From Akkermansia muciniphila (GTDB taxonomy: Bacteria > Verrucomicrobiota > Verrucomicrobiia > Limisphaerales > BJHT01), in NCBI GenBank assembly GCA_945861535.1, contig CAMAUZ010000012.1, forward strand, positions 75,908-116,281: 40,374 bases of DNA, given 5' to 3'. Positions 1 to 40,374 of this stretch are shown here, in pieces. Each line of letters begins with the position of its first letter. Position 1 is the stretch's first letter. The notes beneath the pieces were generated by a model, which was given only the letters and a program-made list of their open reading frames with translations, had not been told where the DNA came from and ran no database searches. The position numbers and the translations under genes were made by a program.

Positions 1-517
1 TGCGATGTTGCTGGATCAACTGGACCTGCAGTTTCCACCCGCGCGCCGGCTGGTGGTCGGCGTCTTCGTCGCGATCTGTTCGCTGCCGTTGATCCTGACC
101 TTTGTCGGGCCGCGGGAAACGCCGGTGGCCTATCCGCCGTATTATCCGCCGATCATCCAGGAGGCGGCGGGCTGGCTGAAGCCCGACGAGGTGATGATGA
201 GCGACATGCCATGGGCGGTGGCGTGGTATGGACACCGTCCGTGCGTCTGGATTACGTGGGACATCAGCCGGGATTTCAACGCGCTGCACCAACAAAAGCC
301 GGTGCAAGGTTTGTATCTCACGCCGCTGACGATGGACGGTCGTTTCCTGTCACAAATGCTCAAAGGCGAGGAGCGCGTTTGGGGGCGTTTTGCCGTGGAG
401 AGTCTGGTGAAAGAGGAAACGCCGACGGGTTTTCCGCTAAAGCACGCGTTTTCGGGCTGGCTGCCGGATCAACTGTTCATGGCGGATCGTCCGCGCTGGC
501 GGGAGTCTGGGAAATGA
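1..517 (+). CDS. C-terminal fragment of a probable integral-membrane glycosyltransferase (GT39/ArnT-like)
   Basis: The reading frame is open at the left edge of the window, so only the last 170 or so residues are visible. One hydrophobic segment (about residues 14-37, RRLVVGVFVAICSLPLILTF) is followed by a roughly 130-residue soluble tail rich in Trp and Pro, with stretches such as MSDMPWAVAWYGHRPCVWIT. This matches my memory of the C-terminal soluble part of family-39-type membrane glycosyltransferases in Verrucomicrobiota, which use polyprenyl-phosphate sugars. The catalytic N-terminal loops lie outside the window, so the family assignment is an inference. It could equally be another multi-pass membrane protein. 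It is followed by an 83-base gap and then an unrelated secreted esterase. Confidence 0.5.
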   Translation, partial: AMLLDQLDLQFPPARRLVVGVFVAICSLPLILTFVGPRETPVAYPPYYPPIIQEAAGWLKPDEVMMSDMPWAVAWYGHRPCVWITWDISRDFNALHQQKPVQGLYLTPLTMDGRFLSQMLKGEERVWGRFAVESLVKEETPTGFPLKHAFSGWLPDQLFMADRPRWRESGK

Positions 518-606
518 GGCGGATTGCCATCCGCTGCGGGACCGGCTTAGGCTGCTGGCGCTGAGACGGAACACGACAGGAAAATCCAAATAATTTTCGT
601 TTGAAG

Positions 607-3600
607 ATGCCTCAAAGAGTGGTTGCTTGCCGCATGTTGGAAAAGTCTCGAACACCAGTGTGCTCGGGCGCGGGCAGAAGCCGCGCCGGGCGCGGGACTT
701 TCAACCTCCTTTCTCGGTTCGTGCTCGCCGTCCTGGTGCTGCTCCCCGTCGTGGCGTCGGCGAATGTCTCACTGCACGCGTTGTTCACCTCAAACATGGT
801 TTTGCAACAGGGCGTGCCCGTCACTGTCTGGGGCTGGGCCGCCGAGGGCGAAACCGTGACGGTGCGGTTCAAGGGGCAGAGCGTGACGAACGTGGCGCGG
901 GCGGGCAACTGGTCGGTGCGCCTGACGCCGCTGGCCGCGGATGTGAAGGGGGCGGAGCTGGCCGTGCAGGGCAATAACCGGATCGAACTGCGCAATGTCG
1001 TGGTCGGCGAGGTCTGGCTGTGCGGCGGGCAATCCAACATGGAGCGGCCCCTGCCGGAATCGGACACGGGCGCGGCCGCGATCGCGGCGGCGGACAACCC
1101 GAATCTCCGGCTGTTCACCGTCGCGCGCCATCAGGCCGCCCGTCCGGCCACGAATGTGGTCGGCCAATGGCAGGTGTCCGCGCCCGCGACGGCCACGTCG
1201 TTTTCCGCCGTCGGCTATTTCTTCGGACGCGATCTGCAAAAGGCCCTGAACGTGCCTGTGGGCTTGATCTGTTCGGCCTTCTCCGGCTCGCCCGCCGAAG
1301 CGTGGATGAGCCGCACCTACCTCGAGTCCAACGCCGACTACTACCGCGACATCATCATTCCCTATCAGCAAAACTACGAACGCTACCTCCAGGCCAAGGC
1401 GGCGTATGACCTCGAGGCCGCCCGGCGCGCGGCCGCCGGTCTGCCGCCCGCCAGCGCGCCGCCGCCGCAGCCGCCGTTTCAACCGGGCGAACTTTACAAC
1501 GGCATGATTGCGCCGCTGCTGCCGCTGGCGATTCGCGGTGTGGCCTGGTATCAGGGCGAGGCCAACGTCAGCCGCGCGTGGCAGTATCGCACCCTCTTTC
1601 CCGATCTCATCACCACCTGGCGGACCGCATGGCGGCAGGCCACGGGCAATCCCGAGCTGGCGACGATGCCGTTTCTCGCCGTGCAGTTGGCCCCGTTTCT
1701 CGCGGTGCAGGAATTGCCCGCCGAAAGCGCGCTGGCGGAATTGCGCGAAGCCCAGGTGCTCGCCACGCGGCTGCCCAAAGTCGGCCTCGCCATCATCACC
1801 GATTGCGGCGATCCGGCGCGCATCCATCCGCGCAAAAAAGAACCGGTCGGGATACGCCTGGCGCTGGCGGCGCGGTCCATCGCGTACAACCAGCCGGTGG
1901 TCGCCGCGGGTCCGCGATTCCGCAGCCTGATGCTGCTGGGGTCCCAGGCGGTGCTGGAATTTGATGGGGTGGGCGGCGGCTTGCAGTGGCGCGGCGCGGC
2001 GACGGCGGGCTTTGCCATTTGCGGCGAGGACCGCCGCTTCGTGTGGGCGACGAGGGTGGAATTGCAAACGAACAACACCGTCGTGGTGAGTCATCCCGCC
2101 GTGCCCAAGCCCCTGGCCGTACGCTACGGCTGGGCCGATTATCCGACCGGCACGCTGTGGAATGCCAACGGGCTGCCGGCCTCGCCCTTCCGCACGGATA
2201 CGTTCCCGCTCAGCACCGAGCCGGCCAGCGACCTGGCCCCGATTGCCGGCTTGGGCACCGCGCTCACGTTTGATGGCGAAGGCCACGTCGAAATCGGGCA
2301 GCCGCCCTTTTTCAGCAGCAGCGCGGATTTCACCATCGAACTCTGGGCCAAGAACGCCGCGCTCAACGACGGTCTCTTCCACGGCCTCGTCGGCCGCGAA
2401 GCTCCGACGGGCAGTCTCGGCGTGGACGGTCGCTCACCTTCGCTCTGGCAGGCACCCGCCGATGGAGCTTTGCACTACGACTCCGTCGGGCGCACGGGCG
2501 GACACGCCAGCGGCTACCTCCCGGGTTTCTTCCAGGGCGTGAATTCGTGGGTGCATATCGCGTGGGTCAAGGAGGGCGCAGTCTATCGCTTCTATCGCAA
2601 CGGCAGCCTCGTGGGGACCCGGCCCGCCCCGGCGCAGTGCTACTTCGATCCCAGCGGCTTCAACATCGGCCGCGCCGCCAAGAGTTTTTGGAAAGGCTCC
2701 GTCGATCTCGTCCGCGTGTGGAGCGCCGCGCGCACGGCCGATCAGGTGCGGGATGACATGTATCGGCATCTCGCCGGCAATGAAGCGGGCCTGATGGGCT
2801 CGTGGGCGTTCGACGAGGGCAGCGGCTTCATCGTGGACGACGGGTCGCAGCGGAAGAACTGGGGCAGCCTCCGCGGCAACGCCACCTTCACCCTCGACAC
2901 CCCGCCGGTCGTCTTCACCACCCGCATGGATACGGTGGTGAGCGGCAGCCTGCCGGCGGTTTTCAGCGACGGGAAATCCGTGTTCTTCATCCCGACCAAG
3001 CCGCCGTCGAACGGTCAGTTGCTGTTGGATTTCAACGGCAACTTCCGCTACCGGCCCGCCATTGGACTGGCCGGGCGCGAGACCTTCGAATACCTCGTTC
3101 TCGATTCCGGCGCGCGTCGCTCGTCGTCGGCCGCCATCGCCACCATTCAGGTGCTCGATTCCAATTCGGCCCCGCTGGCCGGATTCGGCGCCGGCATGAC
3201 CGTGGATGGCACCGGCTCGGTCGAACTCGCGCAGTCGCCCTTCGCCAGCGGCACGACCAGTTTCACGATCGAGGTTTGGGTGAAGAACCGGTTTTTCAAC
3301 GACGGGCAGTTCTACGGCATCGCCGGTTACGAGACGCCGGGAACGAATGCAAGTTCGGCGATGCGCTCCCCGTCCCTCTGGCTTGCGCCGATCAACGGTG
3401 GGCTGCACTTCGACATCATCTCGGCACGCGGCGAGCGCTATGCCAACTTCGTCTGGGGTTTTTTTGAAACCAACTCCGCCTGGGTTCACGTCGCGTGGGT
3501 CAAGGCTGGCAACGTGTCCCGCTTCTACCGCAACGGAGTGCTCTTCGCCCAGCGCCCCGCCCCCACGCAATTTTACCTCGATCCCGCCGGCTACTCGCTC

Positions 3601-4119
3601 GGGCGCGTCGGCAAGAGCGCCTGGCGCGGGTCGCTCGAACAGGTGAAAATTTGGAACACCGCGCGCACGGACACCGAGGTGGCGCAGGATATGTTTCGCG
3701 GAATTCTGGGCACCGAACCCGGCCTCGGCGGCGCGTGGAGCTTCGATGAGGGCACCGGTCGGATTGTCGGGGACGCCAGCCGCAACCGGAATCAGGGCGT
3801 GCTGACGGGCTCGGTGGCCTTCACCGGCGAAGTGCCCGTGGTGACCTTCGCGACCACCGCCGGCCGGGCCGTCAGCGGCTTTCTTCCGGCGTCCGATCTC
3901 AACGGCAACAGCCTCCTCTATGGCGTCGTCGCGCCGCCCGTCAACGGCACGCTCCAGCTCAACGCCGACGGCAGTTTCCTCTACCAGCCGCGCGCGGGTT
4001 TTGTCGGTGGCGAGACCTTCACCTACCGCGTTTCCGATGGCTTGGATTTCTCCAACACTGCCGCCGCGGGCATTCTCGTCCGTCCCGCCCCCGCCGCGGC
4101 GGTCATGGCCAAACCGTAG
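607..4119 (+). CDS. Secreted sialate O-acetylesterase-like protein with two LamG/cadherin-like modules
   Basis: The protein has 1170 residues counted from the ATG at 607. A TTG at 601 and an ATG at 634 are also in frame, and none has a convincing ribosome site. A basic N-region and a hydrophobic core ending VVASA give a signal peptide. Residues about 60-540 are an SGNH-hydrolase domain of the sialate O-acetylesterase type. The nucleophile block GQSNM is near residues 141-145 and the catalytic D..IHP block is near 399-408. Two LamG (concanavalin A-like) domains follow at about 549-758 and 857-1071. Each is followed by a cadherin/Ig-like repeat with a GxxFxYxPxxGxxGxExFxY pattern. The LamG-plus-Ig unit is clearly duplicated. 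The family deacetylates sialic acids or acetylated polysaccharides. The tail probably binds glycans or the cell surface. No PEP-CTERM or other sorting tail is visible. Confidence 0.88.
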   Translation: MPQRVVACRMLEKSRTPVCSGAGRSRAGRGTFNLLSRFVLAVLVLLPVVASANVSLHALFTSNMVLQQGVPVTVWGWAAEGETVTVRFKGQSVTNVARAGNWSVRLTPLAADVKGAELAVQGNNRIELRNVVVGEVWLCGGQSNMERPLPESDTGAAAIAAADNPNLRLFTVARHQAARPATNVVGQWQVSAPATATSFSAVGYFFGRDLQKALNVPVGLICSAFSGSPAEAWMSRTYLESNADYYRDIIIPYQQNYERYLQAKAAYDLEAARRAAAGLPPASAPPPQPPFQPGELYNGMIAPLLPLAIRGVAWYQGEANVSRAWQYRTLFPDLITTWRTAWRQATGNPELATMPFLAVQLAPFLAVQELPAESALAELREAQVLATRLPKVGLAIITDCGDPARIHPRKKEPVGIRLALAARSIAYNQPVVAAGPRFRSLMLLGSQAVLEFDGVGGGLQWRGAATAGFAICGEDRRFVWATRVELQTNNTVVVSHPAVPKPLAVRYGWADYPTGTLWNANGLPASPFRTDTFPLSTEPASDLAPIAGLGTALTFDGEGHVEIGQPPFFSSSADFTIELWAKNAALNDGLFHGLVGREAPTGSLGVDGRSPSLWQAPADGALHYDSVGRTGGHASGYLPGFFQGVNSWVHIAWVKEGAVYRFYRNGSLVGTRPAPAQCYFDPSGFNIGRAAKSFWKGSVDLVRVWSAARTADQVRDDMYRHLAGNEAGLMGSWAFDEGSGFIVDDGSQRKNWGSLRGNATFTLDTPPVVFTTRMDTVVSGSLPAVFSDGKSVFFIPTKPPSNGQLLLDFNGNFRYRPAIGLAGRETFEYLVLDSGARRSSSAAIATIQVLDSNSAPLAGFGAGMTVDGTGSVELAQSPFASGTTSFTIEVWVKNRFFNDGQFYGIAGYETPGTNASSAMRSPSLWLAPINGGLHFDIISARGERYANFVWGFFETNSAWVHVAWVKAGNVSRFYRNGVLFAQRPAPTQFYLDPAGYSLGRVGKSAWRGSLEQVKIWNTARTDTEVAQDMFRGILGTEPGLGGAWSFDEGTGRIVGDASRNRNQGVLTGSVAFTGEVPVVTFATTAGRAVSGFLPASDLNGNSLLYGVVAPPVNGTLQLNADGSFLYQPRAGFVGGETFTYRVSDGLDFSNTAAAGILVRPAPAAAVMAKP

Positions 4120-4314
4120 TTGCGCTTCGCCCGTCCGGGGAGCGCCCGCGGCCCGCTCCAACCCTGCCGTCCCCGCTTTTGCCTCCTCGGCGCCGTCACC
4201 GGCCTGAATACCTCCACCCTCCTCTCGTCGGCACACGCGTTACCAAACTTGTTGGATTTGGAGTCGCCTCGGGCCGCCGCCGATTCACGGATTCCACAGT
4301 TGCACCTGCCCATC

Positions 4315-6354
4315 ATGCCCATTCAGAAAACTCGCATTGCCGCCCTGCTCGCGCTGTATTTTCCGGCGGCGCTGACCATCACGGTCGCCGCCCCCGCGCC
4401 CACCGCCGCGCCTGCGTCCGCTGCCCCGCCCGCCTCCCCGTCCGTCATCACTTTCTTCGAGGAAAAAATCCGCCCCGTTCTCGCCGAGCACTGTTTCAAA
4501 TGCCATTCGGCCAAGGCCACCAAGCTCAAGGGCGGCCTGCGCCTCGACACCCGCGCCGGCCTGCTCAAGGGCGGAGACACCGGCCCGGCCATCATCCCTG
4601 ACCAAACCGGCGGCGGCCTGCTCCTCAAATCCATCCGCCACACGGACAAAGACCTGAAGATGCCGCCGGAGACCAAGCTGCCGGACGACGTCATCGCCAA
4701 TTTCGAGAAGTGGGTGAAAGCGGGCGCGGCCTTCCCCGACGCGCCCGCGCTGGCCGAAAAATCCAAGGACGCCAAGCCGTGGTGGGACGGCGTGGCGGAA
4801 AAGGATTTGCTCCCCGCCGACCGCGCGATCCCGCAGGTCGTGGATCATTACGTCGCCGCGAAACTGGTGCGCCAAAAAGTCCAGCCCGCCCCCGCCGCTA
4901 GCGACGCCAACCTCATCCGCCGCCTCACGCTCGATCTCGCCGGGCGCATTCCCACCGCCGCGGAGGTGCGCGAGTTCACCGCGACCACCGGCGCGGACAA
5001 ACGCGAGCGCCTCGTCGAGCGCCTCCTCAATTCACCCGGCTTCGCGCGGCATCAGGTGACGGAGTTCGACTGGCTGCTCACCGAGGGCCAGAGCAGCGGC
5101 CTGCGCGAATATCTGGCGCAGGCGTTCAAGGAAAACCGCCGCTGGGATCAGATCTTCAAGGACGTGCTCGCCGGCGATCCGCAGCAGCCCGCTGCGAAAG
5201 GCGCGGACGCCTTTCTGAAATCCCGCGCCAAGGACCTCGACCGGCTCGCCAACGACGTGAGCATCCGCTTCTTCGGCGTGAACATCAGTTGCGCGCAATG
5301 CCACGATCACCCGCTCGTGCCGACGTGGAAGCAGGACCATTACTACGGCATGAAGTCCTTCTTCAGCCGCACCTACGAGGCCGGCGAGTTCGTCGGCGAA
5401 CGCGACTACGGCACGATCAGTTTCAAGACCGTCGTCGGCGAAACCAAGACGGCGCGCCCGATGTTCCTGAGCGGCGACGCGGTCGAGGAACCGGCCGACC
5501 GCGAGCCGACCGACGCGCAAAAGAAGGAAGAAAAACGCCTCAGCGAAGAGACGAAGAAAAGCAAAACCCCGCCGCCCGCGCCGAAGTTCAGCCGTCGCGC
5601 GCAACTCGTCGCCGCCGGCCTGCAGCCCGGCAACGAAGGCTTCTTCGCCCGCGCCATCGTGAACCAAATCTGGAACCGCCTCCTCGGCCACGGCCTCGTG
5701 ATGCCCGTGGACCAGTTGCACGGACAGAACGTCCCGAGCCATCCCGAGCTGCTCCAGTGGCTCGCGCGCGATCTCGTCGCGCATCAATACGATCTGCGTC
5801 GGCTCATTCGCGGCCTCGCGTTGAGCGACGCCTACGCGCGCAGCAGCCAGTGGAGCGAAGGCGCGCGCCCCGAGCCGGGCCTGTTCGCCGTCGCGCAGCC
5901 CCGCGCGCTCACGCCGCAGCAACTCGGCGCCGCGCTGCACGTCGCCGTCACCAGCCCCGCGGCGTTCCAGCGCAATGGCAAGCCCGAGGACTTCGAGAAA
6001 TTCATCGACCAGTTGGAACGCACCGGCGGCGGTTGGACCAGTTCCCTCGAACGCCCCGGCGAGGATTTCCAGGTGGGCGTGGATGAAGCGCTCCACTTCA
6101 GCAACAGCGACCGCGTGCAGCGCGAACTCCTCGCCGATTCCAGCGACCGCCTGCTCAAGCCGCTGCTCGAACTGAAAGACCACCGCGAGCTGATCACCAC
6201 CGCCGTCTGGAACATCCTCTCCCGCCCGCCCGCCGACCACGAGACCAAGCTCCTCACCGACTATCTCGACCAACGCAGCGACCGCCCCACCGACGCCGTC
6301 CGCCAGCTCGTCTGGGCGCTGCTGACCAGCACGGAGTTTCGGTTTAATCACTGA
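4315..6354 (+). CDS. PSCyt1 / DUF1549 / DUF1553 secreted protein (planctomycete-type cytochrome c)
   Basis: I chose the ATG at 4315 because it begins a signal peptide (MPIQKTRIAALLALYF). The frame is open further upstream to 4120, but that stretch does not look like protein. This gives 679 residues. The planctomycete cytochrome c domain contains the heme-binding motif CFKCH at residues 60-64 and the typical LKGGLRLDTRAGLLKGGDTGP block. DUF1549 follows (RLTLDLAGRIPTAAE..., about 200-340), with a second CAQCH at 326-330. DUF1553 is C-terminal (NQIWNRLLGHGLVMPVDQ...) and ends with the family-typical ALLTSTEFRFNH. These proteins are abundant in Planctomycetota and Verrucomicrobiota. They usually sit beside DUF1501 genes, here found at 8148 after an interruption. 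Their biochemical role is not firmly known; a role in polysaccharide catabolism is inferred from genomic context in the phylum. Confidence 0.92.
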   Translation: MPIQKTRIAALLALYFPAALTITVAAPAPTAAPASAAPPASPSVITFFEEKIRPVLAEHCFKCHSAKATKLKGGLRLDTRAGLLKGGDTGPAIIPDQTGGGLLLKSIRHTDKDLKMPPETKLPDDVIANFEKWVKAGAAFPDAPALAEKSKDAKPWWDGVAEKDLLPADRAIPQVVDHYVAAKLVRQKVQPAPAASDANLIRRLTLDLAGRIPTAAEVREFTATTGADKRERLVERLLNSPGFARHQVTEFDWLLTEGQSSGLREYLAQAFKENRRWDQIFKDVLAGDPQQPAAKGADAFLKSRAKDLDRLANDVSIRFFGVNISCAQCHDHPLVPTWKQDHYYGMKSFFSRTYEAGEFVGERDYGTISFKTVVGETKTARPMFLSGDAVEEPADREPTDAQKKEEKRLSEETKKSKTPPPAPKFSRRAQLVAAGLQPGNEGFFARAIVNQIWNRLLGHGLVMPVDQLHGQNVPSHPELLQWLARDLVAHQYDLRRLIRGLALSDAYARSSQWSEGARPEPGLFAVAQPRALTPQQLGAALHVAVTSPAAFQRNGKPEDFEKFIDQLERTGGGWTSSLERPGEDFQVGVDEALHFSNSDRVQRELLADSSDRLLKPLLELKDHRELITTAVWNILSRPPADHETKLLTDYLDQRSDRPTDAVRQLVWALLTSTEFRFNH

Positions 6355-6400
6355 GAAAATGTCGTCGCGAAACTCCAACGCAGGCTCCCGCTCCAACAGG

Positions 6401-6804
6401 GAATCCCAACGGGATTCCGGCCTCCAGCCCAGGGTTGCGAGGCACGAGCTACCCTGGGAAAGCCGGACGAATGGGCACAACCCAAACGGGGTTGCGGCGC
6501 GCGGCGAAGGCACCCTGACCCTGCGAACGGCGGTCCAGGCCCCGGAGCGCGGCTGTGTGCGCAGCACCAGCCGCAGCGCGTACTTCAGTTCGGTGGCGTC
6601 CGGGTTCGCCAACGGCTTCCGGCTGACGTGGCCGCTGCGGCTGGTCTGCGACACAGCCGCGCTCCGAGGCCGGTACGCCGACGCGCCCGCTCGCCGGAAT
6701 CACCGTGCCGCAACCCCGTTGGGGTTGCAGACCCTCCCGTCAGCCACCCAGGGTAGCTCGTTCCTCGCAACCCTGGGCTGGAGGACACAATCCCGTTGGG
6801 ATTG
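6401..6804. repeat. Nested inverted-repeat element: outer arms of about 100 bp, inner arms of about 38 bp
   Basis: The outer arms are 6401-6498 and 6709-6804. The reverse complement of the right arm matches the left arm over nearly its whole length, including AATCCCAACGGGATT, CCTCCAGCCCAGGGTTGCGA and GAGCTACCCTGGG. Between them lies a second inverted repeat, about 6542-6577 against 6631-6669, sharing GGAGCGCGGCTGTG and ACCAGCCGCAGC. Each outer arm also contains small palindromes of its own. The element fills most of the gap between the DUF1553 gene and the DUF4926 gene. Any open frames read through it are repeat translations, not genes. Confidence 0.85.
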
Positions 6805-6921
6805 CCGACTGCCACGCGGCGCAGATCTGCCATCGTCCATCCTCCCGCATGGATGGTGCGGCACGGCGAAGACTTCCCTCGCCTCACCACCTGTTTCGTG
6901 TTACCCGATTGATCCAACGTT

Positions 6922-7164
6922 ATGCCTGCCAGCACCCAAATTCACCTGCTCGACACCGTGGCGCTCATCCGCGACCTGCCCGAATTGGGCTTGGTTGCCG
7001 GTGAGGTCGGCGCGGTGGTTGAGGTGCTTTCCGACGACGCCTTCGAGGTCGAGTTTGTTGATGAATCCGGTTACACCTACGGACTCCACACACTCCGGGC
7101 GAATCAGCTTGTCGCGCTCCAAACTCAGGGCCGCCCGTTCCGAACCGCGCTCAAAGTCGCCTGA
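6922..7164 (+). CDS. DUF4926 domain protein
   Basis: This 80-residue protein starts at ATG 6922 (MPASTQIHLLDTVALIRDLP). The segment LDTVALIRDLPELGLVAGEVGAVVEVL, followed by a short all-beta stretch ending in LRANQLVAL, is characteristic of DUF4926. That is a small, SH3-like family of unknown function, often found next to toxin-antitoxin or accessory genes. No partner gene overlaps it here. It lies between a nested inverted repeat and the relic end of a DUF1553 gene, so it belongs to an accessory patch inserted between the DUF1553 and DUF1501 genes. No transmembrane segment or signal peptide is visible. Confidence 0.75.
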   Translation: MPASTQIHLLDTVALIRDLPELGLVAGEVGAVVEVLSDDAFEVEFVDESGYTYGLHTLRANQLVALQTQGRPFRTALKVA

Positions 7165-7255
7165 GCATTCGCAGCGGCAAACCAGCGCGATTGTCAGAGG
7201 TGTAGCTTCCTTTTCCGGCTTCCCAAAGCCGAGCCGAGACCGTCCATCCGAAGCT

Positions 7256-7312
7256 GATCGCCAAATCGTGGCGGCGTTGCTGAACAGCACGAAGTTTCAG
7301 TTCAGGCATTAG
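7256..7312 (+). pseudogene. Relic 3' end of a second DUF1553 gene
   Basis: The last 18 codons read DRQIVAALLNSTKFQFRH and then a stop. They align without gaps to the last codons of the intact gene ending at 6354 (VRQLVWALLTSTEFRFNH). By eye 39 of 54 aligned bases agree, counting both stop codons. Nothing upstream in this frame resembles the rest of a DUF1553 protein, so only the terminus survives. It is either the tail of a deleted paralog or the original 3' end of an operon cut by the material at 6355-7250. Confidence 0.6.
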
Positions 7313-7327
7313 CTGGATACTTATCCT

Positions 7328-8086
7328 ATGGCATTTTCCAATGACGTTAAGATCAAGGCCTTGGTCGCCTGTGCTCGTTGCTGCTGCATTTGCCACAAAT
7401 TCTGCGGGATTAAGATAGAATGCCACCACATCATTCAAGAGGCCGACGGCGGATCGAACAGCTTTGAAAATTGCATTCCGCTTTGCTTCGACTGCCACGC
7501 CGACATGCTCTCATACGACGACAAGCACCCGAAAGGGACCAAGTATCGTCCCGACGAGCTTAAATTTCATCGTGATGGTTGGACTTCAAAAATCAACGCT
7601 GCCCGACCCGCTGATTACTGCGACGAGCATCGGAAACTCGACCAAGGCCTTTTTTTGCGCATCCTCCGCCGCCTTCCTTGGAATGGTTCCATCGGCTTTA
7701 TTAGCACCAACAATTTTGCCGGCTTCTCGTTTGATTGCCGCGCCTTGCTTGATCTGCATGAGTTGGCCGCTTGCAATGATGATCCAAGCTGGGAGTTCAT
7801 CGACCCCACCTTAGAGATTGCCCGCGCCAACCTCGCCCATCATGTGAGCCGTTTCCTTGGGTTGATCGGGATGAACACGTTTCCTACCGACAACCCAGAC
7901 CGTAATTCAGTCCCTGAAGAATGGGAGAGAGAACGCCCTGAACACTTTTTCCAGGTCGTCGATGAAATACATGAAGCCGCCAGCCGCTGCGTCGATTCTT
8001 ACAAGACACTTCTTAGAGAGGGCCGACGTCGTCTTGCCATCGAATCTCCAGCGGACGAGGAGCCAACAAGTAAACCCAAGACCTGA
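7328..8086 (+). CDS. HNH endonuclease-like protein
   Basis: The protein has 252 residues from ATG 7328. Residues 15-57 hold an HNH/zinc-finger core. A cysteine cluster (C15, C18-C20, C22, C26) is followed by the catalytic-type pair H33-H34 in ECHHIIQEADGGSN, then N48, and then CFDCH at 53-57. This layout fits an HNH nuclease with a structural zinc site. The C-terminal 190 residues are not recognised. They are mostly helical in appearance and end in a charged tail. Base composition is visibly lower in GC than both neighbours, with many AT-rich codons, which suggests acquisition by transfer. It lies between the DUF1553 relic and the DUF1501 gene. Whether it acts in defence, in mobility or as an orphan nuclease cannot be told from sequence. 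Confidence 0.75.
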   Translation: MAFSNDVKIKALVACARCCCICHKFCGIKIECHHIIQEADGGSNSFENCIPLCFDCHADMLSYDDKHPKGTKYRPDELKFHRDGWTSKINAARPADYCDEHRKLDQGLFLRILRRLPWNGSIGFISTNNFAGFSFDCRALLDLHELAACNDDPSWEFIDPTLEIARANLAHHVSRFLGLIGMNTFPTDNPDRNSVPEEWERERPEHFFQVVDEIHEAASRCVDSYKTLLREGRRRLAIESPADEEPTSKPKT

Positions 8087-8147
8087 CGGGTGCTCTCCAA
8101 GGAACTTGCGGAATAGGATATAAACACCAATCAGTTGGACATCATTT

Positions 8148-9449
8148 ATGAACACCCACTTCTGCAATTCCTCCGAACACGACATCAGCCGCCGCGCCTT
8201 CCTTCGCACACTCGGCGCGGGCACTGGCTTGGCCGCCACCGGCATCGGCGCGGTCCATTCCTTCGCCGCGCCGGCGTTGAACGACACGCTCAAGGCCAGC
8301 GGCAAGAGCGTCATCCTGCTCTGGCTGGCGGGCGGCGCGAGCCAGCTCGAGACGTGGGACCCGAAGCCGGGCCGGCCCACGGGCGGACCGTTTGCGGACA
8401 TTCCCACCTCGGTGCCCGGCGTTCACATCAGCGAGCTGATGCCGCAGATGGCGAAACGGATGAAGGACATCTGCGTCATCCGCGGACTCAACACCAAGAA
8501 CGGCGACCACGGCGGCGGCGCGCAGCTCATGATGCGCGGGCGGCTGGACGAGCCGAGCCTGCGCTACCCGGACATGGGCGCGGTGCTGGCGCGCGAACTG
8601 AGCCGCGCCGACAGCAAGGTGCCGGATTACGTGTCGTTTTACACCGCTTCGGAAGGGCGCGACTTCTCGCGGCAGGGATCGAGTTTTCTCGGCGCGCGTT
8701 ATGCCCCGATGAAGCTCTCGGACAGCATGACGCCGCCCAATCTCAAGCGGCTGGAATCCATCACCGAACTGGATCACCACGCGCGCGCGGAAATGCAGCA
8801 ACTCCTCAGCCGCCAGTTCATCGCCGGGCACGGCACGGGCGCGGTGAAGAGCCACGCCAACGCCTACGCGCGCGCCCACGGCCTGATGAGCAGCGAGACG
8901 CTCTTCGACATCACGCGCGAGCCGGCGAAGGTGCGCGAGGCCTACGGGCCGACGCTCTTCGGCGAGCAGGCGCTGCTGGCGCGGCGCATGGTCGAGGCGG
9001 GCGTGCCGTTCGTGCGCGTGAGCCGCGCCTGGTGGGACAGCCACGGGCAGAACTTCGAGACGCATCAGGAAATGGTGCCCGAACTGGACCGCGTGATGGC
9101 GGCGCTGCTCGATGATCTGAAGCAGCGCGGCCTGCTCGAACGCACGCTCGTGCTGGCCGTGGGCGAGTTCGGTCGCACGCCAACCATCAACGCCAGCCTC
9201 GGTCGCGATCACTTCGCCAACGCGTGGAGCGCAGCGCTGTTCGGCTGCGGGATCAAAGGCGGCGCGGTCTTCGGCAAGACGGACAAAGACGGCGCGACGG
9301 TCATCGAGGACCAGGTGGGCGCAGGCGAACTTTTCGCCACCGTGCTCGCCGGCGTCGGCGTAAATCCCAAAAAGGAATATCACGTCGGCGCGCGCCCCAT
9401 CCCGCTGGTGAACCCCGGCATCAAACCGATTGCGCAGGTGTTGGTGTGA
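8148..9449 (+). CDS. DUF1501 protein with Tat signal
   Basis: The protein has 433 residues. The N-terminus carries a twin-arginine signal: SRRAFLRTLGAGTGLAATG at about 14-32, followed by an AxA-like cleavage region (SFAAPA). The body is a DUF1501 domain, an alkaline-phosphatase-superfamily relative. It shows LLWLAGGASQLETWDPKPG, FNH-type metal-site surroundings (RGLNTKNGDHGGGAQLM), RVSRAWWDSHGQNFETHQ and GEFGRTP...GRDHFANAWS. DUF1501 proteins almost always pair with DUF1549/DUF1553 genes in this superphylum. Here the presumed partner is at 4315, separated by an accessory insertion. Export would use the Tat system, and a tatA-tatA-tatC set lies at 35198-37171. The substrate is unknown. Confidence 0.93.
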   Translation: MNTHFCNSSEHDISRRAFLRTLGAGTGLAATGIGAVHSFAAPALNDTLKASGKSVILLWLAGGASQLETWDPKPGRPTGGPFADIPTSVPGVHISELMPQMAKRMKDICVIRGLNTKNGDHGGGAQLMMRGRLDEPSLRYPDMGAVLARELSRADSKVPDYVSFYTASEGRDFSRQGSSFLGARYAPMKLSDSMTPPNLKRLESITELDHHARAEMQQLLSRQFIAGHGTGAVKSHANAYARAHGLMSSETLFDITREPAKVREAYGPTLFGEQALLARRMVEAGVPFVRVSRAWWDSHGQNFETHQEMVPELDRVMAALLDDLKQRGLLERTLVLAVGEFGRTPTINASLGRDHFANAWSAALFGCGIKGGAVFGKTDKDGATVIEDQVGAGELFATVLAGVGVNPKKEYHVGARPIPLVNPGIKPIAQVLV

Positions 9450-9499
9450 GAAATCCCGCGATTGGCCCAGGTTTGCGATTCGCTCCCGTGAGCCGGGGC

Positions 9500-9565
9500 G
9501 GAGCGCCGAGCATTGCTCGGCTTGGTGTCGTTCGCCGGCTCGGGCCGAGCAATGCTCGGCGCTCC
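9500..9565. repeat. Perfect 22-bp inverted repeat (GGAGCGCCGAGCATTGCTCGGC type)
   Basis: The arms 9500-9521 and 9544-9565 are exact reverse complements around a 22-base loop. Each arm contains the smaller palindrome GCCGAGCATTGCTCGGC or its close variant. It lies 50 bases after the DUF1501 stop codon and immediately before a second inverted repeat of another kind. Confidence 0.85.
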
Positions 9566-9574
9566 GGCACCCGT

Positions 9575-9643
9575 GTAGCCGCCGACGTGAGGAGGCGGAT
9601 CGTCCGGCAGCAACGCAATCCGCTTCCTCACGTCGGCGGCTAC
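9575..9643. repeat. Inverted repeat of the GTAGCCGCCGACGTGAGGAG family
   Basis: The arms 9575-9600 and 9618-9643 match as reverse complements over about 26 bases with one mismatch. Single arms of the same element recur at 16076-16099, 19614-19630 and 22253-22277, so this is a dispersed family in the genome. This copy sits directly upstream of the small antitoxin-like gene at 9685. Confidence 0.85.
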
Positions 9644-9684
9644 GATTCGTTTGAGCATCTTGAGTCCGCCCCATTATTTCCCCC

Positions 9685-9921
9685 ATGAGCACCATGACTG
9701 TTGAGCAAATCTCCGAGCAGGCGCTGGCCCTTCCCAGCGAAGCGCGCGCCCTCCTCGCCGATCGCCTCGTCGAGAGCCTCGACCCGGCTGAAGACGTGCG
9801 CATCCGCGAGCTTTGGCGCGACGAGTTTTTGCGCCGCCGCGACGAGGTTCGCAGCGGGCGCGTCAAAACCATCCCGGGCGATGAAGTGCTGGCGCGTGTC
9901 CGCCGCGCGGTGCTGGTGTGA
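9685..9921 (+). CDS. Addiction-module antitoxin-like protein (PF09720 type), no adjacent toxin
   Basis: This 78-residue acidic/basic protein reads MSTMTVEQISEQALALPSEARALLADRLVESLD. That pattern, ALxLPxxERxxLAxxLxxSL, is typical of the Unstab_antitox / addiction-module component family. A second possible start is ATG 9694. In the family a RelE/ParE-type toxin normally follows within a few bases. Here the next gene begins 49 bases later and encodes a WD40 protein, and no toxin-like frame is visible. It is therefore an orphan antitoxin, or its toxin has been lost. It lies just after two inverted repeats. Confidence 0.7.
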   Translation: MSTMTVEQISEQALALPSEARALLADRLVESLDPAEDVRIRELWRDEFLRRRDEVRSGRVKTIPGDEVLARVRRAVLV

Positions 9922-9970
9922 CCAATCCCTTCAACTCTTCAACCCTTCCACCCTTCACCCCCTCGCCCTC

Positions 9971-10969
9971 ATGCCCACCCCCACCAAGTTCAAATCCACG
10001 AAGGACATTTCCCGCAAAGACATCCTCTTCTGCGTCGCGCGCGTGCCGGGGACGCGGCAGGTGTTTGTCGGCAGTTCGGATGGCAACGTGCATCATCTCG
10101 ATCTCGCGGCGGACAAGCCGGAATCGGTCGCGATGGAAGGCCATCGCGGCTACGTGACCGGCGTGGCGCTCGCGGGGAAGCAGCTCGTGTCGGGCGCTTA
10201 CGACGGCCAGCTCATCTGGTGGGATGCTGCCACGCGCGCGAAGGTGCGCGGCTTCAAAGCCCATGACCGCTGGATTCGCGGCGTGGTGGCGACGCGCGAT
10301 GGCGGCCTCGTCGCCAGTGTCGCGGACGACATGGTGTGCCGCGTCTGGGAGGCCGCGAGCGGCAAGCTGAAGCACGAACTGCGCGGCCACACGCCCATGA
10401 CGCCGCATCATTTCAGCTCAATGCTCTACGCCGCCACGTTCTCGGCGGACGGCACCCTGCTCGCGACGGGCGACAAGGTCGGGCACGTCGTCGTGTGGGA
10501 CGTGGCGACGGGGAAGCCGTTGGGCACGCTCGAGGTGCCGGAGGTTTACACCTGGGACCCGAAGGCGCGCATCCACTCGATCGGCGGCATTCGTTCGCTG
10601 GCGTTCTCGCCGGACAGCACGCTGCTGGCGGTGGGCGGCATGGGCAAGGTCGGCAACATCGACCATCTCGAAGGCAAGTCGCGCGTCGAGGTCTTCAACT
10701 GGCGCAAGCAGGAGCGCGTCGCCGAATTTGTCGCTGACAAAGCCAAGGGCCTCGTCGCGCATCTCGCGTTTCATCCCGGCGGCGACTGGCTCATGGGCAC
10801 CGGCGGCGATGGCAAGGGCCTGCTGCTCTTCCTCGAGGTGGCGACCAAGAAAATCCTTCGCGAAGACACGCTGCCGATGCACACGCACAAGTTCCTGTTG
10901 GAGGAAAACGGCGAGCGCTTCTACGCCGTCGGCCACAACAAACTGATGGTCTGGGAAGCGGTGGTGTGA
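9971..10969 (+). CDS. WD40 repeat protein
   Basis: I chose the ATG at 9971 (MPTPTKFKSTKDISRKD), giving 332 residues. Upstream in-frame codons overlap the antitoxin gene and are not plausible. At least five WD40-like blades are visible, each with a GH/AH...LASGxxDxxVxxWD pattern. Examples are GHRGYVTGVALAGKQLVSGAYDG, ATFSADGTLLATGDKVGHVV with VWDVATGK, and FSPDSTLLAVGG. There is no signal peptide or TM segment, so it is probably a cytoplasmic propeller. In Planctomycetota and Verrucomicrobiota, WD40 proteins often lie in the same clusters as DUF1549/DUF1553 and DUF1501 genes. A scaffolding role there is inference. Confidence 0.88.
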   Translation: MPTPTKFKSTKDISRKDILFCVARVPGTRQVFVGSSDGNVHHLDLAADKPESVAMEGHRGYVTGVALAGKQLVSGAYDGQLIWWDAATRAKVRGFKAHDRWIRGVVATRDGGLVASVADDMVCRVWEAASGKLKHELRGHTPMTPHHFSSMLYAATFSADGTLLATGDKVGHVVVWDVATGKPLGTLEVPEVYTWDPKARIHSIGGIRSLAFSPDSTLLAVGGMGKVGNIDHLEGKSRVEVFNWRKQERVAEFVADKAKGLVAHLAFHPGGDWLMGTGGDGKGLLLFLEVATKKILREDTLPMHTHKFLLEENGERFYAVGHNKLMVWEAVV

Positions 10970-11010
10970 GCGGAGGAGGAGTGGCGGCGTGCAGAAGTCG
11001 TGCGGCTCGA

Positions 11011-11119
11011 TGGAGTGCGGCGGCAAGCGCAGCGCGACGCCGCTTTCGACCGTCGGCCAGCGCACCATTTTCCCACGTCCGAAAGCGCCGTCGTCGCTGC
11101 GCTCTGCCGGCGCACTCCA
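11011..11119. repeat. Inverted repeat of the TGGAGTGCGGCGGCAAGCGC type
   Basis: The arms are 11011-11048 and 11080-11119. Reverse-complementing the right arm reproduces the left with a few substitutions and a one- or two-base slip, over about 38 bases. Read in frame it would encode MECGGKRSATPL, a phrase I recall as a recurrent mis-annotated N-terminus in Verrucomicrobiota. This is a repeat, not the start of the large downstream gene. It occupies most of the 300-base gap before 11271. Confidence 0.8.
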
Positions 11120-11270
11120 TAACGGCCGCCCGCGCTCCCGGCGTTGCGCCGGATTTCCTGCACACACGGTGACGAAAACCCGGCTTGCTCCGTCCAACGC
11201 CGTCCTTCGCCGGCCCGGTGCGCTCCTCGCATGTTCGCAACGGGCGTGTGGGATGCCGAAAATCGCATTA

Positions 11271-14200
11271 ATGAAAATCAACAACTTGCTCCGCGCCCTC
11301 GCCCTCGCCGCCGCCGTCCTGCTGCCCGGCGTCGCGTCCGCTTTTCTCGACGGCCCCGGCGGCCCCAGCCCGCATGACAATTCCCACCTCCTCGTCGTGC
11401 GCCCCGGCGATTTCCGCAGCCCGCCCACGCCCGCGCCCGCCGCCAAGCCCGAACTGCTCCGCGACAAGGGCGCACAGCTCGACGGCACCGCGCTCTCGCT
11501 TGCCAAGCCCGCCGTCGCGCCGCTGCAAATCAAGCACGCCGGCCGCTACGCGATCTGGCTGCGCGTCGGCGTGACCAAGGGTTTCTCCGCGCCGTTGAAC
11601 GTCACGCTCACGTCCGCCGCCGCCGCGCAAAACGCCAAGCCCCTCCTCGAAACCCGCATCGCCGACGGCTCCGGCTCGGTAAAACTCGGCGGCCCCGACG
11701 CCTTCAAGGCCTACGCGAAACAGGCCACCAGCAGCGGCGTTTACAAGGAAGTCGCCATCGAAGGCGGCGGCAAAAACGATCCCACACGCATCGGCCAACG
11801 CGCCACCGACGACCTCGACCTCGAGCTGAAAGATCTCAAGGGCCAGATCGCCGGCGCCCGCACCACCGACGACTGGGTCAGTGCCAGCCGCCTCGAACAG
11901 CTTGTCGATGTCCGCCCCTTTTATTGGTGGCTCGCCGGTACCCTCGAACTCGCTCCCGGCGAATATCAGCTCGCGCTCGCCCCCACCGGCCGCGTGAAAC
12001 CTGACACCGCGTTGCTCGACGCTGCGCTGCTCACGACGGCCGACAAGCTCACCTATCCCTACATCGGCGACCTCAATGCCCCGCGGGCGAGCTACCTCCG
12101 TTTCCGAATCGATCGCCTCCCCAAGGCCGGTCTCAAAATCGGCGCGGGCATGCGCATCCATTCCGATCCGTGGTCCACGCCCGTCGCCTGGCTCAACCCG
12201 GCGCGGCTCCACGCCAAGACCGCCGAGCCGCACGTGCAGCCCGGATTCACCCGTTGGTACCGCTTGCAGGACATCGAGCGCGCGCCGGCTTTTGGCGCTG
12301 CCCAGGCGCATCTTTCCATCACGCTCAATGGCGCCGCGAAACCCGCCGCCGACCTCGCGGGCGCGACGCAGTTCGCCGTCTTTCCGCATCAGGACAACGT
12401 CCTGCGCGAGATCGACTGGCACGAACCCGAGGGCCTGAACGTCTCGCTCGCGACCGATTTCGAGACGCAGCTTCACCAATTGCGCACGCTGCGCGAGCAC
12501 GCCCGCGAGCATTACGACTTCGCGCTGCGCGCGACCGGCGAACAGGTTTTTCCCCTCACGCGCGGCGATCTTTACTTCGGCAACGGCTGGGGCAACGCCA
12601 GCGGCGAGTGCGCGGATTACATGAACAAAACCCTGCGCCTGCTGGGCATGAACTCCGTCAGCGCCGGTTACGAAAACATGAAATTCCGCCAGCTCTACGG
12701 CTGGTCCAGCCAGGGCGGACACTATTGGCCGCCGGCGTTTCTCCCGTTTGATGAAGCCGAGGCGAAACGCAAATACGATACGCACTACCGCGACTTTTTC
12801 TCCAAGTCCCGCGACTTCTACACCGGCACCACCACGTTCCAAATCGCCGATGAACCCGGCGAAATCTCGCGCGGCGAGATGACCGCGCCCTTCTGGCGGT
12901 TCGGGCGCGATGAGCGCGGCGAAAAGTGGGAGGACGTCGGCGGCGGCAGCGACCTGAACACGCGCCGCGTCGATCTCCAGGATGTCGTGCTCGAGACGCG
13001 CATTGAGAAGCACGGCCAATGGATCGGATTCCGCGTCGCGCTCGACGACGCGCAGGATCCCAAGCGTTACGCCTATTGGCACCTCGGCCGCGTGAGTCCG
13101 AGCCTTGAGGTGAACATCGTCGCGGGCCGCACCGATCGCGGCGGGAATTCTTCGACGGGCCTGACCATCCCCGGCGCGTCCATCGCGGCCTCGGGCACGG
13201 CGGTGAAAATCGTCTATCACGGCCGCAACGCCGCGCTGTTCATCAACGGCAAATTGATCCAGCAGCACACCGATCTCGCGCCACGCGGCGGCTTCGGTTT
13301 CACCGGCGCGGCCAAGACGATTCGCGAGCTGCGCGTCCGCCCGGTGCGCCCCGACGAACGCCTCCTGAGCGGCCAGCCCGACACCGCCGACGCGCCGAAA
13401 CCCAAGGTCGCCCTCGACGATCCCGCGCTCGACGACCTGACCGGCGATGTCAAGAAAACCACCGTCGCGAAAACTTTGGAGAAGCACGTCGAGGAAGACT
13501 GGCAGCCCGCGGGTGGCATCAAGGAAGCGCACGCCGGCTTTCGTAAATGGGCCGCCGGACAGGGCGTGAAGCCCGAGCTGTTCGGCAAGAAATCGTGGGA
13601 CGACGTGCGGATGCTCACGCTGCCAGCGCTGGTGAACAGTCCGGCGGATGCGCGGCTGTTTTACTGGAGCCGGAAGTTCAGCGGCTATCTCACGGCCCGC
13701 ATGTTTAATCTCGCGGCCGAGGCGATTCACGAGCACGCACCCAATCCCGCGATGCGCGGCTACGTTGCGCTGAGCGGCCATTCCCTTTACTTCCCGAGCG
13801 AGCAGCCGCTCGACACGTTCCAGCTCGCGCAAAGCGCCGCGATGACGCCCGGCATCAGCGACTGGATGTCGTTGGGCGGTTGGTTTTGGGACAGCCACCA
13901 AGCCGTCGCGTTCAGCATCGCGCCTTACAACGCCGGCGCGCGCCGTTACGGTCAGGAGCCGCTCAACCATCCGATGATGCACTGCGTCGGTCCCTCGACG
14001 CTGCGCGCTTACACGATGCTCGGGAACAACGCCCGCGTGATCAGCTACTGGAACTTCGGCCCGAGCTACGCCGTCACCGAGGGCTACTGGTCCGAGAGCG
14101 AAGGCTCCTACCGCGAAGCGCATCTCATCAACAACCGCGCCGCGCAGGTCGATGACGTGCTCGCGCGCTCGCAGATGCGCCCGAGCCGCGTGGCGATGCT

Positions 14201-16073
14201 CTACTCGATGGCCAACGAATATTGGAACGCGCAGGCGAGCTTCGCCGACAAACGCGCCAGCTTCCTCGCCCTCTCGCACGAGTACTTCCAGCCCGAGCTG
14301 GTGACGGAGGAACAGGTCGCGTCCGGCGCGCTCCAACACTACGACGCGCTCTACGTCCTCGATCCCGTCGTCGCCACCGCCGCGCAGGACAGCATCAAAA
14401 CCTGGACGCAAGCCGGCGGCCTGCTCTGGACCTGCGCCGATGCGCTCGCCCGCAACGAATTCAACGAGCCGGGTGACTTGGTTAAAACGCTGACCGGCAT
14501 CGAGCGCGAACTCCCGACGGGCGATGCGCTCAACGCGCCGCCGAAACGCGCCGTGCCTGCGAAAGCGGGTGCCATTGCGGTCGCGCCGCCGCGCATTGAG
14601 CCGGTCACGGGCCAAGCTGATTTTCTCGCGCACACCGTAGTCACCAATGGCCTGGGAAAAGTCACGAATCCCGCGTCCAGCCGCGTCCGTGCGCGTTACG
14701 ACAACGGCTCGCCGGCGTGGCTCGAAGCGTCCGTCGGCAAGGGGCGCGTCGTTTATCTCGGGCACCGCGTCGGTCTCACCTACACAGCGCGCAAGGTCCG
14801 GCCGGCAGGGAATCACCCGGTCTTCGCCGACCTCCCGCGCACGCCGCTCACGCAGCCGTTGCTCCAGGCGAAGGTCGATCGCGAGCTGCTCCTTTCCGAC
14901 AATGTGATTATGGCGTCGCCGATGAGTTCCGCCGAAGGCACGGTGATCCTGCTTCACAACATGCAGCCCACGCCGCGCCGCAACCTGCGCCTCGGCCTCA
15001 AGGAGCCCGCCGCGCCGCACAGCGTCGAGATCTTCGCCGACAGCCGCCTCGTGCCGCAGGCGCACGAGTTCCGCGACGGTCGCGTGTGGCTGACGCTTCC
15101 CGAGCTCGCCGCCGAGCAAATGATTCTCGTCCGCCGCAAACCCGCGCCCGCCGATTCGCGCACCGACGAGCAGCGTGAACGCACGCTCACGCAACTCCGC
15201 GCGACCGACCCCGCGGCGCTCTCGGCGGGCGCGTGGTTCGCGGGTTTTCATCCCGAATGGAAACTGTCCGGCCAGCTCGTCCCGTTGCTGCGCCACGCGA
15301 ACTGGGAAGTCCGCCGCGCCGCCGCCGAAGCGCTCGGACGCGTCGGCGACACCGCTGCCGCCGAGGCATTGGTTGCACTGCTGAAAAACGAAAAAGACGC
15401 CCATGTGTTCGGCGATGCCGTGCTCGCCGTGGCGCGCCTGAATCATCCGCAGGCCGCCGCCGCCATCGGTGTGGGTTTCGCCCACGCGGGCGCCTTCGCG
15501 CGCCTGCAATCCGTGAACGCCGCCGAGACCATGGCGAAACGAGCGGGGTCCGCACCCGCGCCCGCCAGCGTGCTCGAGTTGGCGCCGAAAGCCCTCCGCG
15601 ACCCCGATCTGCGCGTGCGGCAGGCGGGCGTCGGACTGTTCGCGCTCGTGGACCCGGCGGGTTTCGTCAAGGCCGCCGGCACGTTGGGACTGACCAGTTC
15701 AGCGTCGGAACGCGCCGCATGGATCCGCGCTCTCGCCGAGCGTGACGCGGCGTTCCACGCCTATCGCGCCGCGGGTTTCCCCGGCGGCATCGAACTGCTC
15801 CTCGGCGTCGCCGCCCAGCGCGCCGATCCGGCGATCAGCGCGGCATTGCGCCCCGTCTGGCAGACGGCCGCCAAAGATAACCCGCGCGAATTCGCCCTCG
15901 CCGCGCGCCGGCAGCGCGACCCTGCGCTCGTTCGCGAGCTGTTCGCCCAACGCGCGCAACTTCCGCCGTTCGTCGCCGATTACCTCACCCTGATTCTCGA
16001 AAATACCTTCGACGCCCGCGTCGGCAACGTCGTCGCCGACTGGGAAAAGTGGCTCAGCGCGTCGGCGCGATGA
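11271..16073 (+). CDS. Giant secreted glycoside-hydrolase-like protein with inserted lectin-like domain and HEAT repeats
   Basis: I chose the ATG at 11271 because it begins a clean signal peptide (MKINNLLRALALAAAVLLPGVASA). This gives 1600 residues. Residues about 25-440 are beta-rich and not recognised. A TIM-barrel-like region begins near 420 (GDLYFGNGWGNASGECADYM) and holds a DEPGE motif at 527-531 that could carry a catalytic acid. A lectin/LamG-like or 3-keto-disaccharide-hydrolase-like beta domain (about 541-700) appears inserted there. The barrel-like sequence then resumes (FYWSRKFSGYLTARMF...). Residues about 965-1175 resemble the beta-galactosidase trimerisation fold. HEAT-like repeats (VRRAAAEALGRVGDTAAAEAL) fill about 1323-1600. 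A polysaccharide-degrading role is inferred from fold hints and context; no specific GH family can be named. Confidence 0.75.
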   Translation: MKINNLLRALALAAAVLLPGVASAFLDGPGGPSPHDNSHLLVVRPGDFRSPPTPAPAAKPELLRDKGAQLDGTALSLAKPAVAPLQIKHAGRYAIWLRVGVTKGFSAPLNVTLTSAAAAQNAKPLLETRIADGSGSVKLGGPDAFKAYAKQATSSGVYKEVAIEGGGKNDPTRIGQRATDDLDLELKDLKGQIAGARTTDDWVSASRLEQLVDVRPFYWWLAGTLELAPGEYQLALAPTGRVKPDTALLDAALLTTADKLTYPYIGDLNAPRASYLRFRIDRLPKAGLKIGAGMRIHSDPWSTPVAWLNPARLHAKTAEPHVQPGFTRWYRLQDIERAPAFGAAQAHLSITLNGAAKPAADLAGATQFAVFPHQDNVLREIDWHEPEGLNVSLATDFETQLHQLRTLREHAREHYDFALRATGEQVFPLTRGDLYFGNGWGNASGECADYMNKTLRLLGMNSVSAGYENMKFRQLYGWSSQGGHYWPPAFLPFDEAEAKRKYDTHYRDFFSKSRDFYTGTTTFQIADEPGEISRGEMTAPFWRFGRDERGEKWEDVGGGSDLNTRRVDLQDVVLETRIEKHGQWIGFRVALDDAQDPKRYAYWHLGRVSPSLEVNIVAGRTDRGGNSSTGLTIPGASIAASGTAVKIVYHGRNAALFINGKLIQQHTDLAPRGGFGFTGAAKTIRELRVRPVRPDERLLSGQPDTADAPKPKVALDDPALDDLTGDVKKTTVAKTLEKHVEEDWQPAGGIKEAHAGFRKWAAGQGVKPELFGKKSWDDVRMLTLPALVNSPADARLFYWSRKFSGYLTARMFNLAAEAIHEHAPNPAMRGYVALSGHSLYFPSEQPLDTFQLAQSAAMTPGISDWMSLGGWFWDSHQAVAFSIAPYNAGARRYGQEPLNHPMMHCVGPSTLRAYTMLGNNARVISYWNFGPSYAVTEGYWSESEGSYREAHLINNRAAQVDDVLARSQMRPSRVAMLYSMANEYWNAQASFADKRASFLALSHEYFQPELVTEEQVASGALQHYDALYVLDPVVATAAQDSIKTWTQAGGLLWTCADALARNEFNEPGDLVKTLTGIERELPTGDALNAPPKRAVPAKAGAIAVAPPRIEPVTGQADFLAHTVVTNGLGKVTNPASSRVRARYDNGSPAWLEASVGKGRVVYLGHRVGLTYTARKVRPAGNHPVFADLPRTPLTQPLLQAKVDRELLLSDNVIMASPMSSAEGTVILLHNMQPTPRRNLRLGLKEPAAPHSVEIFADSRLVPQAHEFRDGRVWLTLPELAAEQMILVRRKPAPADSRTDEQRERTLTQLRATDPAALSAGAWFAGFHPEWKLSGQLVPLLRHANWEVRRAAAEALGRVGDTAAAEALVALLKNEKDAHVFGDAVLAVARLNHPQAAAAIGVGFAHAGAFARLQSVNAAETMAKRAGSAPAPASVLELAPKALRDPDLRVRQAGVGLFALVDPAGFVKAAGTLGLTSSASERAAWIRALAERDAAFHAYRAAGFPGGIELLLGVAAQRADPAISAALRPVWQTAAKDNPREFALAARRQRDPALVRELFAQRAQLPPFVADYLTLILENTFDARVGNVVADWEKWLSASAR

Positions 16074-16075
16074 AC

Positions 16076-16099
16076 GTGGCCGCCGACGTGAGGAGGCGG
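16076..16099 (+). repeat. Single arm of the GTAGCCGCCGACGTGAGGAG family
   Basis: This 24-base match to the 9575 arm differs at one base. It begins two bases after the stop codon of the giant secreted protein. No opposite arm lies within the next few hundred bases. Confidence 0.75.
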
Positions 16100-16111
16100 T
16101 TTTCCCGCGAC

Positions 16112-16251
16112 GGGGAGCGCCCGCGTGCCGGTTTGGGGCGGCCCGCCCAAACCGTCGTTCCCCGGTCTGCCTTCTCGGGAACGGGAAAAGTTTGTGGAAC
16201 GAAGTTTTCGGCGGGCCGCCGAAAACTGCACGCCAGCGGCGTGCGCTCCCC
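16112..16251. repeat. Long imperfect inverted repeat bounded by GGGGAGCGC / GCGCTCCCC
   Basis: The outer ends are 16112-16120 and 16243-16251. Reverse-complementing the right half gives GGGGAGCGCACGCC...GGCGGCCCGCC...CGTTC-like sequence that aligns with the left half. Each half contains a further palindrome: GGTTTGGGCGGGCC-like on the left, and GTTTTCGGCGGGCCGCC...GAAAAC on the right. It fills the gap between the giant protein gene and the small gene at 16337. A 15-base identity to its left end (CGGGGAGCGCCCGCG) recurs at 4136-4150. Confidence 0.7.
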
Positions 16252-16336
16252 GCGGCTGCTGCGGTGCGAGTGCGGTTTCCGGCCCACACAAAACCGGGCT
16301 TGTTTGGCCGGCCCCACTCCTGAATATTTTACGACC

Positions 16337-16600
16337 ATGAGCACGCTCGCCGAAATCGAGGCCGCCGCCGATTCCTTGCCCGCCGCCGAGCAACAGGAAT
16401 TGCTGCTGTTTCTCGCCACCCGCTTGCACGCGGCAAATGGTTCGCTCCCACCACTGCGGGACATTTCACGCGAACAGATGGACCGGTGGATCGCGGAGGA
16501 TGAGGCCGGGTATCGCCGCTTCCGTGCAGCCATTTCTACGGCATGCCTATTTGTGAACCCACCGAATTTCTCGAACGCGAGCGCGACGCGGGAAGATTGA
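16337..16600 (+). CDS. Small antitoxin-like protein, no adjacent toxin
   Basis: This 87-residue protein begins MSTLAEIEAAADSLPAAEQQ and continues ELLLFLATRLHA. The LPxxEQxELLxFLxxRL pattern, followed by ISREQMDRWIAEDEAG, resembles antitoxins that accompany PIN-domain (VapC-like) toxins. No toxin gene follows. The last 20 or so residues (ISTACLFVNPPNFSNAS...) look unlike the family, so the 3' end may have been replaced or frameshifted. A 24-codon frame at 16541 in another phase is too short to support. The next real gene is a sigma factor at 16806. The interval 16601-16805 holds nothing I recognise. Confidence 0.6.
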   Translation: MSTLAEIEAAADSLPAAEQQELLLFLATRLHAANGSLPPLRDISREQMDRWIAEDEAGYRRFRAAISTACLFVNPPNFSNASATRED

Positions 16601-16805
16601 AGCCCGGGACTTGAAGAGGTTTTTGCAGGCTCGGCGAGCGTCTGACTCGCAGCCAAAAGCGGAGGGAGAAGGGGACTGGTTTTCAAATGGCCCGTCGCTT
16701 CGGGAGCGATGCGTAGGTCGCTGGCTTCATGCCTTTGACCGCCGCACGTCGCCGCCGCCAACTGCCGCTCGCCAATGCGCGGGCCGTTCAGTACGGTCCC
16801 CCGCG

Positions 16806-17438
16806 ATGGAAGCGATGTCCGAAGCGGAACTCCTCGCACGTTGCCACCGCGGTGACGCGGCGGCGTGGGACGTGGTGTTCGATCGTCACTACGATGGGGT
16901 GGGGCGCTTCGTCTTCCAACTTTACCCGCAGCTCAGCCACGAGGACACGGAGGAGATTTGCCAGGAGGTGTTTCTGTCGATGATCAAGCATCTCGGCTCG
17001 TTTCAGGGCAACAGTCAGTTGCAAACCTGGCTCTTCCGCATCGCCGCCAACAAGGCGCGGGACCTGCGCGACCGGCAGATGGCCGCCAAGCGCGGTGGCG
17101 GCCAGATCACCGTCTCGTTGAACGAGGAGCCGGCCAGCGGCGCGCCGCCGCTCGATCCGCCCAGCACGGCGCCGGGGCCGGATGCGGTGCTGGTGAGCGG
17201 CGAGTCGGCGGAGCTGCTCCGCCTCGCGCTGGACCGGTTGGGCGAACCGTGCCGCGAGATCATCGAGCTGCGTTACTTCGGCGATTTGAGCTACGAGGAA
17301 ATCAGTGCGGCGCTGAAGCTCAACGCCAAGACCGTCAGTTCGCGCCTCAGCAAATGCCTCGACAAACTCGAGGCCATCGCGCGGCCCCTCTTTTCGGCGG
17401 GGAAAAATCCGTTCTCGCCGTCTAACCCCCGAGTCTAA
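16806..17438 (+). CDS. ECF-type RNA polymerase sigma factor
   Basis: I chose the ATG at 16806 (MEAMSEAELLARCHRGDAAAW), giving 210 residues, the usual length for the family. A sigma-2 region runs from about 15 to 90 (FDRHYDGVGRFVFQLYPQLS...EDTEEICQEVFLSMIKHLGSF, then LQTWLFRIAANKARD). A sigma-4 region runs from about 140 to 195 (ALDRLGEPCREIIELRYFGDLSYEEISAALKL then TVSSRLSKCLDKL). A 40-residue Pro/Ala-rich linker separates them. The stop codon abuts the ATG of the next gene, a one-TM protein that may be its anti-sigma partner. Such pairs respond to envelope or nutrient signals; the inducing signal is not evident. Confidence 0.93.
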   Translation: MEAMSEAELLARCHRGDAAAWDVVFDRHYDGVGRFVFQLYPQLSHEDTEEICQEVFLSMIKHLGSFQGNSQLQTWLFRIAANKARDLRDRQMAAKRGGGQITVSLNEEPASGAPPLDPPSTAPGPDAVLVSGESAELLRLALDRLGEPCREIIELRYFGDLSYEEISAALKLNAKTVSSRLSKCLDKLEAIARPLFSAGKNPFSPSNPRV

Positions 17439-19193
17439 ATGTCCAACGAACCCTCCAAACGAATCGAGCGGATGCTCCGGAAGTGGGCGCGGAACCGGCG
17501 TGACGCGGCGGGCGCGGGCTGGCCGGTGCATCCGGCGACGCGGCGTCTGTTGCAGGGCGAAGTCGCACGCACCCTCGGCGCGCGCGGCGCGGCACGGGCG
17601 GGCGCCGGTGCGGGCGCGGGGCGCGGCTGGCTGGCGTTGTTCTGGCCGCGGCTGGTGTGGGGCGGCGTGGGGCTGGCGTTGATCGCGTTGGTGTGGGTCG
17701 GGCTGCCGCTGTTATCCAAAAAGCCGGTGGAATTGGCGGCCGTGGACGGAAATGCGCCGCTGGCGCGGGAGCCGTCGGCCGATCGGACCTTCAATTATGC
17801 GGGGGAACCGGCGTCGCATCCGGTGAACTCGAGTTCCGCGCCATCGCCCGCGCCGCCCAGCACCCTTTCACTCACGCCCGCCCTCGCCCCCGCATCCACG
17901 CCCACGGCCACGCGGCAGACAGCGGCACTCGCGGACGAGCGCACCCAAGTGGTCATCAGAAAACGCGCGGTCGAGGCCGACGCGGAATTGGCTGCGGCAA
18001 CCAAGGCGGGGAAAGCAAACTTCGCGAGTGGCACCGCACCCTTGCCGGGGCTAGCTGCAGGTGGAGGCGGCGCGGCGGGCGCGGGGCCGCAGGCGTTGCT
18101 GGAACTGGCCAAGCAATCGGGAGCCAAACCAGGGGAGGCCAAGTACGAGGCTGAAAACAGCGAACTGCTGGAACGACGCAAGAGTGATCTCGTGCCGTCC
18201 GACCGAGCGGTTCGGGTGCAAGATTTGGCGGATCGGAAGGCGGACCGGCTGAAAGACATGGCCAAGCTGAGCGATGGGACTTTGGGTGCCGCCCCGATTT
18301 CAGTGCCAGCCGCGACCCCGAAACCAACTGTTCCGCAGCCAATGATTGCAGCGGCGCGGAGCGAATCTTTTGGCGGCGTGGCCGGCCGCATTGCGCCGTT
18401 GGCTCCCACCGGACCGGTGCCGGTGACCACGTCCGCACCGGCGAATTCCCGGTCGTTGGCGGTGGACAATAAGCCGCAGCCGGGAATCGCCTCTTCATCG
18501 CTGGTTCGCAAGGAGTCGCAGGCCGCAGCGGCTGTCCTGACCGCACCGACCGCGCCGACCACGCCAGCCGCACCGGACGGAGCGAGCGAGGGCGTCGCGC
18601 AGCAAAACTTTGTTCGTCTCAACGCGCCCGAGAGTTATCGCCGGAATCTCCAGTCCCCGCCGTCGCCGGCGTTGCTCCAGCAGTTCCAAATCCAGCGCGC
18701 GGGCAATGTCGTGACCGTGGTCGATGAGGACGGCTCAGTGTATCAGGGCCAGGTGATCGCAGCAGAGACGGCGATGGATCGCGGGAATCGCCGCCTGCCG
18801 GAAATGAAACGCAAAAGCGAACCAGCAGCGGCCGCAGACAAAGCCGTGGAGAAAAACTTAGGCCAGTCGGTGAGCCAGGCCGCGCCGGCGGGGAAGGACG
18901 CCGATTCGTTTTGGTTTCGTGCCAGCGGGACCAATCGCAGCCTCAATCAGCGCGTCGTGTTTACCGGCGAATTCCAGTCGCGGACCGGAGATGCCGATGC
19001 GCCGGTCGCGGAGGAACTGGCGAAACGTGCGACCTTGCGATCAGATTTGAGCGCCACCAACCACCTGCAGTACGGCGTTCAGCAACGCGCGTCCGGAGCC
19101 GCGGCTGCGGGGCGCATTCTCGGACGCGCGCAGGTCGGGGCCAACAGCGAGATTCAGGTGGAAGCCGTGTCGTCCGGCTCGCCGCGCCGGTGA
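17439..19193 (+). CDS. Single-pass membrane protein, putative anti-sigma-type partner of the upstream sigma factor
   Basis: The protein has 584 residues and its ATG immediately follows the sigma-factor stop codon. Residues 1-63 are basic and presumably cytoplasmic (MSNEPSKRIERMLRKWARNR). Residues about 64-93 form one TM segment (WGGVGLALIALVWVGLPLL). The remaining 490 residues are low-complexity, rich in Ala, Pro, Ser and Thr, and presumably periplasmic. A more ordered stretch (VVTVVDEDGSVYQGQVI, then FWFRASGTNRSLNQRVVFTGEF) lies near the C-terminus. No canonical zinc-binding anti-sigma motif (HxxxCxxC) is present, so the anti-sigma role rests on gene position and topology only. The C-terminal block VxDxDGSVYxGxV may be a small beta domain. 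An alternative is a sigma-dependent structural envelope protein. Confidence 0.6.
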   Translation: MSNEPSKRIERMLRKWARNRRDAAGAGWPVHPATRRLLQGEVARTLGARGAARAGAGAGAGRGWLALFWPRLVWGGVGLALIALVWVGLPLLSKKPVELAAVDGNAPLAREPSADRTFNYAGEPASHPVNSSSAPSPAPPSTLSLTPALAPASTPTATRQTAALADERTQVVIRKRAVEADAELAAATKAGKANFASGTAPLPGLAAGGGGAAGAGPQALLELAKQSGAKPGEAKYEAENSELLERRKSDLVPSDRAVRVQDLADRKADRLKDMAKLSDGTLGAAPISVPAATPKPTVPQPMIAAARSESFGGVAGRIAPLAPTGPVPVTTSAPANSRSLAVDNKPQPGIASSSLVRKESQAAAAVLTAPTAPTTPAAPDGASEGVAQQNFVRLNAPESYRRNLQSPPSPALLQQFQIQRAGNVVTVVDEDGSVYQGQVIAAETAMDRGNRRLPEMKRKSEPAAAADKAVEKNLGQSVSQAAPAGKDADSFWFRASGTNRSLNQRVVFTGEFQSRTGDADAPVAEELAKRATLRSDLSATNHLQYGVQQRASGAAAAGRILGRAQVGANSEIQVEAVSSGSPRR

Positions 19194-19240
19194 GGGCGCA
19201 GCCGCCGACATGCGCCCGGGGCTGGGGCAGCAGAGTTCCG

Positions 19241-19315
19241 GGCAAAGGAATGGAGGCAAAGGAATGGGGACGGGAAAACTTTTTGTCTTCATTCCTTTGC
19301 CTCCATTCCTTTGCC
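19241..19315. repeat. Perfect 26-bp inverted repeat whose arms are tandem GGCAAAGGAATG units
   Basis: The arms 19241-19266 and 19290-19315 are exact reverse complements around a 23-base loop. Each arm is itself two copies of GGCAAAGGAATG. It lies in the tail-to-tail gap between the membrane protein gene and glpK. A degenerate single arm occurs at 23420-23446, and a related design built on GGTAAAAGATG occurs at 38793-38999. Confidence 0.9.
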
Positions 19316-19450
19316 AAATCCGTTCCAGGGATTGGGGTTCAGAACTAAAGGAGGCATCAACGCGTATGACGGCCTGCTGTCGCCTCCGGCCCCCATTCCC
19401 ATTGCCTGCTCGAAATCTGAAACCATTAAACCCTTGCCAACAGGGCGCTT

Positions 19451-19486
19451 GGCAAAACTTTGTCGCATATGCGACAAAGTTTTGCC
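19451..19486. repeat. Perfect 36-bp palindrome (GGCAAAACTTTGTCGCAT and its mirror)
   Basis: All 36 bases are self-complementary with no loop and the centre is CATATG. The composition is AT-richer than the surroundings. It lies 138 bases past the 3' end of glpK in a convergent gap, so it is not an obvious promoter operator. It may be a strong extruding hairpin or a mobile palindromic element. It shares the GGCAAA edge with the neighbouring repeat at 19241. Confidence 0.9.
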
Positions 19487-19613
19487 GTGGTCGAACCGCG
19501 GCTTTTGCCCCATTCTGCGGGGATCGGAAAAAATCAGGGACTGCCAATCTCTCCCCGCCTTCTGAGTACGTTGGCCCCATGGTGCGCTCTTTTTTGGCAC
19601 TCGGGTTCTCCAC

Positions 19614-19630
19614 ACGTCGGCGGCTACGAA
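19614..19630 (-). repeat. Partial arm of the GTAGCCGCCGACGTGAGGAG family overlapping the glpK stop codon
   Basis: Seventeen bases (CACGTCGGCGGCTACGA on the plus strand) match the other family members exactly. The complementary-strand TAG inside the element is the stop codon of glpK. Confidence 0.65.
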
Positions 19631-21105
19631 TCCCCGCCCAACGCCCGTGCCAGCGCCCGGTTCCAGCCGGCGATTCGTTCCCGTCGCGTCGCCGCTTTCA
19701 TCTGCGGCACGAAGCGCCGCCCCGCCTGCCAGTGCGCGGCGATCTCCGCCCGATCCTTCCAGAAACCCACCGCCAGCCCCGCCAGATACGCCGCGCCCAG
19801 CGCCGTCGTCTCCGCCACCTGCGCCCGCACCACGGGCACGCCCAGCACGTCCGCTTGGAATTGCAGCAGCAGATTGTTCGCGCTCGCGCCGCCGTCCACG
19901 CGCAGCTCGCGCAGCTTCACGCCCGCGTCCGCCTCCATCGCGCGCAAGACATCAGCGACCTGAAACGCGATGCCCTTCAGCGCCGCGCGCGCGATGTGTC
20001 CCCGCGTCGTCCCGCGCGTGATCCCTGCGATCAACCCGCGCGCCGCCTGATCCCAATGCGGCGCGCCCAGCCCCGCAAACGCCGGCACCAGATGCACCCC
20101 GCCGCTGTCCGGCACGGACGCCGCCAGCGCCTCGACATCCGCCGAACTCCCGATGATCCCCAGCCCGTCGCGCAGCCATTGCACCACCGCGCCCGCGATG
20201 AAGATGCTCCCCTCCAGGGCGAACTCCGTGCGCCCCCCAATGCGCCACGCCACCGTCGTCAGCAGATTATTCCGCGACACCACCGGTTCCGCGCCCGTGT
20301 GCATCAGCATGAAACAGCCCGTGCCATACGTGTTCTTCACCATCCCCGGCCGCGTGCAGACCTGCCCGAACAACGCCGCCTGCTGATCCCCCGCGATCCC
20401 CGCCAGCGCGATGCTCCCGCCGAACAGCGTCGTGTGGCCCAGCACTTCGCTCGAAGCCCGCACCTCCGGCAGCACTGCGCGCGGCACGCGAAACAGCGCG
20501 AGCAACTCGTCATCCCAATCGCCCGTCTTCAGATCGAACAACATCGTCCGCGACGCATTGCTCGCGTCCGTGACGTGCCGACGCCCGCCGGTCAATTTCC
20601 ACACCAGCCACGAGTCAATCGTGCCGAATGCCAGCCGCCCCGCCCGTGCCTGCGCCGGCGCGCCGGGTGTGTGCTCGAGCAGCCACGCCAGCTTGGTCGC
20701 GGAAAAATAAGCGTCCGGCACCAGCCCCGTCTTCTGTCGGATCAACGCCGTCAGCCCCCGTGTTTTCAGCCGGTCGCACGCCGCCGCGGTCCGCCGGTCC
20801 TGCCACACGATCGCGTTGCCCACCGGTTTGCCCGTCGCGCGATCCCACAGCACCGTCGTCTCGCGCTGATTGGTGATGCCGATGGCGGCGATGTCCTCCG
20901 GGCCCAACCCCGCCGTGCGCAAGACCTCCGTGGCCACCGCCAACTGGCTTTCCCAAATCTCCTCCGCGTCGTGCTCGACCCAGCCGGGCCGCGGGAAAAT
21001 CTGCCGGAACTCGCGCTGCGCCGTGGCGACCACGCCGCCCGCATGATCAAACACAATCGCGCGCGAACTGGTCGTGCCTTGGTCGAGGGCCAGAATGAAT
21101 TGCAT
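19624..21105 (-). CDS. glpK: Glycerol kinase
   Basis: The protein has 493 residues, the usual length for the family. It phosphorylates glycerol to glycerol 3-phosphate with ATP in the cytoplasm. I chose the ATG at 21105 because the N-terminus [20 protein letters not shown] is the canonical FGGY phosphate-binding block. [36 protein letters not shown] (containing the likely catalytic Asp), [30 protein letters not shown] and [16 protein letters not shown] all follow in order. The stop codon lies within a dispersed repeat. No glpF, glpD or glpR is nearby. It is divergent from the FMN reductase gene, with a 388-base gap between them. Nothing in the sequence shows its regulation. Confidence 0.96.
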
Positions 21106-21232
21106 ACAAAAACAGAGCGGATGATTGCGGCGCGGCGCGCACTGGGACCCGTGCCGGCGCGGTCGGCGTGGCGTTGGCTGTCTGCCGAGTGAATGGCGTT
21201 GGCCGAAAAATGGACAGGGCAAAACGAGGGGT

Positions 21233-21445
21233 GCGAAGCTCCAAGCACAAAGCTCAAAGCTCAAGGGAAGGACCAGGGAACAAGGTTCAATAAGGGCGCG
21301 CGTTGGTGATGGCGGGCGGACGTGGGGGCGGAAGCCGATGGTTGAGGTGATCGCGAATCGTCGTGGCCGCAATGCGACGCGTGTCTTCTGGCGCTTGGTG
21401 CTTGGCCCTTCCCTTGAGCTTTGAACTTTGAGCTTGGAGCTTCGC
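21233..21445. repeat. Inverted pair of 39-bp GCGAAGCTCCAAGC elements
   Basis: The arms are 21233-21271 and 21407-21445. Reverse-complementing the right arm matches the left at 37 of 39 bases. The arms consist of AGCTC-rich units (AAGCTCAAAGCTCAAGGGAAGG). A third copy at 30277-30315 matches at 35 of 39 bases. The pair sits between the divergent glpK and FMN-reductase genes. The 135-base centre holds nothing I recognise. Confidence 0.85.
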
Positions 21446-21493
21446 CTCCGCCAAAGCGCTCGCGTCTCGGCACGCGATCCGTACGCTCGCCGC

Positions 21494-22090
21494 ATGACCG
21501 ATTTGTTCAATCTCCATGTGCTGCTGGTCGCGGGCAGTCCGCGCCGCGATTCCTCCACGAGTGCGCTGCTCCGGTTCGTTGCGGACGAGCTGGCGCGCGG
21601 CGGGTGTGTGGTCGATTTCCTGGATCTCGCCGCGGAGCCGCTGGCGCATTTCAATCCCGACACGACGTATGCGGCCGCGCATTATCCAGCGTTGCGCGCG
21701 CGCGTTCACCGGGCGGATGCGCTGGTGCTCGGCACGCCGGATTATCACGGCAGCGTGAGCGGCGCGCTGAAGAATTTTCTCGATCACTTCTGGCAGGAGT
21801 TCAGCGGCAAGCTGTTCGCCACGATCGTCGCCTCGCACGAAAAGGGGCTGACGGTCACCGACCAGTTGCGGACGGTCGCCCGCCAGTGCTACGCGTGGTC
21901 GCTCCCGTACGGCGTTGCTTATGCGGACCCGGACGACATGAAGGAGGGGAAGATCGTGAGCAAGGCCTTGGAGAAGCGGATCGAAATGCTGGTGCGCGAT
22001 GTGGGCGTTTACGGCGAATTGCTCGCACGCCAGCGCCGCGCGGATCTCGCCGGCACCGAGCCGGGCTTCCTGGCGAAGTTGCGGAAATGA
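21494..22090 (+). CDS. NAD(P)H-dependent FMN reductase family protein
   Basis: I chose the ATG at 21494, giving 198 residues. The flavodoxin-like fold is indicated by the phosphate-binding loop [15 protein letters not shown] (about residues 11-25) and by the flavin-contacting block [21 protein letters not shown] (about 80-100). The family reduces FMN or quinone-like or azo substrates using NAD(P)H as a cytoplasmic dimer. No sulfonate or arsenic genes lie alongside to narrow the role. The frame is open upstream to 21428, but that part overlaps the repeat at 21445 and lacks protein character. The stop is followed within 40 bases by another inverted repeat. Confidence 0.87.
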
Positions 22091-22126
22091 TAGGCGGGTG
22101 GCGGTGAGGTGCGTTTCCGGAGTGGT

Positions 22127-22205
22127 GGTAGGGCGCGTCTGTCCTCAGCGCGCCGCCGGGCGTTCGGACGCGCAACCGGCGCGCTGAGGACGGACGCGCC
22201 CTACC
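22127..22205. repeat. 28-bp inverted repeat (GGTAGGGCGCGTCTGTCCTC type)
   Basis: The arms 22127-22154 and 22178-22205 are reverse complements with a single mismatch around a 23-base loop. Located between the FMN reductase gene and nadA. Confidence 0.88.
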
Positions 22206-22252
22206 TTTTCGGTTCCAGGTCTCGCTGCGGGAATGTCGGGCCGTCGTGGCCG

Positions 22253-22277
22253 TCCGCCTCCTCACGTCGGCGGCTAC
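22253..22277 (-). repeat. Single arm of the GTAGCCGCCGACGTGAGGAG family
   Basis: Twenty-five bases match the right arm at 9618-9643 with a single difference inside TCCGCCTCCTCACGTC. It ends 43 bases before the nadA start, and no opposite arm is nearby. Confidence 0.75.
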
Positions 22278-22320
22278 GAGGTTTGTTGCTCCGCGGCCCG
22301 GCGTGTCCTACGGTTTCACC

Positions 22321-23322
22321 ATGATTGACACGACCGAAGTTCAGCCGCGGGTCGCGGACCCGTATGCCGTCCGCCAGCCGATGCCGCGCGCGCGTTACGA
22401 CGCCCTGTCGCGCGACATTCTCGCCCTCAAGAAAAAGCTGAACGCGGTCATCCTCGCGCACAATTATCAGGTGGCGGAAATCCAGGACATCGCGGACTAC
22501 GTCGGCGATTCGCTGGGGCTCGCGCAGCAGGCGGCCAAGACGCCGGCGGATGTCATCGTCTTCTGCGGCGTTCATTTCATGGCGGAGACCGCCAAGATTT
22601 TGAATCCGAACAAGGTGGTGGTGCTGCCCGATGTGGATGCCGGGTGTTCGCTGGAATCGAGCTGCCCCGCGCCGAAGCTGGCTGAGCTGCAGCGGACGAA
22701 TCCGAACTTTTACACCATCGCGTACATCAATTGCAGCGCGGCGGTGAAGGCCCTGAGCGATGTCATTGTCACCAGCGGCAACGCCGTGAAGATCGTCAAT
22801 GCCGCGCCCAAGGATCGCGACCTGCTTTTCGTGCCGGATGAAAATCTCGGCTCGTGGGTGATGGAGAAAACCGGGCGGCCGATGACGCTGTGGAAGGGCA
22901 ACTGCTACGTCCACGTTGAGTGGACCCACGCGAGCATCACGCGCATCCGCCGTGAGTTTCCCGACGCGCCGTTGGTGGCGCATCCCGAATGCACCAAGGC
23001 GGTGCGGTTGCTCGCGGACGAGGTGTGCTCGACCGAGCGCATGGTCGGTTACTGCCGGCAAAGCCCGGCGCAGGAGTTCATCATCGCGACGGAGGCGGGG
23101 ATGCTCCACCGGCTCGAACGCGAGTGTCCCGGCAAGAAATTCATCCCCGCGCCGACTGACAACTGCCGGTGCAACGAGTGCAAATTCATGAAGATGAACA
23201 CGCTCGAAAAGGTGCATGACTGCATGGCCAAGCTCGCGCCGCAGTTGCATTTGAGCGCGGACATTCTCGCGCGGGCGAAGCTGCCGATCGAGCGGATGCT
23301 CGAGATTTCGGCGCGGCCGTGA
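22321..23322 (+). CDS. nadA: Quinolinate synthase
   Basis: The protein has 333 residues from ATG 22321, the normal length for the family. NadA condenses iminoaspartate with dihydroxyacetone phosphate to quinolinate in NAD synthesis, using a [4Fe-4S] cluster. Recognisable blocks are AVILAHNYQVAEIQDIADYV, DVIVFCGVHFMAETAKIL, YINCSAAVKALSD and DNCRCNECKFMKMNTLEK. The likely cluster ligands are C109 (DAGCSLESSC), C195 (KGNCYVHVEW) and one of C282/C284/C287. No nadB or nadC lies in the window. No Shine-Dalgarno sequence precedes the start. The gene faces the helicase gene tail to tail across a repeat-rich gap. Confidence 0.96.
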   Translation: MIDTTEVQPRVADPYAVRQPMPRARYDALSRDILALKKKLNAVILAHNYQVAEIQDIADYVGDSLGLAQQAAKTPADVIVFCGVHFMAETAKILNPNKVVVLPDVDAGCSLESSCPAPKLAELQRTNPNFYTIAYINCSAAVKALSDVIVTSGNAVKIVNAAPKDRDLLFVPDENLGSWVMEKTGRPMTLWKGNCYVHVEWTHASITRIRREFPDAPLVAHPECTKAVRLLADEVCSTERMVGYCRQSPAQEFIIATEAGMLHRLERECPGKKFIPAPTDNCRCNECKFMKMNTLEKVHDCMAKLAPQLHLSADILARAKLPIERMLEISARP

Positions 23323-23419
23323 GCGCGACCGTCCCCGGTCGCAGCATGGGAAGAGGGTGGGGCGCCGGTGAGTTGCTTGGTGGTGTGGGGTGGAGCCGCT
23401 CGGGAGCACGGCCGAATTG

Positions 23420-23446
23420 GGCAGGGGAATTGGGGGCAAGGGAATG
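23420..23446 (+). repeat. Degenerate single arm related to the 19241 repeat
   Basis: Two tandem units (GGCAGGGGAATT and GGCAAGGGAATG) correspond to the doubled GGCAAAGGAATG arm at 19241. The following GGGACGGGA also matches the loop start there. No opposite arm was found. Confidence 0.55.
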
Positions 23447-23513
23447 GGACGGGAGGAATTGGCGCGGGGCGCGCCAACCATGCGAGGCGGGTTGGCGGGG
23501 TTGCACGGCTCTC

Positions 23514-23607
23514 GCGCCCCGCCGGGGCGCAGGGTTTGGTGGGGCGGTTGGTCCGGTGGTTCCGCTGCGCTTCACCACCGGCTAATTTCTTACGTGCCTC
23601 CGGCACG
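23514..23607. repeat. Three consecutive hairpins
   Basis: Hairpin one at 23514-23530 pairs GCGCCCC with GGGGCGC around GCC. Hairpin two at 23553-23581 pairs CCGGTGGT with ACCACCGG. Hairpin three at 23593-23607 pairs CGTGCC with GGCACG around TCC. All lie in the convergent nadA/helicase gap. None has a T-run, so they look like repeats more than classical terminators. Confidence 0.7.
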
Positions 23608-23649
23608 AAGGGGAGGGGAAGAAGCCGTAATCATGGAGGCAGAGCACCA

Positions 23650-23811
23650 GGAGCGCGGCCTTCAGGTCGCAGAAACGTACGGCGGGTACAGGGCGGGCGG
23701 ATTTCAGGAGCGTCTTCTCCGACTCACCAAAGCGTGGGTGATGGGAGGCGGTCGGGTTGTTTGGATCGGTCGCTGCGGGCGGACGTCTCTGCGGCCTGAA
23801 GGCCGCGCTCC
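23650..23811. repeat. 29-bp inverted repeat (GGAGCGCGGCCTTCAGG type)
   Basis: The arms 23650-23678 and 23783-23811 are reverse complements with two mismatches, around a 104-base centre. Each arm contains the nested palindrome GGCCTTCAGGCC or a near copy. The GGAGCGCGGC edge is shared with the inner repeat at 6542-6669. It ends 18 bases from the helicase stop codon. Confidence 0.85.
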
Positions 23812-23828
23812 GGGCGCCCGCTTCTACT

Positions 23829-26027
23829 TCACACGATCTGCACGGGGCACTTGGGGACGGCGTCGAGGAAGGCCTGGCCGTAGCGTTTGGTGAGGATGCG
23901 GTTGTCGAGGACGACGACGATGCCGGTGTCGGCCTTGGTGCGAATGAGTCGGCCGACGCCTTGGCGGAATTTGAGGATGGCCTCGGGCAGGGAGAATTCG
24001 CTGAAGGGATTGCCGCCGCGGGCTTCGATGCGTTCGAGGCGCGCCTCGATGAGCGGATGATCGGGCACGGCGAAGGGCAGGCGCGTGATGATGACGTTCG
24101 AGAGGGCTTCGCCGGGGACGTCCACGCCCTGCCAGAAGCTGTCGGTGCCGAAGAGCACGGAATCGACGTCTTCCTTGAACTTTTCGAGCATGAGCGAGCG
24201 GGGCGTGCCGGTGCCTTGCACGAAGGAGTTGATGTGGAGTTGATCGAGCAGCGGTTGCAGGCGCTCGGCGATTTCCTGCATGAGCTTGTAGTTCGTGAAG
24301 AGAATGAAGGCTTTGCCGTGCGTGAGTTTGATGAAGTGTTCGATCCACTGGAGCAGCGCGTCGCGGTAGGCGGGGTCGCGCGGGTCGGGCATTTTGTTGG
24401 CGACGTAGAGGGTCATCTGGCGCTCGTAATCGAAGGGCGAACCGACTTGCAGCATCGTGGCCGCTTCGCCGCCGACCCGGCTGGCGAAGTAGAAGAGCGG
24501 ATGTGATTTGGGATTGGTGGAAGTGGAGGACGAGGAAGAAGAGGAGGAGGCGCGACGAGAAGCGGGGAGGCCGCTGGCGGCGGCGGCCGCGGTGTCAGCG
24601 GGTTTCGCCGCGGGCTTGCCGGCGTGCGTGGCCAGCGTGGCGCTGGTCATGATGATCGAGGTGTTCGCGCCGAAGAGGCGGTGGCGCAGGTAGGCGGCGA
24701 CATCGACGGGGGCGGCGTTGAGCGAGAGGTTTTTCTGCGTTTTGCCGGAGCGTTCGATCCAGTACACGAATTCCTCGTCGGGCTGGCTGAGGAAGGTGGC
24801 GACGGCTTCGCGCACCTCGGCGAGGCGGCGGTTGCATTCGAGGAGTTCCTGGCCGGTGTCTTTGTCTTCGCTGGTTTTGATGAGTTCGCTGACGGCTTCG
24901 CGGATGCGCTGGATGGGCAGCGTGACGCTGTCTTTCACCAAGTCAGGACGGCGGATGCGGAGCTCGCTCCAGGCGCGGGCGCGTCCGCCGGCGTCGCCGG
25001 GGGGCGGGCCGCCGCGACGGGAGCCGTCGGTCTCGCGGGTGAGCGCGAGTTGTTCGCAGGCGTCCTCGAGCTGGTAGAAAAAGTTGTCGGCATCCTGGAG
25101 GGCGTCGGCGACGAGCTTCACGGCGTCGCCCTGGCGGAGGAGGGCGAGGAGGCCTTTTTCGGAGCGGGGATTGTAGAGGCGCTGGAGCGTGTAGCGCATC
25201 ATGGCGTGCGAAACGCTCAGGCCGATGTGGCGCGAGGCGACGTTCTCGACGGTGTGGGCTTCGTCGAAGATGACGAAGTCGTTTTTGAACATCACGCCGT
25301 CTTCGATTTCTTCCTCGATACCGCCGAGCAGCGTGAAGAAGAGCGTGTGGTTGAGGACGAGGAGATCGGAGGAAAGGATGCGGCTGCGGGCGCGCTGAAA
25401 GAAGCAGGCGGTGCCGTCGCGGGCGAAGTCGGAGGCATGGCCGCAGAGCTTCGGCGAGCACAGGCCGCGCTCGGAGCAGACCTGGTTCCAGACCTTGGGT
25501 TCAGGCTCGATCTCGAAGTCGGAGAGGCTGCCGTCGGTGGTGCGCTTGGACCATTCGTGGATGCGCTGGAGTTCCTGAATCTCGGGCGAGGTGAAGAGGC
25601 TCTCGGCCTGCTGCAGGGCTTTGCGGAGGCGGCGGGTGCAGAGGTAATTGCTGCGGCCCTTGAGCATCGTGAAGGTGAACTTCACGGGCAGGACCTGCTC
25701 GAGCATCGGCAGGTCTTTTTGCGTGAGCTGCTCCTGGAGATTGATGGTGTGCGTGGAGACGATGGCTTTCTTTTTCCGCGCCACGGCGAAGAGGATCGCG
25801 GGCACCAGGTAGGCGAGGCTTTTGCCGACGCCGGTGCCGGCTTCGGTGAGGAGGTGCTTGCCGGTCTCGAGCGAACGCGCGACGGCGACGGCCATTTCCT
25901 GCTGCTGCGGGCGGTACTCGAAGTTGCTCGCGCGGGAGAGGATGCCGGTGGGCGAGAAGAGTTCCTCGACCTGCGCGACAAGATCGGTGGCGGGTCCGCC
26001 GGGCTGGGTTTCGATGGGGCCGATCAT
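23829..26027 (-). CDS. DinG/XPD-like superfamily 2 DNA helicase
   Basis: The protein has 732 residues from the ATG at 26027. It is probably a 5'-3' ATP-dependent DNA helicase of the Rad3/XPD/DinG group, acting in repair or replication. Walker A is EAGTGVGKS at 62-70 and the DEAH box is at 255-258. Cysteines 130, 184, 190, 195 and 208 could supply the four ligands of the family's iron-sulfur cluster. Later motifs include MTSATL, FGTDSFWQGVDVPGE (motif V) and FRQGVGRLIRTKAD (motif VI). A Ser/Thr-rich stretch of about 11 residues lies between helicase domains, just after the MTSATL block. No exonuclease domain precedes the helicase core, unlike Gram-positive DinG. It faces nadA and shares orientation with the next gene, 259 bases away. 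Confidence 0.92.
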   Translation of the reverse strand: MIGPIETQPGGPATDLVAQVEELFSPTGILSRASNFEYRPQQQEMAVAVARSLETGKHLLTEAGTGVGKSLAYLVPAILFAVARKKKAIVSTHTINLQEQLTQKDLPMLEQVLPVKFTFTMLKGRSNYLCTRRLRKALQQAESLFTSPEIQELQRIHEWSKRTTDGSLSDFEIEPEPKVWNQVCSERGLCSPKLCGHASDFARDGTACFFQRARSRILSSDLLVLNHTLFFTLLGGIEEEIEDGVMFKNDFVIFDEAHTVENVASRHIGLSVSHAMMRYTLQRLYNPRSEKGLLALLRQGDAVKLVADALQDADNFFYQLEDACEQLALTRETDGSRRGGPPPGDAGGRARAWSELRIRRPDLVKDSVTLPIQRIREAVSELIKTSEDKDTGQELLECNRRLAEVREAVATFLSQPDEEFVYWIERSGKTQKNLSLNAAPVDVAAYLRHRLFGANTSIIMTSATLATHAGKPAAKPADTAAAAASGLPASRRASSSSSSSSTSTNPKSHPLFYFASRVGGEAATMLQVGSPFDYERQMTLYVANKMPDPRDPAYRDALLQWIEHFIKLTHGKAFILFTNYKLMQEIAERLQPLLDQLHINSFVQGTGTPRSLMLEKFKEDVDSVLFGTDSFWQGVDVPGEALSNVIITRLPFAVPDHPLIEARLERIEARGGNPFSEFSLPEAILKFRQGVGRLIRTKADTGIVVVLDNRILTKRYGQAFLDAVPKCPVQIV

Positions 26028-26081
26028 AGTGCGGAGACGGCGGGAAAAATGGCCACGGTGGTGGAAGAAGCGGGAGCGAAT

Positions 26082-26191
26082 CGGAGTGCGCCCGTCCGCG
26101 GGCGCAGCGGGGTGGAATGGGCGGCGGGCTGGGAAGATCGAGCACGTCCAGAAGTGCGGACGTCGCTGCGCCCGGGGACGGGCGCACTCCG
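26082..26191. repeat. 28-bp inverted repeat (CGGAGTGCGCCCGTCC type)
   Basis: The arms 26082-26109 and 26164-26191 are reverse complements with one mismatch around a 54-base centre. Located upstream of the helicase gene and downstream of the beta-helix gene, which share the minus strand. Confidence 0.85.
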
Positions 26192-26286
26192 GGGATGCGC
26201 CTCGCGGCGGTCGCGAATTGGGCGGGTCCCGCGATTTCGGGCGGCGGTGGCGCGTGGGAAAGGCGAGCCGGCGGTCATGGCGAAGC

Positions 26287-26973
26287 TCACGTCGTGCGAA
26301 TCCGGCGCGCGACGACTTCGATGGCGGCCTTGTTTTTCACCAGCATGTCGGCGGGGAGATAGCCGCGCCAGTTGGTGTTGGGGTACATCACGGTGCGGGG
26401 GCCGAGGACGGTGCCGGGGTTGAGGACGGAGTTGCAGCCGATGTCGGTGTGGTCGCCGAGGAGCGCGCCGAATTTGCGCAGGCCGGTGTCGAAGGGGACG
26501 CCGTCGAGTTCCACGGTGACGTTGCCGGGGACGAGCTTGACGTTGGAGATTTTCACGCCCGCGCCGAGGTGCGCCTTGTAACCGAGGATCGAGTCGCCGA
26601 CGTAGTTGAAGTGGGGAATCTGGGCGTTATTGAAAACGAGGGAGTTTTTCAGTTCGCAGGAGTTTCCGATGACGCAGTTGTTTCCGATGATGACGTGCTC
26701 GCGGATGTAGGCGTTGTGGCGGATCTCGCAGTTGCTCCCGATTATGGCGGGGCCTTTGATCATCACGCCGTCCTCGACGACGGTGCCCGCGCCGATGAAG
26801 ACTTGGTCGCCGATGTAGGCGCGGCCTTCGCAGCGGTTCCGCAGCTCGGGGCGGAGGTGGGTGGCGAGGTAGTCCTTGAGGCGCGCGAGCGCTTCCCAGG
26901 CGTACGTGCAGCCATCGAACAGCGCGGCGTGCTCCGTCTGGGCCAGATCGAAAAGGTCGCGGGGTGCGTACAT
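26287..26973 (-). CDS. Left-handed beta-helix (hexapeptide) sugar-nucleotide transferase-like protein
   Basis: The protein has 228 residues from the ATG at 26973. Hexapeptide repeats run from about residue 50 to 200 (IGDQVFIGAGTVVEDGVMIKG, then IGSNCEIRHNAYIREHVIIG and IGNNCVIGNSCELK). HFNYVGDSILGYKAHLGAG is almost the GlmU C-terminal acetyltransferase signature, and FGALLGDHTDIGCNSVLNPG also fits. It lacks the N-terminal uridylyltransferase domain of GlmU. It is therefore a stand-alone acyltransferase or pyrophosphorylase-like protein, possibly acting on a UDP-sugar for cell-envelope synthesis. Substrate cannot be assigned. It is divergent from the zinc-ribbon gene at 27392. Confidence 0.88.
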   Translation of the reverse strand: MYAPRDLFDLAQTEHAALFDGCTYAWEALARLKDYLATHLRPELRNRCEGRAYIGDQVFIGAGTVVEDGVMIKGPAIIGSNCEIRHNAYIREHVIIGNNCVIGNSCELKNSLVFNNAQIPHFNYVGDSILGYKAHLGAGVKISNVKLVPGNVTVELDGVPFDTGLRKFGALLGDHTDIGCNSVLNPGTVLGPRTVMYPNTNWRGYLPADMLVKNKAAIEVVARRIRTT

Positions 26974-27391
26974 GGGGGAAGCGTAGAAAGTTTTCGGGGC
27001 TTTGGGAAACGGGAAATGCGGTCGGCGGGAAACGTGCGTGCATTCCGAAGTTGTTGGCGAGGTGGAGGCGGCTTCGGGCGGGGATTTCGCGCGTACCTGC
27101 GCACGCCTGAACTTGCAGGCGGGCAGTAATCCGGTGCCAAAGGTCCGGGGTTTAGGGCGGCGAAAAACCGGTGAACGAATCGACGGCGGGCGGGGTCGGA
27201 GAGCGCCGGAAAACGGGCGTTGGCTGGCGGCGGGAGGGGGGGCGGGCGATCGCAGTGGCTGCGGTCAACGATTTGGCGGGCGGGTTTGGAGAACGGTGCG
27301 CGGGTCGGCGAGTTATCGGCACTTTCAAAATCGACGAAAATTTTCGGATTCGTGGTACAGTGGGCGGCGGGTTGGGTTTGCCGCGCCGAAA
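26974..27391. other. Divergent intergenic region, no gene seen
   Basis: This 418-base gap separates divergently read genes, so promoters for both are expected here, but no clear -35/-10 pair stands out. A small hairpin (GCCTG...CAGGC near 27105) is the only structure noticed. None of the dispersed repeat families seen elsewhere is present. A plus-strand frame runs through it but shows no protein character. Confidence 0.5.
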
Positions 27392-27745
27392 ATGATCAAA
27401 ATGGGACTGGATGTTTTCAAGGCTGCCGGCGGGGAGCTTTTGCGCCTCCGCCGGTTGGCGTGCTCGAAGTGCGGGGCCGACAATGTCGCCGACGCGCGGG
27501 TGTGCGCCGCGTGCATGGAGGGCCTGTACGTGAAGTGCGCGGCGTGCGGGGAGGAAAATCTGCGGGCGCGGGCGCGGTGCCGGACCTGCGGGTTCTATCT
27601 GCGGCGGACGCTGGGCAAACGGCTAAGGAAGTGGGCGGCGACGCGGTCGGGCCGGTGGACGCTCGGGGTGCTGATCTTCCTCGCGTTGGCGTATGGCACG
27701 GTGAAGGGCGTCCAGTTGGTGATGCAGGTGGATGGTGGCGGGTAA
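27392..27745 (+). CDS. Double zinc-ribbon, single-TM protein (paralog of the gene at 31382)
   Basis: I chose the ATG at 27392 ([19 protein letters not shown]), giving 117 residues. Four CxxC pairs form two zinc ribbons: CSKC and CAAC, then CAAC and CRTC (about residues 25-67). The linker [20 protein letters not shown] joins them. A basic stretch follows ([12 protein letters not shown]), then one TM helix ([19 protein letters not shown]) near the C-terminus. It ends in GGG. The same arrangement and many identical residues occur in the protein at 31382, which lies inside the Tol operon. The hybrid kinase gene starts 77 bases downstream on the same strand, so the two may be cotranscribed. I know no named family for the full architecture. 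A membrane-tethered protein- or nucleic-acid-binding role is a guess. Confidence 0.78.
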
Positions 27746-27822
27746 TTCCCAGGCGTCCCACCCGCGCTGACCGGGGCGGCGGCGAACATTTTTCCGCTTG
27801 GGAATTGGTGGCGGCGGCCGAT

Positions 27823-30294
27823 ATGAAACTGGTGCCCTTCGAAATCCTCCTGATTGACGACATACCGGAATTGCATGTGCTGATTCAGGCGAGCCTGGAG
27901 CAGGCGGATGTGCGTTTTACCGATGCGTTCAACGGGCGCGACGGGCTGGACTGCGCGGGGGGCGGGCGGTGTGACTTGATCGTGCTGGATGTCGGGATGC
28001 CGGGGATGGACGGGTTCGAGGTGTTGCAGCGGCTGAAGGCGGACGCGGCGTTACGCGCGATTCCGGTGGTGATGCTGACGGGGGCCGACAACACCCAAGA
28101 CAAGGTGCGGGCGTTTGAACTGGGGGCGATTGATTTTGTCACGAAGCCGTTTGTGCCGGCGGAATTGCGGGCGCGCATTCTGTCGGTGCTGCGGAACAAG
28201 TCGCTGCAGGATCAGTTGGTGGAGTCGAACCGCGCGCTGGACACGGCGCGGCAGGCGGCGGAGGCGGCGACGCGGGCGAAGTCGCAGTTCCTGGCGAACA
28301 TGAGCCACGAGTTGCGCACGCCGATGAACGGCGTGATCGCGCTGGCGGGTCTGCTGCTGGACACGCCGCTGACGCGCGAGCAGCGCGAGATGGTGGAGAC
28401 GATGCGCGAGAGCGGCGAGACGCTGCTCGAACAGATCAGCGACATCCTAGATTTCTCGAAGATCGAATCGGGGCGCATGGAACTGGAGCAGGAGCCGCTG
28501 CAGTTGCGGCCGTGCGTGGAGCGGGCGCTGGATTTGCTCGCGCCCAAGGCGGCGGAGAAGGGGCTGAACCTGGCGTGCGAACTGGCGGCGGACGTGCCGG
28601 CGTGGGTGCTCGGGGATTATGTCCGCGTACGGCAGGTGCTGCTGAATCTGCTGGGCAATGCGATCAAGTTCACGGAGCGCGGCGAGATCGTGCTGGCGCT
28701 GCGGGTGATGCCGGCGGGGCCGGGCGCGCGGTGTGAGGTGGAGTTCACGGTGCGGGACACGGGCATCGGGATTGCGGCGGCGGCGCAGGGGCGGTTGTTT
28801 CAATCGTTCAGCCAGGTCGATGCCTCGACGACGCGGCGGTTTGGCGGGACGGGGCTGGGGTTGGCGATTTCCAAGAGTCTGGTGGAGTTGATGGGCGGTC
28901 GCATCTGGGCGGAGAGCCGCGAGGGCGAGGGCACGGCGATTCATTTCGTGCTGCCGTTGACGGCGACGAAACCCGAGGAGACGCCGGTGACGCCGGGTGT
29001 TGGCGCGGCGGCGGGCGCGGCACTGGCGGGCCGGCGGTTGTTGATCGCGAGCGACAATGCGACGAACCGGCGACTGCTCGCCGCGGGGGCGGCGGGACTG
29101 GGAATGCGCGTGGTCGAGGCGGTGGGACTGAGCGACGTGCTGGCGGCGGTGACGGCGGCGGAGGCGGAAGCGCCCGAGGTGGCGATCCTCGACGTGGACA
29201 TGCCGGACATGGCGCAGGCGCAGTTGTTGCATTTGATCCGGGCGTTTCCGGCGGGGCAGCGGCTGCCGTTGCTCGCGCTGGCGTATCGGGGAAAGAACGA
29301 GGCGGGGAGCGGTGCCGTGCGGTGGTGGACGGGAACGATTCACAAGCCGGTAAAGGAGGCGCAACTGGCGGCGGCGTTGGTGGAAGTGCTGACGGGCGTG
29401 AAGGCGGTGGACGCGGCCGGACCGCTGGCGGACGCGGTGATCGACCACGGGCTGGCGGCGGCGTTGCCGCTGCGCCTGCTGTTGGTGGATGACAATGTGA
29501 TCAACCAGAAGGTCGGCGTGCGCGTGCTGCGGCAGATGGGTTATGAAACGCGGGTGGCGGGTGGCGGCCCGGAGGCGCTGGCGCTGCTGGCGCGCGAGCG
29601 GTTCGACGTGGTGTTCATGGATGTGCAGATGCCGGAACTGGACGGTTTGGAAGTGACGCGGCGCATCCGGCAGACGGCGGGACCGACGACGCCGGTGATC
29701 ATTGCGATGACGGCGAACGCGTTGCCGGGCGATCGGGAGAAGTGTCTGGCGGCGGGGATGAACGATTATTTGAGCAAGCCCATCCGGCCGGAAACGGTGC
29801 AGGAAATGGTGCGGCGCTGGGGGCCGTTGGCGACGGATGGCGCGGTGCCCAAGGCGATGGCCGAGCCGGGCGGGGGTGCGCCGGTGGAGGTGAGACCGGC
29901 GGCGACACCCGTGACGCCCGCGAGCGAGATCGGGCCGGTGGACATGGCGCGGTTGGCGAATCTGACCGGGGGCGATGTCACGCAGGTGCGGGAATTTCTC
30001 GAGCTGTATCTGGAGCAAACTCCGGGGACGCTGGCGCGGATCAAGACGGCGTTGGCGGCGGGCAGCGCGCTCGAACTGCAACGCGTGGCGCATAACGCCG
30101 TCGGCGCGAGTGCGTCGTGCGGCATCGTGGGGATGGTGCCATTGATGCGCACGCTCGAGCGGTGCGGGCATACGGCGCGCTTCGACGGAGCCGCGGAGGC
30201 GCTGGCACAGGCGGAGGCGGAGTTCGGGCGGGTGGAGGAGTATGTTGAGCGCATGGAACGGGGTGAAGTTCGAGGGGCGAAGCTCCAAGCTTAA
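27823..30294 (+). CDS. Soluble hybrid histidine kinase, REC-HisKA-HATPase-REC-REC-HPt
   Basis: I chose the ATG at 27823 ([20 protein letters not shown]), giving 823 residues with no TM segment. An N-terminal receiver (phospho-acceptor D56 in [12 protein letters not shown]) serves as the input. HisKA has H162 in [16 protein letters not shown]. The HATPase has N, G1 and G2 boxes ([31 protein letters not shown]). The middle receiver (about 400-520) is degenerate: its acidic pair reads SDN where DDN is usual, but AILDVDMP is kept. The third receiver has D600 in [15 protein letters not shown]-terminal HPt domain carries H757 in [12 protein letters not shown]. The protein can therefore run a full phosphorelay internally and probably receives a signal by phosphorylation from another kinase. 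Its last five codons and stop lie in a dispersed repeat. Confidence 0.93.
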
Positions 30295-30315
30295 AGTTCC
30301 AAGCTCAAGGGAAGG
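30277..30315 (+). repeat. Third copy of the 39-bp GCGAAGCTCCAAGC element, overlapping the kinase 3' end
   Basis: Matches the arm at 21233-21271 at 35 of 39 bases. The kinase frame reads AKLQA and stops with TAA inside it. The rest of the gap to 30627 contains no gene or repeat that I recognise. Confidence 0.75.
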
Positions 30316-30627
30316 GGCAACCGCCGAGGGCCAATCGCCAATGAGCCGGTGGACGGACTTCTGATTGCGCCCGGCGGTTTTCTTCAATCGCGATTCTTCC
30401 CGCGAAATATCTCTGGCTTTTCGAGCGAGGCGATCAGTTCGCGAGAGTCGGGGATGGAACTTGCTGCCAAGAGATCATCCACCTCGGAATCTCGCCGGAA
30501 CTTTGAGCTTCGTGCGTCGTCGGTGTCCCTCGCGGCGAGCGAGCGTGACATTTTTTTCGGCAAAACTCCCCGGATCGCGAGGGATTTTCTGAAAGCCTTT
30601 GACCGTACCGTCGCCGGGCGTTACACC

Positions 30628-31392
30628 ATGGCCTCGCTCGAACGGGTCGCTTTTTCTGTGATGAATATCTCGCTGTTGTTGCTGGCCGCCGCGCCAAATC
30701 AGGTGGAGTTGCTGTACCTCTGGGAGCGGGCGACCCTCGAGGGCAAGGTGATCATTGTGCTGCTGGTGATCTTCTCGATGTTCGCGTGGTCGGTGATGGC
30801 CGCCAAGGGTCTGCAGATGCACCGGGCCGCGCAGTACAACGGTTTTTTCAGCAGTGAATTCCGCTCGCAGAAACAGGTGCTGGGAATTTTTGACCGACGC
30901 GTCCGGGTCGAGGGCTGTCCGTTGTTCGCGGTGTATCAGGAGGGCTGCGTGGAACTGGACAAGCGGTTGAAAAATCCCGGGGCTGAAGGACGCAAGAAGG
31001 CGGTGTCATTCAAGGCGGTTGAGCACATCAAGCGGTCGTTGGAGCGCGCGGTGGCGCAGGAGGCGTTGCGGTTGGAATCAGGGCTGATTTTGCTGGCGAT
31101 CGCGGTGAGCGGCGCGCCGTTTCTGGGATTGCTCGGGACCGTGTGGGGGGTGATGAGCGCGTTCAGTTACGTGGCGATGCAGGGGAAGGCGGACCTGGCG
31201 ACGATGGCTCCCGGGGTGGCGGCGGCGTTGATGACCACGGTGGCGGGATTGCTGGTGGCTATTCCGTCGATGTTCGGTTACAACTGGCTCGTTCACAACT
31301 TACGGGTGCTCACGGTGGAGCTGGATAATTTCGCCCAAGAGTTGGTGTCCAAGATCGAAACCGAGTATCTGAGGGACGACGATGCAACTTAA
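30628..31392 (+). CDS. tolQ: TolQ/ExbB-type proton channel subunit
   Basis: The protein has 254 residues from ATG 30628. ATG 30661 (MNISLLLLAAAPNQ) is an equally good start, and neither has a clear ribosome site. The first TM is at about 37-58 (VIIVLLVIFSMFAWSVMAAKG), then comes a long cytoplasmic loop, then two TMs. The signature GAPFLGLLGTVWGVMSAF and the following VAAALMTTVAGLLVAIPSMFGYNWL mark the MotA/TolQ/ExbB family. It forms the inner-membrane proton channel with the TolR-like protein at 31850. Its last 11 bases overlap the start of the zinc-ribbon gene, so the two are translationally coupled. The downstream TolB and Pal genes favour the Tol over the Exb assignment. Confidence 0.9.
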   Translation: MASLERVAFSVMNISLLLLAAAPNQVELLYLWERATLEGKVIIVLLVIFSMFAWSVMAAKGLQMHRAAQYNGFFSSEFRSQKQVLGIFDRRVRVEGCPLFAVYQEGCVELDKRLKNPGAEGRKKAVSFKAVEHIKRSLERAVAQEALRLESGLILLAIAVSGAPFLGLLGTVWGVMSAFSYVAMQGKADLATMAPGVAAALMTTVAGLLVAIPSMFGYNWLVHNLRVLTVELDNFAQELVSKIETEYLRDDDAT

Positions 31393-31840
31393 TGACTTTA
31401 AGATCAGCCGGCCGCGGTTCCGGGTGCCGGGGCACTTGGTGTGCGGGCAGTGTGGCGAGGCGAATGCCGATGAGGCGCGGGTCTGTCAGGGTTGTGGGCA
31501 GGGTTTGTATGTGAATTGCGCGACGTGCGGGGCGGTGAATCTGCGTTCGCGTTCGTGCTGTCGCGGCTGTGGGCATCATCTGCGCACCACGCTTTTCCGG
31601 CGGTGCAAGCGGTGGTTGGTGGACCGGCACGGCGGGTTGGTGCTGAAAATTTTGCTGGTCTTGGGCGTATCCTACTTTTCCTCGAAGGTGATCATCATGG
31701 TTTCCCAGATGGGCGGCGGGCACTCTGAAGACGCGGGGGCGGTGACGGAACTGCCGGCGGATGGCTCGGTCGCCCCGATGCGACCGGTCGAGCCGGAGCC
31801 GGATCTGCCGCTGTTCAAGCCGGCGGGCAAGAAAAAGTAG
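31382..31840 (+). CDS. Double zinc-ribbon, single-TM protein embedded between TolQ and TolR
   Basis: The protein has 152 residues. The start ATG 31382 overlaps the tolQ end by 11 bases and has a GAGG about eight bases upstream. Four CxxC pairs (CGQC, CQGC, CATC, CRGC; about residues 20-63) form two zinc ribbons joined by QGLYVNCATCGAVNLRSRSC. A basic stretch (LRTTLFRRCKRWLVDR) precedes one TM (VLKILLVLGVSYFSSKVIIM). A 35-residue acidic/Pro-rich tail, absent from the 27392 paralog, follows. TolR begins nine bases after its stop. I know of no such component in described Tol systems. Position suggests an accessory subunit or cytoplasm-facing regulator of the TolQ-TolR motor. The zinc ribbons would lie in the cytoplasm if the positive-inside rule holds. 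Confidence 0.82.
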   Translation: MQLNDFKISRPRFRVPGHLVCGQCGEANADEARVCQGCGQGLYVNCATCGAVNLRSRSCCRGCGHHLRTTLFRRCKRWLVDRHGGLVLKILLVLGVSYFSSKVIIMVSQMGGGHSEDAGAVTELPADGSVAPMRPVEPEPDLPLFKPAGKKK

Positions 31841-31849
31841 GCATCCGCG

Positions 31850-32263
31850 ATGCGCCGGTTTTCCCAAAGAAATTCCCTCGTGACGTTGAGTGACATCAAC
31901 ATCACGCCGCTGCTCGATCTGGCGTTTGTGTTGCTGATCATTTTCGTGATCACCACGCCGCTGCTCGAACAGGGAATCAACTTGAAGCTGCCGGAGGGTG
32001 GCAAAGCGGACAAGGCGCTGACCAAGAATGATATCCGGACGGTCGAAGTCGGGGCGCGCGGGACTTATATGCTGGACGGACGGTTGGCGACCCTCGACCG
32101 ACTCGAGGCCGAACTGGTCAAAGCCTTCAAAGCCAATCCGGACACGGTCGTGTTCATTCGCGCGGACGAGAACGGCATCAACAAGGATACCTACGCGATC
32201 ATCGACCGCTGCCAGCGCAATGGCATCACACGTTTTTCCCTCCGAACCAAACCGGGACGCTGA
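31850..32263 (+). CDS. tolR: TolR/ExbD-type protein
   Basis: The protein has 137 residues, typical for the family. A single N-terminal TM carries the essential aspartate D23 in NITPLLDLAFVLLIIFVITTP, which couples proton flow through TolQ. The periplasmic domain follows (GINLKLPEGGKADKA..., then VFIRADENGINKDTYAIIDRCQRNGI). It sits nine bases after the zinc-ribbon gene and overlaps the next gene by one base (TGATG), indicating translational coupling. Confidence 0.93.
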   Translation: MRRFSQRNSLVTLSDINITPLLDLAFVLLIIFVITTPLLEQGINLKLPEGGKADKALTKNDIRTVEVGARGTYMLDGRLATLDRLEAELVKAFKANPDTVVFIRADENGINKDTYAIIDRCQRNGITRFSLRTKPGR

Positions 32264-33195
32264 TGAATCCTTTGCAGAAAAAATGCCTGCTGGCCTCCGG
32301 GGGATTGCACGGACTGTTGCTGTGCAGCGTCTTGTTCGGGGCCGCGTTTCGGTCGCGCGACAAAGAGGAGGTGGTGAAGACGGCGGAGTTTGTCCCCGCG
32401 GCGAACATTGAGAACTTGCTCCGAAGCAAAGCGGGGACGCCGCCAGCGCCCCGTCCACCCGCGCCGCTGGTCGAGGTAAAACCGGTGGTGGATCCGCCGC
32501 CGATTTCTTCCCCGCCCAAGCCCCCTGTCGCCGAGATCAAGACTCCCAAGCCAGCGCCCAAGCCCGCGCCGACGCCAGACTCGCCGCCGGTCACGAAGAA
32601 GGTTTCGCCTGTGCCCGTAAAGCTCACGGAAGTCGTCCGCCCGGTTCCCGGGACTGATACCATCCCGGTCGCTCCGGCGGCGACGAAATCGACGGTCAAG
32701 GTAACCCTCGAGAACCTCAAAGTCCGGGGCGGAGAGAAGTCGGCTACCAAACCCGCGACCAAGCCTGCCACCGGTCATCTGGCTCAAGCCCATCAAGTCC
32801 AGCACCCCGCGGTCGGTCGGGTGTCCGATGTGGTTGCCAATCTCCAAAGAAACCTCGCGCACTCGACGGCGGTCGGGACCAGCGAAGGCGCCAGCGACGA
32901 GGCGGCGGTCGATTACGGCTTGCTCGTGGTGGCGCTGTACCAAAACGCGTGGATCGTCCCGCAGGATGTGGTGGACTCAGGGGTCGTTGCGCAGGCCACC
33001 GTCACGATCGGACGGGACGGGCGGGTGACCGACGCGCGGCTGACCAAATCTTCCGGCAAGGCCGCGCTCGACAAGTCGATCCAGAGCGCCCTGCGCGGCG
33101 TGAAAGTGGTCGCGCCGTTCCCGCCGGCCGACAAAGAGAAAGAGCGGACGTTTATCATTGATTTCAACCTCAAAGCGAAAAGACTGCTCGGATGA
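32263..33195 (+). CDS. TonB/TolA-like energy-transducing protein
   Basis: The protein has 310 residues. A signal-anchor lies at about 9-30 (CLLASGGLHGLLLCSVLFGAAF). A long Pro/Lys-rich spacer follows at about 58-135 (PAPRPPAPLVEVKPVVDPPP and similar), suited to spanning the periplasm. The C-terminal domain of about 85 residues contains VVAQATVTIGRDGRVTDARL and AALDKSIQSALRGVKVVAPFPP, the TonB/TolA C-terminal pattern. Its place between TolR and TolB is that of tolA. The domain itself looks TonB-like, a common situation outside Proteobacteria, so I leave the symbol blank. It overlaps tolR by one base and tolB by four (ATGA). Confidence 0.88.
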   Translation: MNPLQKKCLLASGGLHGLLLCSVLFGAAFRSRDKEEVVKTAEFVPAANIENLLRSKAGTPPAPRPPAPLVEVKPVVDPPPISSPPKPPVAEIKTPKPAPKPAPTPDSPPVTKKVSPVPVKLTEVVRPVPGTDTIPVAPAATKSTVKVTLENLKVRGGEKSATKPATKPATGHLAQAHQVQHPAVGRVSDVVANLQRNLAHSTAVGTSEGASDEAAVDYGLLVVALYQNAWIVPQDVVDSGVVAQATVTIGRDGRVTDARLTKSSGKAALDKSIQSALRGVKVVAPFPPADKEKERTFIIDFNLKAKRLLG

Positions 33196-34367
33196 ATTTC
33201 GCTTTGTGCGCGCGTCGTTTGGCGCTCTCTGGATTGCTGCTGGCTCCCTATCTCGTGGTGATTCCGGGAGTTGCTGCAGCGCCAATTCAGAACGTAACGG
33301 TGTTCGGGCAATCCCGACTGACACCTATCGCCTTGACCGGCTTTCCCACAGAGGTCGCGTCGGTGCTTAAGTTCGATCTGGAATTAGCCGGTTTCAAAAT
33401 CACCGCGCCTGACACCGCGCTCTATACCCTCACGGGCAAGCTGAACGGCGGCGACCTCGAAGGCCGCCTGAGCAGCCGCAGCCAAACCGCCCTGCTCGCA
33501 CGGGCCTACAAAGGTTCCAACGTGCGCAGTCTGACTCATGCGCTGGCGGATGATGTCTTGCTGACACTGACCGGACAGAAGGGCATCGCGCAGACTAGGA
33601 TCGCCTTTAAGGCGGAACTAGAAAGGACCAGCGAGGTCTATGTCGCCGACTATGATGGTCACAATGCCATCCAGGTAACTCAGGATAATAACTTGATTGC
33701 CGCCCCTACCTGGGCGCCGGGGCGGGGGTTGCTCTATTATGTGTCCTATAAGCAGGATAACCCCGATATTTTCTACCATGACCTGGCCAGTGGTAAGCGC
33801 GTGGTCGTGGCGAGTTACTCTGGATTAAATACCAGCCCGGCCATTTCCTCCACCGGGAAACTAGCAATGGTACTGAGCAAGGGGGGCAGCCCGGATATTT
33901 ATGTGGCGGACCTGAACGGCGCCAACCTCAAGCAACTCACTTTCACGCCCGAGGAGGAGTCGTCCCCGTGCTGGTCGCCGGACGGACAGTGGATTTGCTA
34001 TGCGGCCAAGGTGAACGAACGTCGCTCGCTGATGAAGGTTTCGGTCAACGGCGGGGCATCCCGGCGGATTGCCATCGATGGCGCGATCAACCCCACCGAG
34101 CCGGATTGGTCGCCGGACGGCAAGTTCATCATCTTCACCTGTCAGCGCGCGGAGTTTGAACTTTGCCTGGTCCCCGCCGAGGGCGGCGTCGCGACCACCG
34201 TTGTGACGGGCGAGGATCCGTCTTGGGCGCCCAATTCCCGCAACGTCGTCTTTACGCGCCGCAAAAACGGGCGGCGATACCTGTCTTTACTTGACGTGTT
34301 TTCCAAACAGGTCAAAGATGTTGCCCAACTTTCGGGAAACTGTTCCCAGCCGAGTTGGGCCAAATAG
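33192..34367 (+). CDS. tolB: TolB periplasmic beta-propeller protein
   Basis: The protein has 391 residues with an N-terminal signal peptide (LALSGLLLAPYLVVIPGVAAA). An N-terminal alpha/beta domain (about 30-140) is followed by WD40-like PD40 propeller repeats. Each has the SPDGxxIxY pattern: SEVYVADYDGHNAIQVTQ, SPDIYVADLNGANLKQLTF, CWSPDGQWICYAAKV and DWSPDGKFIIFTCQR. TolB links the TolQ-R-A motor to Pal at the outer membrane during division. It starts within the end of the TonB/TolA-like gene and ends 25 bases before pal. Confidence 0.94.
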   Translation: MNFALCARRLALSGLLLAPYLVVIPGVAAAPIQNVTVFGQSRLTPIALTGFPTEVASVLKFDLELAGFKITAPDTALYTLTGKLNGGDLEGRLSSRSQTALLARAYKGSNVRSLTHALADDVLLTLTGQKGIAQTRIAFKAELERTSEVYVADYDGHNAIQVTQDNNLIAAPTWAPGRGLLYYVSYKQDNPDIFYHDLASGKRVVVASYSGLNTSPAISSTGKLAMVLSKGGSPDIYVADLNGANLKQLTFTPEEESSPCWSPDGQWICYAAKVNERRSLMKVSVNGGASRRIAIDGAINPTEPDWSPDGKFIIFTCQRAEFELCLVPAEGGVATTVVTGEDPSWAPNSRNVVFTRRKNGRRYLSLLDVFSKQVKDVAQLSGNCSQPSWAK

Positions 34368-34392
34368 CGTAATCCCGGTAATTTTTTCTCAA

Positions 34393-35136
34393 ATGAAACG
34401 TTTTGATCTCCTGAAACTGTTGGCGGTGGGCTTGATTTTCACCGTGGCGACCACTGGTTGCCGCTCGCGCACGAAAGGTTTGACTCCCATTCCGGGTGGT
34501 GCCGGGAAGACCGGTCCCGGGATTGTGGACGATACTCCCCCCAAGGCCACCTACACGCCCAGCACCGTCTATACGCCGCCGACCACCGTCACACGTCCCC
34601 CGACGCCGACGCCGCCGCCGACCTACCCGAACAACGATGGCAACCGGGTTACACCCTTTCCGCCGACGGCAACGACTGACCTGCCTCCGGGCGGAAATCG
34701 GCCGCCGGGCGGTGAAAATACCGGACGCAATCCGACCGGGATTTCTGCAGCCGACCGGGGCGACTTTGAGGGAATGCTCAAAGATCCCGCGCTGTTCAAG
34801 AACAACACGGTCCTCTTTGACTTCGACAGTTCGGTCATCAAAGACAAGCAACGCAGCAAGATCGAGGCGGTCGCCGCCTTCTTGAAGACGACCACGTCCA
34901 ACAAGCTGCTCATCGAGGGCCACTGCGACGAGCGTGGGACCGAAGAATACAATCGTGCTCTGGGTGAGCGCCGGGCCCTGGCGGTTCGCGAGTATCTGGT
35001 GCGGTTGGGCATCCAAGCCTCCCGCATTCGTACGATCAGCTACGGCTTTGATCGCCCGGCGGATTCCGGCCACAATGAGGCGGCGTGGTCCAAGAACCGC
35101 CGCGGCGAGTTCATCGTCCTCATGCCCCGTCAGTAA
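34393..35136 (+). CDS. pal: Peptidoglycan-associated lipoprotein
   Basis: I chose the ATG at 34393 (MKRFDLLKLLAVGLIF), giving 247 residues. The signal peptide ends in a lipobox-like VATTGC with the lipid-bearing C23, although Thr at -3 is less usual. A Pro/Thr-rich linker (about 50-120) is longer than in enteric Pal. The OmpA-type peptidoglycan-binding domain contains NNTVLFDFDSSVIKD, IEGHCDERGTEEYNRALGER and RIRTISYGFDRP. It anchors the outer membrane to the wall and closes the Tol set. No Shine-Dalgarno precedes it; a T-rich run does. Confidence 0.94.
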   Translation: MKRFDLLKLLAVGLIFTVATTGCRSRTKGLTPIPGGAGKTGPGIVDDTPPKATYTPSTVYTPPTTVTRPPTPTPPPTYPNNDGNRVTPFPPTATTDLPPGGNRPPGGENTGRNPTGISAADRGDFEGMLKDPALFKNNTVLFDFDSSVIKDKQRSKIEAVAAFLKTTTSNKLLIEGHCDERGTEEYNRALGERRALAVREYLVRLGIQASRIRTISYGFDRPADSGHNEAAWSKNRRGEFIVLMPRQ

Positions 35137-35197
35137 TGCGTGCGGCACTGGAATAGCCTCTTTACTTGCCGCCGGATGAGGTCTAGCTTCAGACACT

Positions 35198-35377
35198 ATG
35201 AACAGTAATCCTCAAGTCCTCGCCGCCTTTATTGGCGGGTGGGAATTTGTCCTCATCCTGGCGGTTGTCATGATCCTGTTTGGTGCCAAGAAGCTGCCCG
35301 AGCTGGCACGGGGTTTGGGACAGGGCATCCGGGAATTCAAGAAGGCCTCGGTGGATGACCAGGGGCCGAAAGTTTAA
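35198..35377 (+). CDS. tatA: TatA/TatE-type translocase subunit, first of two copies
   Basis: This short gene of 59 residues (MNSNPQVLAAFIGGWEFVLI...) starts at ATG 35198. It has one TM helix (GGWEFVLILAVVMILFGAKK), the [16 protein letters not shown] hinge and amphipathic helix, and a short tail (VDDQGPKV). TatA subunits oligomerise into the pore that exports folded twin-arginine proteins, such as the DUF1501 protein at 8148. It lacks the Pro-rich tail of the next copy. Confidence 0.9.
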   Translation: MNSNPQVLAAFIGGWEFVLILAVVMILFGAKKLPELARGLGQGIREFKKASVDDQGPKV

Positions 35378-35395
35378 CGTCAGCAAACAGAGCTT

Positions 35396-35686
35396 ATGAC
35401 AACGATTTTTGCGGGCTTCATCGGGGGCTGGGAATTGGTGCTGATTCTCGCCGTGGTATTGATCCTGTTTGGTGCCAAGAAGCTGCCCGAGTTGGCACGC
35501 GGTTTGGGACAAGGTATCAAGGAGTTCAAAAAGGCTTCGACTGACATCACCAGTGAGTTACATCGGTCATTGGAGGAGCCCGTTTCGCCACCGCCGCCGC
35601 CGCAACGGCAGGTGCCCCAGCGGCCGGAGCCGGTTGCCAACGCTGGGACCGAGCCGCACAAGACGGATTCCTCCCCCAAGGCTTGA
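35396..35686 (+). CDS. tatA: TatA/TatB-type translocase subunit, second copy
   Basis: The protein has 96 residues and starts 18 bases after the first copy. The TM and amphipathic helices are nearly identical to the first copy at both protein and DNA level ([19 protein letters not shown] in both), so the pair arose by tandem duplication. The tail is longer and Pro-rich ([20 protein letters not shown]). The longer tail may give it a TatB-like role, which is an inference. tatC follows 21 bases later. Confidence 0.9.
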
Positions 35687-35707
35687 GCGGTTGCCTAGTT
35701 TCTTGCC

Positions 35708-37171
35708 ATGGCCAATGAGCCCGAGGAGGCGAAGCTAGATCGTCCCGCTTCCGGCAACTCTACGGTTAGTTCAGCGGTCGCTTCTCCCACTCCCCTTCCG
35801 GCAGTTCCCTCGGTGGGCGGTGCGGTAACTTCTCTCTCCGGCGGTTCCGCCCCGCCTACTTCGTCCGCTGCTCCAGAATCTATTGGTGCTGCTACAATCT
35901 CCACCCCTGTCTCTGGGGGTGTCAGCTCGCCGCCGACGGAACAAAGCTCCCTGACTCCGGTCCTTGCTCCTACCAGCCCTTCCTCGGTTGAGCCGGTGAC
36001 AGACCCGGCGCTGAATCCCGAGTTAGATCCCTATAACGAGCATTACCACGATCACTATCACGACTACGATCCCCAGCATCATCAGGAGAGCAACCCGTCG
36101 CACCATCACGACGATTTCCACCAGACCGCCTACACGCCCCCGCCGCCTCCGCCATACGAACCGGTGACCGATGCTGAGGACGAGGGTGGCGGCCCGGTAA
36201 AGCCCTTCCTGGAGCATCTGGAAGACTTCCGCTGGGTGCTTATCAAGTGCGTGGTCGTCACCATTGTCGGCATGGTGATTTGCTTGGCGGCAGGCACTCA
36301 CCTGATGGAGATCATCAAACAACCGTTGAAGAAGGCGGCAGAGAGGAACGAAAGCCTGACTACGAATCAGATGTTGGTCGTGATGGCCGGCACCAATGTG
36401 CTGACCAAAATGCCCGCGCCGCCGGGAATGGAATCCCTGCTTAATTTTGGCACCAACCGCCGGGTAGCCTTGGAACTCATGCCGATCACGATCGGATCCA
36501 GGACCTTTCTGGCATTTTCGCCGACCACCAACACTCCGGCCGCCGCGAAAACCGATGAACGTGAACTGCTCAACCTGCGCCCGGCGGGTGGTTTCATCGT
36601 TGCCTTTCAACTCGCCATCTACGGCGGAATCATCCTGGCGTCCCCGTTCCTGATTTTCTTTATCGGCCAGTTCCTGCTCCCCGCGCTGAAGCTCAATGAA
36701 AAGCACTACCTCCTCCGGGGCTTTATCGCGGGAGTCGTCCTCTTTCTGGGTGGCGTCTCCTTTTGCTATTTCAAGCTCATGCCGCTCGCGCTGGACGCGT
36801 CCGCGAAGTACTCCCAGTGGCTGGGGATCTCCGCCGACCAATGGACCGCGGAAGACTACATCTCGTTTGTCTGCAAATTCATGCTCGGCATGGGGCTGGG
36901 CTTCGAGATGCCCGTTGTCATACTCGTCCTCGTAAAACTGGGCGTGCTGAACTACCGGATGCTCGCCGGCTTCCGCCGCTACATGATCGTCATCAACCTC
37001 GTGCTTGGCGCGGTGCTCACGACGCCCGAAGTGCTGACGCAGGTCATGATGGCCATCCCGCTCCAAATTCTCTACGAAATCACCGTCTGGATCGCCTACT
37101 ACTGGGAATGGCGCGATCGCAAACGCGAGGAACGCGCGGCGGCGACGCCGCCACCGCACCCGGCCCGGTAA
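35708..37171 (+). CDS. tatC: TatC translocase subunit with long His-rich N-terminal extension
   Basis: The protein has 487 residues, against about 250 for a typical TatC. Residues 1-165 are an added Ser/Thr/Pro-rich region. It ends in a His/Asp/Tyr cluster (about 110-140: EHYHDHYHDYDPQHH, then SHHHDDFH) and a PPPPPPYEP stretch. The TatC core begins at about 165 with FLEHLEDFRWVLIKC. Later conserved parts include GGFIVAFQLAIYGGIILASPF and GMGLGFEMPVVILVLVKLGVLNY. The loop after the first TM is expanded by about 90 residues (QPLKKAAERNESLTT... to ELLNLRPAGG). The start is not extended in error, because the upstream gene ends only 21 bases before. TatC binds twin-arginine signal peptides. Confidence 0.93.
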   Translation: MANEPEEAKLDRPASGNSTVSSAVASPTPLPAVPSVGGAVTSLSGGSAPPTSSAAPESIGAATISTPVSGGVSSPPTEQSSLTPVLAPTSPSSVEPVTDPALNPELDPYNEHYHDHYHDYDPQHHQESNPSHHHDDFHQTAYTPPPPPPYEPVTDAEDEGGGPVKPFLEHLEDFRWVLIKCVVVTIVGMVICLAAGTHLMEIIKQPLKKAAERNESLTTNQMLVVMAGTNVLTKMPAPPGMESLLNFGTNRRVALELMPITIGSRTFLAFSPTTNTPAAAKTDERELLNLRPAGGFIVAFQLAIYGGIILASPFLIFFIGQFLLPALKLNEKHYLLRGFIAGVVLFLGGVSFCYFKLMPLALDASAKYSQWLGISADQWTAEDYISFVCKFMLGMGLGFEMPVVILVLVKLGVLNYRMLAGFRRYMIVINLVLGAVLTTPEVLTQVMMAIPLQILYEITVWIAYYWEWRDRKREERAAATPPPHPAR

Positions 37172-37239
37172 TCTGGAAAAGAATCTTTACATGCCGGGGT
37201 CGCTCATTAGCCTCCGGCCAAAAGACACTTCAAGCCGCC

Positions 37240-37728
37240 ATGCAAAAGCAATTGATACTCTTGTTTTCACTCGTTCCCTTCGCCGCCCTCTTCACCGGAT
37301 GCGGCGGCATGGAAGCCAAGCTGGGCCGTGGCATGAACAATGTCATGGAGATCGGGCGGTTGGGTGAGTTCCGCCGTTCGATCGAGCAAACCTCCGTCTG
37401 GGAAGGCTCCGAGACCGGCATGACCGTGGGCACCCTCCGCGGCATCCACCGCACCCTCGCCCGCACCCTCATCGGGGTGGGAGAAATCGTTTCCTCACCC
37501 TTCCCAACCGTGGTGTACGAAAACTACGAATGGCCTGACAAGTTCTTCATGGACCCGAGCACCCGCGTCAAAGCGGAACCCTTCTCGGTCCGTCCGCCTT
37601 ATCCCGACAACTATCGCCCGGGCCTCTTTGCCGATTCCATGCTCTCGACCGACACCAACATCGGCTTCAGCGGCGGCGACGTGATGCCGCTCATTCCTGG
37701 CAGCCGCTTCCGCGTGTTCGATCATTGA
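37240..37728 (+). CDS. Small lipoprotein resembling the TIGR04073 (exosortase-associated) family
   Basis: I chose the ATG at 37240 (MQKQLILLFSLVPFAALFTGC), giving 162 residues with a lipobox cysteine at about residue 21. The conserved block KLGRGMNNVMEIGRLGEFRRSIEQTSVWEG then TLRGIHRTLARTLIGVGEIVSSPFPT resembles TIGR04073. That family is common in Verrucomicrobiota and named for co-occurrence with exosortase systems. No exosortase gene is in the window. It follows tatC by 68 bases and is followed by a terminator, so it may be the last gene of the envelope cluster. Function is unknown. Confidence 0.72.
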   Translation: MQKQLILLFSLVPFAALFTGCGGMEAKLGRGMNNVMEIGRLGEFRRSIEQTSVWEGSETGMTVGTLRGIHRTLARTLIGVGEIVSSPFPTVVYENYEWPDKFFMDPSTRVKAEPFSVRPPYPDNYRPGLFADSMLSTDTNIGFSGGDVMPLIPGSRFRVFDH

Positions 37729-37745
37729 GCTACCCGTTACTTCCC

Positions 37746-37776
37746 GGCGCCGACATTCGCGTGTTGGCGCCTTTTT
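37746..37776 (+). terminator. Rho-independent terminator
   Basis: A GGCGCCGAC / GTTGGCGCC stem with one mismatched pair is followed directly by five T residues. It lies 17 bases after the lipoprotein stop codon and only six bases before the ispE start codon. Confidence 0.75.
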
Positions 37777-37782
37777 CATTTT

Positions 37783-38661
37783 ATGCTGGCCCGTTCCTCG
37801 CCCTGCAAAATCAACCTCCTGCTCAACATCCTCGGCCGCCGCACCGACGGTTTCCACGAACTCGAAACCGTCATGCATCCGGTCCGCCTGTGCGACGAGC
37901 TGACGTTTGAATCCACCATCTCGGGCGTGACGCTCACCTGCAGCGACCCCGCGCTCCCCGTGGATGCCACCAACCTTGTGTGCCGCGCCGCGACGTCGTT
38001 TCTCACGACCGCGCGCATTCCGCAGGGTGTTCGCATTCATCTGGAAAAGCGCATCCCCATGGCCGCCGGCCTAGGCGGTGGCAGCGGGGACGCCGCTACC
38101 ACGCTGCTCGGACTGAATGAACTCTTCGATTCCCCGCTCGCCGCCGCGCAATTGCATGAACTAGCCGCGGCTCTCGGTTCCGACATCCCGTTCTTCCTTC
38201 AGTCGCAGCCTGCGTTGGCGACCGGGCGTGGTGAATCGATTCAGCCCCTCGAATCTTTCCCCGTTCTTCAGGATGTCTTCGTCCTCCTCATCCATCCCGG
38301 CTTCGGCATTGCCACGGCTTGGGCTTACCAGCAACTGGCCCATTTCCCCGCCGCGCTGAATGGCCGCCCCGGCCGCGCCCAGCAGCTCATCACGCTCCTC
38401 CGCGCGGGCGATCTCGCCGCCGCGGGCGCCGCATTTTACAACTGCCTCGAAGCTCCCGCCCTGCACAAATATCCGCTGCTCGCGCTCTTCCAGGAATTTC
38501 TCAAAGCCAACGGTGCCGCAGCCGCGCTCATGTCCGGCAGCGGTTCCACCACCTTCGCTCTGATTTGCGGCCGCGCACCCGCCGAGGCCCTGCACGCGAA
38601 ATTCCAAACTCACTTCGGCTCTTCGCACTGGACCGCGCTTGTGCCGCTGGGAAATTTTTGA
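37783..38661 (+). CDS. ispE: 4-diphosphocytidyl-2-C-methyl-D-erythritol kinase
   Basis: The protein has 292 residues. It phosphorylates the 2-hydroxyl of CDP-ME in the MEP isoprenoid pathway, in the cytoplasm. GHMP-kinase motifs are in order: SSPCKINLLLNILGRRTDGF with catalytic Lys9, the ATP loop PMAAGLGGGSGDAATTL at about 92-108, LGSDIPFF with the catalytic Asp134, and motif 3 ALMSGSGSTTFAL. The start follows a terminator hairpin so closely that the gene either has its promoter inside the preceding gene or depends on read-through. No other isoprenoid genes are near. Confidence 0.95.
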   Translation: MLARSSPCKINLLLNILGRRTDGFHELETVMHPVRLCDELTFESTISGVTLTCSDPALPVDATNLVCRAATSFLTTARIPQGVRIHLEKRIPMAAGLGGGSGDAATTLLGLNELFDSPLAAAQLHELAAALGSDIPFFLQSQPALATGRGESIQPLESFPVLQDVFVLLIHPGFGIATAWAYQQLAHFPAALNGRPGRAQQLITLLRAGDLAAAGAAFYNCLEAPALHKYPLLALFQEFLKANGAAAALMSGSGSTTFALICGRAPAEALHAKFQTHFGSSHWTALVPLGNF

Positions 38662-38683
38662 TCCGCAGTCGGAATGGAGAAAT

Positions 38684-38710
38684 CACGGATTAACACGGAT
38701 GGACTCGGAT
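38684..38710 (+). repeat. Short tandem CACGGAT-type repeat
   Basis: Three ten-base-spaced units (CACGGAT, CACGGAT, CTCGGAT) lie just after ispE. Similar CACGGATTAACACGGAT phrases are, as I recall, scattered in intergenic DNA of this superphylum. Confidence 0.55.
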
Positions 38711-38792
38711 GAAGCAGGGAATCAGTCGCCGCACCCACGGAGTCAGCTAAGCCGCCGCCGGACATAGTCCTGAAAGACATCAGAATTTCCCC

Positions 38793-38999
38793 ATCTTTTA
38801 CCCCTCATCTTTTACCATCAACTCAGTGTTGTGGTCTGGATTCGCTTTCTTCCCGGCGCCGCAAACTCGTTGAGGCGCTCCAACAGCCCGCGATTTTGAA
38901 AGAATCAGCCGATGACGGCTTGCATGCCGATCACTGAGCGAAGGCCGAGACCGCAGCTCGGGCGGCAAGATTTTTGGTAAAAGATGGGGGGTAAAAGAT
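38793..38999. repeat. Inverted repeat with doubled GGTAAAAGATG arms
   Basis: The arms 38793-38817 and 38975-38999 are reverse complements with one mismatch over 25 bases. Each arm is two tandem units of GGTAAAAGAT(G). The 157-base centre contains no gene that I recognise. The design parallels the doubled GGCAAAGGAATG repeat at 19241. The rest of the gap to 39221 is featureless to me. Confidence 0.85.
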
Positions 39000-39221
39000 A
39001 GAGACAATGGGACTATCCCCTCGACTCAGCTCAAGTTGATCTTGCCACCACAAATGGCACCAAGGCTGCAAAGATTTCGATGCGTCGCTGTCGCTTAAGG
39101 CAAGGACATGGCTCTAAATTTTTTTCCAAGGCAAATCCCGCCGCTTCCCCCGAACGCGCGAACGCGTCCCGAAACGAAAAAGTTCGTGCCCGCCGCCACG
39201 CTTCCCGCTTAGCCTCCGTGC

Positions 39222-39701
39222 ATGGATCCATTGCTGAAACTCCTGTTCGAAAACGCGTCCCTCCAACCCGCGCAGCTCGCCGCCATGCTCAACCTGCCCG
39301 AGGCCGCCGTCGCCGCGCGCATCAGCGAGTACGAACGCGACCACGTCATCCTCGGCTACCGCACGATCATCAATGAGGAGAAGCTTGGCATGGAACTCGT
39401 CCGCGCTGTAATCGAGGTGAAAATCACTCCCGAACGCGAGGGCGGCTTCGACCGTCTCGCCGGACGAATCGCCAAGTACGACGAGGTGAAATCCTGCTAC
39501 CTCATGTCCGGCGGTTACGATCTCCTGGTCATCGTCGAGGGCGATTCCCTGCGCGAAGTCGCCCGCTTTGTCGCCGAAAAACTCGCAACCCTGCAAGGCG
39601 TCCTCTCCACCGCCACCCATTTCATCCTCAAACCGTACAAGGAACAAGGCGTCCTCATGACTCACGAGCAAAATGGCGAACGGCTGTCGGTTTCCCCCTG
39701 A
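39222..39701 (+). CDS. Lrp/AsnC family transcriptional regulator
   Basis: The protein has 159 residues. An N-terminal winged helix-turn-helix (about 1-50: LLKLLFENASLQPAQLAAML, NLPEAAVAARISEYERDHVI) is followed by a RAM ligand-binding domain. The RAM domain (about 60-145) contains ELVRAVIEVKITPE, SCYLMSGGYDLLVIVEGD and a conserved beta-alpha-beta pattern. Lrp-type proteins form octamers that sense amino acids. The ligand and targets are not evident, and no amino-acid gene is adjacent. The gene is convergent with the tRNA on the other strand. Confidence 0.9.
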   Translation: MDPLLKLLFENASLQPAQLAAMLNLPEAAVAARISEYERDHVILGYRTIINEEKLGMELVRAVIEVKITPEREGGFDRLAGRIAKYDEVKSCYLMSGGYDLLVIVEGDSLREVARFVAEKLATLQGVLSTATHFILKPYKEQGVLMTHEQNGERLSVSP

Positions 39702-39783
39702 ATCAGCGCGCGCGGCTCATGCCATCCGGCTGCCGGCGGGTTGGTGCGGTGGTCGCTCCTGGCAGAGTGTGAAAAAGTGGCAG

Positions 39784-39860
39784 TGGTGCGCTCGGCGCGA
39801 TTCGAACGCGCGACCGGCGGATTAGAAATCCGCTGCTCTATCCAACTGAGCTACGAGCGC
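39784..39860 (-). tRNA. tRNA-Arg (anticodon UCU)
   Basis: On the minus strand the seven-base acceptor stem GCGCTCG/CGAGCGC pairs perfectly. The D arm is GCTCAGTTGGATAGAGC. The anticodon stem is GCGGA/TCCGC with loop TTTCTAA (anticodon TCT). The T arm is GCGCG-TTCGAAT-CGCGC. The discriminator A is followed by an encoded CCA (39784-39786). Total length is 77 bases with CCA. Confidence 0.96.
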
Positions 39861-40047
39861 AACCGGTGCCCCCAACGACCCGGCTGGCGGGCCAGACCCG
39901 CGTCGGTTCATCGCCGGGATTCTTCGCGTGGCTGCTGCTACCAGGCAAGTGGATACGAGAAGCGGGAGCCACGAACCGCACGGACCACACGAGAGAAAGC
40001 GGTCGTGTGAAGGGGTGCGATTTCCTCCTCGAAGCGGCAGTTGAAGC

Positions 40048-40188
40048 GAACCACGAAAGGCACGAAAAACACGAAAAGCCGGAAAACAAAGGGCGGGAGC
40101 ATGGTGGCTCGACCTCCGAATAACTCACCCGCCAGGTGACAACCTCCGATTCCGCAAGCCCTGCTCCATTCGTGTCTTTCGTGGTTCC
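40048..40188. repeat. Inverted AACCACGAAAG / CTTTCGTGGTT repeat
   Basis: The left arm (40048-40066, GAACCACGAAAGGCACGAA) and right arm (40169-40188) are near-perfect reverse complements with one or two mismatches. The left arm continues with further CACGAAA units to about 40076. The whole right-hand end of the window, 39861-40374, contains no gene that I can support. A 14-base palindrome AAAACGCGCGTTTT lies at 40248-40261. Confidence 0.75.
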
Positions 40189-40374
40189 GTCTGCCTTTTC
40201 CTGGGTAGTATCGCAGCAGGCCCCAAGCCGTAACTAGTGTCTGGCCGAAAACGCGCGTTTTTGGAAACGGGGCGCGACGCGGAGGGGGTGCGCAGGCGGT
40301 GCGCGACGGATTTTTCCTCCGGCGACGGATAAATCACCCAAATTCTCCGTTTTTAGGCGCATCGCTCCTGGCGG

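Follow-up and report, generated by a model that had tools for sequence, protein, structure and literature searches.

Descriptions of the Tol motor name, to our knowledge, just TolQ, TolR and TolA and have its force act outwards, and how Tol comes to the places where it works is not fully settled. The tol operon in the window (the whole stretch of 40,374 nucleotides analysed here, from a genome of the order Limisphaerales) raises the question of what a further membrane protein, carrying zinc ribbons and encoded between tolQ and tolR, might do at such a motor. The features on which the analysis rests are as follows, in window coordinates.

27392 to 27745, + strand: zinc-ribbon paralog of 117 residues with the same layout, outside the tol operon proper (43% identity; Pfam DZR 29.3 bits, over the cut-off)
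27823 to 30294, + strand (start approximate; searched from 27793): hybrid histidine kinase with three receiver stretches and Hpt (Pfam)
30628 to 31392, + strand: tolQ, likely start ATG at 30628 (Pfam MotA_ExbB E 4.4e-30; NCBIfam tolQ E 1.4e-44, under the equivalog cut-off)
31382 to 31840, + strand: double zinc-ribbon protein of 152 residues with a single transmembrane (TM) helix, ATG start
31442 to 31570, + strand: two RanBP2-like zinc ribbons, residues 21-63 (C21/24/35/38 and C46/49/60/63; AlphaFold2 blocks of pLDDT 90-94)
31577 to 31630, + strand: basic stretch before the TM helix, about residues 66-83 (from the sequence)
31637 to 31711, + strand: predicted TM helix, about residues 86-110 (hydropathy; AlphaFold2 helix 70-111)
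31850 to 32263, + strand: tolR (Pfam ExbD E 2.4e-25; NCBIfam tolR E 2.4e-21, under the cut-off)
32263 to 33195, + strand: tolA-like gene with a TonB C-terminal fold (Pfam TonB C-terminal over the cut-off; best NCBIfam match tolA)
33192 to 34367, + strand: tolB (NCBIfam propeller_TolB E 1.4e-68, under the cut-off; Pfam PD40 repeats)
34393 to 35136, + strand (start approximate; searched from 34402): pal (NCBIfam Pal_lipo E 1.8e-37, over the cut-off; Pfam OmpA)

Profile searches show that tolQ, tolR, tolA, tolB and pal lie together, so that the operon reads tolQ, zinc-ribbon gene, tolR, tolA, tolB and pal, in this order. All five Tol-Pal products score over the cut-offs of their Pfam domains (MotA_ExbB, ExbD, TonB C-terminal, PD40 and OmpA); the NCBIfam equivalog cut-off is passed by Pal only, and the TolQ, TolR, TolA and TolB models are the best matches but remain below theirs. 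The first-pass annotation had described a protein with four CxxC pairs, a basic stretch and a single TM helix inside this operon, and the open reading frame, Pfam and AlphaFold2 results confirm it, with the pairs at C21/C24, C35/C38, C46/C49 and C60/C63. Its tight packing between the motor genes is also borne out by the coordinates, since tolQ ends at 31392, 11 bases inside the zinc-ribbon frame, and tolR starts at 31850, after a gap of 9 bases. No Rfam match was found between window positions 26500 and 36000. Elsewhere in the window, a TatA-like open reading frame was recognised by eye after pal (35396-35686), and a tRNA-Arg gene (anticodon tct) lies at 39784-39860 on the minus strand.

The same arrangement is found well beyond this genome. 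In a same-genus genome, the zinc-ribbon gene occupies the same place between tolQ and tolR with 86% identity, and a first search of 39 genomes (the present one included) detected such a protein between the two genes in 11. Among the 78 named loci with tolR from the best 80 TolQ matches, which partly come from the same genomes as the larger set below, 24 carry the gene; by their record titles, most of the named matches are assigned to Limisphaerales / Pedosphaera, Verrucomicrobia subdivision 3, and a few titles differ. We then sampled 196 genomes evenly from the order (Limisphaerales, judging by record titles), scoring 23 candidates per genome, at which depth weak copies may be missed, and the family profile matched at least 76 of them at E <= 1e-4. 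A ribbon unit lies between tolQ and tolR in 35 of the 132 genomes with both partners among the matches listed, and in 17 further genomes the gene is 10-54 bases from the one partner among the matches listed. Slot carriers thus amount to at least 52 of the 196 genomes, from 15 families and 25 genera. In a sample of 286 genomes of the class, at E <= 1e-12, 14 of the 15 matches fall in the same order and one in another, where no TolQ or TolR match was present in the 6 kb read; in a sample of 288 genomes of the phylum, the same threshold gave no match besides the present genome. Within Limisphaerales, the search of tolQ-tolR intervals that had been proposed for this locus shows that the gene recurs in that place across the order, and its linkage to the motor operon is real. 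A motor-linked role had been considered unlikely should close relatives lack the gene, and this is not what was found, as the nearest relative has it in the same slot.

We examined how specific this linkage is for the tolQ-tolR junction. In the 57 slots read, the gene starts (at the first start codon of its frame) no more than 58 bases from where tolQ ends, and in 40 of them the two overlap; the distance from the end of the last slot gene to tolR is -4 to 45 bases. Counting a multi-unit gene once, 54 of the 88 ribbon genes of the order (E <= 4e-9) are in this junction among the matches listed, and the other 34 are not beside any tolQ or tolR among the matches listed. A scan of 140 tolQ/tolR loci (713 kb, not all of them whole operons) gave no double-ribbon unit outside the slot, and its one extra match lies just after tolQ at a contig end. 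The present genome (7.9 Mb) holds four family copies, three of which are paralogs outside the operon; the copies are on contigs C12, C1 and C4, and six other TolQ-type places (of eight, among the matches listed) are on other contigs.

An alternative reading is that the protein belongs to a membrane-anchored zinc-ribbon family of the order with an unrelated role of its own, which lodged in a permissive junction and is kept there by operon expression. The concentration of the family in one junction and its absence from other positions of the 140 loci argue against this reading. On the other side, paralogs do exist without tol genes nearby (0 of 21 non-tol loci had any within the stretches read), presence is patchy in that 97 of the 132 genomes with both partners among the matches listed have no ribbon unit in the junction, and the same junction can take an unrelated gene: in four other loci of the order, it holds a 23S_rRNA_IVP-family gene recognised by Pfam. 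These four account for most of the long carrier-free intervals, since only 5 of 75 exceed 200 bases, the fifth being without a clear gene. No common partner gene was seen by eye beside the unlinked paralogs.

Two further explanations of the neighbourhood were rejected. In the same-genus genome, tolQ is likewise preceded by a homolog of the hybrid kinase (85% identity), which sits at a contig end. A link of the kinase with the second ribbon copy of the window is nevertheless not supported, because the best same-genus match to that copy (71% identity) is on another contig, with an ABC transporter and leucyl-tRNA synthetase after it. A mobile element was likewise dropped, as no match was found in phage or plasmid collections. 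One paralog, at L005 7979-8881 (minus strand), is long, with about 300 residues, and its part after the TM helix has no Pfam match at E <= 0.01.

Fingers of the RanBP2 type commonly bind protein or RNA. Their consensus is CxxCx3Nx6CxxC (PMC7154859, as given in the portion of the article consulted), and this spacing occurs in 69 of 79 first fingers and 49 of 79 second fingers of the family, with the window copy fitting in both. By their sequence, both ribbons of the window protein show the spacing of RanBP2-type fingers, a predicted binding fold. AlphaFold2, run with 17 sequences, predicted the ribbons with confidence (blocks of pLDDT 90-94 within residues 21-60) and, after them, a helix at 70-111, with a mean pLDDT of 75.1 and a pTM of 0.39 for the whole protein. 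Window residues 21-64, with the four CxxC motifs, cover positions 1-45 of the 45 in the Pfam DZR profile (PF12773), which is a whole-length match (E 7.5e-6), and the score of 26.4 bits is 0.9 under the family cut-off of 27.3; all 17 aligned relatives match DZR at E <= 0.01, and at that threshold the Pfam RanBP model picks up no more than 6 of the 17 members. A profile search of solved structures had DZANK1 as its first match (2.2e-7), with DNA polymerase D and ribosomal eL40 next. Foldseek gave no match to the window model at E <= 0.001; its weak matches (E 0.5-0.8) were to the Nup153 and RanBP2 fingers bound to Ran-GDP, at about 1 A over 26-27 residues, and to ZRANB2 bound to RNA, at 1.4 A. 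The ribbon cysteines of the family are predicted to bind zinc.

Since each half of the double ribbon resembles fingers that bind Ran-GDP, a small GTPase, the protein might by analogy dock an MglA-type small GTPase. GltJ of Myxococcus reportedly provides for MglA docking on its TolQR-like motor, and our literature searches found no description of a GltJ-MglA contact. We tested this candidate through Robl_LC7 (the MglB-type family) and rejected it, because carriers of the slot gene have Robl_LC7 less often than the others (13 of 52 versus 82 of 144; Fisher p 9e-5, not corrected for kinship and with genomes whose slot was unreadable counted as non-carriers). In addition, the present genome has no Robl_LC7 match at E <= 1e-5. 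Docking of such a GTPase is the least probable of the readings considered here, and we give it hardly any weight.

The ribbon part of the protein has been multiplied in some lineages. Two genomes of one family, G064 and G179, encode between tolQ and tolR a protein of 595 and 592 residues, respectively, with eight double ribbons (32 CxxC motifs) and one C-terminal TM helix:

L101 870-2657, - strand: eight-unit protein of G064
L102 1211-2989, + strand: eight-unit protein of G179

Three other genomes of that family have three-unit proteins in the slot, again with one C-terminal TM helix, and Pfam detects eight DZR stretches in the G064 protein (125.1 bits) and three in one of the three-unit proteins. 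In two genomes, the slot holds two tandem one-unit genes instead. An AlphaFold model of the eight-unit protein, made with no alignment, was too poor for use (mean pLDDT 37.8).

A clear TM helix is present in 53 of the 57 slots; of the four without, two have none at all. A copy of 84 residues has ribbons and no TM helix. The side before the helix is the more basic in 45 of the 53 (mean charge +5.2 before versus +0.5 after), which by the positive-inside rule suggests that the ribbons face the cytoplasm. The tail after the helix is at most 18 residues long in 49 of the 53, and the window copy, with about 44 residues, is among the four with a longer one. In seven loci, two of them the eight-unit loci, the C-terminus PRLW follows right after the TM helix. 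Given this layout, with its basic N-terminal side and short tail, the ribbons are probably the working part of the protein.

These features bear on two other readings. The first-pass annotation had suggested a zinc- or redox-sensing gate of the proton channel, for which eight conserved cysteines encoded beside a proton motor could speak. However, spacing and predicted fold match structural zinc fingers, and as many as 32 CxxC motifs would be superfluous in a sensor. The gate was therefore dropped as the leading reading, and we now regard it as very unlikely; the RanBP2-type spacing, the presence of up to eight units and the short tails after the TM helix fit a binding arm better than a switch. 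The second reading is an assembly or stability factor, in which the TM helix and basic stretch would help TolQ and TolR assemble and the ribbons would be mainly a folding core. The gene order tolQ-factor-tolR, the frequent overlap with tolQ, the single TM helix and the short tail agree with this, whereas the many genomes that do without the gene do not, the eight-fold expansion of the ribbons would be left without a reason, and the TM sequence of the family is poorly conserved, more poorly than the ribbons. We consider an assembly factor improbable, if less so than a gate.

The slot copies show the marks of a maintained gene. All 52 aligned copies retain eight cysteines and one leucine, and the failure of the cysteine pairs to be conserved, which the annotation had named as evidence against a motor-linked role, did not occur; since copies were chosen by at least three CxxC motifs, this conservation is partly by construction, but against a hidden loss speaks that just one carrier-free interval above 200 bases lacks an identified gene. 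Between the window and its same-genus relative, dN/dS of the ribbon gene is 0.208, compared with 0.028 for tolQ, 0.041 for tolR, 0.152 for tolA, 0.077 for tolB and 0.171 for pal, which shows that the gene is under purifying selection, at a level near that of tolA and pal. The same place in a same-genus genome, the spread over 15 families and this selection (dN/dS 0.21) indicate that the gene is there by more than chance.

The gene also follows its motor. Distances between ribbon copies track TolQ-TolR distances (Mantel r 0.68, 0 of 2000 permutations), with r dropping to 0.30 for distant pairs, and the nearest TolQ-TolR neighbour is among the three nearest ribbon copies in 41 of 52 cases. Mapped onto a TolQ-TolR tree built from 125 loci, a set enriched for carriers, presence of the gene needs 14 changes, compared with a mean of 40 and a minimum of 30 after shuffling; equal-cost parsimony fits both a single early gain followed by repeated loss and multiple gains. 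Clustering on the tree and parallel divergence are further points against a gene merely lodged in the junction for an unrelated role. As a point in favour of that reading, no residue signature of carriers was found in TolQ or TolR, where the top column differences of 0.42 and 0.39 are within the null 95% points of 0.48 and 0.50 (60 shuffles). Because of the absences, the paralogs, the IVP-family gene in the slot, the lack of such a signature and the rarer MglB family, we leave an unrelated passenger a real share, although we hold it to be unlikely.

With the place and layout of the gene, its conservation, selection, co-inheritance with TolQ-TolR and repeat expansion all shown by computation, we favour, at a probability of about 0.52, a lineage-specific inner-membrane accessory or adaptor of Tol in Limisphaerales, whose cytoplasmic fingers would dock a putative partner to the motor. 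The product would be a bitopic inner-membrane protein: its N-terminal half, two RanBP2-like zinc fingers, would lie in the cytoplasm, and a basic stretch would lead into a single TM helix that in most copies leaves only a short tail in the periplasm. It would be made together with TolQ and TolR and may sit with or near their complex, where the fingers could dock a cytoplasmic partner (a protein, possibly RNA). Such docking might bring the Tol complex to a site, for example the division plane, or keep it there. A tentative further step, which we find possible but would not bet on, is that the protein is a true extra Tol subunit, a cytoplasmic arm of one to eight double ribbons through which the motor would receive positional or regulatory cues from within the cell, the unit number being adjusted from lineage to lineage. 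The earlier proposal that the protein works with or regulates the TolQ-TolR channel thus stands in part: the linkage is recurrent and slot-specific (52 of 196 genomes; none outside the slot in 140 loci), but 97 of 132 genomes lack the gene, and a physical link to the motor is something that we infer. A recurrent, selected and tethered zinc-finger gene in the motor operon suggests that one lineage added a cytoplasmic input to the Tol motor, and the gene offers a handle on how Tol reaches its sites of action.

A 2026 review presents the motor as TolQ5-TolR2 together with TolA, and neither "accessory" nor "additional subunit" appears in the portion of it available (PMC12905483); a survey of Tol operons does not mention zinc in the accessible part of its main text (PMC12204202). 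No description of a zinc-ribbon subunit of the TolQ-TolR motor or the Tol-Pal system was found among the papers listed by our searches of the open-access literature, so one may exist elsewhere; within that literature, the annotation was right that described Tol-Pal motors have no such subunit.

At the level of the domain, the window protein shares four CxxC pairs with Pfam DZR, which is a domain and not a system, whereas the DZR of the window is membrane-tethered and tied to a motor operon. With RanBP2-type fingers, the family shares the CxxCx3Nx6CxxC spacing and the short structural matches, but the G-D-W element before the first cysteine was not seen when the aligned copies were read by eye.

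At the level of the whole protein, ZitP of Caulobacter provides a precedent. In the sections of the two reports at hand, it combines an N-terminal zinc finger in the cytoplasm, which binds the polar organiser PopZ, and one TM helix with a link to envelope machinery, a layout predicted for the window protein as well (PMC5182065, PMC5182063). The single finger of ZitP, from zinc_ribbon_5, has the spacing CxxC-x19-CxxC, and a DUF3426 lies in the periplasm, whereas the window family has two fingers (up to sixteen), ten residues between CxxC pairs and little or no periplasmic part; with this different spacing and no zinc_ribbon_5 match in Pfam at E <= 1, the window protein is not a member of that group. 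We know of no zitP in a tol operon.

AgmX/GltJ of Myxococcus likewise has a zinc finger, according to the part of the ZitP report seen (PMC5182065), and another report, in its available portion, places AgmX as a potential integral membrane protein in the gliding machinery, which operates with a TolQR-like motor (PMC3169522). From the same partial sources, agmX is in a glt cluster apart from the motor genes, whereas the ribbon gene of the window is inside the motor operon. Of the Tol-Pal system itself, all five core genes are in the window, in order, and the window differs from that system by the extra zinc-ribbon membrane gene between tolQ and tolR.
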